Shown here: positions 1-64,000 of the stretch, in pieces | Layout of the letters: each line of letters begins with the position of its first letter | How positions within the stretch are numbered: the stretch's first letter is position 1 | Assembly: GCF_041080815.1 (NCBI RefSeq) | Contig: NZ_CP160205.1 | Span: 1,116,001 to 1,180,000 of the forward strand | DNA: 64,000 bases | Source of the DNA: Mucilaginibacter yixingensis | GTDB taxonomy: Bacteria > Bacteroidota > Bacteroidia > Sphingobacteriales > Sphingobacteriaceae | Direction: 5' to 3' | Position numbers and translations under genes: made by a program | The notes under the pieces: generated by a model | Databases searched by the model: none | What the model saw: only the letters and a program-made list of their open reading frames with translations | Told to the model about the DNA's origin: nothing

Positions 1-81
1 AGAGAGTTTACTCACTACTAACAACTCACCACTCACCAACCAAATAAAGGCATATTATACCGAGCAAAAGCGGTATAGTAG

Positions 82-2958
<2,877 letters not shown>

Positions 2959-2968
2959 AACAGATAAC

Positions 2969-2990
2969 GGGTGCAGAGCAATCTGCACCC
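2969..2990 (+). other. rRNA spacer hairpin
   Basis: Perfect 9-bp stem GGGTGCAGA / TCTGCACCC with a 4-base loop, 11 bases after the end of 23S. It probably acts in processing or antitermination of the rRNA precursor. There is no T-run, so it is not a terminator. Confidence 0.55.
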
Positions 2991-3070
2991 ACAATCAAAA
3001 CAACAATGCTGTTGTTCTCTCGTTTTCTTTATTACTTCTTTCAATCATGTTAATGTTATTGGGTTGAATA

Positions 3071-3155
3071 AGTTGATTAAGTTGGATTGAGTGAGTGGTT
3101 AAAACTACTTAACAAAATCAACCACTTAACAAATCAACTACTCACCAATCAACAT
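3071..3155. repeat. AT-rich GTTGATTAAG-type imperfect inverted repeat in the 23S-5S spacer
   Basis: GTTGATTAAGTTGGATT and GAGTGAGTGGTT on the left face AACCACTTAACAAATCAAC and CTACTCACC on the right. The same words recur at 40283-40395 upstream of yajQ and ppk1. This is therefore a dispersed repeat family inside the rRNA spacer rather than a spacer-specific structure. Confidence 0.6.
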
Positions 3156-3163
3156 AAAAATAT

Positions 3164-3275
<112 letters not shown>

Positions 3276-3302
3276 TTTATCATCCGAAGAGGATGTAAAA
3301 CT

Positions 3303-3338
3303 AAAAGCCTTTGCTATCAGCAAAGGCTTTTCTCGTTT
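3303..3338 (+). terminator. rRNA operon terminator
   Basis: AAAAGCCTTTGCT / AGCAAAGGCTTTT is a 13-bp perfect stem with a 3-base loop, followed by a T-rich tail. It lies 28 bases after 5S. Confidence 0.9.
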
Positions 3339-3542
3339 TCAGACTTTTTAAAAATACATCCCCCTCACGTCTCCATCTCCAAATCCAGTCCTCTAATAGC
3401 CTATCCAGCCAAAAAATACGTAAGGTATTGGGGGGCATTCTTGCGTGCTACGATATCCCCATATTGGGGAATTATCTGGCCGAAAATCCCGATTTCAGCA
3501 TTTAAAAGTGGCTTATCCTGTGTTTTAGCCCTTTTTTAGGTG

Positions 3543-3558
3543 TGGCATGACCATTGTA
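3543..3558 (+). promoter_or_regulatory. sigma-54-like -24/-12 element
   Basis: TGGCATG, four bases, then TTGTA. The GG at 3544-3545 and the G at 3556 have the 10-base spacing of RpoN promoters, but the -12 dinucleotide is GT instead of GC. The predicted start near 3569 lies about 20 bases before the 42-residue ORF. Confidence 0.4.
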
Positions 3559-3590
3559 TTAGTTTCAATACCACTAAAAAACTATTGATT

Positions 3591-3719
3591 ATGAACTCTA
3601 CAATGCACGAAGTTATAAATTTTGTAATTACCCTTCTGGTCGCTGTTTCTGTAATATCGGTTATCGTACTGGTAAACCACGCCACCAAAGAGGATCGTAT
3701 GAAAGATTTGAAAAGTTAA
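3591..3719 (+). CDS. 42-aa single-pass membrane protein
   Basis: The ORF MNSTMHEVINFVITLLVAVS... has one hydrophobic segment (about residues 8-28) followed by a charged tail ending KEDRMKDLKS. No family is recognised. Support comes from the clean transmembrane-plus-charged-tail pattern, a sigma-54-like element about 30 bases upstream, and a second gene of the same design at 3911. No Shine-Dalgarno is seen, which is usual in this phylum. Expression is unproven; it could be a chance ORF, but the paired arrangement makes that less likely. Confidence 0.5.
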   Translation: MNSTMHEVINFVITLLVAVSVISVIVLVNHATKEDRMKDLKS

Positions 3720-3858
3720 ACAAACGCTCCATTTATATCGGCCGGTAACATTGGCCCTACTAATCCGGAGGTATTGGTTCAATGGACCAATGCACCGGGT
3801 TTGTTGTTTATGCGAACTTATTTTATTTAGCGTAAATTTAATTAACTGTAGATATTTA

Positions 3859-3874
3859 TTGGCTTGTATTTTGC
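3859..3874 (+). promoter_or_regulatory. sigma-54-like -24/-12 promoter
   Basis: TTGGC at 3859-3863 and TTGC at 3871-3874 give the invariant GG-N10-GC spacing of RpoN promoters. The predicted start near 3886 leaves about 25 bases before the 53-residue ORF. Confidence 0.5.
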
Positions 3875-3910
3875 GTTAGAGTATATATTAGTTAACTAAA
3901 ATATATTGTT

Positions 3911-4072
3911 ATGCGCGAAGTGTTGGTGCAAATACTCCACATATTTATTATTGTGGTCATTATAGGATTCGGGGCTGCATTATTATACGCCATGGCTGGC
4001 GGTGCAGATCATTGGAATAGCAGGATTAACAAGCGTTCGCACAAACGCAGCGTAAAAAAAGGTTCGGTGTAG
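3911..4072 (+). CDS. 53-aa single-pass membrane protein
   Basis: The ORF MREVLVQILHIFIIVVIIGF... has one transmembrane segment (about residues 5-29) and a strongly basic tail (NKRSHKRSVKKGSV), giving a predicted cytoplasmic-positive single-pass topology. Its stop codon lies in the left arm of the bidirectional terminator shared with the aldo/keto reductase. It resembles the 42-residue gene upstream in size, design and promoter type. No known family is recognised; membrane-stress or regulatory small proteins are possible but this is only inference. Confidence 0.55.
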   Translation: MREVLVQILHIFIIVVIIGFGAALLYAMAGGADHWNSRINKRSHKRSVKKGSV

Positions 4073-4097
4073 GTTATATCATACACCGAACCTTTTT
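4056..4097. terminator. bidirectional terminator
   Basis: A 16-bp perfect stem, AAAAAGGTTCGGTGTA against TACACCGAACCTTTTT, with a 10-base loop. A- and T-runs on either side allow termination of both the 53-aa gene (+) and the aldo/keto reductase (-), which converge here. Confidence 0.85.
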
Positions 4098-4113
4098 GCT
4101 TTTGTAGAAACTA

Positions 4114-5136
4114 TTAAGATCTTTTCTCCACCCGGTCATAAAAACCGCCGAAGGAGTTCATACGTACGGCGTCTTCCCGAAAAAAATCACCAGGAAAGCC
4201 AAGTGGAATAGCGCTGGCTTCATCCAGGCGTTGCAAATGTTCGGCAGACAAGGTCAGTTCAAAAGCTTTGAGGTTATCTTCCAATTGACTGATTTTTGTT
4301 GCGCCAACAATTGGGGTACAAGAAAAACCTTGCTGCATTGTCCATTTCAGCGCTACGTGACTGGCCGATACGCCCAGTTCATCGGCTATTTGCATAACCA
4401 CGCGTGTAATGCGCTCGCTATTGGCATTCAAGCGAACACTTTCTGCTTTAATTCGTCCTTTATCGCCTCGCAGATATTTGCCGGTAAGTGCTCCACCGCC
4501 CAGTGGGGCCCAGGGTGTAACCGTCATGCCGAAGTGTTTAGCCATCGGGATCAGCTCTCGCTCCGGTGTGCGTTGTATTAGGCTGTATTCAACCTGCAGT
4601 GCAATGAATTGGCTCCAACCCATCAACTCAGCCAAGGTGTTTCCTTTAGCTACAACCCAAGCTGGCGTATCGCTGATAGCGGCGTAGTTAACTTTACCCT
4701 GACGGATCAGGTCGTCCAAGCCACGCAGCACTTCATCTATAGGTGTAATGTTGTCCCAAATGTGCAGATAAAGCACGTCAATGAAATCTGTTTGCAAACG
4801 TTTAAGGCTTTCCTCTACGCTGCGCATCATATTTTTGCGGTTGTTGCCAGAGGCATTGGGATTGGTCTGATTATCTTTTAACGTGTACTTGGTAGCCAGT
4901 ACAAAATAATCCCTATCTTGTGTTTTTAGGTATTCGCCAATAATTTTTTCTGTGGTACCTTTTTGGTAAACGTTGGCGGTATCCAGAAAATTACCGCCTG
5001 CGTTGGCATAGGCATCCATAATGGCAAAGCTGTCGGCTTTTTCGGCACCCCAGCCGTTATCGGTTCCAAAGCCCATAGTACCCAGGCAAAATTCTGAAAC
5101 TTTAAGTCCGGAGCGACCCAATAATTTATAGTTCAT
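4114..5136 (-). CDS. aldo/keto reductase
   Basis: A 340-residue NAD(P)H-dependent oxidoreductase of the aldo/keto reductase superfamily with a TIM-barrel fold. The catalytic tetrad is visible: Asp52 and Tyr57 in FLDTANVYQKG, Lys83 in LATK, and His125 in LYLHIWD. It belongs to the group related to voltage-gated potassium-channel beta subunits and general stress protein 69. The substrate is not predictable. It is a single-gene unit with a promoter-like TTG-N20-TATCTTTT upstream (5158-5188) and the shared terminator downstream. Length is typical. Confidence 0.92.
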   Translation of the reverse strand: MNYKLLGRSGLKVSEFCLGTMGFGTDNGWGAEKADSFAIMDAYANAGGNFLDTANVYQKGTTEKIIGEYLKTQDRDYFVLATKYTLKDNQTNPNASGNNRKNMMRSVEESLKRLQTDFIDVLYLHIWDNITPIDEVLRGLDDLIRQGKVNYAAISDTPAWVVAKGNTLAELMGWSQFIALQVEYSLIQRTPERELIPMAKHFGMTVTPWAPLGGGALTGKYLRGDKGRIKAESVRLNANSERITRVVMQIADELGVSASHVALKWTMQQGFSCTPIVGATKISQLEDNLKAFELTLSAEHLQRLDEASAIPLGFPGDFFREDAVRMNSFGGFYDRVEKRS

Positions 5137-5157
5137 AAAGCTGATGTTTTGATGGTG

Positions 5158-5188
5158 AAAAGATAGGGTTTACTAAACATCGGCACAA
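5158..5188 (-). promoter_or_regulatory. promoter of aldo/keto reductase
   Basis: On the minus strand, TTG (5186-5188), 20 bases, then TATCTTTT (5158-5165). This is close to the Bacteroidota consensus TTG-N19-TAnnTTTG. Confidence 0.45.
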
Positions 5189-5265
5189 ATTAATTGCCAG
5201 CTTGTAAATACCATATTGGTAATACGACGTTATTATTGAGTTAACACCACGATGCTAGCTTTTAC

Positions 5266-6060
5266 TTGTCATCCAAGCCAATAACAGTGAATTATTTTGA
5301 CTCTGAAACAGCTGCGGTAAACTATGCTAATGGTAGGCCGCAATTTCATGCTAATACCATTAAGCGGATGAAAAATTATCTGCGTATAGATGGTCAATTA
5401 GATGCAGCGCTGGATATTGCCTGTGGGACCGGTCTGTCTACCCGGGCACTTTTGCCCGTTGCTAAAAACGTTTTCGGTACCGACGGCTCTGCCGAGATGC
5501 TCAAAATGGCTCTGAGAAATGACGGTATTAATTATCAGGAGGCGCTGGCAGAATGTCAGCCATTTGGTAATGGGATGTTTGATCTGATTACCGTTTGTTC
5601 GGGAGTGCACTGGTTTGATATTGATCAGTTTTTGGCCGAGTGTTACCGGATGTTGAAACCAGGTGCCTGGCTGGTGCTTTATGAAAATTTTTTTATGGGC
5701 GAGATGGAAGACGCAATTGATTTTAAGCTATGGAATACTGAGGTTTATTTGAAGAAATTTCCATCGCCGCCCCGAAATAAAAATTATGCGTGGACAGAAG
5801 ATAATCTGCGCGAAAGAGGTTTTGATCTGCGGCATACCGAAAACTTTGCGAATGCCCTGCAATTGAGCAGGCATGAGTTGGTTAGTTACCTGATTACCCA
5901 AAGCAACGTTATTGCCCGGGTTGAAAATAAAGAATGCAAATATCCTGCTGTTACCAATTGGTTAAATGCACAACTTTCGCCGTTTTATGACGATACCAGT
6001 CAACGGCGTGTACTTTATTACGGTAATTGGATTAAGTATCTGCAGAAACCACGCAATTAA
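5266..6060 (+). CDS. class I SAM-dependent methyltransferase
   Basis: A 264-residue methyltransferase of the Methyltransf_11 type. SAM-binding motif I is ALDIACGTG (Asp50-Gly56), and the post-I acidic region is VFGTDGSAEML. The motif FDLITVCSGVHWFD is typical of small-molecule methyltransferases related to trans-aconitate methyltransferase. The frame opens at TTG (5266), since no in-frame ATG precedes motif I at a sensible distance. An ATG at 5252 is out of frame. The TTG start is an inference. The substrate is unknown. A small unknown gene follows after 53 bases. Confidence 0.87.
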   Translation: MSSKPITVNYFDSETAAVNYANGRPQFHANTIKRMKNYLRIDGQLDAALDIACGTGLSTRALLPVAKNVFGTDGSAEMLKMALRNDGINYQEALAECQPFGNGMFDLITVCSGVHWFDIDQFLAECYRMLKPGAWLVLYENFFMGEMEDAIDFKLWNTEVYLKKFPSPPRNKNYAWTEDNLRERGFDLRHTENFANALQLSRHELVSYLITQSNVIARVENKECKYPAVTNWLNAQLSPFYDDTSQRRVLYYGNWIKYLQKPRN

Positions 6061-6113
6061 AAACAATGGGCGCGGGCGTTTGTAATAGAATTAATCACCT
6101 ATCCGCAAAAGCC

Positions 6114-6440
6114 ATGAAGATTATAACATCATCGGTTCCCTGGGATATTAGCCAGATATTCATCACCCTGCAGCAGCAGCTCAATCCGTTGTTTAAGGAG
6201 CATAGGGGGAAAGACCTTCAGTTTAAAATAGAACGGGAGGGTAACAAAGTACTGGTAAGCAAGCCGGAAATGTATGATGGTTATTTGTTTACTATTGAGG
6301 CTATGGGTAAAGAACTGCACATCGGTAAATCTGAACACTATGTAGATGATGTGAATCAGATCACGCTGCAAAGCATCATCGAAACACTGCAAATGGAAAT
6401 TCAGGGTGGAAATGATATTATTTATATCAGCGGAGAATGA
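6114..6440 (+). CDS. hypothetical protein, 108 aa
   Basis: Unrecognised small soluble protein beginning MKIITSSVPWDISQIFITLQ. The frame is open from an ATG at 6066, but the 16 extra residues look unlike coding sequence, so 6114 is preferred. It has no signal peptide or membrane segment, and its alternating hydrophobic/charged pattern suggests a small alpha/beta domain. It lies 53 bases after the methyltransferase and may be co-transcribed. A repeat element begins directly after its stop codon. Confidence 0.65.
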   Translation: MKIITSSVPWDISQIFITLQQQLNPLFKEHRGKDLQFKIEREGNKVLVSKPEMYDGYLFTIEAMGKELHIGKSEHYVDDVNQITLQSIIETLQMEIQGGNDIIYISGE

Positions 6441-6441
6441 C

Positions 6442-6585
6442 ACCCCTCCTAGCCTCCCCGAAGGGGAGGGACTCCTATCGAAGTGAACTTACTTCAAACA
6501 AAAATGGCTCGTTATTAAACGAGCCATTTTTGTTTTTCTAATATCTCTACTAATGTCCCTCCCCTTCGGGGAGGCTAGGAGGGGT
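6442..6585. repeat. palindromic element (CCTCCCC family) with 30-bp perfect arms
   Basis: The left arm (6442-6471) and right arm (6556-6585) are perfect 30-bp inverted copies. Each contains its own smaller hairpin around CCTCCCCGAAGGGGAGG. The element fills the gap between two convergent genes and encloses their terminator. Related copies lie inside icmF at 17196-17295 and 18918-19023. Confidence 0.9.
6496..6535. terminator. bidirectional terminator inside the repeat
   Basis: AAACAAAAATGGCTCGTT against AACGAGCCATTTTTGTTT with a 4-base loop; T-runs on both strands. It serves the convergent genes ending at 6440 and 6592. Confidence 0.85.
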
Positions 6586-6591
6586 AAGGTT

Positions 6592-7572
6592 TTACCCGTT
6601 TATCCAGCTAAATTTATATTCCAGCATTGGGTTCTTCATACGGTCGGCAACGCGCAACAGGCGATCAGGTAGCTTTACCAGATAATCGCGTGCTTTCTCG
6701 CCGGCTCCGTTTAAATCGGTCATGCTTTCAATGCTCCATTCTACCAGCAGATCTTTTAAAATATCTACATAGTCAACAGCCGTATAAATACCCAGGCGCT
6801 GAGCGGCATCGGTAAAGTGACCGAAGGTTTGGCCTACTTTCAGTCCTACTTCGCGTAGAAAGTGCGCCGGCATTACAATTTTTTTGCGCATCATGTCCTC
6901 AAAGGCAATCATCGCCTCGTTTGGATCAATTTCAAATACTTTGCGGATGAAATCTATATATGCTTTAGCGTGGCGAGCCTCGTCTGACGCAATAACGCCG
7001 CACATTTTTGAAAGCAGGGCATCACCATCACGTTTAGCGCTGCTGGCCACACGGCGGTGCGAAATATTGGTTGCCAGTTCCTGAAATGAGGTGTAAATAA
7101 AGTTACGGTAAGGATCTGCACCGGTACCAATGTCAAAACCATCGGCAATAAGATACTGGGTTGATACTTCCATCATGCGCATGTTAACGCGGCCCGACAG
7201 ATAGAGATATTTGTTAAGCAGATCACCGTGGCGGTTCTCTTCGGCTGTCCAATGGCGATTCCATTTCATCCAGCCACCTTCCTCGTCGGTTGATACGCCT
7301 TCAACCATGCTCAACCATGATTCATAGGTAGGCAGGGCTTCTTCGGTAATGGTATCGCCAATCAGTACGGCAACCAGGTCATATGATAAGCCCCTGGCGC
7401 TTTCCTGTAGTTCTTTTACCTCATCAAAGAAGGTATCTCTTGAAGCATCTGGTAAAAAATCAGAGGGCTGCCAGATCGACTCAATTGGCTTTAAATAGTC
7501 GGGCATTTTTTCAAGCATATATATTTCAATATGCTTCATAACCTCTCTTCTTTTTTCTTCAAAAAATCTCAT
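6592..7572 (-). CDS. acyl-ACP desaturase
   Basis: A 326-residue soluble di-iron fatty-acid desaturase of the stearoyl-ACP (FA_desaturase_2) family, which introduces a double bond into an acyl chain on acyl carrier protein. The two iron-ligand motifs are visible: EENRH (residues 111-115) and DEARH (197-201), each supplying Glu and His ligands in a helical bundle. The length is typical of bacterial members. Electron donors are not encoded nearby. A TACCTTTG promoter box (7595-7602) precedes it. Its likely role is membrane fluidity; position specificity cannot be read. Confidence 0.9.
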   Translation of the reverse strand: MRFFEEKRREVMKHIEIYMLEKMPDYLKPIESIWQPSDFLPDASRDTFFDEVKELQESARGLSYDLVAVLIGDTITEEALPTYESWLSMVEGVSTDEEGGWMKWNRHWTAEENRHGDLLNKYLYLSGRVNMRMMEVSTQYLIADGFDIGTGADPYRNFIYTSFQELATNISHRRVASSAKRDGDALLSKMCGVIASDEARHAKAYIDFIRKVFEIDPNEAMIAFEDMMRKKIVMPAHFLREVGLKVGQTFGHFTDAAQRLGIYTAVDYVDILKDLLVEWSIESMTDLNGAGEKARDYLVKLPDRLLRVADRMKNPMLEYKFSWING

Positions 7573-7594
7573 TATCCCTATAGTAAATAAGCTG

Positions 7595-7602
7595 CAAAGG
7601 TA
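7595..7602 (-). promoter_or_regulatory. -7 box of the desaturase promoter
   Basis: TACCTTTG on the minus strand, an exact match to TAnnTTTG, 23 bases before the desaturase start. No TTG at the ideal 19-base spacing. Confidence 0.5.
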
Positions 7603-7630
7603 CTATTATTTAATACAAATAAATAACAAT

Positions 7631-8785
7631 TTAGTTGTAATACCCGATCGCATTTTTCATACAATCTGGCAGGGTTTTAATAGCGGGTATCCCTGTAAAT
7701 ATCGAAAAATTTGTGTTATAATCCCATAGTACTCCGGGAATGTTTAATGTTTTTAAATTGGCACGAACGCACTTCAAATATCGGCACCTGCTATCAGGGT
7801 CGGCATACTCGTTATAGCAGCCATACTCGGTGCAGATGATAGGGATTTGGTACTTGTCGGCCCAATGTTTAACAATCAACAATTTGTCATGTACCGAAGC
7901 TTCGTTGCCGTCCAGGCGATACTTGTTATAGTTTTGTTCGCCGGCGGTACCTTTTGCCTTTTGGTTAAGCTGGGGAAATTTTTCCGCATTGTATGGAAAT
8001 GGAACCCCAACCGTGGCTACCTGATTACCCACCCATGCCGCGCCCTGGTGGGTAAATAAAAAAGGTTCATAAAAATGAAAGGTGTAAATAATATTCTCAT
8101 CAGCCAGGCGCACAAGGCGGCTCAGTTCATAAATGCTGTTGTAATTTGAGGCGCCCACCAGCAATGTTCTGCGGCGATCTACCTTGTGAATGGCCGATAC
8201 AATATTATAAGCGGCATCTTTCCAGATCTGCGGGTTGATGGGAGGCGGCTCGTTATAAATCTCAAAAAACAAATTGTCGTAATCCTTATTTAAGTACTTT
8301 TGCGCGAGTATTAACCACGTGTTAATCACGGTTTTTGTTTCTGGAACAAAGTTTTGATCGTTTAGCGATCCGTAGTGATAATCAACAATTAAGCGGAAAT
8401 GATGCTTGCGACAAAGCTGCCATGCTTTATCAATACATTCCAAAACCTTTTGCCGGGGGACATGTTTTTCCTCCAGATATTCAAAAGCAACAGGCAGGCG
8501 TATGGTTTTAAAGCCTATTTGTTTTAACAAATCAAGATCGGCATCGGTTATGCCATCTTTGTCCAGCATTTTATCGTTCCAGGTTTGGTCAAGCCATGAA
8601 ATACTGATGCCATTATCCAGATTTTTGGCCCGGGCAAAAGCATTTTGACGATCTGTTTGAAAAAGTGGACTATTTTTTGCGTATTGACAAAAAAACATGC
8701 CAATGAGAAACAGTATGGCGCTTTTTATAGCTACAGGATGTGAACTTGGTTTTTCAGAAATCGGCATTTTTCGTTTATCTTTCAT
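7631..8785 (-). CDS. GH5 family glycoside hydrolase
   Basis: A 384-residue glycoside hydrolase family 5 (cellulase-like) enzyme. The proton donor Glu179 lies in FFEIYNEP and the nucleophile Glu320 in ICTEYG. Other GH5 signatures are TIRLPVAFEY and DYHYG. Residues 20-36 form a hydrophobic N-terminal segment that could be a signal peptide or membrane anchor, so it likely acts in the periplasm or at the membrane. It is divergent from the polysaccharide synthase operon, 42 bases away. Cellulose loci commonly include an endoglucanase, so it may trim the operon's product; this is inference. Confidence 0.88.
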   Translation of the reverse strand: MKDKRKMPISEKPSSHPVAIKSAILFLIGMFFCQYAKNSPLFQTDRQNAFARAKNLDNGISISWLDQTWNDKMLDKDGITDADLDLLKQIGFKTIRLPVAFEYLEEKHVPRQKVLECIDKAWQLCRKHHFRLIVDYHYGSLNDQNFVPETKTVINTWLILAQKYLNKDYDNLFFEIYNEPPPINPQIWKDAAYNIVSAIHKVDRRRTLLVGASNYNSIYELSRLVRLADENIIYTFHFYEPFLFTHQGAAWVGNQVATVGVPFPYNAEKFPQLNQKAKGTAGEQNYNKYRLDGNEASVHDKLLIVKHWADKYQIPIICTEYGCYNEYADPDSRCRYLKCVRANLKTLNIPGVLWDYNTNFSIFTGIPAIKTLPDCMKNAIGYYN

Positions 8786-8827
8786 CCGTTAAACTTTAAC
8801 TGATATTCAATCTAAAAACAGCAGCTA

Positions 8828-10174
8828 ATGTTTGTTCAAATAACTAAAGAAGAATTTTCAAAGGAAGTTACAAAAAAGGCTTGGTACCAAACCAACAACA
8901 TCATCTGGACGATAATTTTTCTTTACCCGTTATTCAGCGTTATTGATTTTATCTATGCTAACGATATCTGGATACAGTTTGCATTCGTTCGTATTATTAC
9001 CGTACTGCTGATTTATGTGGTTTATACTTATTTCCAGACTCGGAAGTATGATTATAGGATAGTGCTCCATGTGGCCTTCTTCCTGCTTTCGGTCATCTCA
9101 GCCTTGCTTTGTAACCTGGTTAATGATACCCGATTAACCATCTATTTCTTAACTTATTCAGTAGTAGTACTGTTTATTAACCTGCAGGTTTTCTGGGAGC
9201 CCATGAACTCGGTAATGCAGGGCCTGATAGCGTTGGCGTTACTGGCTATTTTCTTTAACGTCTTCAGTTCGTACCAGTTAGAGCTGGTAACCACTAATGG
9301 CGGGCAGTATTTTATCATCATCCTGTTTATTTCTTGTCTGATTCCTAACGCTCGCTATAAAGTAATTGAGCGCGATGTGCGGTCGCAGATACTGATTGAA
9401 AAATCTAACGAACAGCTGAAGATTCAGAACCACGATATCATTGAGAAAAACAACATCATTGATATGCAGTATGAGCGTCTGCGTAAGTTGGATGAACAGA
9501 AAAACAGCTTTATTAATATAGCAGGGCACGATCTGAAAAACTTTATCGGCTCTATCATCATGAGTAACAACATGGTGAAAGAGGAAGATTACCGTTTGAG
9601 CAGCGACCAGCGTGAGTATGTAAATTACATTGGCGAGTCGGCCGATAAAATGCAGTATATGCTCAACAAGCTGATGGACGTGAAAGAGATTGAGTCGCCT
9701 GAGCTGAAGTTTAACCTGGAGATCTTCGACATCAATGCCGAGGTACAGAACGTATTTAAAGGTTTGCTGGAAACGGCGCAGATGAAGAATATCCACCTGA
9801 TGGATAACATTCTGAAACTACCGTTGAATGTGAAGCTCGACCGTGTATTTACTGGTCAGGTGTTTCAGAATATCCTGTCAAACGCTATCAAGTTTTCGCA
9901 AACTAACAATAACATCAGGGTGATAACCAGCCTGCAACGCCAGAAATTTGTTTTCGAGGTGATTGATGAGGGCGTTGCCATTGGCCAGGAAGAGCTGGAT
10001 ATGATGTTCAACAAGCTGAAAACGCTAAATGATGCCTCTGGACATATGGAAAGCCGCTTAGGTTTGGGCTTGTCTATTGCCAAGCTAATGACCCGTGAGC
10101 TGGGTGGTGATTTGAGCTACCGAAGTGATGAAAACGGTAACTATTTCCGCGTAGAGTTTTACGTGATCAACTAA
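8828..10174 (+). CDS. membrane sensor histidine kinase
   Basis: A 448-residue kinase. About six transmembrane helices (residues 20-180) without a large periplasmic domain are followed by a coiled-coil linker, a HisKA domain with phospho-acceptor His234 (AGHDLKN), and a HATPase domain with Asn352 (NAIKFS) and a GLGLS lid motif. The G1 box reads DEGVAIG instead of the usual DxGxGxG, so one glycine is replaced by alanine. No response regulator is encoded nearby. It is the first gene of the polysaccharide operon (44 bases to the BcsB-like gene), so it may control synthesis or export. Confidence 0.9.
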   Translation: MFVQITKEEFSKEVTKKAWYQTNNIIWTIIFLYPLFSVIDFIYANDIWIQFAFVRIITVLLIYVVYTYFQTRKYDYRIVLHVAFFLLSVISALLCNLVNDTRLTIYFLTYSVVVLFINLQVFWEPMNSVMQGLIALALLAIFFNVFSSYQLELVTTNGGQYFIIILFISCLIPNARYKVIERDVRSQILIEKSNEQLKIQNHDIIEKNNIIDMQYERLRKLDEQKNSFINIAGHDLKNFIGSIIMSNNMVKEEDYRLSSDQREYVNYIGESADKMQYMLNKLMDVKEIESPELKFNLEIFDINAEVQNVFKGLLETAQMKNIHLMDNILKLPLNVKLDRVFTGQVFQNILSNAIKFSQTNNNIRVITSLQRQKFVFEVIDEGVAIGQEELDMMFNKLKTLNDASGHMESRLGLGLSIAKLMTRELGGDLSYRSDENGNYFRVEFYVIN

Positions 10175-10218
10175 ACCCTATTTTATAAAGAATTAAGAAC
10201 AACATCTTAAACATACAC

Positions 10219-12306
10219 ATGAACAGATTTTTAACCTTATTGGCATTTATACTGGTAATGTTCGGGCTAAACGCTTCGGCCCAAACCTTGGCCTCGTTCA
10301 AATCATACGGACATGACGATGATGCCATTTATGGGATGAGTGGCTCTACCTCTTATTTCTTTAAGATAGATCCGTTGGTTGAGATGAACGGCAGCAAGCT
10401 GGTGCTCTATTTTGAGCCATCGCGTGCGCTATTGTTCAACAATTCTTTTGTTAACGTAATTGTTGCCGACAGGCCAACTTATAGCACACGTTTAACCCGC
10501 GATTCGATCCAAAAGATCACTATTGATCTTGACCGTAGTTTCCTGTCTAACGATGGTAAATACCTGAAAGTGCAGATTAAAACACTGCTGAACATATCAG
10601 ATGATAAATGTCGTGATCTGGATAACCCAGCCATGTGGATCAAGATCAAGGGGTATTCATACCTTTCGCTTAACCGCAGCACTAAAGACTTTTTTAATAA
10701 CATTAACATAGCTAACTGCTTTGATTCAAAGCGTGCCATTGTATACCCGTCAAACCCGTCACTGAGCGATTTGAAGGCCGTAGCCTGGGCATACTCGCGC
10801 ATGAAGAAAACGCAGATCAAAAACATAGCAGTTTATGAAGCCGGCCACGTGCCAGACAGCGTACGTAACTACATTATGGTAGGTACCATGAACAAACTGC
10901 CTGCAGACATGCGCAGCCTGGTGAAAGTTAACCCAGGAGCTGGCCAGGGCTTGTTTTACCTGAGCAAACGTGTACTGAACGTTACCGACAGCTTAATAAA
11001 AATGGTGGATATGAATGGCCACCTGACACCGGTGCGTACCGTTCAGACAGGCATTACACCGAGTGAGATTTTATTTGTAAGCGGTGGCGACGACGCCGGT
11101 TACGAGAAAACCATCACTGCACTGGGTAACATGAACATCCTGAACTCAACCTTTGGCGATTACCTGTTGATTGACAAAGCCGAGAACAGTTTCTTTAAAA
11201 CCATTGATCAAAACCGCTCTAAACTTACCCTGAAACAAATTGGTGGCGTTACCAACTTTATGTCGGGTATTGGTTCGTTGAAAACGGTTTACAATTTTAA
11301 AAACTCCGATTTTAGCTTTACCCCTAAAGAGGTAGAGATCAGAATTATTGCCAACTACAGTGCATTGAATCCTAATGACCGTGGTTTCTTTAACATTTAC
11401 CTGAATGGCTCGCTTATCAGCAGTGAGAAGCTGGATCAATCTGGCAAGCTGAATACATCGGTAACCATTAACCGCTACCAGCATCACAAGTACAACACGC
11501 TGGAAGCTGAGTTCCGTTTTTATCCAAGCAGCGGTAACTGTAACAACAGCTTCACCAACTTCTTCTCTGAGATTGACGTTGACAAATCATACCTGGAATC
11601 TAAAAACCCATTCATCACTAATGATCTGAGTTTCTATCAATATCCAGAGGCTTTCAACTCTGGTTCAACCCGTATTGTGGTAAGCCGCGAGTATGCTAAA
11701 TACGCAGCTGCCGCAATGGGTGAGGTGATCTATGAGTTGAACAACAACATTAACGCTAACAACTTCCCTGAGTTTGTTTACTCAGACCAGATCTCTACCG
11801 GCGATATCAAAAAGTATAACATTATTGCCCTGGTATCTCGTAATGATAAGATCTTAAAAGAGTTCCCGGATGCGCCGATTAAGTTTGACGAGAAGTTCAG
11901 GATCTATAATAACGACAATAACCAGGAGGTTTACCGCCTGTCAGACTCAGTATCAAACGGTTTGGCGCAGATCTTCTACGGGCGATCTAATAACGCTACG
12001 TTGGTATTGACCGCCACGGGTACGCATCTGGCTGATGCCTTCCTGTCTGTGGCAAAATCCATTACCGAGCAGTTGTCAACCCTGTCCAGCAACGTTTGTA
12101 TTTCTGATGTGAGCAACAACAAATACCTGTTCAACATCAGCAAATCAAGCGAGAATCTGGAGTATATTGATACCAAGAGCGCCCTGTCAAAATTCTGGGA
12201 AAGCTATAACCTGTACATATTGCTGGGTATTCTGATCCTGATCCTGCTGTCGTTCCTGTACGTACGTTCACGCGTACAACGTTCTCAGGATATTGTGAGC
12301 GATTAA
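10219..12306 (+). CDS. BcsB-like cellulose synthase accessory protein
   Basis: A 695-residue protein with a signal peptide (residues 1-21, cut after NASA), a large periplasmic beta-rich region and one C-terminal transmembrane helix (about 668-687) followed by RSRVQRSQ. This is the BcsB layout: BcsB is the periplasmic partner of the cellulose synthase BcsA, and its C-terminal helix contacts the synthase. BcsB-like blocks include SKLVLYFEPSRALL, CRDLDNPAMWIKI and a later SGGDDAGYEKTITALGNMN. It precedes a membrane glycosyltransferase, as bcsB accompanies bcsA. Similarity looks distant, and the polymer need not be cellulose. Confidence 0.78.
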   Translation: MNRFLTLLAFILVMFGLNASAQTLASFKSYGHDDDAIYGMSGSTSYFFKIDPLVEMNGSKLVLYFEPSRALLFNNSFVNVIVADRPTYSTRLTRDSIQKITIDLDRSFLSNDGKYLKVQIKTLLNISDDKCRDLDNPAMWIKIKGYSYLSLNRSTKDFFNNINIANCFDSKRAIVYPSNPSLSDLKAVAWAYSRMKKTQIKNIAVYEAGHVPDSVRNYIMVGTMNKLPADMRSLVKVNPGAGQGLFYLSKRVLNVTDSLIKMVDMNGHLTPVRTVQTGITPSEILFVSGGDDAGYEKTITALGNMNILNSTFGDYLLIDKAENSFFKTIDQNRSKLTLKQIGGVTNFMSGIGSLKTVYNFKNSDFSFTPKEVEIRIIANYSALNPNDRGFFNIYLNGSLISSEKLDQSGKLNTSVTINRYQHHKYNTLEAEFRFYPSSGNCNNSFTNFFSEIDVDKSYLESKNPFITNDLSFYQYPEAFNSGSTRIVVSREYAKYAAAAMGEVIYELNNNINANNFPEFVYSDQISTGDIKKYNIIALVSRNDKILKEFPDAPIKFDEKFRIYNNDNNQEVYRLSDSVSNGLAQIFYGRSNNATLVLTATGTHLADAFLSVAKSITEQLSTLSSNVCISDVSNNKYLFNISKSSENLEYIDTKSALSKFWESYNLYILLGILILILLSFLYVRSRVQRSQDIVSD

Positions 12307-12341
12307 TTTCAGGGGAATCCGATTAAATAGAAAGACACCCT

Positions 12342-12373
12342 CCAGTACCGGTCGTCTCGGCGATCGGTACTGG
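12342..12373 (+). other. intra-operon hairpin
   Basis: CCAGTACCG / CGGTACTGG is a 9-bp stem in the 99-base gap between the BcsB-like and glycosyltransferase genes. It lacks a T-run. It may stabilise or process the mRNA to set the ratio of the two subunits. Confidence 0.4.
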
Positions 12374-12405
12374 TAATTTAAAAACAAAGCGTTTAGCCTA
12401 TCCAG

Positions 12406-14247
12406 ATGAGCATATTTATTCCCGATATTTTAGTCAGAGATAAATTCATTACGACTGAGGGCAGGGAAAAAATCAATTCTTTTGCTGCCAGCAGCGGCAT
12501 GTCTTTCATCAAGATAGCCCTTAACTTCGGCTACATATCGCGCAAGAACTACGAGCGCTCTATGGTGAACGAGAACTACCCCTTTCAGCAGATCAGAGAG
12601 GAGGAGTTTGATGTTGAGGTGCTGAAAAAGGTTGACCTGAAGTTTGCTAACGACAGGCTGGCGCTGCCCCTGCGCATTCAGAACAATAAAGTGATTACGC
12701 TGATGGCCGACCCATCAGACGAGCTTTTCCTTGATTTTATCCGTTTTACTTACGATAAGGAGCCTGAAGTAATTGTGGCTTCAGATTTGGATATCACCTG
12801 GCTTAGCCATAAACTACTGGGCGATAAATACGTAAAATCGGCCGTGTTTGAGTTGCTTAATCACGATGCAGAAAACTCTGCGCTGGTAACGTTTACAGCC
12901 CCCCAGCTGATTGCCATATTTGTGATGCTGACGGCGGTGGTTATTGGCTTGTTTATCAATTTTCGTATTGTCGCTATCATTATCAACGTGCTGTTGAGCT
13001 CGTTTTTCCTGGTGGCTATTGTATTTAAACTGTTCCTGGCGCTGGTAGGTTCAAGGTTTGAGCTGTTCCAGGCAGTGAGCAGGGAAGAAGTGCGTAAGGT
13101 TGATGATGGTAATTTGCCTATTTACACCATTCACCTGCCGGTTTATAAAGAAGATAAGCTGATCAAAAAACTGATCTGGAACATCCAGAGTTTGGACTAT
13201 CCCAAAGAACGTCTCGATGTAAAACTGCTGATTGAAGAGGATGACGATAAAACGCTGAACGCGGTGCGTAACCTTGACTTTCCGGCTGTGTTTGAGGTGG
13301 TGGTGGTGCCGTTCCACATGCCTAAAACCAAACCGAAGGCGTGTAACTATGGCCTGCACTTTTCAAAAGGTAAATTCCTGACCATTTATGATGCCGAGGA
13401 TATCCCAGATACGGATCAACTGAAGAAAGTGGTAGCGCTGTTCCAGAAGTTACCTAACAACTATATCTGTATCCAGAGCGCGCTTAACTACTTTAACCGT
13501 AATGAAAACTTTCTGACCCGTATGTTTACCCTTGAGTATTCGTACTGGTTTGATTATATGCTGCCCGGATTAGATACGCTTGATATTCCTATCCCTTTAG
13601 GTGGTACCAGCAATCACTTTAAAATGGCTGCGCTGATTGAGCTTGGTGCCTGGGACCCGTTCAATGTAACCGAGGATGCCGATTTAGGACTGCGCGCTTA
13701 CTCAAAAGGATATAAGGTGGCTATCATCAACTCCACCACCTACGAGGAGGCTAATAACGATTTCTTTAACTGGATTCGCCAGCGTTCGCGTTGGATTAAA
13801 GGTTATATGCAAACCTATCTGGTACACATGCGTAACCCGGTTAAGTTATGGAAGAAGGTAGGCTGGAAGGGCTTTCTGGGCTTTAACTTCTTTATTGGCG
13901 CTACGCCAATTACGTTTTTGGTGTATCCGCTGTTGCTGGCCATTTTCTTGTGTTACGTAACGTTCGATCTGCAGACCATCCGCCTGCTGTTTCCGGATTG
14001 GGTGCTGTTTATGTCCATTTTTAACCTGATGGTGGGCAACATCCTCATGATTTATGTAAATATGATGGCCGTGTTTAAGCGCCGTTTTTATGAATTGATT
14101 TTGTTTGCCATTGCTAATCCTATTTACTGGATTATGCACTCAATAGCGGCCTATAAAGGTTTATACCAGCTAATTGTGAAGCCATTCTATTGGGAGAAAA
14201 CCAATCACGGTTTAAGTAAGGTTAACAGTTCAACAAACGTAGTGTAA
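12406..14247 (+). CDS. cellulose-synthase-like glycosyltransferase 2 with N-terminal GspE/MshEN-like domain
   Basis: A 613-residue polymerising glycosyltransferase. Residues 1-145 resemble the N-terminal domain of type II secretion ATPases (GspII_E_N/MshEN; LALPLRIQNNKVITLMADPSDE). Two transmembrane helices follow (165-215), then a GT2 domain with the processive set: first Asp in EEDDDK (279), DAED (329-332), TED (422-424) and QRSRW (459-463), then about four transmembrane helices. MshEN domains elsewhere bind cyclic di-GMP and occur in the N4-receptor protein NfrB. The canonical repeated RLGxLL motif is not clear here, so ligand binding is uncertain. Its stop codon abuts the next start. Confidence 0.87.
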   Translation: MSIFIPDILVRDKFITTEGREKINSFAASSGMSFIKIALNFGYISRKNYERSMVNENYPFQQIREEEFDVEVLKKVDLKFANDRLALPLRIQNNKVITLMADPSDELFLDFIRFTYDKEPEVIVASDLDITWLSHKLLGDKYVKSAVFELLNHDAENSALVTFTAPQLIAIFVMLTAVVIGLFINFRIVAIIINVLLSSFFLVAIVFKLFLALVGSRFELFQAVSREEVRKVDDGNLPIYTIHLPVYKEDKLIKKLIWNIQSLDYPKERLDVKLLIEEDDDKTLNAVRNLDFPAVFEVVVVPFHMPKTKPKACNYGLHFSKGKFLTIYDAEDIPDTDQLKKVVALFQKLPNNYICIQSALNYFNRNENFLTRMFTLEYSYWFDYMLPGLDTLDIPIPLGGTSNHFKMAALIELGAWDPFNVTEDADLGLRAYSKGYKVAIINSTTYEEANNDFFNWIRQRSRWIKGYMQTYLVHMRNPVKLWKKVGWKGFLGFNFFIGATPITFLVYPLLLAIFLCYVTFDLQTIRLLFPDWVLFMSIFNLMVGNILMIYVNMMAVFKRRFYELILFAIANPIYWIMHSIAAYKGLYQLIVKPFYWEKTNHGLSKVNSSTNVV

Positions 14248-15807
14248 ATGAGGCTGTCAAAATCACTTTGGTTGTTGCTTACTACGCTGTTGCTAACGGT
14301 GTATTACTTGTATTGTGCCATGTACCTCAATCATATGGGATACGCCAACAACGAGTCGCTGTTTTATGTAGAGAAGGCCAAAATAGTTTTTGAGGGCATT
14401 GGCAGCCGCCTGAAGGTAATGGGCTTAACGGCACCAATTTTTCCGTTTTACGCCACCTTTGTTTTTACGGCGATTGATTATAATACGGCGCCTATTCTGG
14501 CATCGGCTGTAGGTACCGCGCTGCTATTCAACGTAATGGCCAACACATTGGTAAAACGTTTGCAGGATGATTTTTACCTGATTGCACTATTGCTGGTATT
14601 TGTGCTGCACCCGGGTATTTTGTACCTGGCTTGCTCTGGCAAGTCCATGTACCTGCAAATGATTTTCTTTTTCCTGTTTTTCCTCAACATATTTAAATTT
14701 TATACCTCAAACACCACCTTCCACGTATCTATTGCCAGTATATGTTTGGTGGTGCTGGTGTTTTGCGAGTATAAGTTTATCTGGCTCACGTTGTTTTTTT
14801 TGCCGTTGGTGCTCTCTATCTCTATCCACAGCTTGAACCTGAGCGAGAAGGAATCCATCTTCAGGTTGTTCAGTAGTTTTAACAACCCGTCGTTAAGACG
14901 TAAGCTCATCAATAAGACCTTTGCGCTATACGTAATTATCTTCTTATTGCCCCTGGCATCAGTATTGATTTATAAAATGCTGAACCTGACCCACGCGGCA
15001 GATTTGAATTACTTTATTGAGAGCCCATACGCCACCTGGAGCGTATTGGCCGAAAAGATTAACTACAACGTATTGGCCGAGAACACCACCAGGCACCTGT
15101 TGCCCGAGGCATCGATGATTATCTCGCTGCGCGTGCTACTGTTTTGTCCGTTAATGATGATGGCCATTTATCTGTTTCGCCATCGCACGTACCAGATTCT
15201 TACCCTGTTTACGCCGCTGGCTTTTGTGGAGTTTTTGAGGATTAAATATGACAAGGTTTACCTGACACATCAGTATTACCTGATGTTTGTAATCCTATCG
15301 TTGTTGTGTGTAATCTTTCGTGCCGACACTGTGAAAGAGCAGAAGAGCTTTAAGATTATTCTGGGTTTGTTCCTGGCGGTACAATTGTACACCGGTTACA
15401 TGTTTATGAGCAACTCTTACATTGATGAAGAACGCAATTTTGTAAGTGCGCTGACCACTCGTAAACTGGAAATGAAGCAGGACGAGAATATGGATATGGC
15501 CTCCTACATCAATAGCCTGCCGGGTAATCCTCATGTTTTGATTGATGACGCGGTGGCCTACCCGGTAACCGCCTATGTAAGCCATATCCAATCGCTGATA
15601 TTACCTTACCAGGACGAATTTTTGAGCGCTATTGAAAGCCCGCGCCATTACGCCGGCTACATTGTAGTAGCTACGGATAAAAATCCGGCCAATGGCTACA
15701 CGCAGCTTACCAATAAATACCTGCAGATTATCCAGAATTCAGACTCCGGCTTTACCCTTGAGAAAAAATATGAGACGCCAAACTGGATCTTGTATGCGAT
15801 AAATTGA
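14248..15807 (+). CDS. multi-pass membrane protein, GT-C-like
   Basis: A 519-residue protein with about 11-12 transmembrane helices (residues 8 to 385) and a soluble C-terminal domain (400-519). This is the layout of GT-C glycosyltransferases (ArnT/PMT-like), which use lipid-linked sugars on the outer face of the membrane. The first periplasmic loop contains acidic residues (NNESLFYVEKAK), where such enzymes keep a catalytic Asp/Glu, but no signature is certain. The ATG follows the previous TAA with no gap, implying translational coupling. It may decorate or help export the polymer. No closer family was recognised. Confidence 0.7.
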   Translation: MRLSKSLWLLLTTLLLTVYYLYCAMYLNHMGYANNESLFYVEKAKIVFEGIGSRLKVMGLTAPIFPFYATFVFTAIDYNTAPILASAVGTALLFNVMANTLVKRLQDDFYLIALLLVFVLHPGILYLACSGKSMYLQMIFFFLFFLNIFKFYTSNTTFHVSIASICLVVLVFCEYKFIWLTLFFLPLVLSISIHSLNLSEKESIFRLFSSFNNPSLRRKLINKTFALYVIIFLLPLASVLIYKMLNLTHAADLNYFIESPYATWSVLAEKINYNVLAENTTRHLLPEASMIISLRVLLFCPLMMMAIYLFRHRTYQILTLFTPLAFVEFLRIKYDKVYLTHQYYLMFVILSLLCVIFRADTVKEQKSFKIILGLFLAVQLYTGYMFMSNSYIDEERNFVSALTTRKLEMKQDENMDMASYINSLPGNPHVLIDDAVAYPVTAYVSHIQSLILPYQDEFLSAIESPRHYAGYIVVATDKNPANGYTQLTNKYLQIIQNSDSGFTLEKKYETPNWILYAIN

Positions 15808-15858
15808 GTTTGAAGAGAGTCAAGAGTTGAGAATCAAGATAAACGTGATCGAACAATA

Positions 15859-15958
15859 CGTCATTGCGAGGGACGAAGCAATCTCTGCGTAGGATAGTTG
15901 GACTCGAAAATCTGATATGCAAGTACAGAGATTACTTCGTCCCTCACTCATAATGACG
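15859..15958. repeat. dispersed palindromic repeat (CATTGCGAGG type)
   Basis: CGTCATTGCGAGGGACGAAG (15859-) is mirrored by CTTCGTCCCTCACTCATAATGACG (-15958) with an inner AATCTCTG/CAGAGATT pair. It fills the gap between the polysaccharide operon and icmF, which converge here. No separate terminator is visible; the hairpin may serve. Confidence 0.8.
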
Positions 15959-15982
15959 CATGGAATAGCATTAGCGAAAAAA

Positions 15983-18900
15983 CTACATATTCCTCCTATA
16001 CTGCCCGCCCACCTCATAAAGCGCATGCGATATTTGTCCCAGCGAACAGTATTTGCACACTTCCATCAGGGCTTCAAAAATGTTGCTGCCGTTAATGGCC
16101 GTTTGTTGTAGCTGTGTTAATAGCGCTGGTGCTTTATCTTCGTTACGATGCTGAAAGGCGTTTACCGCACTGATCTGTGTTTGCTTTTCTTCTTCTGTAG
16201 CACGGATCACCTCGGCAGGGATAATCGTCGGTGAGCCTTTTTTATTTAGAAAAGTGTTTACGCCGATGATAGGGTATTGCCCTGTATGTTTCAGTGTTTC
16301 GTAATAAAGTGATTCATCCTGGATCTTGCCGCGCTGGTACATGGTTTCCATGGCGCCTAACACGCCACCGCGATCGTTAATGCGTTTAAACTCGGTCATT
16401 ACAGCTTCTTCCACCAAGTCGGTCAGTTCTTCAATAATGAAAGCGCCTTGCAGCGGATTTTCGTTTTTTGCCAGTCCCAGCTCACGGTTGATGATTAATT
16501 GGATGGCCATTGCCCTACGCACCGATTCTTCGGTAGGGGTAGTGATGGCCTCGTCGTAGGCGTTGGTGTGCAGTGAGTTGCAGTTGTCATAAATTGCATA
16601 GAGTGCCTGCAAGGTGGTGCGGATATCGTTAAAGTCAATCTCCTGCGCATGCAACGACCGACCGCTGGTTTGAATATGGTATTTCAGTTTTTGCGACCGA
16701 TCGTTGCCCTTATATTTATTCTTAATGGCCTTGGCCCAGATACGCCGCGCCACGCGACCAATTACCGCATATTCTGGATCGATACCATTGCTGAAGAAGA
16801 ACGACAGGTTGGGTGCAAAATCATCAATGTGCATACCGCGGCTCAGATAATACTCTACATAAGTAAAACCATTACTCAACGTAAAGGCCAGCTGCGTGAT
16901 GGGATTGGCCCCGGCTTCGGCAATATGATAGCCCGATATTGACACCGAGTAAAAGTTGCGTACCTGCTCATCAATAAAATATTGCTGAATATCGCCCATC
17001 ATCCGCAAGGCAAACTCAGTACTAAAAATACAGGTGTTTTGCGCCTGGTCTTCCTTTAAAATATCAGCCTGAACAGTGCCCCGAACCGAGGATATAGCCT
17101 TTGCTTTTATTTCCGCATATACATCTGCCGGCAAAACCTGATCGCCTGTTAGGCCGAGGAGCAGGAGGCCAAGACCATTGTTGCCTTCGGGGAGTACCCC
17201 TCCTAAATCCTCCCCGAAGGGGAGGACTTTCTCTTTAGTTTTGTTAACTAAAATGCTCTTATCTCCCTCTCCTTTGGAGAGGGCCGGGGAGAGGTACTTC
17301 GGTCTCTCCAATCCCCTATCATCATAGATCTCTTTCAGCTTCGCCTCAACCAAATGCTGTAAATGATGTTGTGCAATGTATTTTTCGCATTGCTGATCAA
17401 TCGCCGCATTCATAAAGAATCCTAATAGCATAGGCGCAGGGCCGTTGATGGTCATGGACACGGAGGTAGAAGGATGGCACAGATCAAAGCCCGAGTAAAG
17501 TTTTTTGGCATCATCCAACGTAGCAATGCTCACGCCGGAGTTGCCGATTTTACCATAAATATCAGGACGTGTATGCGGGTCTTCGCCATAGAGTGTCACC
17601 GAATCAAAGGCGGTAGACAGACGGTGCGCCGGTTGCCCCAACGATACATAATGGAACCGTCGGTTGGTGCGCTCCGGACCGCCCTCGCCGGCAAACATGC
17701 GGGTAGGATCTTCGCCCTCGCGTTTTAGTGGGAATACTCCTGCGGTGTAAGGAAACTCTCCGGGCAGGTTCTCAGTCAGCAGCCAGCGCAACAGATCGCC
17801 CCAAGCCTGGTACTTGGGTAAGGCAATCTTAGGTATGCGCAATTGCGATAGCGATGTACTGATAAGTGGTAGCCTGATCTCTTTGTGGCGCACGTGGTAC
17901 ACAAAATCATCGGCCTGATATTTTTTTACGGTTTCCGGCCAGGTTTGCAGGAGGCGTTTGCATTCGGGATTTAGTTTTTCTTCTAACCCTCGCTGTAGAG
18001 ACGCAATACTTTGCGTCTCGTGATGCAAATCATTACCCTGTCCGTCGGGAGACGCAAGGTATTGCGTCTCTACAGTTTTTTCAGATAGGAGGTCCATCAC
18101 GCCGTTAACCTGATATAACTGCTGTGCAATTTTACACTGCTCATCTACCCATTGTTGATAGGCGGCATGGCTTTCGGCAATCTCGGCCAGGTAGCGCACC
18201 CTGTCTGGCGGGATAATAAATATTTTTTCTGATTCGCCGTTTTTGAATTGATCGTTATTGGCTTTTTCGCCCAGAAAATCAGTGCCTGTTTTAGCCTTGA
18301 TGGTTTGCATCAGGGCATGGAACAGACTGTTCATACCCGGGTCATTAAACTGCGAGGCCATGGTGGCGTAAACTGGCAGGTCGGCATCTACCGCATCAAA
18401 CAGCTGATGGTTGCGTTTGTATTGTTTGCGCACATCGCGGATGGCATCCAGCGCGCCGCGTTTGTCGGCTTTGTTTATGGCCACCACGTCGGCAAAATCA
18501 AGCATGTCTATCTTTTCCAGCTGGGTAGCAGCACCAAACTCGGGCGTCATCACGTAAAGCGATACATCGCAGTAATCAGTAATCATCGTATCGCTTTGGC
18601 CAATGCCCGATGTTTCCACAATGATCAGATCATAAGTCGCCGCCTTACAAACATCAATAGCTTCCTGCACATGTTTAGACAGTGCCAGGTTAGCCTGCCG
18701 CGTAGCCAGCGAACGCATGTAAACACGCGGACTGTTAATCGAATTCATGCGGATGCGGTCGCCCAGCAGCGCACCGCCTGTTTTACGTTTGGAAGGATCG
18801 ACCGAGATGATAGCGATGGTTTTATCTGTATCGATCAGAAACCTGCGCACTAACTCGTCTACTAATGATGATTTACCCGCGCCGCCTGTGCCGGTGATGC

Positions 18901-19549
18901 CTAAAACAACACGTCTCACCTCTCCCAAACCCTCTCCTCCGAAGGAGTCCTTTTGGACAAAGGAGAGGGCTTTTTTTATATTGAAGTTATCTCCCTCCCC
19001 CTCGGGGAGGGTTGGGGAGGGGTAGCTCTCAGCCAGCGTGATCAGTGCAGCAATGGCCGATGGCTCTTTATCTGCCAGGTGTTTTAGCTCGCCGTTTAGT
19101 TGGGTATGGGTGGCAAAATCGCATTGCTGCAGCATGTCATTGATCATGCCTTGCAAACCCATGCGGCGGCCATCATCGGGCGAGTAGATGCGCGAGATGC
19201 CGTATTGCTGCAGTTCTTCAATCTCATCAGGCAAGATCACGCCGCCGCCGCCGCCAAAAATCTTAATTTGATTGGCACCGCGCTCGTGCAGCAGATCATA
19301 CATGTACTTAAAATATTCCAGGTGGCCGCCCTGATAGCTGGTAATGGCAATGCCCTGCACGTCCTCCTGTATGGCGCAGTTCACTACCTCCTCAACCGAG
19401 CGGTTGTGCCCCAGGTGAATCACCTCGGCACCGCTGCTTTGTAAAATGCGCCGCATAATGTTAATGGTAGCATCGTGCCCGTCAAAAAGGGCAGCGGCGG
19501 TAACAAAGCGTATTTTATGTTGAGGAATATAAGGTGCAACGGTTTCCAT
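15983..19549 (-). CDS. icmF: fused isobutyryl-CoA mutase (IcmF type) with three in-frame repeat insertions
   Basis: A 1188-residue adenosylcobalamin-dependent acyl-CoA mutase fused to its G-protein chaperone. Domains in order: B12-binding ([15 protein letters not shown], cobalt-ligand-type His25), MeaB-like GTPase (P-loop [12 protein letters not shown], about 219-228), linker, and the substrate-binding mutase TIM barrel ([10 protein letters not shown]... to the end). This order is that of IcmF, which interconverts isobutyryl- and n-butyryl-CoA. The protein is about 100 residues longer than the usual ~1090. The excess matches three palindromic repeats translated in frame: residues about 176-211, 492-519 and 752-785. 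A TAATTTTG box lies at 19571-19578. Confidence 0.93.
17196..17295. repeat. palindromic element inserted in frame in icmF (CCTCCCC family)
   Basis: ACCCCTCCTAAATCCTCCCC at the left faces a diverged inverted copy ending GGGGAGAGGT at the right; each half also folds by itself. It is translated as residues about 752-785 ([10 protein letters not shown]...[10 protein letters not shown]). Same family as 6442-6585. Confidence 0.82.
17993..18075. repeat. palindromic element inserted in frame in icmF (GTAGAGACGCAATA family)
   Basis: CTGTAGAGACGCAATA opens and TATTGCGTCTCTACAG closes an 83-bp inverted repeat, with a second inner pair TTGCGTCTC/GAGACGCAA. Translated as residues about 492-519 ([13 protein letters not shown]...). 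It belongs to a different family from the other two insertions. Confidence 0.88.
18918..19023. repeat. palindromic element inserted in frame in icmF (CCTCCCC family)
   Basis: ACCTCTCCCAAACCCTCTCC at the left faces GGGGAGGGTTGGGGAGGGGT at the right. Translated as residues about 176-211 ([11 protein letters not shown]...GGEGLGEV), in the linker between the B12 and GTPase domains. Confidence 0.85.
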
Positions 19550-19570
19550 GCAGAATATTTATAGTGATAA

Positions 19571-19578
19571 CAAAATTA
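19571..19578 (-). promoter_or_regulatory. -7 box of the icmF promoter
   Basis: TAATTTTG on the minus strand, an exact TAnnTTTG match, 22 bases before the icmF start codon. Confidence 0.45.
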
Positions 19579-19653
19579 GGAAATTAAAATATTATGCGTG
19601 CATAGTAGTTGGGTTTGGGTAACAGCACACAAGGGCCGAAGTTAATACACATA

Positions 19654-19736
19654 TGTCATACTGAGCGATAGCGAAGTATCTCTGAGGGCAGGTCGCGCTG
19701 ATTTGCTTCAGAGATGCTTCGTACCTCAGCATGACA
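19654..19736. repeat. dispersed palindromic repeat (TGTCATACTGAG type)
   Basis: TGTCATACTGAGCGATAGCG opens and GCTTCGTACCTCAGCATGACA closes, with an inner ATCTCTGAGG-like pair. It lies between the divergent icmF and lipoprotein genes. No coding potential seen. Confidence 0.78.
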
Positions 19737-19825
19737 TGATGGTATTTGAAAAGCAATACTCTTACATTGTTTGTTAAACAACGCGTCGTTGTAGGCAAGT
19801 ATTCGCTTGAAAATAGACCATTGGT

Positions 19826-19833
19826 TAAATTTG
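19826..19833 (+). promoter_or_regulatory. -7 box immediately before the lipoprotein start
   Basis: TAAATTTG, an exact TAnnTTTG match, ends 5 bases before the ATG at 19839. This implies a leaderless or nearly leaderless mRNA. Confidence 0.5.
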
Positions 19834-19838
19834 GAAAC

Positions 19839-20252
19839 ATGAGATTTAAGCAGATACCTATAAAAGCAGCCCTGTTGCTGACCATATGTCTGACCGCGTG
19901 TTCATTAAACAAAAGCGAAAGCAGCCCAAGCGATTTTGAGATCTATCAGTTTTTTGATAAACAACTGGCGCAAACCGCCCGCTCAGGTGGTTATGTAAAC
20001 TACAAGGTAAAGATTGATCGTTATCAACAAGCCCAGCCATCAGAAGCCACAGCGCCAGACGGCAATACGGTAACGACTTATCCCATAAAAGTTGATCGTA
20101 CCGAATATCTGACTGGCTATCACGAAACCTATGTAAATACTTATAAAGGTGATGAGTATCGCCTGTATCGGGATGATAAGGGTAACCTGGCGGTGCTAAG
20201 CCATACTGCCGGTCAGACACAGACCACGCAGCGGCCACCGGGCAATTTGTAA
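19839..20252 (+). CDS. small lipoprotein, unknown function
   Basis: A 137-residue secreted lipoprotein. Residues 1-18 form a signal peptide with a lipobox ending at Cys (LLLTICLTAC). The mature part is polar with repeated short beta-prone stretches (YVNYKVKIDRYQQ, TTYPIKVDRTEYL, HETYVNTYKGDEYRLY) and ends in a Thr/Gln/Pro-rich tail. No family is recognised. The frame is open 31 codons upstream, but the signal peptide and the TAAATTTG box fix the start at 19839. It is a single-gene unit divergent from icmF. Confidence 0.75.
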   Translation: MRFKQIPIKAALLLTICLTACSLNKSESSPSDFEIYQFFDKQLAQTARSGGYVNYKVKIDRYQQAQPSEATAPDGNTVTTYPIKVDRTEYLTGYHETYVNTYKGDEYRLYRDDKGNLAVLSHTAGQTQTTQRPPGNL

Positions 20253-20336
20253 TTAATGTGCAGATATGCAAATGAATTGAGATAGTAAACGCGATATCAT
20301 TAAATCACCATCTGCACATTCGCACATCAAAATCCC

Positions 20337-20344
20337 TATCTTTG
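20337..20344 (+). promoter_or_regulatory. -7 box immediately before the radical SAM gene
   Basis: TATCTTTG, an exact TAnnTTTG match, ends 4 bases before the ATG at 20349, again predicting a leaderless transcript. No TTG at the ideal spacing. Confidence 0.5.
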
Positions 20345-20348
20345 CCAA

Positions 20349-21299
20349 ATGATGTTAACTAATTCGGCAGCAGTACAGTGGGAGAAGGGTTATAACAATT
20401 ACGGGCCGTGGCTGCGCGAGAAATATAAGGGCATGCGCGTGTTCAAGGTGATTGTAGACGGCGGCTTTACCTGTCCTAACCGCGATGGCTCCAAAGGCTA
20501 TGGCGGCTGCACCTATTGCAATGTCGATTCATTTACCCCATCGGTAGCGCGCGATCAGCCTACGCTGCGCGAGCAGGTGCTGATGGGCATGGAACGTGCC
20601 CGCAAAGGCAACAAGGCCGATAAGTTTATCATCTATTTTCAACCCAATACCAATACTTACGCGCCGGCACATTACCTCAAAATGCTGTATGACGAGGCGT
20701 TGAGCGTTAATACTGAAGATATTGTGGGCCTGTCTGTAGGTACCCGTCCCGATTGTATCGATGCCGAGAAAATCGCCCTGCTGGAAAGCTATACCGACCG
20801 CTTTGATGTGGATCTGGAGATGGGCATGGAAAGTATCTATAACGATACCCTGACGCAGATTAACCGCGGCTGCATGCACGAAGACCTGCTGCGCGCCCTG
20901 AAACTGGTAGAGAACAGCAAACTGGACATTTGTGTACACACCATCTTCGGCTTCCCCTGGGAAACCAAGGAGATGATGCTGAAATATGCCGATGAGATTA
21001 ATCGCCACCCCCAAATCAAGTTCGTAAAATTCCATCACCTGCATATTGTAGAAGGCTCAGTAATGGGCGTAAAATATAAACGCGAACCATTCAAGCTATT
21101 TAGCCTGCCAGAGTATACTGATTTCTTGTGCGAACTGCTACCACTTGTTCGTCCGGATGTAGTGATTCAGCGCCTGTTCGGCATCAGCGACTGGGAACTG
21201 CTCATTGCCCCTAACTGGGGACTGAAAAAATCAGAGATCCAGTATTTTATTGATAAAACGATTTTGGATAGGGGGGTAGTGCAGGGATCGGCGCTATGA
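20349..21299 (+). CDS. YhcC-like radical SAM protein
   Basis: A 316-residue radical SAM enzyme of the YhcC/TIGR01212 family. Three cysteines that would bind the 4Fe-4S cluster appear as Cys42, Cys54 and Cys57 (FTCPNRDGSKGYGGCTYCN), the wide first spacing being typical of this family. Further family blocks are YFQPNTNTYAP, GTRPDCI and ELGMES-like DLEMGMESIYN. The substrate is not established for the family as far as I know. It starts with two ATG codons right after the promoter box. A nested repeat begins at the base after its stop codon. Confidence 0.9.
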   Translation: MMLTNSAAVQWEKGYNNYGPWLREKYKGMRVFKVIVDGGFTCPNRDGSKGYGGCTYCNVDSFTPSVARDQPTLREQVLMGMERARKGNKADKFIIYFQPNTNTYAPAHYLKMLYDEALSVNTEDIVGLSVGTRPDCIDAEKIALLESYTDRFDVDLEMGMESIYNDTLTQINRGCMHEDLLRALKLVENSKLDICVHTIFGFPWETKEMMLKYADEINRHPQIKFVKFHHLHIVEGSVMGVKYKREPFKLFSLPEYTDFLCELLPLVRPDVVIQRLFGISDWELLIAPNWGLKKSEIQYFIDKTILDRGVVQGSAL

Positions 21300-21561
21300 T
21301 GAACCTGGATTTAACGGATTTATCGTGAATTGATATTTTTTTGGCACTCAAGAGGGCTTCGCCGTTTCTAGGATTTACAGGATTTGATTTAGGTCACCCC
21401 GAACTTGTTTCGGGATCCCGCATGCAAGGTTAGTGCATGACTATTATCACGTCCTATGGGGGGGCGAAACAAGTTCGGCATGACCTGTATTTAATGGACA
21501 TCCTATAATTGATATGGCAGGTATCCTGAAAATCCCATAAATCCGTTTAATCCTGGTTCAA
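21300..21561. repeat. CAGGATTTAACGGATTTAT-family element carrying a nested second element
   Basis: Outer arms: GAACCTGGATTTAACGGAT (21301-) and ATCCGTTTAATCCTGGTTC (-21559). An inner half-site reads AGGATTTACAGGATTTGATT (21370-21389). Directly after it sits a second palindrome (21391-21486). The unnested relative at 37442-37584 shares the GGCNCTCAAGAGNGCTTC...AGGATTTGATTTAG block. This fills the 337-base gap before the acyltransferase operon. Confidence 0.8.
21391..21486. repeat. inner palindromic element (GGTCACCCCGAACTTG type)
   Basis: AGGTCACCCCGAACTTGTTT and its inverted partner CGAAACAAGTTCGGCATGACCT (21465-21486) enclose about 50 bases. It lies within the outer element, consistent with insertion of one repeat into another. 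Confidence 0.8.
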
Positions 21562-21636
21562 GATTTCTTACAACTTTCACCCTCCTTGGCTTCGTTTTTG
21601 CTATTTTTAGCCTGTCAACTATCTATTTAACACGTT

Positions 21637-22848
21637 TTGTCACAAAGGGGCCAGTCTAACTATTTTCCGGTGCTTACAGGGGTACGCGCTTTAGCGGCTT
21701 ACCTGGTGTTCATCTCGCACTATGATTATGTGTTTGATGAAGGTTTTCCCCAATGGTTGAGGCGTTTTTTCCACGAATTCCACATCGGTGTTACCGTTTT
21801 CTTTGTGCTATCGGGCTTTCTGATAACTTATCGTTATTATCATAACTTTCAGTTAAGCGGTAAGTGGTTCAGGCAATACGTCAAAAATCGTGTGGCCCGC
21901 ATCTACCCCATGTACTTTTTGCTGACCACCGGGGCATTTATCTATTACTATTTTACGCACGATACCAGCATCACCAAAAACTACCCCTCGCCGGTAGGAT
22001 TGTACTTTATGAATATCTTTTTTGCCCGAGGTTTCTTCTACCAGCTTTGGGACACAGGTATAGCGCAGGGCTGGAGTTTAACGGTTGAGGAATGTTTCTA
22101 TTTTTCGGCCCCCATCATTTTCTATATCGCCATTAAATACAAAAAGTTTTACGTGCAACCGGTAATCATTACGCTTACCGGCGTACTGCTGGTTTTGATT
22201 TTCAGGCATGTTAACTGGTGGGGCTTTTTTGGCAACTTTACGTTTATGATGCTGTACACCTTCCTGGGCCGCTGCTTTGAGTTTTTTGTGGGCATACAGC
22301 TGGCACTGTGGTTGTTAAAACGTGGGTTTACGCGGAAAAATAACGTATCGTTTACCTACATCGGGTTTGGGCTCATCTTTGTTTTTGTGCTGGTGATGGC
22401 TATGTTACCTATCCCGCAAGGATGGATTGCCGGCTTGCAGCATCCGGTGGGTATTGTGCTCAATAACTATTTAATTTCGTCGGCCATTGGCCTGTTCTTT
22501 TATGGTTTGCTTACCGAGCAGACCGCTGTAAAAAGCGTTTTATCAATGCCATTTGTAGAGTTGTTGGGTAAGGCATCTTACATTTTTTACCTGATCCATT
22601 TAGGGTATATGTATGGCTTTTTGCATCACGCGTGGGACTGGCTAAACGAGCGGGTTTTTGACCTGTATGGTAATTGGGGGGTAGATTGGAAATCGCCGTT
22701 TGAGAATGATCAGGTTAACCTGGTTTATGCTTTTATTGTGCTTAATGCCATCTCTATATTTTTGTTTAAATTTATAGAGGAGCCGCTTAACCATGCCATA
22801 CGCAAGTCGGGCTTTTTGATTAAGCCAACTGCCCGGCATCAAAATTGA
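21637..22848 (+). CDS. acyltransferase 3 family membrane protein
   Basis: A 403-residue integral membrane O-acyltransferase (OafA/YrhL type, Acyl_transf_3) with about ten transmembrane helices; such enzymes transfer acetyl or other acyl groups to surface sugars. The family's N-terminal block LTGVRALAAYLVFISHYDY, with its conserved His, and RIYPMYFLL are present. The frame opens with TTG at 21637; no ATG precedes the first conserved block, so a TTG start is inferred. It heads an apparent operon with a TPR protein (38-base gap), an esterase and an outer-membrane barrel. Confidence 0.9.
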   Translation: MSQRGQSNYFPVLTGVRALAAYLVFISHYDYVFDEGFPQWLRRFFHEFHIGVTVFFVLSGFLITYRYYHNFQLSGKWFRQYVKNRVARIYPMYFLLTTGAFIYYYFTHDTSITKNYPSPVGLYFMNIFFARGFFYQLWDTGIAQGWSLTVEECFYFSAPIIFYIAIKYKKFYVQPVIITLTGVLLVLIFRHVNWWGFFGNFTFMMLYTFLGRCFEFFVGIQLALWLLKRGFTRKNNVSFTYIGFGLIFVFVLVMAMLPIPQGWIAGLQHPVGIVLNNYLISSAIGLFFYGLLTEQTAVKSVLSMPFVELLGKASYIFYLIHLGYMYGFLHHAWDWLNERVFDLYGNWGVDWKSPFENDQVNLVYAFIVLNAISIFLFKFIEEPLNHAIRKSGFLIKPTARHQN

Positions 22849-22886
22849 TTAAAAAAAGCGACCCCGAGGGTGGTCGTCTGCTTTAT

Positions 22887-25016
22887 ATGAAAACGATTTT
22901 ACTTGTCCTCTTTCTGCTGCCTTTTTATGCACTTGCGCAAAACTCAGAAGCGCTGATTCAAAGCGGCAACGCCAAAGCCGGCGAGAAGAATTATACCGGT
23001 GCCATTGCCGATTTTAGCCGCGCCATTCAACTGGACGGCAATAACTCGCGCATTTATTATTATCGCGCCAATGCCTACAGTAACCTGAAAGATTACCGGA
23101 ACGCCATCTCTGATTTTACCCGTTCTATCGAGCTGAACCCTAACTATGTAATGGCCTGGTTTTACCGTGGTAACGCCCATGCGGCCAATCATGAACCGAC
23201 AGATGCCATTGATGATTTTGATCACGCCATGGCCATGAATACGCCAACGGCAGAAATGTATCACTATCGGGCCAATGCTAAAAGCGACGCAGGTGATTAC
23301 GATGGCGCTATTGCCGATTTTAATACAGCAATCAAGATGTCGCCCAATAATGCTGATCTGTACGAGTACCGCGGCGTGGCCAAAGCCAACCAGGGCAATC
23401 ATCAGGGAGCCATTGCAGATTATGATGTGGCTGCGCGTTTACAACCCAATAATTCAGATCTCGTTTTCTATCGTGCCAACTCAAAAGCCAGCTTGGGCGA
23501 TTTTCCCGGTGCCATTGCCGATTATAAACGTGCAACAACATTGAATCCGCGCAATGCCGACGCCTTTTTTTATTGTGCCAATGCCGAGGCTAACCTGAAA
23601 CAATATGATGCCGCCATTGCCGATTTTAAAACAGCTATCAGCATCAATCCGCGTTTGCCAAATATTTATAAATATCTGGCCAATGCGTTGAGTCATGGCT
23701 CCAATATCGGTTCGGCAGCCAGCTATTTTACCGATGCATTGAAGCGCGATCCAAACAATGCAGAGATCTACCTGTACGATGGCATCGTTAAAAATAACCT
23801 GGGCGATCAGGATGCGGCGATGACTGATTTTAATAAATCAATCAAGCTGAATCCCAAAAACGCTGATGCCTATCAAACCCGTGCCGATCTGCGTTATGAT
23901 CTGAAAGATTACGACGGTGCCAAAGGCGATGCCGACACGGCCATCATTCTTGACCCCAAAAACAGTTATGCCTACTTGAGTCGGGCACGTGTGCTTCTGA
24001 AATTAAAAGACACCGTTAAAGCTTTGGCTGATGCAGATCAATCCATAAAAATTAATCCAACTAATGATTACGGCCTGGTAGTTCGCGGAGATATCCGCAC
24101 CATCATGAAAAAATACCCGGATGCACTGGCTGATTATGATAAGGCTCTGCGCATTAACAGTGGTAATGCCGAAACTTACTTGAAACGTGGCGCGGCCCGT
24201 TTAATGGCCGGCGATAGGACAGGTAGTTTGCAGGATTATAACAAGGCTTTGACTATGGATAAAGGCAATGTAAGCATGTACAGCCGCGCCGGACAAGAAA
24301 TGCTGGATGCGGAGTTTTATGCTGATGTTTTGCCTGTGTATGATTTTCTGCTCTCAAAAAAACCAACAGAAAGTGGCTATTATATTAACCGGGGTATTGC
24401 CAAACAGCATACCGGTAATGAGCAGGGTGCACTGACAGATTTTAACCATGCCATTGACATGGATGCAGTATCGGGTAAGGCATTGGCCCAACGCGCCAGC
24501 CTGCAATTACAGCTAAAGAACTATGACGCTTCCCTGCAGGATGTAAACAAAGCGCTGCTGATTAATGAGAATGATGACGAAGCTTATTTCATTCGCGGCA
24601 ACCTGTACCTGGAAAAGAAAGACTACCGCAATGCACTGAGCGATTATAACACCGCGCTGTTCATCAACTTGAAAAATGATAAGGTGGTTGCCTCGCGCGG
24701 CTATGTAGAAAGCTTTTTGCCTGATTTTAAAGATCGCATGAATGCCGATTTTGCCGATGCTATTAAACGTCAGCCTAACAACGCACGCGTGTATGATTTG
24801 CGTGGACAGGCCAAGTTTAATACCCGCGATTTAACTGCCGCGCAGGATTTTGATAAGGCCATTGCGCTGGATGCCAGGTATGCACCGGCTTACCTGCATC
24901 GCGGATTATTAAAAGTATCGGGCGCTAACACGTCATCAGCCTGTGCCGATTTTAAGAAGGCGTTTGATCTGGGGATGAAAGAAGCGCAGGAACAGATTAG
25001 AAGATATTGTAAGTAA
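22887..25016 (+). CDS. TPR-repeat protein, secreted
   Basis: A 709-residue protein with a signal peptide (MKTILLVLFLLPFYALAQ) followed by tetratricopeptide repeats almost to the C-terminus, about 18-19 units of 34 residues with the recurring pattern AIADFxxAIxxxPxNAxxYxxRA. TPR arrays are protein-interaction scaffolds; this one would act in the periplasm. The frame is open from 22845, but the signal peptide fixes the start at 22887. Lying between an acyltransferase and a secreted esterase, it may scaffold an envelope assembly, though this is only inference. The DNA repeats follow the protein repeats. Confidence 0.88.
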   Translation: MKTILLVLFLLPFYALAQNSEALIQSGNAKAGEKNYTGAIADFSRAIQLDGNNSRIYYYRANAYSNLKDYRNAISDFTRSIELNPNYVMAWFYRGNAHAANHEPTDAIDDFDHAMAMNTPTAEMYHYRANAKSDAGDYDGAIADFNTAIKMSPNNADLYEYRGVAKANQGNHQGAIADYDVAARLQPNNSDLVFYRANSKASLGDFPGAIADYKRATTLNPRNADAFFYCANAEANLKQYDAAIADFKTAISINPRLPNIYKYLANALSHGSNIGSAASYFTDALKRDPNNAEIYLYDGIVKNNLGDQDAAMTDFNKSIKLNPKNADAYQTRADLRYDLKDYDGAKGDADTAIILDPKNSYAYLSRARVLLKLKDTVKALADADQSIKINPTNDYGLVVRGDIRTIMKKYPDALADYDKALRINSGNAETYLKRGAARLMAGDRTGSLQDYNKALTMDKGNVSMYSRAGQEMLDAEFYADVLPVYDFLLSKKPTESGYYINRGIAKQHTGNEQGALTDFNHAIDMDAVSGKALAQRASLQLQLKNYDASLQDVNKALLINENDDEAYFIRGNLYLEKKDYRNALSDYNTALFINLKNDKVVASRGYVESFLPDFKDRMNADFADAIKRQPNNARVYDLRGQAKFNTRDLTAAQDFDKAIALDARYAPAYLHRGLLKVSGANTSSACADFKKAFDLGMKEAQEQIRRYCK

Positions 25017-25053
25017 ACACAGATTAGCTATCAGTTTAAATAAGAAAAACGGA

Positions 25054-26406
25054 ATGTTTAAAAGATATAAAGCGCTGCTGCTATTTATTACAACAGGGTT
25101 TTTGTGGCTCAACGGGTTGAACCTGAACGCCTGTTTTGCACAGGAAGGCAAGAAAGACGAAGAGCATGAAGACGAGGTTTACATAGAAGTTGATCCGCGT
25201 AATAAAAACGCGATTTTTAACGACGATGACGACATCGGCTACAAGATAAAAGTAAAAAGCACTTACAAGGAAACGCAGGACGGCAAGCTGAGCTATGATC
25301 TGCTAACGGATGAAAATAAACTTATTTCTACCCATAGCTTGCCGGTGCACTTGACCCATAACTCAAGCGATAGTTACAACATCACACTGCCGCACCAGAA
25401 GGCCGGTTTTTACCGCTTGAACATGCGTTTCAACTTTACATCGTATGATGATACGGTGAAGCGCGTTTTTGGTGTTAGTCCGTTAAAGTTACATAGCGAG
25501 CTGCACCGCCCTGATGATTTTGAAGCATTCTGGAAAGGTACGTTGGTCGAGTTGAAGAAAGTGCCACCACAATACAAAGTAATTGAACGTAAAGACTTAT
25601 CTACCAAATACAAAACTGTTTACCTGGTAGAGATGCGCTCGTACCAGAACTACCTGATTCGCGGTTGGTTGGTTGTGCCTACTTTTGGCAGGAGGTTGCC
25701 GGTCCATTACCGTGTGCCTGGCTATGGTGTGGAAATGCACCCCAATATGGATGCCGACGATTTTGTGGCGTTTGACTTGAACGTACGTGGCAGCGGAAAC
25801 AGCCAGGACAGCATCAAATTGAATACCGATATCTATTCCACTCACGGGCTGGAAGACCGCGATAACTACATTTACCGCGGCGCATATATGGACTGTATCC
25901 GCGGACTGGATTTCCTGGCCTCGCACCCTAAACTGAAAATAGATACTACCCGCATATTTGTTGAAGGCGGTAGCCAGGGTGGTGCACTGGGCATAATGGT
26001 GGCCGCATTGGATAAACGCGTAAAGGCTTTGACCGTACAGGTTCCACTATACTCAGATATTCGCGATACCTACGCTGTTTCAGCTACCTATGATGTGCAG
26101 GTGTTCCCATTCAAAATGTTTCGGAAATACCATGACTCGCACCCTGGCTATACCTGGGATGAGTTTTACAAAGTGTTTGACTATTACGACCCGCAAAACT
26201 TTGCCCCAATGGTAAAATGCCCTGTGCTGATGGGTATAGGTTTGCTGGATTTGTACTGCCCGCCGCGTAGTAGCATGAGCATGTATAATCATTTGGGTAC
26301 TAAAGATAAAGAGTACATTACAGTAGCCAACTCCACGCACGAGGTGAACTTTAACTACTTCATGTTTCAAAACAACTGGTTGCGCGAAAAGCTGCGTGTG
26401 CCATAA
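25054..26406 (+). CDS. secreted acetyl-xylan-esterase-like (CE7) hydrolase
   Basis: A 450-residue alpha/beta hydrolase of the AXE1/CE7 type, which removes acetyl groups from sugars or cephalosporin C. A signal peptide (about residues 1-29) is followed by an acidic linker, a beta-sandwich-like N-terminal domain (40-145) and the hydrolase domain. The catalytic triad is visible: Ser307 (GGSQGG), Asp399 (DLYCPP) and His429 (NSTHEV). The RGSGNSQDS segment is typical of the family. It lies in one operon with an acyltransferase, so acylation and deacylation of the same polymer are plausible. Confidence 0.88.
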   Translation: MFKRYKALLLFITTGFLWLNGLNLNACFAQEGKKDEEHEDEVYIEVDPRNKNAIFNDDDDIGYKIKVKSTYKETQDGKLSYDLLTDENKLISTHSLPVHLTHNSSDSYNITLPHQKAGFYRLNMRFNFTSYDDTVKRVFGVSPLKLHSELHRPDDFEAFWKGTLVELKKVPPQYKVIERKDLSTKYKTVYLVEMRSYQNYLIRGWLVVPTFGRRLPVHYRVPGYGVEMHPNMDADDFVAFDLNVRGSGNSQDSIKLNTDIYSTHGLEDRDNYIYRGAYMDCIRGLDFLASHPKLKIDTTRIFVEGGSQGGALGIMVAALDKRVKALTVQVPLYSDIRDTYAVSATYDVQVFPFKMFRKYHDSHPGYTWDEFYKVFDYYDPQNFAPMVKCPVLMGIGLLDLYCPPRSSMSMYNHLGTKDKEYITVANSTHEVNFNYFMFQNNWLREKLRVP

Positions 26407-26419
26407 TCCTGTTGCATAA

Positions 26420-27262
26420 ATGAAAAAGATCTATCTATTTTTATTAATACTCATCAGCATGGTATCAACGGTTAATACCGCGCGTGCCGGCTGGCCAATA
26501 GGCAAGTACCGCAATCTTGTGATCCCGTCTTTTAACTACTATACATCAAAAGATACGTGGGATCAGAACGGTGACAAGATCAAAGGTAAACCCGGTGCCG
26601 GTTTTACCAGCTACTCGTTTGGCTTGTATGCTGGTTACGGCATCACCCGTCGCTTAGACGCCATTGTGAATGTGCTTTACCCCATGCAGTACAGCGCCTA
26701 TCGCGATGGTTCAAATAACCTGGTAAAACAAAACAGCCAGGGTTTGGGCGATTTGCAGGCCGGTTTAAGCTACAATCTGTTCAACTTTGGTTATACCAGT
26801 TTCCTGTCGGTAATGGGTTCGGCTATTATTCCGCTGTATGATACTACCAAGACGGTGGCGCTGGGCTATGCCTCGTATGGAGCCGAGCTGAAGCTGATGT
26901 ACAGCGGTGCCATAGATAAAAGCTGGCTAAAAGGTTACTACAACCTGGAAGTAGGCTATCGTCGTTATTTTGCAGACCAAGGGCCGAATGTGATTATCTA
27001 TACCGCGTCAATGGGCGTGCCGCTTGGCCGCCGCAACCAGATGAGTGTGGAGCTGAGCGGACAGAACTCCTATAGTATCAACAAATCATTTAATCCCAAC
27101 CTGGCCGTAAACCGCGATTATCGCTTCACCAAGGGTGCCCTTAATTACGGTCATACTTTTACAAGGCGGTTCTCGGTGTTTCTCTCTGGCTTCTATACCT
27201 TTACAGGGCGCAATACAGGGCAGGGATACGGAGGCTCGGTGCAGTCGATATTTAAGTTGTAG
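26420..27262 (+). CDS. outer-membrane beta-barrel protein
   Basis: A 280-residue protein with a signal peptide (cut near NTARA-GW) and alternating hydrophobic beta strands throughout, ending in the aromatic-rich GSVQSIFKL expected of an outer-membrane barrel. It resembles the MetA-pathway phenol-degradation barrel family (transporter-like), for example SYSFGLYAGYGITRRLDAIVNVLYP, though similarity is only general. It starts 13 bases after the esterase and is the last gene of the operon. It may move small molecules or sugar products across the outer membrane. Confidence 0.75.
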   Translation: MKKIYLFLLILISMVSTVNTARAGWPIGKYRNLVIPSFNYYTSKDTWDQNGDKIKGKPGAGFTSYSFGLYAGYGITRRLDAIVNVLYPMQYSAYRDGSNNLVKQNSQGLGDLQAGLSYNLFNFGYTSFLSVMGSAIIPLYDTTKTVALGYASYGAELKLMYSGAIDKSWLKGYYNLEVGYRRYFADQGPNVIIYTASMGVPLGRRNQMSVELSGQNSYSINKSFNPNLAVNRDYRFTKGALNYGHTFTRRFSVFLSGFYTFTGRNTGQGYGGSVQSIFKL

Positions 27263-27297
27263 GCTTCGGGTCAAAAACAAAGCTCGCCAGTATAATT

Positions 27298-27788
27298 CCC
27301 CTCTAGAGAGGGGTTAGGGGTGTGTCATTCGTCATGCTAAGACACGGTGCAAAGAAAAATCATTCCTTATAATCAACATCTAAAAGAGCTGGCCAGGAAA
27401 CTCCGCAATGAAAGTACTCCAGGCGAAGTATTATTGTGGCAAGAATTAAAAGCCCAAAAGCTCGGCTATGATTTTCATCGGCAGAAACCGCTATTAAATT
27501 ATATTGTTGATTTTTACTGCAGCGAGCTTGAATTGGTTATCGAATTAGATGGCCTTTATCATGACGATATATTAGAGCTGGATGCTGTTCGTGATGAAGA
27601 GCTGCGGGCATATAATTTGACCGTATTGCGGTTTTCTGAGATGCAAGTGAGAAAGGATATGGCGAATCTATTGCGTGTGATAGAGCATTATATTGAGGAA
27701 TATGAAAGCGCTCACGGTTGTTGGAAGGACACACCCCAATGAAAGGTAGTGCTGTTGGGCTCTTTTGTGCATCCCCTCTCAAGAGGGG
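27298..27788. mobile_element. palindromic element carrying a DUF559 nuclease gene
   Basis: Terminal near-palindromes CCCCTCTAGAGAGGGG (27298-27313) and CCCCTCTCAAGAGGGG (27773-27788) flank an inner inverted pair GGGGTGTGTC (27317-27326) and GACACACCCC (27728-27737). The DUF559 gene fills the space between the inner pair. A copy with the same four blocks but only 16 bases in the middle lies at 27872-27965. The layout is like an autonomous unit and its gene-less derivative. Confidence 0.65.
27347..27742 (+). CDS. DUF559 (Vsr-like endonuclease fold) protein
   Basis: A 131-residue DUF559 protein, a family related to very-short-patch-repair endonucleases and the PD-(D/E)XK fold. Family blocks are all present: STPGEVLLWQELK, FHRQKPLLNYIVDFYC, VIELDGLYHDD and LTVLRFSEMQV. 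The start is GTG at 27347. The last codons (KDTPQ and the stop) are encoded in and just after the right inner repeat GACACACCCC, so gene and repeat are structurally joined. The function of DUF559 is not established; nicking or cutting of the element's hairpins is my inference. Confidence 0.85.
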   Translation: MQRKIIPYNQHLKELARKLRNESTPGEVLLWQELKAQKLGYDFHRQKPLLNYIVDFYCSELELVIELDGLYHDDILELDAVRDEELRAYNLTVLRFSEMQVRKDMANLLRVIEHYIEEYESAHGCWKDTPQ

Positions 27789-27871
27789 AAATGAAGTTTT
27801 GCGTAAGTAGCTTTCATACAGTATTTTGTGGCGTTAATTAACTTAGAAGGAAGCTTTGGAGTTGTGCGATT

Positions 27872-27965
27872 CCCCTCTTGAGAGGGGCGGAGGGGTGTGT
27901 CCTTATACGTGCGAAATGACACACCCCTGCAACCGCACATTCAACGCGCCCCCTCTCAAGAGGGG
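27872..27965. repeat. solo (gene-less) copy of the DUF559 palindromic element
   Basis: CCCCTCTTGAGAGGGG (27872-27887), GGGGTGTGTC (27892-27901), 16 bases, GACACACCCC (27918-27927), then CCCCTCTCAAGAGGGG (27950-27965). The same blocks occur in the same order as in 27298-27788, without the gene. Confidence 0.85.
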
Positions 27966-27984
27966 ATTTAACTCTTCCCAAAGA

Positions 27985-28010
27985 CCACTCGGCTCCAGCC
28001 GAGCGACTGC
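27985..28010. repeat. CTCGGCTCCAGCCGAG palindrome
   Basis: CACTCGGCTCCAGCCGAG followed by CGACTGC. The same unit recurs near 32407-32434 and, inside a larger structure, at 47570-47736. Confidence 0.75.
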
Positions 28011-28026
28011 AATTATAACTCCCCCT

Positions 28027-28497
28027 TTAGGGAGCTGGGGGAAACATCTTCCTGATCGCCTCTTCCCTAAACTCAAAAATTTGCCGTATCTGTTTCTCTA
28101 CAAATAAATTATTGGCTAGTCGGCCAATTGGTCCGTATGGTATGGCGTAGTTTAGAATATCGCGCATGCGGGTACCACCGGGGATGGCCTCAAAGTGATG
28201 CTGATGGTGCCACAGGGCATAGGGGCCAAAGCGCTGCTCGTCTACAAAATATTGCTGATCCTGTACGTGGGTAATCTCGGTCATCCAATCCATTTCAACA
28301 CCCAGGAAGGGGGAGATTTTGTAAGTGATAATCATACCTGGATACATTTGGGTGTGGGCAGTGTAGGGCGATGTTACTTTAAACTTCACGTTGTCTGGCG
28401 TAATCTTAGCCAGGTTCAACGGCGACCGGAAAAACTCCCAGGCCTCGGCCACGCTGATAGGAATATCCTGTTGCCAGGTAAGCAGGTATGTTTTCAT
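28027..28497 (-). CDS. SRPBCC family protein
   Basis: A 156-residue protein of the SRPBCC (START/Bet v1) fold, of the ligand-binding type often found alone or with SDR epimerases (COG4276-like). Recognisable parts are the opening IPISVAEAWEFFRSPLNLAKITP and the closing helix LFVEKQIRQIFEFREEAIRKMF. The ligand is unknown. The stop codon and last residues (PPAP) lie inside a CCCCCTTTAGGG-type repeat, suggesting that a repeat insertion reset the C-terminus by a few codons. It has no obvious operon partner. Confidence 0.82.
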   Translation of the reverse strand: MKTYLLTWQQDIPISVAEAWEFFRSPLNLAKITPDNVKFKVTSPYTAHTQMYPGMIITYKISPFLGVEMDWMTEITHVQDQQYFVDEQRFGPYALWHHQHHFEAIPGGTRMRDILNYAIPYGPIGRLANNLFVEKQIRQIFEFREEAIRKMFPPAP

Positions 28498-28569
28498 TAA
28501 TACTAATAAGGAATTTTTATAAGCAATAACCCATTATGTAGCTTGTTGGTTTTCTAAGTATCTTGGTTT

Positions 28570-29286
28570 TTAGGCGAATAAGAGATAAGGTATCTTGTAG
28601 CTTTTAATATGGATAAATATCTCGCCGTTACTTTTTTGATCGATTTGGGTAATTTGAAAAATACGTAAAACGGACATTGCACGGTACACCGTATTCTTAT
28701 CCTTTAAAGTATAATTATTAGCAATAGTTTTCCAATTGCGATATAAATCAACATCACGATCACGCATAGGATAAGATGACGTTTTTAATTTGCTTTCATA
28801 GGTGTTAAGATCATGAATAACCTGTGTATGAGATAGGGTGTTAGCATGCAACAAATGTTTAAATATGCTATCAGTTAGCTTAAATGTCTGATCACGTCGC
28901 TGTATGTTGAATTTGGCAAGGACTTGATTTAATCCGTATTCAAAGCAACCGGTAGTATCTTTGCCAAGTTTTTTTAAAGAATCAGTAGATAGCCAGTACG
29001 TTTCATTATTGCAATCTACGGGAAGTAGTGTGCTGGTCTGGTTGTTTGAGAACACGATCAATTGATCGCAGTTGTCGGCAATTGGGCCCCGGAGTATTTT
29101 TAGTTTGATGCCTTGTAATGTAAGTGAATCACTGACTTTGTATAGCGTGGTGTTTTTCTTATCCAGCCACACAGAATAGCGTGCGGTAATACTGTCAAAT
29201 GCCGAATGTCCAGATTGCGGGTTGCGAGAATGACACTGCGTAAAAAAGAGTAAGCTGGAAAGATACCCTGCTATTAAAAGCTTCAT
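28570..29286 (-). CDS. hypothetical lipoprotein
   Basis: A 238-residue protein with a signal peptide and lipobox (LSSLLFFTQC, Cys18). The rest is polar, with no family recognised; it contains a Cys pair (DNCDQ and DCNNE) and a later Cys (TGCFEYG). The coding sequence is visibly AT-richer than neighbouring genes and uses many AAT/ATA/TTA codons, which may point to recent acquisition. It is a single gene with no promoter match found. Confidence 0.65.
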   Translation of the reverse strand: MKLLIAGYLSSLLFFTQCHSRNPQSGHSAFDSITARYSVWLDKKNTTLYKVSDSLTLQGIKLKILRGPIADNCDQLIVFSNNQTSTLLPVDCNNETYWLSTDSLKKLGKDTTGCFEYGLNQVLAKFNIQRRDQTFKLTDSIFKHLLHANTLSHTQVIHDLNTYESKLKTSSYPMRDRDVDLYRNWKTIANNYTLKDKNTVYRAMSVLRIFQITQIDQKSNGEIFIHIKSYKIPYLLFA

Positions 29287-29390
29287 ACAACTAATGTAAT
29301 AGTTATATGGGTTCTGATGGAGTTTTTAGTAAATAAAATGTGGTATTCTCATCTTTGTTTATGTACAAACGTTTTTAGATAACAGATGTG

Positions 29391-29489
29391 ATGTTTGGAT
29401 CGTCCGGCATGACGCTGAAGATAGGAGGCTTACGAAGTTTCCAGAAGGCCGTAAGTCTTATTGAAGACTGGTTCAGACGGAAAAAATAG
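29391..29489 (+). CDS. possible 32-aa peptide
   Basis: ATG at 29391 opens a short frame ending in an amphipathic, basic tail (SFQKAVSLIEDWFRRKK); an alternative ATG is at 29409. It is the only structure of note in the 299-base gap 29287-29585. A CATCTTTG box (7 of 8 to TAnnTTTG) lies at 29350-29357. There is no homology knowledge to support it; it could be chance. Confidence 0.28.
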   Translation: MFGSSGMTLKIGGLRSFQKAVSLIEDWFRRKK

Positions 29490-29585
29490 GGGAGACAATC
29501 TCAACCACACCTCACCACGGAGGTGTGTAGAGCGATGAACATAAGCGTTATTCACCACTCACCATTAACGCGCGCCACGCGCGTA

Positions 29586-30059
29586 CTACTGCACCATTTT
29601 GTTGGCGCAGCAAGAGCTGGCAAATGCCTCTGGCTTGGCCTTAAACACAAAGCCCATACTCAAAATATAGCCCATAGCCTCATGCAAAGCCTGGTTTGAT
29701 TTGAACATTGGGTTGGTGTTAATGTCGGCATGTACCTCCAGGTCCACATCGTAAAGGTCCAACAAATCGCACAGGCGGTAAGAGATGTCGATTGACTTTT
29801 GCACTTCCGACAGCATGCGTTCTTTAATGCTCATTTTTTGTGTTGAGCGTTCCTGGTGGATAAACATAAAGCCGCCGCGTTGCTCGCGCAGAAAGACGAT
29901 TACTGTGGCAAAATCGGTATGGTCGCCTTTCACCTGTGAGTCTGTGCCGATGCAAACTTTTAGCTTGTTGCCAAGGGCGCTTTCGCGCTCAATAGCTCTT
30001 TCTACTTCCTCGATGATGGGAGTTTGGATTACCTCTCCGCTGAATTTTCTCCAGGTCAT
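29586..30059 (-). CDS. YkuK-like ribonuclease H-fold protein (DUF458)
   Basis: A 157-residue protein of the YkuK/DUF458 family, predicted to have an RNase H-like fold. Characteristic parts are KVCIGTDSQVKGDHTDFATVIVF (acidic Asp in GTDSQ), VDLEVHADINTNPMFKSN and the C-terminal GYILSMGFVFKAKPEAFASSCCANK. Its exact function is unknown to me. It is a single gene. The 205 bases to the M13 peptidase gene, which is divergent, contain no clear repeat. Confidence 0.85.
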   Translation of the reverse strand: MTWRKFSGEVIQTPIIEEVERAIERESALGNKLKVCIGTDSQVKGDHTDFATVIVFLREQRGGFMFIHQERSTQKMSIKERMLSEVQKSIDISYRLCDLLDLYDVDLEVHADINTNPMFKSNQALHEAMGYILSMGFVFKAKPEAFASSCCANKMVQ

Positions 30060-30264
30060 AAAATTGCTTTTAGGTTAAACAGATATATGACCTGCGGTAA
30101 CAGGTCTATAAAAATAAGCGATAAACTATTTTATAAACGTAATTTCAGGGTAATTTATTTGTTAACATACTGGTGATTGTCAACAGGTTATTTTATATTG
30201 GGTGGTGTTTTGCCGTTTCTAAGGCGGCAGAGCCTATATTTACCAAACAAACAATTTAATTATC

Positions 30265-32316
30265 ATGAAACTATCCAACTACTTGTGGCTGGCTTTGCCG
30301 GCTGTTATTGCGGCTGGTTGTAAGGGGAGTCAAAGCGGCGACAGCTCGTCTGACGTTCCTAAACGTACTGTGTTTTTTGACAAGACCGGTATGGACACCA
30401 CCGTAAAGCCCGGCGATAACTTTTTTATGTATGCCAGCGGCGCCTGGTTAAAGAAAACGCAGATCCCGCCGTCTGAAAGAGGATGGGGCTCTTTTTATAC
30501 CTTGAATGACGATAACCTGAAAAACCTGCATAAGATACTGGACCAGGTATCGGCAGGTAGTCATGACAAAGGTAGCCTGGAGCAAAAGGTTGGTGACTTG
30601 TATGCTGCCGGTATGGATACCGCAGCGATAGATAAAGCCGGTTATGACCCAATTAAAGCTACGCTTGCCAAAATTGACGGATTGAAAGATTATAAAGAAC
30701 TGATTGATTACGCCGCTTCATCATTTAAAGATGGTGATGGGTACCTGATTGGTTTTTATGTTGCTCCGGATGATAAGAACAGCAGCAAAAACCTGGCACA
30801 GTTTACCCAGGCAGGCACCAGCTTGCCAGAGAAATCTTATTACTTTAAAACAGACTCAGTTTCGTTAAAAATCAGGAAAGCATTTACCGATTATATTGCC
30901 AAACTGTTCACGCTGACTGGTTCTGATGCGGCCACCGCTGCCAAAAATGCCGATGCGGTTTTGAAACTGGAAACCGAGATTGCCAAATCGCACTCTACAC
31001 CGGTTGAATTGCGCGACCCGCAGGCCAACTACCATAAATTTACCGTAACAGACCTGCAGAAACAGGTGCCTGATCTGGACCTGAAACACCTGTTTGATTT
31101 GATGGAGATTAAAACCGACACCGTGTTGGTTGGTCAGCCGAAGTATTACGTGGCGCTTGATCAGTTGCTGAAAAGCCAGCCGATTGACGTTTGGAAGGCT
31201 GAGCTGAAGTTTAACGCCATCAGCACATCTGCCAGTTATTTGAGTAAAGATTTCCGCGAAGCGCATTTTAATTTCTATAACAAAACGCTGAACGGCCAGA
31301 AAAAACAGCAGGACAGATGGAAGCAAATGGCTAAGTTGACTGATAGTAGCCTGGGTGAATTGCTGGGGCAGCTATATGTTGAAAAGTACTTTACACCTGA
31401 TGCCAAAAAACGTATGCTTGACCTGGTGAACAACCTGCAAAGCGTGTACAAAGACCGTATTGAAAAACTGGATTGGATGAGTTCGGCCACTAAGCAAAAA
31501 GCCGAAGAAAAACTGGCAGCCTTTACCAAAAAGATAGGCTACCCAGACAAATGGAAGAAATATGATGATGTAGAGATCAGCAAAAACGACTTCTATGCTG
31601 ACATGCAATCTGTGTCAAAGCATAACTATTTTGAGGAGCTGAAAAAGGTGAACAAACCGGTTGACAGATCTGAGTGGGGGATGACACCGCCAACAGTTAA
31701 TGCTTATTATAACCCGCTATCTAATGAGATTGTGTTCCCTGCCGGTATCCTGCAGTTCCCGTTCTTTGATAAAGATGCTGACGATGCCATTAACTACGGT
31801 GCTATTGGTGCAGTTATCGGTCACGAGATGACCCATGGTTTTGACGATCAGGGCAGCCAGTATGACAAGGTAGGTAACCTGAAAATGTGGTGGACCCCAG
31901 AAGACAACACCAAGTTCAAAGCTAAAACCCAGATGGTGGTAGACCAGTACAATAAATATGTTGTGCTGAACGATGTGCACGTAAACGGCAGCCTTACCCT
32001 GGGCGAAAACATTGCCGATATTGGTGGCTTAGCCATTGCTTACCAGGCCTTCAAAAACACTGAGCAAGGTAAAGGCAATACCAAAATTGACGGCCTGACA
32101 CCAGATCAGCGTTTCTTCCTGTCGTTTGCACAAGTATGGCGTATTAAGAATACCGATGAAACCATGCGCATGCGCACCCAAGTGGATCCGCACTCCCCAG
32201 AGATGTACCGTGTAAATGGTCCGCTCTCTAATATGCCTGCATTTTATGATGCCTTTGGTATTAAACCAGGTGATAAGATGTATCGTGCAGAGAAGGACAG
32301 GGTGAAGATCTGGTAG
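30265..32316 (+). CDS. M13 family zinc metallopeptidase, lipoprotein
   Basis: A 683-residue neprilysin-like (PepO/M13) endopeptidase cleaving oligopeptides outside the cytoplasm. A lipoprotein signal ends at Cys19 (AVIAAGC). Zinc ligands are His520 and His524 in HEMTH and Glu581 in GENIAD; the NAYY substrate-binding motif (NAYYNPLSNEIVFPAGIL) is also present. Length is standard. A TATATTTA sequence (30235-30242) is a weak promoter candidate. A strong hairpin terminator follows. Confidence 0.94.
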   Translation: MKLSNYLWLALPAVIAAGCKGSQSGDSSSDVPKRTVFFDKTGMDTTVKPGDNFFMYASGAWLKKTQIPPSERGWGSFYTLNDDNLKNLHKILDQVSAGSHDKGSLEQKVGDLYAAGMDTAAIDKAGYDPIKATLAKIDGLKDYKELIDYAASSFKDGDGYLIGFYVAPDDKNSSKNLAQFTQAGTSLPEKSYYFKTDSVSLKIRKAFTDYIAKLFTLTGSDAATAAKNADAVLKLETEIAKSHSTPVELRDPQANYHKFTVTDLQKQVPDLDLKHLFDLMEIKTDTVLVGQPKYYVALDQLLKSQPIDVWKAELKFNAISTSASYLSKDFREAHFNFYNKTLNGQKKQQDRWKQMAKLTDSSLGELLGQLYVEKYFTPDAKKRMLDLVNNLQSVYKDRIEKLDWMSSATKQKAEEKLAAFTKKIGYPDKWKKYDDVEISKNDFYADMQSVSKHNYFEELKKVNKPVDRSEWGMTPPTVNAYYNPLSNEIVFPAGILQFPFFDKDADDAINYGAIGAVIGHEMTHGFDDQGSQYDKVGNLKMWWTPEDNTKFKAKTQMVVDQYNKYVVLNDVHVNGSLTLGENIADIGGLAIAYQAFKNTEQGKGNTKIDGLTPDQRFFLSFAQVWRIKNTDETMRMRTQVDPHSPEMYRVNGPLSNMPAFYDAFGIKPGDKMYRAEKDRVKIW

Positions 32317-32365
32317 ATTTCTGGAGTTCGAATGTTCAATTTCGAACGTATTCTTGTCTGAATAT

Positions 32366-32407
32366 AAAAGCAAATGGCCCGGAATTTCCGGGCCATTTGC
32401 TTTTGAA
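32366..32407. terminator. terminator after M13 peptidase
   Basis: AAAAGCAAATGGCCCGGA / TCCGGGCCATTTGCTTTT, 18-bp perfect stem with a 3-base loop and A/T runs on both sides. Confidence 0.88.
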
Positions 32408-32434
32408 GTCGTTCGGCAGGAGCCGAGCGACTGC
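32407..32434. repeat. TCGGCAGGAGCCGA palindrome (CTCGGCTCCAGCCGAG family)
   Basis: AGTCGTTCGGCAGGAGCCGA followed by GCGACTGC; a copy of the family at 27985 and 47570. Confidence 0.65.
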
Positions 32435-32442
32435 GAGATGGG

Positions 32443-32481
32443 ATAAACAGAAGAGGCGCCATCGGCGCCTCTTCTGTTTAT
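32443..32481 (-). terminator. hairpin downstream of ettA
   Basis: ATAAACAGAAGAGGCGCC / GGCGCCTCTTCTGTTTAT, 18-bp perfect stem with a 3-base loop, 51 bases after the ettA stop codon. The T-run is short. Confidence 0.65.
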
Positions 32482-32531
32482 GGGAGGAAAATTTAAATTC
32501 GAAATCGAAAATCCCAATTCCGAAATCAAAA

Positions 32532-34214
32532 TTATTCTACCAGCTTTTTATACCTGATGCGGTGCGGTGTAGCGTCGCCCAGGCGTTTTTTGCGGTTTTC
32601 TTCGTAATCGCTGTAGTTGCCTTCGAAGAAGTAAACTTGTGAGTTGCCTTCAAAAGCCAGGATGTGGGTACAAATACGATCGAGGAACCAACGGTCGTGA
32701 CTGATCACTACCGCACAGCCGCCAAAATTTTCCAGTGCTTCTTCCAGCGAGCGGAGGGTGTTTACGTCGATATCGTTGGTAGGCTCATCCAGCAGCAGTA
32801 CGTTTGATCCTTTTTTGAGGGTGATAGCCAAGTGCACACGGTTACGCTCACCGCCTGATAGTACGTTTACCTTCTTTTGCTGATCTGCACCGTTAAAGTT
32901 GAAGCGCGATACATAGGCACGCGAGTTGATAGGGCGGTTGCCTACCATAATATTATCGGTACCGCCGGTAATGTTTTCCCAAACAGATTTATCGGGGTCC
33001 AGGTCATCGTGCATCTGGTCAACGTAGCCCAGTGCCACGGTATCACCCACGCGGAAAGTACCTTCATCAGCGTGTTCCTGACCGGTAATCAAACGGAACA
33101 AGGTAGTTTTACCGGCACCGTTCGGGCCAATGATGCCCACGATACCTGCCGGTGGCAAGCTGAAGCTCAGGTTTTCGAACAAAATTCTGTCGCCATAAGC
33201 TTTGGTTACGTTATTGGCTTCAATTACCACATTGCCCAAACGCGGGCCCGGTGGAATGAACAGCTCCAGTTTTTCTTCTCTTTCGCGTCCGTCCTCAGAT
33301 GCCAGTTTCTCATAGTTTGACAGACGGGCCTTTGATTTGGCATGACGGGCTTTTGGCGCCATACGCACCCATTCCAGCTCGCGTTCTAGTGTTTTCTGGC
33401 GCTTGCTTTCGGTTTTTTCTTCTTGAGCCAGACGTTTAGCTTTCTGGTCCAACCATGATGAGTAATTACCTTTCCATGGAATACCCTCGCCGCGATCCAG
33501 CTCCAGTATCCAGCCGGCCACATTGTCAAGGAAGTAACGGTCGTGCGTTACGGCAATAACGGTGCCTTCATATTGTTTCAGGTGCTGCTCCAGCCAGTCG
33601 ATAGACTCGGCGTCCAGGTGGTTGGTAGGCTCATCCAGCAGTAATACGTCAGGCTGTTGCAGTAGCAGGCGGCACAATGCCACACGGCGGCGTTCACCAC
33701 CAGAAAGTACAGAGATGCTAGTTTCCGGGTCAGGGCAGCGCAGTGCGTCCATGGCGCGTTCCAGTTTGCTATCCAGTTCCCAGGCGTTCACGGCATCAAT
33801 CTTATCTTGCAGTTCGCCCTGGCGTGCCATCAGTTTATCCATGGCATCAGGGTCGCTGTAAACTTCTTCCAGGCCAAATTTCTCGTTGATCTCTTCGTAC
33901 TCTTTCAGGATGGCGGTAATCTCGGCAACGCCTTCTTCTACCACCTCGCGCACGGTTTTGTTAGGATCAAGCTCCGGCTCTTGCGATAGGATGCCTACTG
34001 AATAGCCCGGCGAGAAAACAACCTCGCCCTGATAGCTTTTATCCAGCCCGGCAATAATTTTTAACAGCGATGATTTACCTGAACCGTTCAAACCGATAAC
34101 GCCAATTTTAGCGCCATAGAAAAACGACAGGTATATATTTTTTAAAACTTGTTTTTGCGGCGGGTAAATCTTGTTTACGCCGGCCATAGAGAAAATTATT
34201 TTTTCGTCGGCCAT
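32532..34214 (-). CDS. ettA: energy-dependent translational throttle protein EttA (ABC-F)
   Basis: A 560-residue ABC-F protein with two nucleotide-binding domains that binds the ribosomal E site and gates translation according to ATP/ADP. Opening KIIFSMAGVNKIYPPQKQVL and Walker A GLNGSGKSS are EttA-like. Signatures are LSGGERRRVALCRLL with DEPTNHLD in domain 1, and LSGGERNRVHLAITL with DEPTNDID in domain 2. An arm insertion and the basic inter-domain linker (ERELEWVRMAPKARHAKSKARL) are present. The frame opens 23 codons earlier, inside a repeat, but MADEKI fits the family start. A TACCTTTG box lies at 34237-34244. Confidence 0.93.
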   Translation of the reverse strand: MADEKIIFSMAGVNKIYPPQKQVLKNIYLSFFYGAKIGVIGLNGSGKSSLLKIIAGLDKSYQGEVVFSPGYSVGILSQEPELDPNKTVREVVEEGVAEITAILKEYEEINEKFGLEEVYSDPDAMDKLMARQGELQDKIDAVNAWELDSKLERAMDALRCPDPETSISVLSGGERRRVALCRLLLQQPDVLLLDEPTNHLDAESIDWLEQHLKQYEGTVIAVTHDRYFLDNVAGWILELDRGEGIPWKGNYSSWLDQKAKRLAQEEKTESKRQKTLERELEWVRMAPKARHAKSKARLSNYEKLASEDGREREEKLELFIPPGPRLGNVVIEANNVTKAYGDRILFENLSFSLPPAGIVGIIGPNGAGKTTLFRLITGQEHADEGTFRVGDTVALGYVDQMHDDLDPDKSVWENITGGTDNIMVGNRPINSRAYVSRFNFNGADQQKKVNVLSGGERNRVHLAITLKKGSNVLLLDEPTNDIDVNTLRSLEEALENFGGCAVVISHDRWFLDRICTHILAFEGNSQVYFFEGNYSDYEENRKKRLGDATPHRIRYKKLVE

Positions 34215-34236
34215 GTAGGTTTTTGTATTAGTGGGG

Positions 34237-34244
34237 CAAAGGTA
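34237..34244 (-). promoter_or_regulatory. -7 box of the ettA promoter
   Basis: TACCTTTG on the minus strand, exact TAnnTTTG match; a TTG (34266-34268) lies 21 bases upstream. It leaves a short leader before the ettA ATG. Confidence 0.55.
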
Positions 34245-34269
34245 GGGGATTTGGAGATTAAAATTCAAT

Positions 34270-34366
34270 CCGTAGAGCCACATATTTGTGGCTTCTGAGG
34301 GATAGCCCTGTCATTGGTTATCGCCTTGCCTGTCCTCGTGGGAGCCACAAATATGTGGCTCTACGG
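34270..34366. repeat. palindromic element (GTAGAGCCACAAATATGTGG type)
   Basis: CCGTAGAGCCACATATTTGT (34270-) and ACAAATATGTGGCTCTACGG (-34366) form an inverted repeat of about 24 bp per arm, each arm itself palindromic (AGCCACATATTTGTGGCT). The rest of the 572-base gap 34215-34786 holds no ORF of note; the clpC promoter should lie in 34550-34780, but I could not fix it. Confidence 0.85.
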
Positions 34367-34786
34367 TTCGTATATGCAGAAAAAAGTCCCCATTAGGGCA
34401 TCAATACCTCAACTCATCTTTAATCGTCGATCTTTAATCTTTAAACCCCATCCCTGCCCTTATGGCGCAAATAATGACGATTTGTCTGCCGTTTGTCGGT
34501 TTTTGGGAGGGCTGGCAACCCCTTTAAACTATTTAAAGTAAATATTATCAAAAGGTTAGGTATTTGATGGCAGATAATTGGTAACTTTATATATGTTACT
34601 ATTGTTTAACCAGATAAAAAGCCCGTATTTAGGCTGCATTGACGGTATAAACATCATCGGATTGTCTGTTTTAATCATGCCGGGAAACTTGGCAATATTG
34701 TTGATAAAAATTACGTAACAGAATGCCCTTATCCAGTAAAACTAATTATTAGATTAGGGCGTTCAATAAATATTGAAAGGTATTAT

Positions 34787-37336
34787 ATGGAAGCTAAATT
34801 TTCGCCACGGGTAAAAGACGTTATATCATATAGCAGAGAGGAGGCCTTGCGCCTCGGGCATGACTACATTGGTACCGAACACTTATTGCTCGGGCTCATC
34901 CGCGATGGCGACGGCGTGGCCATCAAATTACTGAAAGGTTTAAACGTAGATACCGCCCGTCTGCGTCGTGCAGTGGAGGATGCGGTAAAAGGCACCACCG
35001 GCACTAACGTGCATATTGGCAGCATTCCGTTAACCAAACAAGCCGAAAAAGTTTTAAAAATTACTTACCTGGAGGCAAAGATTTTTAAGAGCGATGTGAT
35101 AGGTACAGAGCACCTGCTGCTGTCTATCCTGCGCGATGAAGATAACATAGCTTCGCAGTTATTGCTGCAGTTTAACGTTAACTACGACATCTTTAAACAA
35201 GAGGTTGACGCACAACGCAACGGCATAACTGACGAAATGCCTGGTTCATCAACCGGCGGCGATGACGATTTTAAAGAAGAAGAATCATTTAGCCAGCCTA
35301 AAAAGGTATCAGACATCAAATCAAAAACTCCGGTGCTGGATAACTTTGGTCGCGATTTGACCAAGGCTGCCGAAGAAGGCCGTCTGGATCCGATTGTTGG
35401 CCGTGAGAAAGAGATTGAGCGCGTGTCGCAAATCCTGTCTCGTCGTAAAAAGAACAACCCTATCCTGATTGGCGAGCCGGGTGTTGGTAAAAGTGCCATT
35501 GCCGAAGGTTTGGCCCTGCGCATTGTGCAACGTAAAGTGAGCCGCGTTTTGTTTAACAAGCGCGTGGTTACTTTAGATCTGGCCAGCCTGGTTGCCGGTA
35601 CCAAATACCGTGGCCAGTTTGAGGAAAGGATGAAAGCTGTGATGAACGAGCTGGAAAAATCGCCAGACGTAATTCTGTTCATCGACGAGATCCATACTAT
35701 TGTGGGTGCGGGCGGTGCATCAGGTTCGCTTGATGCCTCTAACATGTTCAAACCTGCATTAGCCAGGGGCGAAATCCAATGCATTGGCGCAACTACTTTA
35801 GATGAGTATCGTCAGTACATTGAGAAAGATGGCGCTTTGGATCGTCGTTTCCAGAAAGTAATGGTTGAACCTGCTTCGCCAGAAGAAACCATCGAGATAC
35901 TGAATCGTATTAAAGAGAAATATGAAGAGCACCATGGCGTAACTTATACACCAGAGGCTATTAATGCCTGCGTAACCTTAACCACCCGTTACATTACCGA
36001 CAGGTTTTTACCGGACAAGGCGATTGATGCGCTGGACGAATCAGGCTCTCGCGTTCACTTAACCAATATCCACGTACCGCAAGATATTCTGGATATTGAG
36101 CAGAAGATTGAACAGATCAAAATTGAGAAAAACAAAGTGGTGCGCAGCCAGAAGTATGAAGAAGCTGCTAAACTGCGCGACACCGAGAAACATTTGCTGG
36201 AAGAGCTGGAACAAGCCAAAGCGGTTTGGGAAGCAGAAACCAAGAGCAAACGTTACACTGTAACTGAAGACAATGTTGCCGAAGTGGTGGCCATGATGAC
36301 CGGTATCCCGGTACAGAAAGTAGGCCAGGCTGATAGCCAGAAACTGCTGCACATGTCTGAAAATATCCAGGGTAAAATCATCGGTCAGGAGGATGCGATC
36401 AAGAAATTGACCAAAGCCATCCAACGTACCCGTGCCGGTTTGAAAGATCCTAAAAAGCCAATCGGCTCGTTTATCTTCCTTGGTCCAACCGGGGTTGGTA
36501 AAACAGAACTGGCAAAAGAACTGGCCCGCTTTATGTTTGACAGCGAAGATGCGCTGATTCAGATTGACATGAGCGAGTATATGGAAAAATTTGCGGTATC
36601 GCGCCTGGTTGGTGCGCCTCCGGGCTACGTTGGTTACGAAGAAGGTGGCCAGCTGACCGAAAAGGTTCGCCGTAAACCATACGCTGTAGTATTGCTGGAC
36701 GAGATTGAGAAAGCTCACCCTGATGTGTTTAACATCCTGTTACAGGTGCTGGACGAAGGTCAGCTGACTGACTCGTTAGGTCGCAAGGTTGACTTTCGCA
36801 ATGCCATCATCATCATGACCTCTAACATTGGCGCACGCCAGTTGAAAGATTTCGGTCAGGGTGTAGGTTTCAGTACCTCGGCTAAAAATACTCAGGCTGA
36901 TGCACACTCTCGTGGCGTGATTGAAAACGCGCTGAAACGTGCTTTCGCTCCTGAGTTCCTGAACCGTATTGATGATGTGATTGTGTTTAACTCGCTGAGC
37001 AAAGAAGATATCTTCAAAATTATCGATATCGAGCTTTCAGCACTGTTTGGCCGTGTTAATACGTTGGGCTACAAAATTGAGCTTACCCTCAATGCCAAAG
37101 AGTTTATTGCCGAGAAAGGTTATGACTCACAGTTTGGTGCCCGTCCGCTGAAACGCGCTATTCAGAAATACCTCGAAGATCCGATTGCTGAGGAAATTCT
37201 GAAAGGCGAACTGGTTGAAGGTGATACCATGGAGGTAGACTATGACAAGGAAACCAGCGAGATCAAGATCAACGTAAAATCATCAGGCGAGAGCGCGGTA
37301 AGCGATACCAAGCCTAATGACGGTCCGTTGAACTAA
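34787..37336 (+). CDS. clpC: ATP-dependent Clp protease ATP-binding subunit ClpC
   Basis: An 849-residue HSP100 unfoldase that feeds proteins to ClpP. Domains in order: double Clp-N repeat (residues 1-145), AAA+ module 1 with Walker A GEPGVGKS (about 229-236) and DEIHTIVGAG, UVR-like middle domain (KIEKNKVVRSQKYEEAAKLRD, about 440-480), and AAA+ module 2 with Walker A GPTGVGKT (about 566-573) and a C-terminal D2-small domain. The UVR motif makes it ClpC rather than ClpA or ClpB. clpP is not adjacent. It is a single gene with a strong terminator. Confidence 0.96.
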   Translation: MEAKFSPRVKDVISYSREEALRLGHDYIGTEHLLLGLIRDGDGVAIKLLKGLNVDTARLRRAVEDAVKGTTGTNVHIGSIPLTKQAEKVLKITYLEAKIFKSDVIGTEHLLLSILRDEDNIASQLLLQFNVNYDIFKQEVDAQRNGITDEMPGSSTGGDDDFKEEESFSQPKKVSDIKSKTPVLDNFGRDLTKAAEEGRLDPIVGREKEIERVSQILSRRKKNNPILIGEPGVGKSAIAEGLALRIVQRKVSRVLFNKRVVTLDLASLVAGTKYRGQFEERMKAVMNELEKSPDVILFIDEIHTIVGAGGASGSLDASNMFKPALARGEIQCIGATTLDEYRQYIEKDGALDRRFQKVMVEPASPEETIEILNRIKEKYEEHHGVTYTPEAINACVTLTTRYITDRFLPDKAIDALDESGSRVHLTNIHVPQDILDIEQKIEQIKIEKNKVVRSQKYEEAAKLRDTEKHLLEELEQAKAVWEAETKSKRYTVTEDNVAEVVAMMTGIPVQKVGQADSQKLLHMSENIQGKIIGQEDAIKKLTKAIQRTRAGLKDPKKPIGSFIFLGPTGVGKTELAKELARFMFDSEDALIQIDMSEYMEKFAVSRLVGAPPGYVGYEEGGQLTEKVRRKPYAVVLLDEIEKAHPDVFNILLQVLDEGQLTDSLGRKVDFRNAIIIMTSNIGARQLKDFGQGVGFSTSAKNTQADAHSRGVIENALKRAFAPEFLNRIDDVIVFNSLSKEDIFKIIDIELSALFGRVNTLGYKIELTLNAKEFIAEKGYDSQFGARPLKRAIQKYLEDPIAEEILKGELVEGDTMEVDYDKETSEIKINVKSSGESAVSDTKPNDGPLN

Positions 37337-37367
37337 CAACAGAAAAGAGGTTAGTTTTAATATAATG

Positions 37368-37403
37368 AAACGCGCCCCGGTAAAAACCGGGGCGCGTTTT
37401 TTT
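37368..37403 (+). terminator. clpC terminator
   Basis: AAACGCGCCCCGG / CCGGGGCGCGTTT, 13-bp stem with a 6-base loop and a T-run, 31 bases after the stop codon. Confidence 0.92.
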
Positions 37404-37441
37404 GTGGAATCAGTATTTTTCGGGAGGTATTGATCTTTAAA

Positions 37442-37584
37442 GGCTCTCAAGAGAGCTTCCCCGTTTAGGATTTTCAGGATTTGATTTAGTTGCTAATCAA
37501 GGATTCAAGAATGGCTGGCGATTCTTTTTTTCGCTATAAATGGCAAGCTATAAATCTTATAAATCCGTTCAATCCTGGCTTCTC
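37442..37584. repeat. CAGGATTTAACGGATTTAT-family element overlapping a gene end
   Basis: Starts GGCTCTCAAGAGAGCTTC, followed by AGGATTTTCAGGATTTGATT, and ends ATAAATCCGTTCAATCCTGG. Homologous to 21345-21561 but without the nested element. The stop codon of the neighbouring gene (37569) lies in its right end. Confidence 0.75.
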
Positions 37585-38729
37585 GGATCATAATCAAAAG
37601 GCAGCATATTAGCCACACGCTGCTCGCCCCAGTAGCCTTCGTTTACTACGCTGGTGGGGTTGATAATAACGCCGTTATCATCAAAATAAGATGGTTTGCT
37701 AAAGGCGAGCGTGGTGCTGCGGTCGCTGTCTTTATTGTAGCTGATCATCAGCAGGTCTTTACAATTAAACTGATAAACGCCGGGCATGGTGGTATGCTTG
37801 TAATATTCGTTAAGAACGAGCGGCATTTTTACCAATTCATCCTTATAAAGCGGCAAATCTCTCTTGTTAATCCAGTAGCGCATGGAATCAGTAAGCGTTA
37901 CATAAACATTGTTACGTCCGGGAGGAAAGAGCTGCTTCAGTCTAGCCTTGATCAGGCTGTCGGGCGGGCGCTCATCATTAGGGCGGCGAATAATGCGTCG
38001 CACAGTAAATTTTTCATCATCAACCTTATTACTGATGCAAGACCGCAGGAAATGCATGTTAGAGCCTGTATAGGCTTTTAGACGAGCTTTTTTCCACCGT
38101 TTCTCATCACTTTCGCTGCCGTGCATAGGCTCAAAGTGTAAGCTGCCTTCGTAATATAGCTGTTGGGTTTTATAGTTAAGGGTGAATTTACTGATCTGGT
38201 AGTGGAGGGTGTAGCCCAGCGCTTTATTGTCTATATCTAAAAAGTTATCGGTACTGGCGTTCAGAATATTCTTTTTCTTGTCAAAATCAAGGTCAAGTAT
38301 TTCCGGGTTTTTTATTTTGCATTGCCTGGCGTTATCAGTGCTGCCCAGAAAATCTTTTATAAACATACCTAGGTGCCTATCGCGGTCCGGGTCATATTTA
38401 ACGCTCACCTCTTTTAGCGCTGTTACTTTTGGCATGAGCTTAATATCACCGGTATTGATAGCCAGATCATTAAACTGAATAGCCTGACGATGGCTCTCAA
38501 AACCAACACAGGAAACCGTAATGTTGTACTGCCCGTTCCTAACGTTGTTGAGCACAAAGGTGCCGTCATCGCCAGTGCTGATACCTACGATGGTATTATC
38601 CAAAAAAACGGTTGCTCCGGCTACAGGTTTATCGTTTGCCATATTTAATACCCTGCCGCTGATGGCCTGCGATTGTGCCAGGGCTAATGCCGGTAAAAAT
38701 AAGATGAAGAATGTGATTAGGTTGCGCAT
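37569..38729 (-). CDS. secreted protein with carboxypeptidase-like regulatory domain
   Basis: A 386-residue protein with a signal peptide (MRNLITFFILFLPALALAQS) and a CarboxypepD_reg-like beta-sandwich domain (about 21-105; ISGRVLNMANDKPVAGATVFLDN). The region after it (110-386) is typical of Bacteroidota envelope proteins of unknown function (DRHLGMFIKDFLGSTDNARQCKI). It lacks the TonB barrel. The frame opens 20 codons earlier, but the signal peptide supports 38729. The final residues (SQD and stop) are encoded by the repeat at 37442-37584, so the natural C-terminus may have been replaced. Confidence 0.78.
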   Translation of the reverse strand: MRNLITFFILFLPALALAQSQAISGRVLNMANDKPVAGATVFLDNTIVGISTGDDGTFVLNNVRNGQYNITVSCVGFESHRQAIQFNDLAINTGDIKLMPKVTALKEVSVKYDPDRDRHLGMFIKDFLGSTDNARQCKIKNPEILDLDFDKKKNILNASTDNFLDIDNKALGYTLHYQISKFTLNYKTQQLYYEGSLHFEPMHGSESDEKRWKKARLKAYTGSNMHFLRSCISNKVDDEKFTVRRIIRRPNDERPPDSLIKARLKQLFPPGRNNVYVTLTDSMRYWINKRDLPLYKDELVKMPLVLNEYYKHTTMPGVYQFNCKDLLMISYNKDSDRSTTLAFSKPSYFDDNGVIINPTSVVNEGYWGEQRVANMLPFDYDPRSQD

Positions 38730-38904
38730 ACATAAATATAGGCACGCGCGCTGTTTCTTTTCAATAAACAAAACTAAATCCTGCCTCAAAAGTTAGATTT
38801 AAAATAATGAGACTGGTTTTCAGTTTAAAGTAAAATAGACGTAACAGATCGGTTAAACTTTTGATCCGAAAAACACTCTATAAGCAAAAGCAAACATAAC
38901 AACT

Positions 38905-39297
38905 ATGAAAAAAACATTGACCATCCTGATCGCTTTCATCGCCATCATTACAACATCGTGTACCAAAAAATATGAGGTTACACCCAATCAAACCATCCTG
39001 ACTACAGTGCCACCCAACGCATGGAAAACAACAGACGGCGGCAAGACTTATTCTGCCACTGTTAACATGCCAGAGATTGACGGCTATTTCAATCAGAACG
39101 GAGCTGTGCTGGTTTATGGTAACTTTGGTAATAACACCTGGGAGCAGTTTCCTGAGGTTTATCAGGGTGTGGCGTATAGCTTTTCGCACACCATAGGGTC
39201 ATTAGAGATTGATATCCAAAACTCAAATGGTACCAGCACCATTACGGCGCCAACAGCCGCGTTTGGTTTGAAGGTGGTTTTGGTAGATTCTCAGTAA
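38905..39297 (+). CDS. small lipoprotein
   Basis: A 130-residue protein with a signal peptide and lipobox (IAIITTSC, Cys19). The mature part is rich in Thr, Asn and aromatic residues with a beta-rich pattern (WKTTDGGKTYSATVNMPEI, DGYFNQNGAVLVYG, LEIDIQNSNGTSTI). It resembles small Bacteroidota lipoproteins of unknown function. The gene stands alone, with a good terminator. Confidence 0.75.
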   Translation: MKKTLTILIAFIAIITTSCTKKYEVTPNQTILTTVPPNAWKTTDGGKTYSATVNMPEIDGYFNQNGAVLVYGNFGNNTWEQFPEVYQGVAYSFSHTIGSLEIDIQNSNGTSTITAPTAAFGLKVVLVDSQ

Positions 39298-39310
39298 CCG
39301 GCAAACACGT

Positions 39311-39354
39311 TAAAGCAAAGGGGCAGGTAAGATATTACCTGCCCCTTTGCTTTA
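39311..39354. terminator. bidirectional terminator
   Basis: TAAAGCAAAGGGGCAGGTAA / TTACCTGCCCCTTTGCTTTA, 20-bp perfect stem with a 4-base loop, between the convergent genes at 38905 and 39360. Confidence 0.9.
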
Positions 39355-39359
39355 TAGAA

Positions 39360-39554
39360 TTAATCCTCGCGGCGGGAGGTTTCTGGTTGATGGATGTGTT
39401 CGAGTACGCCATATTCATTAACGGCATATTCAGAAAGTTCAATATCCGTGTGTTTGATAACAACTACAGCTTTTTTCTTTGGTTTGATGGATGCGAACAG
39501 GGGGGCAATCAGTAAGGCAAGTAGCCCTGAAATTTCAATAAATACAAGTTTCAT
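39360..39554 (-). CDS. 64-aa membrane protein
   Basis: A small protein with one N-terminal hydrophobic segment (residues 3-22, FIEISGLLALLIAPLFA) and a basic KPKKK stretch, followed by a polar tail rich in Glu and His. No family is recognised. Support: an open frame bounded by a convergent terminator and a TATATTTG box about 105 bases upstream on the minus strand (39659-39666). Confidence 0.5.
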   Translation of the reverse strand: MKLVFIEISGLLALLIAPLFASIKPKKKAVVVIKHTDIELSEYAVNEYGVLEHIHQPETSRRED

Positions 39555-39685
39555 TACGGCAGAATTAAAATGAGTACCAGATTTGGTTTTAATTGAGCTT
39601 GCTGTGGTGCACGGCTATACAGGGCCGCATTTAGCAGATAGAAATGAAACGATTGCTGCAAATATAAAGCATTTTTATACACGCA

Positions 39686-39725
39686 TAAAAAAAGAGCGGC
39701 AAAGTTTTTAACACTTTGCCGCTCT
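39686..39725 (-). terminator. yajQ terminator
   Basis: AGAGCGGCAAAGT / ACTTTGCCGCTCT, 13-bp perfect stem; on the minus strand it is followed by seven T. It lies 36 bases after the yajQ stop codon. Confidence 0.88.
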
Positions 39726-39760
39726 CTTATCTTTTGAGGTTGATGCCTGCTAAAATGGTA

Positions 39761-40252
39761 TCAGGCGCGCATGTTAATGTATTGCAGTGGTTGGCCAAAA
39801 TCGTCTTTACGGCACACGGCTATCACGGCCTGCAGATCATCAATCTTTTTGCCTTGTACACGCACCTGGTCGTCCATAATAGATGCCTGTACTTTCAGTC
39901 CGCTGTCTTTAATGGCTTTAACTATCTTTTTGGCAACTTCTTTATCAATACCTTCTTTCACTTTGATCTCTTTACGGATCATGTTGCCCGATGCATAGTG
40001 CTCTTTGCCAAAGTCAAGCGCGTTGGCATCCAGGCCTTGCTTAACCATACGGCTGATGATAGAATCGGTAATGGCTTTAAGGCGCATATCGTTTTCAGTC
40101 ACGATGGTCAGCTCGTTGGTTTTTTTATCCAGGTCAACCGTGCTTTTTGAGTCGTTAAAATCAAAACGGTTCAGTATTTCTTTCTTGGCGTTGTTGATGG
40201 CATTGTCCAGCGTTTGGCCGTCAATTTTACTTACAATATCAAATGAGGGCAT
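39761..40252 (-). CDS. yajQ: YajQ family protein
   Basis: A 163-residue YajQ/DUF520 protein. The opening MPSFDIVSKIDGQTLDNAIN and the closing KKIDDLQAVIAVCRK and QYINMRA are classic. Family members bind nucleotides, and the Xanthomonas member binds cyclic di-GMP; whether this one does is unknown. Single gene, with a TACCTTTG box at 40275-40282 and a terminator downstream. Confidence 0.94.
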   Translation of the reverse strand: MPSFDIVSKIDGQTLDNAINNAKKEILNRFDFNDSKSTVDLDKKTNELTIVTENDMRLKAITDSIISRMVKQGLDANALDFGKEHYASGNMIRKEIKVKEGIDKEVAKKIVKAIKDSGLKVQASIMDDQVRVQGKKIDDLQAVIAVCRKDDFGQPLQYINMRA

Positions 40253-40274
40253 AATTTCAGGTTTTGTGTGTTTG

Positions 40275-40282
40275 CAAAGGTA
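40275..40282 (-). promoter_or_regulatory. -7 box of the yajQ promoter
   Basis: TACCTTTG on the minus strand, exact TAnnTTTG match, 22 bases before the yajQ start. Confidence 0.55.
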
Positions 40283-40395
40283 GTTGATTAAGTTGGATTA
40301 TGTGAATAGTTGATTAAGTGAGTAGTTACAGATTCAATTGATCAAAATAATGTCAACTACTCACTTCAATCAACACAATCAACCACTCACAAATG
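40283..40395. repeat. AT-rich GTTGATTAAG-type inverted repeat
   Basis: Left half repeats AGTTGATTAAG twice (GTTGGATT and GTGAGTAGTT follow); right half reads CAACTACTCACTTCAATCAAC and AATCAACCACTCAC. Same family as in the rRNA spacer (3071-3155). Confidence 0.7.
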
Positions 40396-40467
40396 TTAAA
40401 GAAACCATTAACTTAATATTATCTTAACAAATAAATTGGCAGTTTTGTCCATGGGCATTGCGCCCGA

Positions 40468-40475
40468 TACTTTTC
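40468..40475 (+). promoter_or_regulatory. -7-like box just before ppk1
   Basis: TACTTTTC (7 of 8 to TAnnTTTG), with TTG 20 bases upstream (40445-40447). It ends 4 bases before the ppk1 ATG, so the transcript would be leaderless. Confidence 0.4.
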
Positions 40476-40479
40476 GTCT

Positions 40480-42528
40480 ATGCCTCATCAACGCTTACCT
40501 CTAATTAACAGGGAGATTAGTTGGCTCTATTTTAATGACCGTGTGCTGCAGGAAGCGGCCGACCCCACTGTGCCTTTAATTGACCGTGTGCGTTTCCTGG
40601 CCATCTTCTCATCAAACCTGGATGAGTTTTACCGTGTGCGTGTGGCTACGCTGAGCCGTTTAGCCAACTTGAACGAGAAGGCTAAAGAGGTACTGGGCTA
40701 TAATCCTAAAAAGCTGCTGACGCAGATTAAATCGCTGGTGGTAAAGCAGGAGCAGAAGTTTAATAACCTGTATGAGAATATTATTGTTAAGCAACTGGCC
40801 GAAGAGAAGATATTTTTGCTGAATGACAAGCAGTTGAACGTTACCCGTGGTGTGTTTGTTAAAAACTACTTCCGCGAGAAACTGCTGGCCACGCTGGTGC
40901 CCATTATGCTTGACCCAGCCATGCCGCTGCCCGAACTGCGCGACCGTGCCATTTACTTTTTTGTTAAGCTGACCAAGAACAGAAAGAGCAAACTGGCGCT
41001 GATTGAAATTCCAGACAATCTTTCGCGTTTCCTGGTACTGCCTGAGACAAACAACCTGAAGTTCATCATCCTGTTGGATGACATTATACGTTATAACCTC
41101 GAAGATATCTTCTTCATTTTTGATCATGATGCCATTGAGGCCTACTCTGTACAGCTTACCCGCGATGCAGAGCTTGACCTGGATCAGCAGGTGAGCGAGA
41201 AGTTTATTGATACCCTGGCCAAGAGCTTGCAAAAGCGCAAAAAAGGTAAGCCCATGCGTTTGCAATATGACGCCGAGATGCCGGAGGATATGGTGCAATA
41301 TATGGTAGGCAAAATGGGCTTGAATAAAGAAAGCCTGATTGCCAGCAGCCGTTACCAGAACTTTAAAGATTTTATCAAATTCCCCAACGTCGGTCGCCCG
41401 GAGTTGGAGTATACCCGTTATCCTGCTTTACCGGTAGACGATTTGTCGTTCGGCAAAAGCTTGATGAATACCATTGCCAAGAAGGACTGCCTGATCAGCA
41501 CGCCATATCAGTCGTTTGATTATGTGATCCACTTTTTGCGCGAAGCAGCCATCGATCCAAAAGTAAAAGAGATCAGCATTTCAGTTTATCGCCTGGCCGA
41601 AAACTCAAGGGTAGTGCACGCGTTGATTAATGCTGCCCGTAACGGTAAAAAGGTGAATTGCCTGGTAGAGCTGCGTGCCCGTTTTGATGAGCAGAATAAC
41701 ATTTTCTGGAGTAACCGCATGGAAGAGGGTGGTGTACGGGTAATTTACGGTATTCCCGGTTACAAGGTACACTCAAAAATATGCCTGGTTACCCGGGTAG
41801 AGAAAGGTAAGCATGTGCATTATGCGGCCCTCTCAACCGGTAACTTTAACGAGAAAACGGCCCAGATTTATGCCGATCATACCCTGCTTACCCGTAGCCG
41901 CCGTTTAACCGGCGACTTGGTGAACGTGTTTAAATCACTGAACCGTGGGATGTTGCCACGCGGGTTGAAGCACCTGATTGTATCGCCTATTGATTCTCGC
42001 CCTGCCTTGTATAAATTGATCGATAACGAGATGAAGAATGCCAAGGAAGGTAAAGAAGCCTACATGGTGTTAAAAATGAATAGTTTGGCTGATGAAGAGA
42101 TGATTGCTAAACTATACCAGGCCAGTAATGCAGGTGTAAAAATTGAATTGATTGTGCGCGGCATGTGTTGCCTGGTGCCCGGGGTGAAAGATTATAGCGA
42201 GAACATCACCGTTATTAGCATTGTAGATAAATACCTGGAGCATGCCCGTGTGCTGATTTTCTGTAACGACGGTGATGAGTTGATCTATCTTACCTCTGCC
42301 GATTACATGACCCGTAATATTGATAATAGGGTAGAAGTTGGTTTCCCGATCTATGATCCTGATCTGAAAAAAGAGATTCGCGAGATTATCGACATTCAGT
42401 TGATGGATAATACCAAGGCGCGCGAGATTAACGCCAGCAACAACAACAAATACCACAAAACCGATTCGGACACGCCGAACCGGTCGCAGATAGATATTTA
42501 CAATTACCTCAAATACAAAAACAAATAA
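40480..42528 (+). CDS. ppk1: polyphosphate kinase 1
   Basis: A 682-residue PPK1 that polymerises inorganic polyphosphate from ATP through a phosphohistidine intermediate. The N-terminal block LINREISWLYFNDRVLQEA and the SSNLDEFYRVRV helix are typical. The active-site His431 is in GYKVHSKICLV, and a second conserved His467 is in YADHTLLT. The C-terminal phospholipase-D-like part is complete. It is followed after one base by ppx, so synthesis and breakdown of polyphosphate are encoded together. Confidence 0.96.
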   Translation: MPHQRLPLINREISWLYFNDRVLQEAADPTVPLIDRVRFLAIFSSNLDEFYRVRVATLSRLANLNEKAKEVLGYNPKKLLTQIKSLVVKQEQKFNNLYENIIVKQLAEEKIFLLNDKQLNVTRGVFVKNYFREKLLATLVPIMLDPAMPLPELRDRAIYFFVKLTKNRKSKLALIEIPDNLSRFLVLPETNNLKFIILLDDIIRYNLEDIFFIFDHDAIEAYSVQLTRDAELDLDQQVSEKFIDTLAKSLQKRKKGKPMRLQYDAEMPEDMVQYMVGKMGLNKESLIASSRYQNFKDFIKFPNVGRPELEYTRYPALPVDDLSFGKSLMNTIAKKDCLISTPYQSFDYVIHFLREAAIDPKVKEISISVYRLAENSRVVHALINAARNGKKVNCLVELRARFDEQNNIFWSNRMEEGGVRVIYGIPGYKVHSKICLVTRVEKGKHVHYAALSTGNFNEKTAQIYADHTLLTRSRRLTGDLVNVFKSLNRGMLPRGLKHLIVSPIDSRPALYKLIDNEMKNAKEGKEAYMVLKMNSLADEEMIAKLYQASNAGVKIELIVRGMCCLVPGVKDYSENITVISIVDKYLEHARVLIFCNDGDELIYLTSADYMTRNIDNRVEVGFPIYDPDLKKEIREIIDIQLMDNTKAREINASNNNKYHKTDSDTPNRSQIDIYNYLKYKNK

Positions 42529-42529
42529 A

Positions 42530-43417
42530 TTGAGATACGCAGCGATAGATATTGGCTCGAATGCTGTCAGGCTGTTGATAGCTGATATTAAAGAAACCAA
42601 CGGAACCGTAACCTTTAAAAAGAATACGCTGGTGCGCGTACCTCTGCGCCTGGGTGATGATGCCTTTTTAAACCAGCATATATCAGAGCGCAAAGCTGCC
42701 GATCTGGTAAAAACCATGTCGGCCTTTAAAAACCTGATGGATGTTTATCGGGTGAATGATTATATGGCCTGCGCCACATCGGCCATGCGCGAGGCCCAAA
42801 ATGGGCAGGATATTGTGCGCACCATTAAAACTGAGGCAGATATTAACCTGGAGATTGTTCGTGGCGAAACCGAGGCTAACATTATTTACTCCAGCCACGT
42901 AGAGCAAAATATTGATAAAAGCAAAAGCTATCTTTATGTAGACGTTGGCGGCGGCAGCACCGAGCTTTCGTTATTTTCTGAGGGCGAGCTGGTGGCGTCA
43001 CAATCATTTAACATCGGTACCATACGTATTCTGGATAACCAGGATAAGGACGAGACCTGGGAGGAGATGAAAGAGTTTTTGCGCATCCACACACGCAGGT
43101 TTAAAACCCTTTCTGGCATTGGTACAGGCGGCAATATTAACAAATTGTATCGTTTGGCCGAGGAGAAAGAAGGCGCACCAATGTCATTCACCAAACTGAA
43201 AAGTTTATACAGCTACCTTAACTCATTTTCGTTAAAAGAACGCATTAACGTGCTGGGGCTCAATCAGGATCGTGCTGACGTAATTATCCCGGCATGCGAA
43301 ATTTACCTGAGTGTTTTGAAGTGGGCAGGCATCAAAAGCATTTATGTGCCAAGCGTAGGTATGGTAGACGGAATTATCCAGACGCTGATAGAAAAGAACT
43401 TTTCAGCCGGTAATTAA
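42530..43417 (+). CDS. ppx: exopolyphosphatase, Ppx/GppA family
   Basis: A 295-residue member of the Ppx/GppA phosphatase family (ASKHA fold). Phosphate-binding loops are AIDIGSNAVRLLI and VDVGGGSTELSLF; the catalytic Glu is in the VRGETEANI segment. It is the short single-module form without the C-terminal HD-like part of E. coli Ppx. The start is TTG at 42530; the family sequence begins right there, and no ATG is possible. Tight coupling to ppk1. Confidence 0.92.
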   Translation: MRYAAIDIGSNAVRLLIADIKETNGTVTFKKNTLVRVPLRLGDDAFLNQHISERKAADLVKTMSAFKNLMDVYRVNDYMACATSAMREAQNGQDIVRTIKTEADINLEIVRGETEANIIYSSHVEQNIDKSKSYLYVDVGGGSTELSLFSEGELVASQSFNIGTIRILDNQDKDETWEEMKEFLRIHTRRFKTLSGIGTGGNINKLYRLAEEKEGAPMSFTKLKSLYSYLNSFSLKERINVLGLNQDRADVIIPACEIYLSVLKWAGIKSIYVPSVGMVDGIIQTLIEKNFSAGN

Positions 43418-43458
43418 AAATTTCGTAAAATTCTTGTTAAAAAACAAAACACTTTTAT

Positions 43459-43466
43459 TACATTTG
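43459..43466 (+). promoter_or_regulatory. -7 box of a possible small RNA
   Basis: TACATTTG, exact TAnnTTTG match, with a TTG (43434-43436) 22 bases upstream. It lies 42 bases after ppx and points to 43473 as a start. Confidence 0.45.
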
Positions 43467-43472
43467 TAATGC

Positions 43473-43539
43473 CCTCTCATAGGGTATGTTTTTCATAGGT
43501 AGATGTAGGGTCGAGTACGAAAGTAATCGACCCTTTTTT
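43473..43539 (+). ncRNA. candidate small RNA between ppx and ubiX
   Basis: A short unit with a promoter box at 43459-43466, a small hairpin CCCT/AGGG at 43473-43484, and an intrinsic terminator (GGGTCGA / TCGACCC, 43508-43533, plus six T). The terminator could belong to ppx alone. An overlapping 38-codon ORF (43486-43602) with a hydrophobic tail (FFVLWGFAFIIVICAMFW) is the competing reading. Confidence 0.35.
43508..43539 (+). terminator. terminator after ppx
   Basis: GGGTCGA / TCGACCC with a 12-base loop and a run of six T. Confidence 0.7.
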
Positions 43540-43686
43540 GTGCTTTGGGGTTTCGCTTTCATCATCGTTATCTGCGCTATGTTTTGGTTAATAACGGCAT
43601 AATTTAACATCTGGTACATATTCAGGCTTGAAATTTATTCTTTAGCTAAAGTTTTACTGTTTACTTTTAACTTTTTAATTCTCACT

Positions 43687-44253
43687 ATGGGCAGAAAAAT
43701 TGTTATAGCCATTACCGGCGCCAGCGGTTCTATTTACGCCAAGCTACTATTACAGCAACTGAGTCAAATGCAAAACCAGGTGGCAGAAGTAGCGGTGGTA
43801 ATGAGTGACAATGCCCGTACCGTTTGGCAATATGAGCTGGGTGATGATACCTACAACCAGCTACCTTTTAAATTTTACGCCAAGAGCGACTTTATGGCGC
43901 CCTTTGCCTCTGGCTCGGCACGTTTTGATACCATGGTGGTGGTTCCTTGTTCTATGGGCACCATGGGCCGCATAGCCGCCGGCACCAGCGACGACTTGAT
44001 TACCCGTGCCGCAGACGTGATTTTGAAAGAGCGCCGCAAACTGATTCTGGTAGCACGCGATACGCCTTTTAATCTCATCCACATCCGCAATATGGCCACG
44101 GTAACTGAGGCCGGCGGTATCATTTGTCCGGCCATTCCATCATTCTACAGTCTCCCTAAAACCATCGAAGAACTTGCCATGACGGTTGTGAACCGGGTAA
44201 TTAGCCTGATGGGGTTGGAGAATGATAGTTATGAGTGGGGGGGTGAGGGATAG
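43687..44253 (+). CDS. ubiX: flavin prenyltransferase UbiX
   Basis: A 188-residue UbiX/Pad1-like flavoprotein that attaches a dimethylallyl group to FMN to make prenylated FMN for UbiD-type decarboxylases. Signatures are IAITGASGSIYAKLL, VVVPCSMGTMGRIAAGTSDDLITRAADV and LILVARDTPFNLIHIRNM. No ubiD is in the window. It is a single gene. Downstream, at 44318-44348, a perfect 14-bp hairpin (ATTTTCAATTAGTT / AACTAATTGAAAAT) could end its transcript. Confidence 0.94.
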   Translation: MGRKIVIAITGASGSIYAKLLLQQLSQMQNQVAEVAVVMSDNARTVWQYELGDDTYNQLPFKFYAKSDFMAPFASGSARFDTMVVVPCSMGTMGRIAAGTSDDLITRAADVILKERRKLILVARDTPFNLIHIRNMATVTEAGGIICPAIPSFYSLPKTIEELAMTVVNRVISLMGLENDSYEWGGEG

Positions 44254-44317
44254 CTGATATAATTCCAGTGGGAAATTTTTCCAGTTTAGTTCGATGGATT
44301 TTATTTAAAAGTATTTG

Positions 44318-44348
44318 ATTTTCAATTAGTTAAAAACTAATTGAAAAT
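44318..44348. other. perfect hairpin between ubiX and the receptor promoter
   Basis: 14-bp perfect stem with a 3-base loop, ending 5 bases upstream of the TTG element of the receptor promoter. It may be a weak terminator for ubiX or a protein-binding site. Confidence 0.5.
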
Positions 44349-44353
44349 ATTTC

Positions 44354-44383
44354 TTGTACTCCTTAGCATTTTGTCTACTTTTG
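44354..44383 (+). promoter_or_regulatory. consensus promoter of the TonB receptor with overlapping dyad
   Basis: TTG (44354-44356), exactly 19 bases, then TACTTTTG (44376-44383): a full match to TTG-N19-TAnnTTTG. An inverted pair TGTCTAC (44372-44378) and GTAGACA (44397-44403) overlaps the -7 box and the predicted start, so a repressor could bind there. Confidence 0.75.
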
Positions 44384-44412
44384 TACTACTAAATCGGTAG
44401 ACATTATATAGA

Positions 44413-44454
44413 ATGAAACAAATTTTTACTTTCCCCATGTGCTGCTGTTGCTGA
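44413..44454 (+). CDS. 13-aa leader peptide ending in four cysteines
   Basis: ATG at 44413 encodes MKQIFTFPMCCCC and then stops. It lies about 25 bases after the predicted transcription start and 61 bases before the TonB receptor ORF. Runs of one codon in a short leader are typical of attenuators that sense an amino acid. No clear antiterminator/terminator pair is visible in 44455-44515, so the mechanism is open. Confidence 0.5.
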   Translation: MKQIFTFPMCCCC

Positions 44455-44515
44455 ATAATGCCCCACAGATCAGTTAACAGATATAATCACAATTAATACC
44501 ATACCCTTCTTATTC

Positions 44516-47467
44516 ATGAAAATTTTTAAAAACAATCGTAGTATTGCTTTACTCTTTTTTGTCTTCGCACCACTGTTCAGCTTTGCGCAGTTGAACGGCT
44601 CATACATTTTGAGTGGTAAAATTGTGGACGATAAGCAAGAAGCTATTATAGGTGCTACCATTGCCATTAAAGGCACCACCCATGGTACCAGTACAGACAC
44701 CGCCGGTAAGTTCCATTTAACTACCAGCGCTAAATTGCCTTACACGTTGGTGTTCTCGGCAGTAGGTTACCAAACACAAGAGTTTTTGATTAAAAACACT
44801 ACAGATCCGCTTAATATCCGCCTTTCTCAGCAATCACTGTTGATCAATGAGGTAGTAGTTACCGCATCGCGCAGGGAAGAAAAGCTGATGAAATCGCCGG
44901 TAGCTATTGAGAAGCTGGATATCCGCTCATTGAAGCAATCGCCTGGTCCAAGCTTTTATGATGCTTTGGAGAATGTAAAAGGCGTGCAAATGACCACCAC
45001 CAGCTTAACGCTTAAAGTGCCAAACACCCGTGGTTTTAACAGCCCGAACAACTTCCGTTTTATGCAGTTGACTGATGGGGTAGATATGCAGTCGGCCACA
45101 TTAGGTGTGCCACTGGGTAATGCTATTGGTCCGACTGAATTGGACGTTGCCAGTATAGAGATTACTCCGGGAGCTGCGGCCGCCCTTTACGGCACCAACG
45201 CACTGAACGGCCTGGCCAACTTAACTACTAAAGATCCATTTAAATATCAGGGATTAAGCTTTTACCACCGCACAGGTGCCAACCACGTAGATGGTATTGG
45301 TGTGCGCCCGAGCATTATTACAGAGGATGCCTTCCGTTATGCCAAGGCGTTCAATGATAAATTTGCCTTCAAAGTAAACTTTAGCTACATGCAGGGACAG
45401 GATTGGCAGTCTAACACCATTGCCGACCAAAATCCGCAGAACCTGAAAACCGCTAACCCGGCTTATCCTGAACTGACAGGTGCAGCCAACGCAGCTTACG
45501 ACGGCTGGAACAAATATGGCGATGACGCCCTGGCCGGCAGTAACACTGTAGTAATTAAAGGCATCACTGTTAACGGCGTTGCCCGCCCTAACCTGTTGGT
45601 GGCCCGTACTGGCTACAACGAGGTTGACCTGGTTGACCCTAAAGTAGCCAACCTTAAATTTGACGGTACTTTCTCTTACAAACTTAACCCTACAACTACA
45701 CTTTCTTACGCATACCGCTACGGCCGTATGGATGGCGTTTTTCAACGCGGTAACAAAATATCGTTGAACGGCGCTACCGTGCAGAATCACAAACTGGAGT
45801 TGGTGGGCAAAACCTTCCAGGTACGTGCGTATGAGTCTATTGAAAACACCGGTAACTCTTACAACGTAAAGCCACTGGCAGATAACCTGGATTTGAACCA
45901 CGCCAGCAACTCGGCCTGGGGTACGCTTTACAAAAACGCGCTGGATGCCTACGCTTCATCACACGGTGGTTTAACGTCGGCTAACCTGGCTGCAGCAACT
46001 ATTGCTGCGCGTACTGCGGCTGATGCGGGTAGGGTAGAACCGGGTACTGCTGCGTTTAACGATTTGAAAAAGACGATCATCGGTATCAATAACTGGGATA
46101 TCAAATCGGCCCAGATTCCTGATGCTCCGGTAACCGGTGGTGCAGCTTTGATCCAAAGAAGCCACATGTACAATGCCGAGGCGCAGTGGGACCTGACCAG
46201 CAAAGTGAAAATATTTGACCTGTTGGTAGGGGCCGATACGCGCATCTATCAGATCATCCCTGACGGTAATAACTTTGTAGACTTTAGCCGCCCGATTGCT
46301 GATCGTAATAAGGAGTTGCCTGACGGTACTTTTGGTAAAGATGTTTTGTACAAAAAATACGGCGGTTTTGCCCAGGTAACCAAAACTTTCTTTGACGAAA
46401 AACTGAAACTGTTCGGTTCTATCCGCGGCGATTATAACCCATATTTCGATCCGAAGTTTACCCCGCGTTTGGCAGCTGTATACTCGCCGACCGAGCAGCA
46501 TAACTTCCGTTTCACCTTCCAGAACGGCTACCGTTTCCCGTCGTTGTTCGAAGCCTTGTCTTATGTTAACAACGGTCGCGTAAAACGTGTGGGTAGCTTG
46601 CCATTTATTAATGATGGTTTGGGTTATCTGAACAACAGCTACACCCAAACATCAGTAGCTAACTTTAATGCTGCTGTTAACGCAGCACCGGGTGCGGCCA
46701 GCGGTACAGATGCTACAGCACTGGCTAACCGTGGCTTACTGAAAGTAGCTAACCTGCCAGAAGCCCGTCCGGAGCAAATCACATCTTTCGAGGTGGGTTA
46801 CAAAGGCATCCTGTTTGATAACAAAGTATTTGTTGATATTGATGCCTACACCAACCGTTACAACGGTTTCTTAGGCCAGGTGCAGGTATTTGTGCCAAAC
46901 GGTACTACCGTGGGTACTGACGCCGCTGTATTATCAATGCTGGATGTTAACCGCGACCCTACAACAGGTTCGGCTAATAACGCTGCCAGCCAGGGCCAGA
47001 GCCGCTACCGTGTTTACACTAACGCGCAAAATATTTATAACAACTTTGGTTCATCTGCAGGTGTTAGCTATAACTTTTATAAGCGATATACCGTATCAGG
47101 TAACGTGAGCTTTAACAAGATGAAAGCACAAACCTCGTCAGATATTTTTGTGACTGGCTTTAACACACCAGAGTGGACCACCAATTTATCTTTCGGAAAC
47201 CGTGAGTTTATTAAAAACGTAGGTTTCAACATTGTGTACAAATGGCAGGAGGCTTACCTGTGGGAGAGCCCGCTGGTAACCGGCAAAGTGCCTGCTATCA
47301 ATACGATCGATGCGCAGGTAACACTTAAAGTGCCTGTGTACAACGCCACCTTTAAATTTGGCGGCTCAGATTTGCTGAACAAACGCTACATCCAGTACGC
47401 TGGCGGCCCAACTATCGGCGCCATCTACTACGCGTCTGTAACGCTTGACGGTCTGCTGAGTAAATAA
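44516..47467 (+). CDS. TonB-dependent outer-membrane receptor
   Basis: A 983-residue receptor for energy-driven import. Order: signal peptide (to about 25, FAQ), carboxypeptidase-like N-terminal domain (SGKIVDDKQEAIIGATIAIKG), TonB box-like region (EVVVTASRREE), plug (IEITPGAAAALYGTNALNG) and a large beta-barrel to the end (ASVTLDGLL). No SusD partner follows, so it is not a classical glycan uptake pair. The poly-cysteine leader and dyad upstream suggest regulation by cysteine or sulphur supply, which would make a sulphur compound a possible substrate; this is inference only. Confidence 0.93.
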   Translation: MKIFKNNRSIALLFFVFAPLFSFAQLNGSYILSGKIVDDKQEAIIGATIAIKGTTHGTSTDTAGKFHLTTSAKLPYTLVFSAVGYQTQEFLIKNTTDPLNIRLSQQSLLINEVVVTASRREEKLMKSPVAIEKLDIRSLKQSPGPSFYDALENVKGVQMTTTSLTLKVPNTRGFNSPNNFRFMQLTDGVDMQSATLGVPLGNAIGPTELDVASIEITPGAAAALYGTNALNGLANLTTKDPFKYQGLSFYHRTGANHVDGIGVRPSIITEDAFRYAKAFNDKFAFKVNFSYMQGQDWQSNTIADQNPQNLKTANPAYPELTGAANAAYDGWNKYGDDALAGSNTVVIKGITVNGVARPNLLVARTGYNEVDLVDPKVANLKFDGTFSYKLNPTTTLSYAYRYGRMDGVFQRGNKISLNGATVQNHKLELVGKTFQVRAYESIENTGNSYNVKPLADNLDLNHASNSAWGTLYKNALDAYASSHGGLTSANLAAATIAARTAADAGRVEPGTAAFNDLKKTIIGINNWDIKSAQIPDAPVTGGAALIQRSHMYNAEAQWDLTSKVKIFDLLVGADTRIYQIIPDGNNFVDFSRPIADRNKELPDGTFGKDVLYKKYGGFAQVTKTFFDEKLKLFGSIRGDYNPYFDPKFTPRLAAVYSPTEQHNFRFTFQNGYRFPSLFEALSYVNNGRVKRVGSLPFINDGLGYLNNSYTQTSVANFNAAVNAAPGAASGTDATALANRGLLKVANLPEARPEQITSFEVGYKGILFDNKVFVDIDAYTNRYNGFLGQVQVFVPNGTTVGTDAAVLSMLDVNRDPTTGSANNAASQGQSRYRVYTNAQNIYNNFGSSAGVSYNFYKRYTVSGNVSFNKMKAQTSSDIFVTGFNTPEWTTNLSFGNREFIKNVGFNIVYKWQEAYLWESPLVTGKVPAINTIDAQVTLKVPVYNATFKFGGSDLLNKRYIQYAGGPTIGAIYYASVTLDGLLSK

Positions 47468-47526
47468 CAAAGCACCTTCACCAAACAAATAAGGGGATAT
47501 AACTATTATTGATTCATCTTTATCCC

Positions 47527-47557
47527 AAAGGCACGGCGTTCAGCCGTGCCTTTTTTT
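47527..47557 (+). terminator. TonB receptor terminator
   Basis: AAAGGCACGGC / GCCGTGCCTTT, 11-bp perfect stem with a 5-base loop and a T-run. Confidence 0.92.
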
Positions 47558-47569
47558 GTTATAAAGAGG

Positions 47570-47736
47570 TATGACGGCGGCCAGAGGCCGGGGGATAGTC
47601 GTCACTCGCGAAGACGCGAGCGACTGCAATGATGTTATGATTTACGGTATAAATTCTATTAAATGATCTACCCTCTACGCAGTCGCTCGGCTCCAGCCGA
47701 GTGACGACTATCCCGCGGCCTCTGGCCGCCGTCATA
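47570..47736. repeat. large nested inverted repeat
   Basis: Outer arms 47570-47608 and 47698-47736 match at 38 of 39 positions (start TATGACGGCGGCCAGAGGCC). Inside are CGCGAGCGACTGC and GCAGTCGCTCGGCTCC, giving a further pairing, and the CTCGGCTCCAGCCGAG palindrome shared with 27985 and 32407. It occupies the gap between the TonB receptor and the exonuclease gene. Confidence 0.9.
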
Positions 47737-47748
47737 GGATATAGTCAA

Positions 47749-47786
47749 AATCCCGTCAATCCTTAAAATTCGTTCAATCCTGGTTC
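47749..47786. repeat. partial CAGGATTTAACGGATTTAT-family copy
   Basis: AATCCCGTCAATCC and ATTCGTTCAATCCTGGTTC match one end of the elements at 21300-21561 and 37442-37584. It lies 35 bases before the exonuclease start. Confidence 0.6.
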
Positions 47787-47820
47787 TTATTTTACTATTT
47801 TGCAGATCAAACTTACGCCC

Positions 47821-48537
47821 ATGCTGGAAAACCTTGATCTGCAAAACCTGATGGTGATTGATATTGAAACCGTGCCGCAATACAGCAGCTATGAGGAATT
47901 GCCAGAACAGATGCAGCATTTGTGGGCGCTAAAGACCCAGCATCAGCGTAAAGAAGAAACGCCAGATGCGTTTTATGAGCGTGCCGGTATCTGGGCCGAG
48001 TTTGGTAAGATCATCTGCATCTCTGCCGGGGTGTTTACCAAGGGGCAACCGGCAGGCTTCAGGGTAAAATCCTTCGCAGGGCATGATGAGCGCGAATTGT
48101 TGGTGCGCTTTGCACAGGTACTGCGTGATCAGCCGCAGAATTTGGTGCTGTGCGCGCATAATGGAAAGGAGTTTGACTTTCCGTACATCTGTCGCCGCAT
48201 GCTGATTCATGGCATACAGATCCCGCCGCAGTTGCAACTGTCGGGCAAAAAGCCGTGGGAGGTTTACCATATTGATACCATGGAGATCTGGAAGTTTGGC
48301 GACTATAAAAACTACACATCACTTAGTTTGCTTGCCGCTATTTTTGATATCCCCACGCCTAAAGATGATATTGATGGCAGTCAGGTTGGCCACGTATATT
48401 GGAACCTGAACCAATTGGGCCGTATCTGTACCTATTGCCAGAAAGACGTGATTGCAACAGCACAGTTGCTTCGCCGTTTCCGGTGCCAGGATTTGATCCC
48501 TGAAGAAAACATTGTAATTGTAGAGCCCGCATGCTGA
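47821..48537 (+). CDS. predicted 3'-5' exonuclease (PolB-like exonuclease domain)
   Basis: A 238-residue DnaQ/ribonuclease H-fold exonuclease similar to the proofreading domain of family B polymerases. Exo I is MVIDIETVP (Asp15, Glu17), Exo [21 protein letters not shown], and Exo [15 protein letters not shown] with a Tyr/Asp pair. The frame can open at a TTG at 47800, but ATG 47821 is preferred. Its last 7 bases overlap the start of the ABC ATPase gene, so they are probably translated together, though no functional link is obvious. Confidence 0.87.
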
Positions 48538-50243
48538 AGGTAGAAAATCTGAAAGTTTCCTTCCAATCGCAAGGCGGCATGTTCGATGCGGTGAAAGGCG
48601 TGTCGTTCCAATTGCAGCAAGGTGAAACCTTGGGCATAGTAGGAGAGTCAGGCTCTGGCAAGTCTGTAACCTCGCTGGCTTTGATGCGTTTGCTGGATGA
48701 AAAATCGGCGCACATCAGCGGCAGCGTAGTGCTGGAGGGGCTTGATCTACTGAACCTGCCCGAAAAAGAAATGCGAGACCTGCGCGGCAATCGTCTGGCT
48801 ATGATCTTCCAGGAACCTATGACCTCGCTCAATCCAGTGTTTACTTGCGGAGCGCAGGTAGCCGAGGCTATTCGCTTGCATCTCCGTTTGGATAAACAGG
48901 CGGCCCGGAAAACCACTATCGATCTTTTTAACGAAGTGCAACTGCCGCGCCCCGAGGCTATTTTTGATAGCTATCCACACCAGCTTTCAGGCGGACAAAA
49001 ACAGCGCGTGATGATTGCCATGGCGCTCAGCTGCAATCCGGAAATATTGATAGCCGACGAGCCCACCACGGCGCTCGACGTAACGGTTCAGAAAGCCATC
49101 ATAGAACTGCTGCTTAAACTCAAAGCAGAGCGTAAGATGAGCCTGATTTTCATCTCGCATGATCTGGGCGTAATAAGCGAAATTGCCGATCGGGTTGCTG
49201 TGATGTATCATGGCGAAATAGTGGAGCAGGGAGATATTCGCACCATCTTTCATCATCCGCAACAACCATATACGCGTGGCTTACTGGCTTGTCGGCCATC
49301 GCCGGAGTTACAATTGAAGATGCTGCCCACGGTTGCTGATTTTTTAAAGGAGGACGAGCATGGCAAGCATGAGAGCATCCGTAATATCCGAGAGCGTTAT
49401 CATTACCCGGCGACTGAGATCAGTGATCGCAGAAAAGAACTTTACGGTAAAGAGCCGCTATTACGCGTCCGGAATTTAAGTACCTGGTTCCCGGTAAGCA
49501 CTGGCTTGTTTGGTAAAAGCCACGATGTGGTTAAAGCAGTAGATGATGTGAGCTTTGATGTTTATCCCGGTGAAACATTAGGCCTGGCTGGCGAATCTGG
49601 TTGTGGTAAAACTACCCTAGGTCGTAGTATTTTAAGGCTGATAGAGCCCACAAACGGCCAGGTTATATTCAACGGACAAGACTTGCGCCAGCTGGACAAG
49701 TCGTCAATGAGGGCGATGCGGCGTGATCTTCAATTAATTTTTCAGGATCCATATTCCTCGCTCAATCCGCGCCTCACTATCGGGCAATCGCTAATGGAGC
49801 CCCTACAGGTACATGGTTTGTATGATAGCGATGCAGGCCGCCGTAAAAAGGTAATGGAACTATTGGAGCGTGTGAAGTTGGATAAAGTGCACTTTAACCG
49901 GTACCCGCATGAGTTTTCGGGCGGGCAAAGGCAACGTATTGTGATAGCCCGGGCGCTGGCTTTGCAGCCTAAATTTATTATTTGTGATGAATCGGTTTCG
50001 GCGCTGGATGTATCGGTGCAGGCACAGGTATTAAACTTGCTGCGCGAGTTACAGCACGATTTTAATCTGACTTATATTTTTATCTCGCATGATCTGTCGG
50101 TCATCAAACATATCTCAGACCGGATGATGGTCATGAGTCGCGGCCGTATTGAAGAGTTGGGCGATCCTGAGGACGTGTATCATCACCCGCAATCGGCTTA
50201 TACCCGCAAGCTAATTGATGCGATACCGAAGGCGCTGGTTTGA
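48531..50243 (+). CDS. double ABC transporter ATPase, peptide/nickel type
   Basis: A 570-residue protein with two nucleotide-binding domains joined in one chain, as in GsiA and other dipeptide/oligopeptide importers (DppD and DppF fused). Domain 1: Walker A GESGSGKS (38-45), signature [24 protein letters not shown]. Domain 2: GESGCGKT, signature [16 protein letters not shown], and DESVSALD, where the usual DEP reads DES. Each domain ends in the oligopeptide-type tail ([12 protein letters not shown] and [12 protein letters not shown]). No permease or binding protein is adjacent. Confidence 0.92.
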
Positions 50244-50285
50244 TTTCGGACTTCGGATGTTCAATTTCGGATTTTGCCTGCCCCG
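50243..50285. repeat. TTCGGATGTTCAATTTCGGA repeat
   Basis: GATTTCGGACTTCGGATGTT and CAATTTCGGATTTTGCC. Related to GAATGTTCAATTTCGAA at 32331-32347. A short dispersed repeat between genes. Confidence 0.5.
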
Positions 50286-50299
50286 GTGCACAAAATAAA

Positions 50300-50322
50300 A
50301 ACGCCTCTTTTTGGGAGGCGTT
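50300..50322 (-). terminator. terminator of the 108-aa gene
   Basis: AACGCCTC / GAGGCGTT, 8-bp stem; on the minus strand it is followed by five T. It lies just after the stop at 50331. Confidence 0.75.
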
Positions 50323-50330
50323 ACTGTTTC

Positions 50331-50657
50331 TTATTTATTTACCAGTTCTTCAGGTTTTACCCGTACCAGTTCTTCTTCGTGTTCTTCGGCTTCGCTTTGA
50401 ACAGCGTAGTTTAGTTTTCTAAAACGCCACAGGGCAAAGGCCGGCTCCTGGAAACGGTCTATCAGTTTGAAGTATTTGGGAAAGTTATGAATCTCGTCCA
50501 GCAGTAAACCAGGCACAATACCGTTATTATCCAGTATTTCGCGAATGGTATACTCTTTGTCTTTTGTTACCCAGATCTCAAAATCCTTTTTAATCTCTTC
50601 AGCTTTGTCGGCATCGATAGAGGCATCAATACAAACTACTTTATCGCCAGGTTTCAT
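50331..50657 (-). CDS. conserved hypothetical protein, 108 aa
   Basis: A small cytoplasmic protein beginning MKPGDKVVCIDASIDADKAE, with a KDKEYTIREIL segment and a highly acidic tail (EAEEHEEELVRVKPEELV). The first 60 residues look like a small SH3-like beta barrel (GDKVVCID...YTIREI...GLLLDEI). No known function. The frame opens 7 codons earlier, but MKPGDKV is the likelier start. It stands alone with its own terminator. Confidence 0.7.
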   Translation of the reverse strand: MKPGDKVVCIDASIDADKAEEIKKDFEIWVTKDKEYTIREILDNNGIVPGLLLDEIHNFPKYFKLIDRFQEPAFALWRFRKLNYAVQSEAEEHEEELVRVKPEELVNK

Positions 50658-50747
50658 AATCCAATAATTTCTACACAAAAATAGGTGTAATATCTGTTAT
50701 TGAATAGTTAACGTTACATTAATGTGTTTTTTACTACAAAAAACTGA

Positions 50748-51188
50748 CTATGCCGTTTGCCCCACAAAATCTTTCAAGCTGGTACCGAGAATATGATTCC
50801 AGCCAGCCTCGAAGTTGCTGCGCGCAAAATCAGGATGAGTAGGGAAGGTGTGTAAGCCAGTATGGGTTAACCTAACGGTGGTTTTATCGCCGTCGTCAAA
50901 CAGTTCCCACGTTACCAGCGAGTTACCTTCGTAACCATCGTAGCGCCAGCTGTGTGATAGTTTTTTGAAAGGGATAACCTCTTTAACCACACATTTGTGC
51001 AGGTAGCTTTTCTCTGGCGGGCCGCCGCTAAACTCAAACTCAAAGCCGGGCTCGGCTTTAAACTCTTTCAGGTCAAAGTACCATTGTTTCATTTGGGCGT
51101 TGTTGGTTAGCGCTTCCCAAACGGCTTTTACAGGCGCGTTGTAAGTGCGTTCTACCACCAGCGGGCCGTTGTTTGCTGCTGTTGCCAT
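50748..51188 (-). CDS. SRPBCC/AHSA1-like protein
   Basis: A 146-residue SRPBCC-fold protein of the AHSA1-like group. Signature parts: VERTYNAPVKAVWEALTNNAQMKQWYFD, VTWELFDDGDKTTVRLTHTG and the closing GWNHILGTSLKDFV. Its ligand is unknown. It starts 5 bases after the ArsR-type regulator, an arrangement common in bacteria, and shares that operon's promoter and operators. Confidence 0.88.
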   Translation of the reverse strand: MATAANNGPLVVERTYNAPVKAVWEALTNNAQMKQWYFDLKEFKAEPGFEFEFSGGPPEKSYLHKCVVKEVIPFKKLSHSWRYDGYEGNSLVTWELFDDGDKTTVRLTHTGLHTFPTHPDFARSNFEAGWNHILGTSLKDFVGQTA

Positions 51189-51193
51189 AGTTT

Positions 51194-51511
51194 TTATATT
51201 GATGATTTGTTATCGGTCAGAAATTTATCCAGGGCATCCAGTTTGCTGTTCCAAAACGTGCGGTATTGCTCAACCCAATCGGCCACCTCACTTAACCGGT
51301 TACAATTGGCGCTGCAATATCGGTCGCGTCCCTGTTGCTTGATGGTAATGAGGCCGCATTGAGTAAGTATTTTAATATGCTTAGACACGGCAGGTCTGCT
51401 CATCTCAAAATGATCTGCAATGCTGTTCAGGTTTAGCTGCTGGTGCGTCAGCATACCAATAATTTGCCTGCGTGTTGGATCGGCAATTGCCTGGAAAACG
51501 TCCCTTCTCAT
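51194..51511 (-). CDS. ArsR family transcriptional regulator
   Basis: A 105-residue winged-helix repressor. The N-terminal MRRDVFQAIADPTRRQIIGML and the recognition helix MSRPAVSKHIKILTQCGLI are typical of the subgroup paired with SRPBCC proteins. The metal-binding CxC motif of true ArsR is not at the usual place, so metal sensing is unlikely. Two AACC-N4-GGTT dyads flank its promoter (51523-51562), which supports autoregulation. Confidence 0.9.
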   Translation of the reverse strand: MRRDVFQAIADPTRRQIIGMLTHQQLNLNSIADHFEMSRPAVSKHIKILTQCGLITIKQQGRDRYCSANCNRLSEVADWVEQYRTFWNSKLDALDKFLTDNKSSI

Positions 51512-51522
51512 AAAAAATATAA

Positions 51523-51562
51523 AACCATTCGGTTACAAATATAAATAAGAAACCAAATGGTT
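51523..51562 (-). promoter_or_regulatory. ArsR-type operator pair flanking the -7 box
   Basis: Two 12-bp dyads, AACCATTCGGTT (51523-51534) and AACCAAATGGTT (51551-51562), centred 28 bases apart. Between them lies TATATTTG on the minus strand (51536-51543), an exact -7 box. A repressor bound here would block its own promoter. Confidence 0.7.
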
Positions 51563-51647
51563 ACATAAATGTTTTTAGATTTTAAACAAAAAAGCAGATA
51601 CCCGCTCGCCGCGCATCTGCCTTGAAAAGTAATTGCCCCTGAAAATT

Positions 51648-54600
51648 TTATGGTTTGGTAATCTTGGTCCGACCGATCAGTTGCTTGGTTTTATCATCGG
51701 TTATCTCTACAATGTAAACTCCCGGCATCAGCGAACTGGTGTTTTGCTGGATGTTTTCACCATCCTGTACCGAGCGGATCAGTGTCTGCCCGTTCAGGTT
51801 CAGTACTTTGAGTGCCACATAGGCCGGAATATTATTGGCATTGATTTTTACGTTCATCTGCGTAGCAACCGGGTTTGGGTAAATGCTCAGGGCCTGTTGT
51901 TCTGCAGTTGTTGGGGCAGTAAAGTTAACGGTAAGATCTGTGCTGCTAATTTTGCCAAACGGATCATTCTGTATCAACCGGTAATGGTTGGCGCCCGCTG
52001 TAGGGGTTTTATCAATATAACTGTATTTGCCATTCCCGTCACTTTGTAAATTATAAACAGGCATGTAGGTAGATGTACCGTCGGCCTTTTGGATGGTAAA
52101 GCTGGTAAGATTTTGCTCGCGCTCTGTTTGCCAGTTGAGTTGTATGGTGCTGTTGGCCGGCTTGCCGGTAAAGCTAAGCAGGCGGTAATTGTAGTCGCCT
52201 TTGGGGTGAAATACCAACTCAAAGCGATCTGCTCCATAGCTGGCCGCACTATCTGGCCGGATATTGAACATATACTTGTTGTACAGACTAATCTGCAACG
52301 AGTCTTTTTTATAATGATCAATCAAAAACACGTCAAAACGCTTGTCGAGGCTGGAAAAGCCGGTGATGTTGAGCGTGTCCAGGCTTGCGGTTCCTGTCAT
52401 ACCCACATATAATTTTACCCGGCTTGTGGCATCAATACTGTGCAAATGGTTAATGGCCAGCATTTGCGTTTTTCCCGAGTCATAAGTGGCCAGGGTGGCA
52501 ACGTTGCCCATTCCATCCAGTCGGGGGGCGTCTTTTCCGTTTTCATAATCATTGCTGGCATCACTTTCAAAGGTGATGATAGACTCGTCATAATTGACAC
52601 TATCCTTAGCTAAACGTACGCGCAAATACTGTGGGCTGGCAGCGGCTTGTACTGGTAGCCCCATCAGTAAATATGATGATCCTAACGATGCCGGTTGGTT
52701 ACCTGTTTTGGCCGACTCTGTGAATGTGAGCGAAGCCGTATTAGATGTGGTTTGTACAAAAAAGCCCTGCCCCGTGGCAATATACCGGGTAGCATTATTG
52801 GTGCCTATGCCGCCGGCCGTTCCGGTTTGATAAATACCATAGTTTTTGTTAGTATAGTTATAAACATAGATGCTGCTGCTTACGCCGGGCCCGTAAATAG
52901 CGGCCGAACTGGATGAGTTAGAGAAAGTATCCCAGTCAATAGCCGATGGGTAGGGGTTGCCTGCAAGGTTGTAAAAGCTTTTGGTGTATGAAAGCGTGGT
53001 ACTGTTGTTCCACCACAATTTTGCGGTTACGGGTCCTTGGTTAAGCGTGCCCGAACCGGTTGTGGTTGCGCTATCCGGATCTGCATATACGCCGTTTACC
53101 CGGGTTTGCTTGTTGGTAAGGTTGCTAACGTTGTTGCCGGCATAATAAAGCATAAAGCCATTGGCGGGATAAAGCGTTACGGTAGTATCTGCAGTGCCTG
53201 CGTTGTTATATACGTTGATTGTGCTGCTGGTAATTTTTGTAACACCTTTAAAATTGCCCGAGTTGAATGACGCATTGCTTGATGACAGATTTTCTTTGTA
53301 TAGATAAATAGTGGAATTAGCGCTGGTTACCGTAAAACCATTGGTAGAGCCACTGGGCCCGCCAGTAAAAACCCCCGGAGTGTTATTAAGGTAATTAAGC
53401 AACATTGCCCCGCTGGTATTTACTGCTGATGACAGCAAGCGGTAGTTGCGTGTATTTGCGGCAACGGTGCCATTTTTAAAAAAGCGTTGCACATTCACCG
53501 TGCCCGTGATAGCGGATGTGGATGGAATGGTTGCTACCGTTGCATCGCCCGTACCATCTGATACCAATATGAGTTTGCCGGTGCTGCCTACGGTTAGTGT
53601 AGTATTTGAGCCCATGGTAAGCGTGCCCTTGGCAGATACCGAAAAAATGCTGGTACCACCCATGCTGTTTGAGATGGTTTTGGTGCCACCACCAGAGAAC
53701 CCCACGGTTTTAAATAACATGCCGGTGCCGCTATTGCTTGCCGAATCTGCCAGTGTTTGAGCGCTGCTGCCCTGAAAAGAAATAGACGGGCTGTTGGTTG
53801 TGGCATTTACCTTTCCGTTTTTAGATGTCCAGTTGCCGTTTATGGTGACGGCGCCTGAGTTAAACTGTTTGGTAACGGTACCCGAGAAAGTAATGTCCTG
53901 GTAAAGCGCTGGCGATGTATCCAGCCCGCTCGTTGCAGCAGTATAAACTATTTGTTGCGAGCCACTTGTTGCAGCATACTCAACTTTAATGCTACCAGTG
54001 TTGCTTCCTGTAACTTTATAAAGATCAATAGTGCCGTACGGCGTGGTTGGTATGCTAATAGGCGATGGGTCTGTTAGCTTTAGATTAATACCATTTGCTG
54101 TGCTACTGGCAGAATTATTTAACAAAGCAATGTTTGATGTAGCGTTTGAGCTAGGTGTTACCAAAGCCAGGCTGCCCGTTGTTAGGTTTGCAGATGTTGT
54201 GCTGGTATTATCGTTGGTAACATAAAATACACCACTATAAGCACCGTTTGAGTTGCCGTAAGAGTTAACCGTAGTGGCGCCCGTAACAGTTAGCTTTGAT
54301 ACATTGGTGTCAAATATGGTAGAACTGGTAACCGTCGGACTTGGAGTAGTGCTATTATCACCCACACTGAGCGATGCGCAGGTAACGGTTCCCTGGCCGG
54401 TAAGTGTTATAGTTGTTGACCCTGTGCCGGTTTTATAAGTCTGTTTTATAGCGCCGCCAACTGCCAATGTACCATCTACCGTTAGTATGGTTGATACGCT
54501 GTTGCTCAAATAAGTTACGTTATTGCTCTCAAAAGTGAGACTTTTACAAGCAGCGTTGTTACCGGATGAGATAGTGGCATTGGTTAATACCAGGCCGCCG

Positions 54601-54803
54601 GTAAGACCGCCCAGTGCTACAGGAGGAATAATTACGTCGTCATCTTTGGTGGGGAGGCCAAAAAGAGGACCTCCACTCCAATTAAGATAATTATTCCAAC
54701 TGGTGCTCAGCAAACCGCCAAGTCCAGTCCACGTATAGGTATAGGCTTTTGCATTTGGCGTAGCTAAAAAGAAAAATATCAATAGGTAAATGAGCTTTTT
54801 CAC
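51648..54803 (-). CDS. surface protein with T9SS type A sorting domain
   Basis: A 1051-residue exported protein. A signal peptide (KKLIYLLIFFFLATPNAKA) is followed by a long Ser/Thr/Gly-rich beta-repeat region (about 30-480, autotransporter-like), a middle part with NLAGNPYPSAIDWD, a fibronectin-like segment (NSTIQLNWQTEREQNLTSFTI), and a C-terminal type IX sorting domain (LSIYPNPVATQMNVKIN ... MPGVYIVEI). The start is taken as GTG at 54803, because AAGGAGG ends 3 bases upstream; the frame also opens at 54848. It would be anchored on or released from the cell surface. Confidence 0.85.
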   Translation of the reverse strand: MKKLIYLLIFFFLATPNAKAYTYTWTGLGGLLSTSWNNYLNWSGGPLFGLPTKDDDVIIPPVALGGLTGGLVLTNATISSGNNAACKSLTFESNNVTYLSNSVSTILTVDGTLAVGGAIKQTYKTGTGSTTITLTGQGTVTCASLSVGDNSTTPSPTVTSSTIFDTNVSKLTVTGATTVNSYGNSNGAYSGVFYVTNDNTSTTSANLTTGSLALVTPSSNATSNIALLNNSASSTANGINLKLTDPSPISIPTTPYGTIDLYKVTGSNTGSIKVEYAATSGSQQIVYTAATSGLDTSPALYQDITFSGTVTKQFNSGAVTINGNWTSKNGKVNATTNSPSISFQGSSAQTLADSASNSGTGMLFKTVGFSGGGTKTISNSMGGTSIFSVSAKGTLTMGSNTTLTVGSTGKLILVSDGTGDATVATIPSTSAITGTVNVQRFFKNGTVAANTRNYRLLSSAVNTSGAMLLNYLNNTPGVFTGGPSGSTNGFTVTSANSTIYLYKENLSSSNASFNSGNFKGVTKITSSTINVYNNAGTADTTVTLYPANGFMLYYAGNNVSNLTNKQTRVNGVYADPDSATTTGSGTLNQGPVTAKLWWNNSTTLSYTKSFYNLAGNPYPSAIDWDTFSNSSSSAAIYGPGVSSSIYVYNYTNKNYGIYQTGTAGGIGTNNATRYIATGQGFFVQTTSNTASLTFTESAKTGNQPASLGSSYLLMGLPVQAAASPQYLRVRLAKDSVNYDESIITFESDASNDYENGKDAPRLDGMGNVATLATYDSGKTQMLAINHLHSIDATSRVKLYVGMTGTASLDTLNITGFSSLDKRFDVFLIDHYKKDSLQISLYNKYMFNIRPDSAASYGADRFELVFHPKGDYNYRLLSFTGKPANSTIQLNWQTEREQNLTSFTIQKADGTSTYMPVYNLQSDGNGKYSYIDKTPTAGANHYRLIQNDPFGKISSTDLTVNFTAPTTAEQQALSIYPNPVATQMNVKINANNIPAYVALKVLNLNGQTLIRSVQDGENIQQNTSSLMPGVYIVEITDDKTKQLIGRTKITKP

Positions 54804-54806
54804 GGC

Positions 54807-54813
54807 CCTCCTT
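54807..54813 (-). promoter_or_regulatory. strong Shine-Dalgarno deciding a GTG start
   Basis: AAGGAGG on the minus strand, 3 bases before GTG at 54803. Such strong sites are rare in Bacteroidota, which makes this start choice notable. Confidence 0.6.
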
Positions 54814-55178
54814 TTCAAAATGTTTTGTTTAGGTTGATTGCATCCCATCCAGTTCGTCTTCCTTTTTCTCTTTTTAAGTCTACGAATAAGAATTGGCGAT
54901 GTTTTTACTTTAAGTTAAATGAATGAAATGAACAAGAAAGTTGGAATGAACAAGCGGAGTGCCGTCGGATTTTCTTAGCGGATAAACGCTGCGTGAAATT
55001 TGTGTTGTAAATATGTTAAGGTTCAAGTTAACAACTTTAAGCTATAGTTATTATTAAACCTTATTTAATACGTCAGGTTATCTTTTAAATAGTAAAAAGA
55101 GCTGCAAATAATAAGTCTTGCAACAGTTAGGTTGATTTCAGGACGTTGGCGTTTGCGGCAGTGTTGTCAACCTGGAGT
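54814..55178. other. divergent intergenic region
   Basis: About 365 bases between the T9SS protein gene and the hybrid kinase gene. It must hold both promoters; no exact TAnnTTTG box with spacing and no repeat was recognised. AT-rich around 55010-55090. Confidence 0.4.
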
Positions 55179-57407
55179 ATGGTGTACAAATTTGATAAAA
55201 TACCCGTATTACGTTACGGCCTTATCGTTGCGCTGATATTTATATTATTCTCAGGGGCGTTGTCATTGTATTTGCATTATCACCGTACCCAGAATCTTCA
55301 GCAAAATATTTCCAAGATTATTGCCGCTGGCGAGAATTCGTCATTAATAGACAGCTGTCTGTTCAATATGTACAGCGCCGATAATGATAGCAGGCTATAC
55401 GCACTTACCGGCGATAAAACCTATCTGAAAAAGTTTTACCGGGAAATAGGCGCCGTGTCATCTATCCTTGAGCGATTAAAAATCAGACGCCTGGAAGATG
55501 CTGGCATCAGTGCAGACGATCTGAAAAACCTGGTACAAATAAAAGCCAGTAAAACAGATGATTACGTAGAGCTGCGTCAGCTGACCGATAGTCTTATTAA
55601 TACCACTGCTAAGATTGACAGCACACTTGCCTATACCAAAACAAAAATCCCGGTACCGGTGGTGCAAACCGTTAAGCAAACCGTAAGCTATGATACCGTT
55701 AAGACTATACAGGCTGCCGCAAATCCAACTGTACAGCAGCCACGTAAAGGTTTTTTAGGGCGTGTGTTTTCTGTGTTTTCGAGCAAAAAGAATCCACAAC
55801 AATCAGCTATCGCCGCTGATACACCTATAACTGCTGTGGTGATAAAGAAAGACACGGTTACCCAAACTACGGTTAAGGCCAAAGCTATTTTTACGCACAT
55901 CCCTAAAGTGGCTCGTGGTTATTACCGCAGGCTTTACAACGCTAATAATCGTTTGAAGCGTAATGAGCGTGAAATTATCATCATTAATAATGATTTGGTA
56001 ACCAAAATGATTGCGGGCTTAAAGCAATATAAAACCACCGAATTAGCCTATGCCCGCGATAGTAAAGTGGCGCTGGCCGGCAACGTTACCGACGTTTTTA
56101 AAGAATATAGCACGCTCTCGCGATTTACACTGGGCTCGCTGGTCGGTCTCATTGTCATTGTTTTTTATAACATCTGGAAGATTTTTGATAATGAGCGTCA
56201 ACTGCTTAGTTATACCGAAAAAACAGAGCAGTACGCTACTTCCAAAAGTAAGTTTATGGCCAGTATGAGTCATGAAATTCGTACGCCGCTAAACTCGGTC
56301 ATCGGTTTTTCTGAACAGTTGAGCATGAGCGAATTAAATCCTGCGCAGCAGGAGCAGGTAACCGCTATTCGCAGTTCATCGCGTATGTTGCTTGATGTGG
56401 TGAACGAAATTTTGGACTTTTCTAAATATGAAACCGGCAAAATGAATTTTGATAATCAGTCATTTATGCCGTATCAGGCTTTGGAAGAGGTATTTAACAG
56501 CATGGTGCCATCGGCAGCAAAAAAAGGCATCCTGCTGAAACGTAACCTGATGATTGATGATGATCTCTGTCTGGTTGGCGATATGCTGAGGTTTAAGCAG
56601 GTAGTTATGAACCTGATGGTTAATGCGTTAAAGTTTACTACCATAGGCGAGGTGTTTTTACAGGCAGTTGTTAAGGCCGACGGGCCTAACAGGGTGATGG
56701 TGATGATACGCGTAAAAGATACCGGTATTGGCATTGCCAAGCATGATCTGCCATTAATCTTCGAAGAATTCTCGCAGGTAACTGATGCCCAAAAGGTAAC
56801 GCACCATAAAGGTACCGGTTTAGGACTGGCTATCTGTAAAAAGATCGTACAGTTGCAGGGCGGTAAGATTAAAGCGATTAGTGAAGTTGGTAGGGGCTCG
56901 GTATTTAGTTTTGAACTACCGTTCCACATCAGTATGGAGGGGCTGGTTAAGCCAGTTCAGCCGATGACGGATGCAGAGCTGGCAGAGCAGGTAAATGGCA
57001 GACACTTATTAGTGGTTGACGATAATCAGCTGAACATATTGCTGGCACGTACTATTCTCAAAAAATGGAATATCACTTGTGACGTGGCTTACAACGGACA
57101 CGAGGCTTATGAGCTGTTTGTGAAAAATGATTACGATCTGATTGCTACTGATATACAGATGCCGGTAATGGATGGGCTGGAGTTTATGGCCCTCATCAGG
57201 GATTATCATAACATGATGAAAGCCGACACGCCTATCATTGCTTTAACAGCCAATGTACTAAAAGATGACCGCGATCTTTATCTGCGTACCGGCGCTAATG
57301 ATATTGTATTGAAACCGTTTATAGAGCGCGATTTGATCGAGAAGATTGCCGGCATGCTTATGCAAAAGCAATCGCATGCCGGTTCAGAACTATTCAGATA
57401 CGGGTGA
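55179..57407 (+). CDS. hybrid sensor histidine kinase/response regulator
   Basis: A 742-residue signalling protein. One transmembrane helix (about 15-35), a helical periplasmic sensor region with long coiled-coil character and a Pro/Lys-rich stretch (140-230), a second transmembrane helix (about 315-335), then HisKA (His365 in SMSHEIRTPLN), HATPase (GTGLGLAICKKI) and a receiver domain (phospho-acceptor Asp658 in LIATDIQMPVMDG, Lys in VLKPF). The start is ATG 55179, preceded by GGAG; the frame opens at a TTG at 55146. It has no DNA-binding output, so it may feed a phosphorelay. Its 3' end overlaps the helicase gene by 18 bases. Confidence 0.92.
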   Translation: MVYKFDKIPVLRYGLIVALIFILFSGALSLYLHYHRTQNLQQNISKIIAAGENSSLIDSCLFNMYSADNDSRLYALTGDKTYLKKFYREIGAVSSILERLKIRRLEDAGISADDLKNLVQIKASKTDDYVELRQLTDSLINTTAKIDSTLAYTKTKIPVPVVQTVKQTVSYDTVKTIQAAANPTVQQPRKGFLGRVFSVFSSKKNPQQSAIAADTPITAVVIKKDTVTQTTVKAKAIFTHIPKVARGYYRRLYNANNRLKRNEREIIIINNDLVTKMIAGLKQYKTTELAYARDSKVALAGNVTDVFKEYSTLSRFTLGSLVGLIVIVFYNIWKIFDNERQLLSYTEKTEQYATSKSKFMASMSHEIRTPLNSVIGFSEQLSMSELNPAQQEQVTAIRSSSRMLLDVVNEILDFSKYETGKMNFDNQSFMPYQALEEVFNSMVPSAAKKGILLKRNLMIDDDLCLVGDMLRFKQVVMNLMVNALKFTTIGEVFLQAVVKADGPNRVMVMIRVKDTGIGIAKHDLPLIFEEFSQVTDAQKVTHHKGTGLGLAICKKIVQLQGGKIKAISEVGRGSVFSFELPFHISMEGLVKPVQPMTDAELAEQVNGRHLLVVDDNQLNILLARTILKKWNITCDVAYNGHEAYELFVKNDYDLIATDIQMPVMDGLEFMALIRDYHNMMKADTPIIALTANVLKDDRDLYLRTGANDIVLKPFIERDLIEKIAGMLMQKQSHAGSELFRYG

Positions 57408-58835
57408 AGATGAGGCTGCTTGGGTTCCTGCATCTGGTTGGGCGCCATCGTTATTTTTAGGATTGCGGCGCGGCCAGCGTTTCTTCTTGTTATTTTTCTT
57501 TTTGGCGGGTTGCTGCTCGCCATTTGCGTTTTGAGGCTGTCCTTCTGTTTGTGGTTGTGCTTCGCCTTCAGGTTTAGCCTGACCATCTTTTGGCCGGGCG
57601 TCGCCACCTTCTCTGCGCTGGCCAGATGGCTTACGTTTTTTATTATTGTTGTTGTTGCGGTTGTTTTTCCGGCGGTCGTCGTGTTCGCCGGTTTTTGGTT
57701 TTGGCGCTTCGCCCAGTTCCTCGGGTAGCGGATTTTCCTGGATGGTTTTGCCAATCAGCGTTTCAATGCGTTTCAGCTTGTGCGCATCTTTATGATTGAT
57801 GAGGGTAATAGCGGTGCCTGTAGTAGCCGCGCGAGCGGTTCGACCGATACGGTGTACGTAATCTTCCGGGTCTGGCGGTGCATCGTAGTTAATTACCAGG
57901 TCAATACCTTCCACGTCAATACCACGCGATAGGGCATCGGTCCCCACAATAACCGGCAGCTTTTTGTTTTTAAACTGCAATAGCACTTCTTCGCGCTCGC
58001 TCTGTTTAAAATCAGAGTGGAAAGCGGCCACCTTGATATGGGCCGATTTTAGTTCTTTATACAGCATCTTCACCTTCTCTTTTGTAGAGCAGAAGATGAT
58101 GGTGCTCAGGTAATTACCGTCTTCAAGGATTTTTAAGATCAGCGGGGTTTTTTGCCCGTCAAATACGCGGTACAATTGCTGACTGATGCCTTCTGCCGGT
58201 TTTGATATGGCGATGTTGATCTGCTGTGGCTCGTGCAAAATGGTAGCGGCCAGTTGCCTTATGCGCGGTGGCATTGTTGCAGAAAACAGCAGCGTCTGGC
58301 GCTTAGCTGGCAGGTGGCGGATGATACGGATAATATCATCATAAAAACCCATATCCAGCATACGGTCAGCCTCATCCAGTACCAGGTGACGCACTTTGTC
58401 CAGCTTCAATAAACCCGAAGTAAGGTGGGCTATCAAACGGCCGGGAGTGGCTATCAGTATGTTTACGCCGGCTTTAATGGCGCTGCGTTGCTGCTCATAT
58501 ACAATACCATCGCCACCACCAAAAACGGCAATGGAGCTAATACCCGTAAAATAAGCCAAACCTTCAACCTGTTGGTCTATTTGCTGGGCCAGCTCGCGGG
58601 TTGGGGCGAGTATCAGTGTATCGGTATGGTGCTTGTTTGTACCGGCAATACTATGCAGTACGGGCAGCAGATATGATGCCGTTTTGCCGGTGCCTGTTTG
58701 TGCGCAGGCTATCAGATCATGCCCCTGCATCACCACCGGGATCGCCTCGGCCTGGATGGGGGTGGGGGTAACATAACCCATAGCCTGTAGCCCTTCGGCC
58801 AAGCTTGAGTCAAAATTAAAATCCTCGAATGTCAC
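57390..58835 (-). CDS. DEAD-box RNA helicase, RhlE-like
   Basis: A 481-residue ATP-dependent RNA helicase. Motifs in order: Q motif FEDFNFDSSLAEGL...PTPIQ, Walker A AQTGTGKT, PTRELAQQ, DEAD (DEADRMLDMGF), SAT, GTDALSRGIDVEG and HRIGRTAR. The C-terminus (about 375-481) is low-complexity, rich in Lys, Arg, Asn, Gln and Pro, as in cold-shock helicases that use basic tails to hold RNA. It converges on and overlaps the hybrid kinase gene. Confidence 0.93.
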   Translation of the reverse strand: MTFEDFNFDSSLAEGLQAMGYVTPTPIQAEAIPVVMQGHDLIACAQTGTGKTASYLLPVLHSIAGTNKHHTDTLILAPTRELAQQIDQQVEGLAYFTGISSIAVFGGGDGIVYEQQRSAIKAGVNILIATPGRLIAHLTSGLLKLDKVRHLVLDEADRMLDMGFYDDIIRIIRHLPAKRQTLLFSATMPPRIRQLAATILHEPQQINIAISKPAEGISQQLYRVFDGQKTPLILKILEDGNYLSTIIFCSTKEKVKMLYKELKSAHIKVAAFHSDFKQSEREEVLLQFKNKKLPVIVGTDALSRGIDVEGIDLVINYDAPPDPEDYVHRIGRTARAATTGTAITLINHKDAHKLKRIETLIGKTIQENPLPEELGEAPKPKTGEHDDRRKNNRNNNNNKKRKPSGQRREGGDARPKDGQAKPEGEAQPQTEGQPQNANGEQQPAKKKNNKKKRWPRRNPKNNDGAQPDAGTQAASSSPVSE

Positions 58836-58988
58836 GCTTGTTCTTTCTGAAACTTAAGTATAAAGGTGCAAGATAGTAATTTTTAAATGGTTATATAACT
58901 AAGCGGATAATCAGCTGGTATCTATTTTTTTAAAAAGTTAAAAGATAGATGGGTAAATATAAGCGCAAGGAATCTGCGGTAAGATTAC

Positions 58989-58996
58989 TAAATTTG
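58989..58996 (+). promoter_or_regulatory. -7 box before the 92-aa membrane protein
   Basis: TAAATTTG, exact TAnnTTTG match, 22 bases upstream of the ATG at 59019. No TTG at 19 bases. Confidence 0.4.
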
Positions 58997-59018
58997 TTAA
59001 AATACTTATAATATAGAC

Positions 59019-59297
59019 ATGGGTAACAGTACAGATCTATATTTCAGGTCAAAAAAGAGTTCGTTAATAATATTGGCGGTAACTGCCCTTATCTGTTCCA
59101 GAATACTGTTTTTTCTTTTCAATGATGCCGAAGGACCAAACCTTTTGATAGTTGCAGGCCTTGCATTGGTTATATATATTTTTTCGTCTGTTGTGTATAT
59201 ATTCAGTCCGTTTAAAATGAACGGTTTGAAGAGACTTTCCGCTACAGTTTGTATCCAAATATTATCAGTTGTTGGTCTTTATTTTTGTATGAAGTAG
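59019..59297 (+). CDS. 92-aa membrane protein
   Basis: Small protein with three predicted transmembrane helices (about residues 15-33, 41-63 and 72-90) separated by short polar loops (NDAEGPN and KMNGLKRL). No family is recognised. The coding region is visibly AT-rich (many ATA/TTA/TTT codons) compared with its neighbours. A good -7 box lies just upstream. Moderately supported as a real gene. Confidence 0.6.
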   Translation: MGNSTDLYFRSKKSSLIILAVTALICSRILFFLFNDAEGPNLLIVAGLALVIYIFSSVVYIFSPFKMNGLKRLSATVCIQILSVVGLYFCMK

Positions 59298-59528
59298 TTT
59301 TTAGTGAATAATAAAGGTTGCCCGGCTCCCAGCCGTTGTTAATGCTCCACAATCTCCCTTTTCAGGTTAGTCAGTCAGTATTCTATCATCTAAAAAGCTT
59401 CCTCTTGTAACCTTTTAGCTGTGGCTGAAGCGTATCACTCAAAAAAAGTTAAAATTTTTTTCAGGTTGAAGAACTTGCCTCATCTTATCATAATCCTTGT
59501 GCGTGAAGCGTATTGGGCTGTATGTATG

Positions 59529-59560
59529 TTGCTTTTAATCAGTGTTTTACAATAATTTTG
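59529..59560 (+). promoter_or_regulatory. promoter of the alginate-lyase-like gene
   Basis: TTG (59529-59531), 21 bases, TAATTTTG (59553-59560, exact -7 box). It would give a leader of about 140 bases before the ATG at 59708. The rest of the 410-base gap 59298-59707 shows no ORF or repeat. Confidence 0.5.
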
Positions 59561-59707
59561 TTTTAACCAAGAAGTAATCTGTAAACCAACAGGCAATCAA
59601 TAAGGCCGTTTTTTTATCAGCGTAATTAATGGCTTTAAGCCCACCCTGAACGGCATGTAGCATGATTGGCGAACCAGAGCAACACACACATAAACCAAAT
59701 TGAACTT

Positions 59708-60901
59708 ATGAAGAGAAACCCAAGAACAACCTGTGGCGCCCTGCTGGGCCTAACACTGTTTACAACCCTGTTTTTTGCTTACTGTACCAAAAAGCAAGCA
59801 ACGGCATCTGCAGACACTACTATTACGAAAACGGCAGACCAGCCGACGGTAAAAGCTGATGCAGTGCCCTTTGTGCATCCCGGTATTTTAAACACTAAAC
59901 AAACGCTGGATTACGTAGCCCAACAGGCTAACTCAAATGATGCCGACCGTTTGGCGGCCTATCAGTATGTGCTTAACTATTGTAATAACCACAGCCCCAG
60001 TAATGCCTATAAGGCTAGTGTGCAAGTGGCAGGCGGGGTTACCACGCCTGATGAAATTGCTTTTAAAGGGGACGCTTTGCTAAGCTACGCGCTGGCTCTG
60101 CGCTGGGCAAAAACCGGTACAGCATCTTATGCTACCACGGTGATGCAGATACTGGATGGTTGGGCTAGCCATTTTCAGAATTTTACGGTAACCGGCTCTC
60201 AGCCTAATCAGGCATCGTTAGAGGCTTCATGGGCGGCGCCAACGTTTTGCGCAGCGGCCGAGATTATTAAGTATTACGTACCGGTAGGTGGATCTGCCGC
60301 CGGCTGGACATCGGCAGAGAATACGCAGTTTGCCAACTTTCTGAACAACATGAAAGATAACTACATTAACAACGTACCTGCCTTTAACAACAACTGGAAT
60401 GTGTCTGCCGGGTACGCCAAAATGGCCATCGGTATATTTGAAGACAGCCAGACGGTTTACCAGAACGGCGTCACTATGGTAACTAATGTGCTGCCATTGG
60501 TTATCGCTTCGGATGGATCAATGAATGGCGAGATCTGCGGCTCGCACAATGATTATGTGCATTATCAATATTCGCTTACCGGTTTAAGCTATGCAGCCAA
60601 CATTGCCGGTATCCAGGGCGATCTGTCTATCTACTCGGCCAGTGGCAGCCGATTGCTTACCGGTTTTAACTATCAGTACAAGTTGATGCACGGCACGGTT
60701 ACGCCACCATGTTCGCCAAGCGGCAATGTAAACAATCCTATCTGGCCGGGCATTTTGGTGGCTAACCGGCATTACGGTACCACCGAGACCAATTATATTG
60801 CCAGTCACTACGTGTGCGATACCAACGGTTTGCCTAACGGCGACGTGGGCTTTCTGTGCTGGACAAACTACACGCACAATAACGTGCCGACAACGTTTTA
60901 A
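59708..60901 (+). CDS. alginate-lyase-family lipoprotein
   Basis: A 397-residue protein of the alginate lyase (PF05426) alpha-toroid family, which cleaves uronic-acid polymers by beta-elimination. It has a lipoprotein signal (LTLFTTLFFAYC), an alpha/alpha-toroid pattern through the centre, and the characteristic NNWNVSAGYAKMAIGIFEDS block with Asn and His/Tyr-rich later motifs (GSHNDYVHYQYSL). The frame is open 14 codons earlier, but the signal peptide fixes 59708. No SusC/SusD pair or other uronate genes are nearby, so it may act alone or on the cell's own matrix. Confidence 0.82.
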   Translation: MKRNPRTTCGALLGLTLFTTLFFAYCTKKQATASADTTITKTADQPTVKADAVPFVHPGILNTKQTLDYVAQQANSNDADRLAAYQYVLNYCNNHSPSNAYKASVQVAGGVTTPDEIAFKGDALLSYALALRWAKTGTASYATTVMQILDGWASHFQNFTVTGSQPNQASLEASWAAPTFCAAAEIIKYYVPVGGSAAGWTSAENTQFANFLNNMKDNYINNVPAFNNNWNVSAGYAKMAIGIFEDSQTVYQNGVTMVTNVLPLVIASDGSMNGEICGSHNDYVHYQYSLTGLSYAANIAGIQGDLSIYSASGSRLLTGFNYQYKLMHGTVTPPCSPSGNVNNPIWPGILVANRHYGTTETNYIASHYVCDTNGLPNGDVGFLCWTNYTHNNVPTTF

Positions 60902-60910
60902 ATTTTAGAC

Positions 60911-60998
60911 TGTCATCCCGACCGTAGGGAGGGATCTTTTTGGAGCGATCAATAGCGATGCATAGTCGAAAAGATCTCTTCCTACGGTCGGGATGACA
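60911..60998. repeat. palindromic element (TGTCATCCCGACC type), copy 1
   Basis: TGTCATCCCGACCGTAGGGA opens and TCCTACGGTCGGGATGACA closes, with an inner GGATCTTTT/AAAAGATC pair and the loop word GGAGCGATCAAT. It lies directly after the alginate-lyase-like gene and may also terminate it. Confidence 0.88.
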
Positions 60999-61012
60999 TC
61001 TTTATAAATGGG

Positions 61013-62122
61013 TCAGTTAGCAATATACTTCCCAATCACTGGCACTTTGCTCAGCAACCAAACCAATGGTAATGTAATGGCCAATGCCACCAGCGCGGTA
61101 AAAGGAATACTTAGCCAGGGATTGAACAATTGATAATCGATCCCCTTCAAGTTATCATAATCATAAGTGAGGCCGCCCCAGTCCTGCATAAAAAGCAGTA
61201 CCAGTGCGTGGGCCAGATAAACGCCGTAGGAGTATTTGCCAACAAAGTCTCGAGCCATGGCCAGCTTGGCGGGCAGACGAACAGGCCAGTTCATCGCCCA
61301 TAAAAACATCGTGGCAGAGAGGATCAGCACCGATGGGCTCAGTGGCTCATACAACAGGGTGCTGATGCCATTATAATGCTGATATAAAAGATTGGTTCCG
61401 ATGGCAATGCCCGCTACCAAGGCGAAGAATAGCGCGCCGCACAGTAGCGGCGATATTTTTATCGTTACTACCCGGTGCAGGTAATAACCTAATACCAGGT
61501 AACCGATGTATCCGGTAAAATAGCGGATATCAATCTGCGGATTAAAGCGCTGTAAATAAGGTTGGGTAACCAGCATGGCCGACAACCACATCACCAGAAA
61601 ATACTGGATCTCTTTCTTTGTTGCATGCCGGATGAACTTGTTTAATACTGGAATGATCAAGTAAAGCCCAATAAGCATATACACATACCAAAGGTGATAT
61701 GATGCGCCGTATTTGAGTTGATGCAGTATCAGTTTGGTGTTGGTCCACCAGTTATGAGTATTAACGAGTTCTTCGTTATAAAAGCCGTAGGCTACATAAA
61801 TAAGGCTCCAGAATAGGAAGGGGGTAATAACCCGTAATAATCGCCTGCGCAAAAAGTTGAACAGCTCATCGTCTCGTCCCAGTAATAATGCACCGGTAAT
61901 CATCACAAAAGCAGGAACGGCAAAGCGGGTGAGGGCATTATAAAAATTGGCAGCCTGCCATTGCTCATGCGATATTTTGCCCCAATTGCCCAGCGGCACG
62001 GCAGCTGTGTGCAAAGTAATGACTGCCAGCAAGGCAATAAAACGCAGGCTATTAAACCAGTTTAACTGGTTAATACCGGTTTGCTTTACAGATGGTTCAT
62101 TGGTTGTTTGCTGAGCTGTCAT
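61013..62122 (-). CDS. acyltransferase 3 family membrane protein
   Basis: A 369-residue multi-pass membrane acyltransferase (Acyl_transf_3) of about ten transmembrane helices, resembling surface-polysaccharide O-acetyltransferases such as WecH/YiaH-like proteins. Family features are WFNSLRFIALLAVITLHTAA with the conserved His, FWSLIYVAYGFY and HLWYVYMLIGLYLIIPVLN. The substrate is unknown. The gene is bracketed by two copies of the same palindromic repeat (60911-60998 and 62156-62243). Confidence 0.9.
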   Translation of the reverse strand: MTAQQTTNEPSVKQTGINQLNWFNSLRFIALLAVITLHTAAVPLGNWGKISHEQWQAANFYNALTRFAVPAFVMITGALLLGRDDELFNFLRRRLLRVITPFLFWSLIYVAYGFYNEELVNTHNWWTNTKLILHQLKYGASYHLWYVYMLIGLYLIIPVLNKFIRHATKKEIQYFLVMWLSAMLVTQPYLQRFNPQIDIRYFTGYIGYLVLGYYLHRVVTIKISPLLCGALFFALVAGIAIGTNLLYQHYNGISTLLYEPLSPSVLILSATMFLWAMNWPVRLPAKLAMARDFVGKYSYGVYLAHALVLLFMQDWGGLTYDYDNLKGIDYQLFNPWLSIPFTALVALAITLPLVWLLSKVPVIGKYIAN

Positions 62123-62155
62123 TAGTCATTGGGTGGGACTAAGTAAAAAAACAAA

Positions 62156-62243
62156 TGTCATCTCGACCATCGGGAGAGATCTTTTCGGAGCGATCAATTG
62201 AGAGCCCCATCGAAAAGATCCCTCGCTATCGTTCGGGATGACA
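62156..62243. repeat. palindromic element (TGTCATCCCGACC type), copy 2
   Basis: TGTCATCTCGACCATCGGGA opens and CGTTCGGGATGACA closes, with an inner GATCTTTTC/GAAAAGATC pair and the same GGAGCGATCAAT loop word as copy 1, in the same orientation. Confidence 0.85.
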
Positions 62244-62328
62244 TCTTTATTTAAATAGTTAACCCTTGTTTGGTTAACTAATATAGTACTTTCTAAAAAT
62301 ACTCACCATTCACAACTTGCAAGGAAAC

Positions 62329-63327
62329 TTATTTTGAGCCGTTTACGCGTTTCAGGCTATCTTCTTGTGCTTTTGCTTTCTTTTTAAAGTAACCGCGGAT
62401 CAGGAAGTTGCCTTGTGCTGCTTTCAGGTCTTCGTTCAGGTTGTAAACGCTTTGGTGCAGGTTATCAAGGGTACTTTGCATTTGTTTGGCTTTGGCCTGG
62501 TCATTCAGCAATACACCGATGATGCTGTTGGTGCCATTCATTTTCTGGCTGGTTTGGTTCAGATTCTCAATAAATTGTGATGCAGAAACGCTGGTTTTTT
62601 GCAGGTTAGCAACCGATGCCTGTAATTTGCTGTAAGTGCTGGTGTCGCTTAACAGCTTATCAGTAAGCGTACCTTTTCTGTTCAGCTTGTTACCAAACTG
62701 GCTCAACTGACCGGCCATCTGGCTGGCAGAACGCGTAGTGTTATCCAGGTTTTGTACAATAGATGCAAATTTGTTGGCCAATGTACTGTCGCCCATTAAT
62801 TTGCCTACCAGGCCTTTGCCGTCGGCAATTTCTTTAGTAGCCTTTTTCAGGTCGTTGGTAATAGCCAGTATGTTGACGTTATTTTGTTGCAGCGTTTTCA
62901 TAATGTCGTCTGTAGACATTGCTTTTACTGCTTGCAGTACATCACCATTTTTCACCACAGGTGCGTCTGGGCTACCGCCCTCAATCTGAATAATTTTATT
63001 ACCAATCAATCCGTCGGCACCAAGCTTTAAACCAGCATTGTTGTGTACGTACGGCTGCGATTCTTTATCGATGGTCATTTTTACGTTCACCTGAGAGATG
63101 CCTACAAATTTAAGCTCATCTACAGTGCCCACTCTAACGCCCGAAAACCATACGCCATTGCCTTTTTTCAGGCCATTTACATCATCAAATGTGGCGCTAA
63201 TCTGTATGCCGCCGCCAAACGTTTTTTGGCTGCTGCCCAGCGTAAATACCCCTAAAACAAATATAACGATGCCAAGCGAGATGAAAATCCCCACAATTAA
63301 AGCCCGTTTGCTATCTCCTGATTCCAT
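62329..63327 (-). CDS. mlaD: MlaD/MCE family lipid-transport protein
   Basis: A 332-residue MCE-domain protein, the periplasmic lipid-binding subunit of an Mla-type phospholipid transporter. One N-terminal transmembrane helix (about 9-31) is followed by the MCE domain (about 38-120; ATFDDVNGLKKGNGVWFSGVRVG ... LIGNKIIQIEGG) and a long helical, Asn/Gln/Ser-rich C-terminal region (140-300). It follows the ATPase gene by 12 bases in one operon. The permease (mlaE) should lie beyond the window. Confidence 0.9.
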   Translation of the reverse strand: MESGDSKRALIVGIFISLGIVIFVLGVFTLGSSQKTFGGGIQISATFDDVNGLKKGNGVWFSGVRVGTVDELKFVGISQVNVKMTIDKESQPYVHNNAGLKLGADGLIGNKIIQIEGGSPDAPVVKNGDVLQAVKAMSTDDIMKTLQQNNVNILAITNDLKKATKEIADGKGLVGKLMGDSTLANKFASIVQNLDNTTRSASQMAGQLSQFGNKLNRKGTLTDKLLSDTSTYSKLQASVANLQKTSVSASQFIENLNQTSQKMNGTNSIIGVLLNDQAKAKQMQSTLDNLHQSVYNLNEDLKAAQGNFLIRGYFKKKAKAQEDSLKRVNGSK

Positions 63328-63339
63328 TATTGTATTCTT

Positions 63340-64000
63340 CTATTGTATAAAGTTGTAGTCGTAAAAAGGTTTAACGCGGGCGTCATCGGTATCAAAAACT
63401 TCCTCAAAACTGCCCTGACGTTGAAACTGGCCCTCCAGCAGGATTACGATACGATCGCCGGTGCTTTTGGCACAAGTCAAATCGTGCGTGATGATGATAG
63501 ACGAGGTTTTGAAACGCTCCTGTACTTCGTTGATCAATTCATTGATCTCGATACAGGTGATAGGATCCAAACCGGCAGTCGGCTCGTCATACAGCATAAT
63601 CTGCGGTTGCAAGATCAGCGTGCGGGCAATACCAATACGTTTACGCTGACCGCCCGAAAGCTCGGCCGGCATCTGGTTGATGGCTTGCAATAAACCCACT
63701 GCATCCAGTTTTTCTTCTACCTCGCGGTTAATCTCTGCACGGGTAAGGTTAGGCTGATTGCGCACCAGTGGAAACTCCAGGTTTTTGCGTACGGTCATAC
63801 TATCGTACAAGGCGCTGTTCTGGAAAGAGAAACCCACGTTAATGCGTATATAATCGAGTTCTTTGTCTTTCATGCCGATTACTTCCTTACCCAGCACTTT
63901 CACACTGCCCTGATCAGCAGTTAGCAACCCGCAAATAATTTTTATCAGTACTGATTTACCCGTACCCGAGCGGCCCAGCACCACCAGGTTTTCGCCCTGA
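63340..64000 (-). CDS. mlaF: MlaF-like ABC ATPase (5' end cut by the window)
   Basis: The ATPase of the same lipid transporter. Walker A GRSGTGKS is at the window's edge, then the Q-loop (NVGFSFQNSALYDSMTVRKN, the Mla-type FQ), signature LSGGQRKRIGIARTL, Walker B and D-loop IMLYDEPTAGLDP, and H-loop IITHD. The first codons lie past 64000; the GTG at 63984 is inside the coding sequence, not the start. The stop codon is 12 bases before mlaD. Confidence 0.92.
   Translation of the reverse strand, partial: QGENLVVLGRSGTGKSVLIKIICGLLTADQGSVKVLGKEVIGMKDKELDYIRINVGFSFQNSALYDSMTVRKNLEFPLVRNQPNLTRAEINREVEEKLDAVGLLQAINQMPAELSGGQRKRIGIARTLILQPQIMLYDEPTAGLDPITCIEINELINEVQERFKTSSIIITHDLTCAKSTGDRIVILLEGQFQRQGSFEEVFDTDDARVKPFYDYNFIQ

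Follow-up and report, generated by a model that had tools for sequence, protein, structure and literature searches.

Does a small nuclease of the DUF559 family serve the short inverted repeats between which its gene is found? This question is raised by a locus in Mucilaginibacter yixingensis, where a DUF559 gene lies between two repeat units and a gene-less (solo) pair of units follows it. The locus was analysed within a stretch of 64,000 nucleotides (the window), and the comparison was extended to the whole own genome, which is a single contig of 5.36 Mb, and to DUF559 loci and repeat units of other genomes.

Units and gene of the window locus

Four blocks had been noticed to occur twice in the same order, and all eight lie where they were placed. 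In the gene copy, two inward-facing units frame the DUF559 gene, each composed of the palindrome CCCCTCTnnAGAGGGG followed by GGGGTGTGTC on the gene side. The left unit contains a palindrome (27298..27313, plus strand) with the pyrimidine arm CCCCTCT, a 2-nt loop and the purine arm AGAGGGG, and, after a 3-nt linker, the inward-facing tail GGGGTGTGTC (27317..27326, plus strand), in which GGGGTGT is a fitting third strand to the purine arm. The gene (27347..27742, plus strand) begins with GTG and encodes a predicted Vsr-fold nuclease of 131 amino acids. The tail of the right unit (27728..27737), which is GGGGTGTGTC on the minus strand, is separated by 35 nt from its palindrome (27773..27788, minus strand). 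The last codons of the gene, noted earlier to fall in and just beyond the right inner repeat, indeed run through this tail block. The solo element comprises a left palindrome (27872..27887, plus strand), a left tail (27892..27901, plus strand) after a 4-nt linker, a right tail (27918..27927, minus strand) and, 22 nt further, a right palindrome (27950..27965, minus strand).

The pattern CCCCTCTNNAGAGGGG with up to two mismatches has four matches in the window, whereas 0.05 are expected from shuffles. The block GGGGTGTGTC with up to one mismatch also has four matches, all exact and all within the gene copy and the solo copy; this block by itself is within chance (2.1 expected), whereas the arrangement of blocks is beyond chance. 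Conserved sequence continues beyond the 94 bp of the window solo and is absent from the gene copy; the solo is therefore a member of a 29-copy genome family and no simple deletion derivative of the gene copy, from which it differs in subtype. Both elements lie between convergent genes (26420-27262 and 28027-28497). Additional palindromes (CTCGGCTCCAGCCGAG and GCGGCCAGAGGCCGC) recur next to the elements, at 27988-28003 and in the flanks of other own copies, so the intergenic slots of this genome are stacks of several short repeat families.

The DUF559 protein

The presence of a 131-residue DUF559 gene within one copy was borne out, as the product of the reading frame 27347-27742 matches Pfam DUF559 (PF04480) with E=5e-28 and 97.6 bits against a curated cut-off of 20.6. 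Among named proteins and loci, the closest belong to Mucilaginibacter. The model fold of the protein is nearest to 3hrl, to the homing endonuclease I-Bth0305I and to Vsr, a mismatch repair endonuclease that cuts T:G mismatches at a methylation site, and acidic residues and a histidine are invariant across 35 sequences. As modelled, the protein has the fold and the conserved acidic residues of a putative PD-(D/E)XK nuclease of the Vsr/EDxHD type. Unlike Vsr and the EDxHD homing endonucleases (I-Bth0305I), it is encoded by a gene that is framed by repeats. C-terminal residues that fit read-through into the right unit (e.g., HTPNPSQEGN) were found in 25 of the 120 nearest proteins, as counted with a motif list drawn up by the authors. 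A DUF559 protein of Caulobacter is described, in the accessible part of the source, as a putative mismatch-repair endonuclease able to damage DNA (PMC12907096).

Triplex letter code of the units

Repeats that may fold into intrastrand triplexes (BoxC, PIT and TM elements) have been known since the 1990s. In the units described here the tail is the reversed purine arm, with G opposite G and T or A opposite A in antiparallel orientation, as in a purine-motif intrastrand triplex. Arm and tail covary: AGAGGGG, GGAGGGG and GGGAGGG are followed by GGGGTGT, GGGGTGG and GGGAGGG, respectively, and AAAGGGGG and GAGAGGGG by GGGGGATT and GGGGTGAG, respectively. Across 484 cases (69 arms, 159 loci), in which palindromes were read on both strands so that about half could fit, 28.5% of the own tails were perfect compared with 5.9% after tails were swapped (maximum 10.3% over 300 rounds). 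The gap in mean arm/tail fit was smaller (0.65 own vs 0.61 swapped).

Two-sided flanking by perfect short-linker units was seen for 25 of 61, 47 of 80 and 5 of 18 loci; the figures for control ORFs were 2 of 75, 0 of 109 and 2 of 39. At least one side had such a unit at 38, 69 and 10 of these loci, compared with 11, 16 and 3 of the controls, respectively. This count omits L379, in which the gene is fused, and passes over the right unit of the window with its 35-nt second loop, the neighbouring solo serving as the downstream unit. Type C units, most of which have a long second loop, fit the code with such a loop in 14 of 15 loci when the expected tail is searched for.

By their letters, the window units conform to a class II (purine) intrastrand triplex motif. 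The available text of the 2015 survey by Holder et al. reports 3610 copies of the E. coli-type motif in 262 proteobacterial genomes, ties triplex motifs to genome instability, and gives 23 copies for E. coli K-12, in inverted pairs and with two types of second loop (PMC4666352). In that text, triplex formation in solution is shown with E. coli oligonucleotides, no stable triplex was seen in cells, and mobility functions near the E. coli triplex sites were not found (PMC4666352). BoxC, PIT and TM_ECO elements resemble the window units in their order of pyrimidine arm, loop, purine arm, second loop and G-rich third strand, and in being intergenic, numerous and arranged in inverted pairs, as far as the accessible part of the survey describes them (PMC4666352). 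They differ from the units described here, most solo pairs of which have one unit with a second loop of 20-22 nt, and which bracket a nuclease gene. The arms of TM_ECO are 9 nt long, whereas the window arms have 7 nt and other letters (same part of PMC4666352). TM_ECO/BoxC proper, given there as CCCTCNCCC N3-6 GGGNGAGGG N3 GGGNGAGGG, was therefore rejected as an identity for the window units, which read CCCCTCT / AGAGGGG + GGGGTGT. The window units appear to be built like TM_ECO but belong to another sequence family.

Copies in the own genome

A total of 57 exact palindromes was found in the whole own genome, and none in the reversed control. Within the stretches fetched from this genome, most belong to 29 solo pairs (91-100 bp), and in six pairs one palindrome carries a mismatch; the expectation of many solo copies held. 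The pairs lie 16 in one orientation and 13 in the other, and they are asymmetric, with a short linker in one unit and 20-22 nt in the other (25 of the 29 being readable by pattern). Many solo copies are conserved beyond the 94 bp as well. The genome contains one DUF559 gene. Twenty-seven of the 30 own elements lie in the chromosome half around coordinate 0 (p=8e-6 vs uniform spread), which is assumed to be the origin. This is like in kind to the clustering of triplex motifs nearer the origin that the available text reports for E. coli K-12 (PMC4666352).

Framing of DUF559 genes in other genomes

A set of 60 DUF559 loci from related genomes, nearly all standalone genes, was examined together with the window (61 loci), and flanking inverted repeats were counted at a score of at least 29. 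With test windows of 260 bases outside the HMM match for genes, and of 200 bases outside plus 60 inside the ORF for controls, such repeats were found at 49 of the 61 loci and at 4 of 98 neighbouring ORFs. A profile search yielded 80 named loci from Mucilaginibacter, Pontibacter, Flavobacterium, Algibacter, Rufibacter, others and metagenome-assembled genomes (MAGs); here 57 loci were repeat-positive compared with 1 of 144 neighbouring ORFs. Consistent framing of DUF559 genes by such blocks, as originally predicted, was thus found in both sets, with 12 of the 61 and 23 of the 80 loci under the threshold.

Repeat-positive named loci also come from MAGs with the labels Planctomycetota, Candidatus Jettenia, Ignavibacteriae and Chlorobiota, and the named MAG loci labelled Thermotogae, Aminicenantes and Deltaproteobacteria were negative for flanking repeats. 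Of 400 random pairings of an upstream with a downstream flank from different named loci, 93 match, as would be expected of units common to several loci. In a plasmid collection (Proteobacteria, Deinococcus and cyanobacteria), 12 of 19 loci have flanking inverted repeats, a count made without control ORFs. Among six longer DUF559 ORFs (379-409 aa), none has flanking repeats (scores 15-18). The placement of DUF559 genes between inverted repeats is a general pattern that spans several phyla.

Some loci have a distinctive setting. At L377, L365, L373 and L378 the DUF559 gene stands between genes of the same pathway, e.g., those for Sphingomonas transhydrogenase subunits and the Deinococcus hpa genes. 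In L379, a cyanobacterial CDS of great length, triplex-like inverted repeats surround the DUF559 domain. Type A units also occur in 35 viral-contig stretches (L176-L210), with many copies in some, and these stretches may be misfiled bacterial DNA.

Unit types, nuclease subfamilies and copy number

Three unit types dominate in the genus, namely A (CCCCTCT..AGAGGGG), B (CCCTCCC..GGGAGGG) and C (CCTCTCT..AGAGAGG). When the 61 loci were typed by flanking DNA alone, 35 had one type on both sides, 8 had a type on one side and 18 had none of the three; no locus mixed types A, B and C. In the protein tree, the B rows form one clade (98/96) and 16 of the 17 A rows form another (98/84). The unit-type labels change six times on this tree compared with a shuffled mean of 33.7; subfamily labels were set by the authors from unit maps and protein appearance, and the loci were later retyped from flanking DNA alone. 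Each nuclease subfamily goes with its own unit type. The exceptions are L063, with type A palindromes, and L080, with an A-like variant; both share an open node with the B clade and break the fit.

Copy number was compared with gene presence in 37 same-genus genomes, for which gene-presence sets and copy tables were entered by hand and the p values ignore relatedness. Type A units are present in all 12 genomes with an intact type A gene (4 to 35 copies) and in 13 of the 25 without one (0 to 52 copies; p=0.0025). Type B units are present in 8 of 9 genomes with a type B gene compared with 10 of 28 without it (p=0.008). Where a type B gene is present, type A copies are more numerous as well (p=0.03), and type B copies are not higher in same-genus genomes with a type A gene (p=0.30). 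Genome G017, in which the only gene is of type C, contains 29 type A units, and G031 contains 15 type A and 32 type B units. Fifty of the 80 named loci were taken for a second comparison, in which 49 genomes were searched (L277 being left out); its tables were likewise entered by hand, and the authors sorted the genes into A, D, E and 'none'. The own unit type was enriched for three unit types (p = 2e-4, 3e-3 and 2e-4) after the two flanking copies were subtracted, with relatedness uncorrected. Seven named genomes with a repeat-less gene contain A units in one case, D units in three and E units in two, and several unit types co-occur in Pontibacter genomes.

The original prediction staked its case on copy number depending on the gene, and this stood in part. 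Since type A and type B units are kept in 13 of 25 and 10 of 28 genomes without the respective gene, copy number is linked to the gene, yet the gene is no present requirement. By analogy, the gene-less units may be compared to transposon relics.

Evidence on movement and the proposed mechanism

In Pontibacter aydingkolensis there are three gene-bearing elements of ~440-450 bp, whose genes were recognised by translated frame. The flanks of one are unlike those of the other two, and its homology ends at the units; the flanks of the other two resemble each other. Among the matches listed, DUF559 gene loci are often orthologous between species, so the gene probably moves rarely and part of the association between gene and units is shared descent.

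Two species, G013 and G031, are 93% identical around one common gene locus. They were compared in 20 stretches of each, which hold 22 of 32 and 21 of 32 listed type B places, respectively, and in further syntenic stretches that were chosen. Fifteen distinct type B slots of G031 have both flanks in the sampled G013, and G013 holds type B at 11 and type A at four of them; none is empty. Slots with A in one species and B in the other are L222, L224 and L225 in G013 and L165, L166 and L220 in G031. At two of the four swapped slots the common left flank continues into the start of the unit, and at one the two types have opposite orientation. At three B slots and one A slot of G013, G031 holds unrelated sequence with other repeats. 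Orthologous loci that lack the element with clean edges had been anticipated, and neither a clean empty site nor a target duplication was found among the own-genome copies, the G013/G031 slots or the E. coli ycjD region. The own-genome copies have, at most, a 3-bp AAT/ATT duplication, which is itself part of the conserved edge.

These sequence comparisons make it moderately probable that the Vsr-fold DUF559 nuclease is a RAYT-like partner that acts on triplex-coded units and spreads them. Movement and cleavage of the units are what we infer. The DUF559 product would recognise its own triplex-coded units by binding a folded single strand (hairpin plus third strand), e.g., on the lagging strand, and would nick or cleave the folded unit. 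Repair or replication would then copy the unit pair to a different slot, whether or not it carries the gene. Moves of the gene would be rare and its inheritance mostly in place, as for RAYT genes, and the short pairs would be non-autonomous and persist longer than the gene. That a mobile palindromic element exists here in an autonomous and a non-autonomous form, as first proposed, agrees with the framing and the gene-less copies; it needs amendment in that the neighbouring solo is of another subtype and the blocks fit an intrastrand-triplex code of the BoxC/PIT/TM kind. A wider reading, put forward tentatively, makes DUF559 the enzyme dedicated to a mobile-repeat superfamily of cosmopolitan distribution, which would be recognised by a three-stranded DNA fold. 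The DUF559 subfamilies would each read their own arm/third-strand code, spread units in the ordinary chromosomes of many phyla (E. coli BoxC/PIT included) and be able to overwrite the units of rivals in place.

Other explanations draw on the same evidence. The many intact genes never caught moving could mean a host role, and the enzyme may be a structure-specific or repair nuclease that clears replication-stalling triplexes or hairpins and stands beside the units by regulation or descent, with no spreading. The proximity of its fold to the repair enzyme Vsr, the frequent inheritance of gene loci in place across species and the putative mismatch-repair role of the Caulobacter protein (accessible part of PMC12907096) favour this explanation. 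It leaves unexplained the subfamily-specific unit types and a framing far above the rate of the neighbours, and we regard it as unlikely. A serious alternative to transposition is homing-like rewriting, by which a unit of another type would be cut in its slot and repair would copy in the own type, with no jump to empty sites. The 11 B, 4 A and no empty slots in G013, the left flanks that reach the unit start at two of the four A slots and the fold near a homing endonuclease all agree with it. The opposite orientation at one slot and the unrelated sequence at four other slots in G031 speak against it, and the data suit repeated insertion at permissive intergenic sites equally; such rewriting appears quite unlikely.

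On another account, DUF559 is a passenger and a RAYT (Y1 tyrosine transposase) encoded elsewhere moves the units, which is very improbable. Like 52 of 60 relatives, the own genome has Y1 genes, but A, B or C units were found near none of 30 Y1 loci and triplex units on either side of none of 29, and 7 of 30 Y1 loci have GTAG-tagged flanking repeats instead. Coincidence of descent, in which a small foreign gene came long ago to lie between units that pile up at permissive intergenic sites and was then inherited, accords with the orthologous gene loci and with the frequency of units without the gene. Already weakened by a framing that recurs with matching types across contexts and phyla and is absent from neighbours of the same loci, it is hardly credible. 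The preferred reading, that of a RAYT-like nuclease spreading its own units, is set beside known systems below.

Relation to known systems

CGTC-tagged REPs, with letters that we take to be those of the pattern, were tried as a frame of DUF559 genes and rejected, as the 19 plasmid-collection loci show no such bracket and only two isolated 8-mers. GTAG-tagged hairpins were rejected as an identity for the units, the tail being GGGGTGTGTC and the units being absent from all 30 Y1 loci. REP/RAYT systems (REPtrons), as the available part of PMC3733652 describes them, resemble the present elements in that one small nuclease gene is framed by inverted short repeats, which are also dispersed without the gene, and in being mostly inherited in place. 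They use a Y1/HUH enzyme and GTAG-tagged hairpins, whereas the elements described here have a predicted Vsr-fold, PD-(D/E)XK-type enzyme and triplex-coded tails (same part of PMC3733652). Membership in REP/RAYT was rejected, since the framed gene belongs to PF04480 and is no Y1 tyrosine transposase.

The partnership had been put forward as not known to be described, and no report that pairs DUF559 with triplex or palindromic repeats was found in the open-access papers searched; none of the titles listed for DUF559 concerns such repeats. The words ycjD and endonuclease are absent from the main texts of PMC4666352 and PMC10888264. A nuclease family framed by triplex units, with its own type for each subfamily, is a concrete enzyme to test for the origin of the units. 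The units would also supply a substrate for a large nuclease family whose annotation goes no further than DUF559 or 'very-short-patch-repair endonuclease'. If the enzyme does read a triplex, this would be an unusual mode of DNA recognition.

The E. coli protein YcjD belongs to the same Pfam family, and a triplex unit lies ~175 nt downstream of ycjD; unlike the window gene, ycjD has a unit on this side only. No mobility of ycjD was seen in the E. coli sequences examined. The E. coli strains without ycjD that were examined (L383 and L385) have an efflux operon after sapF instead.
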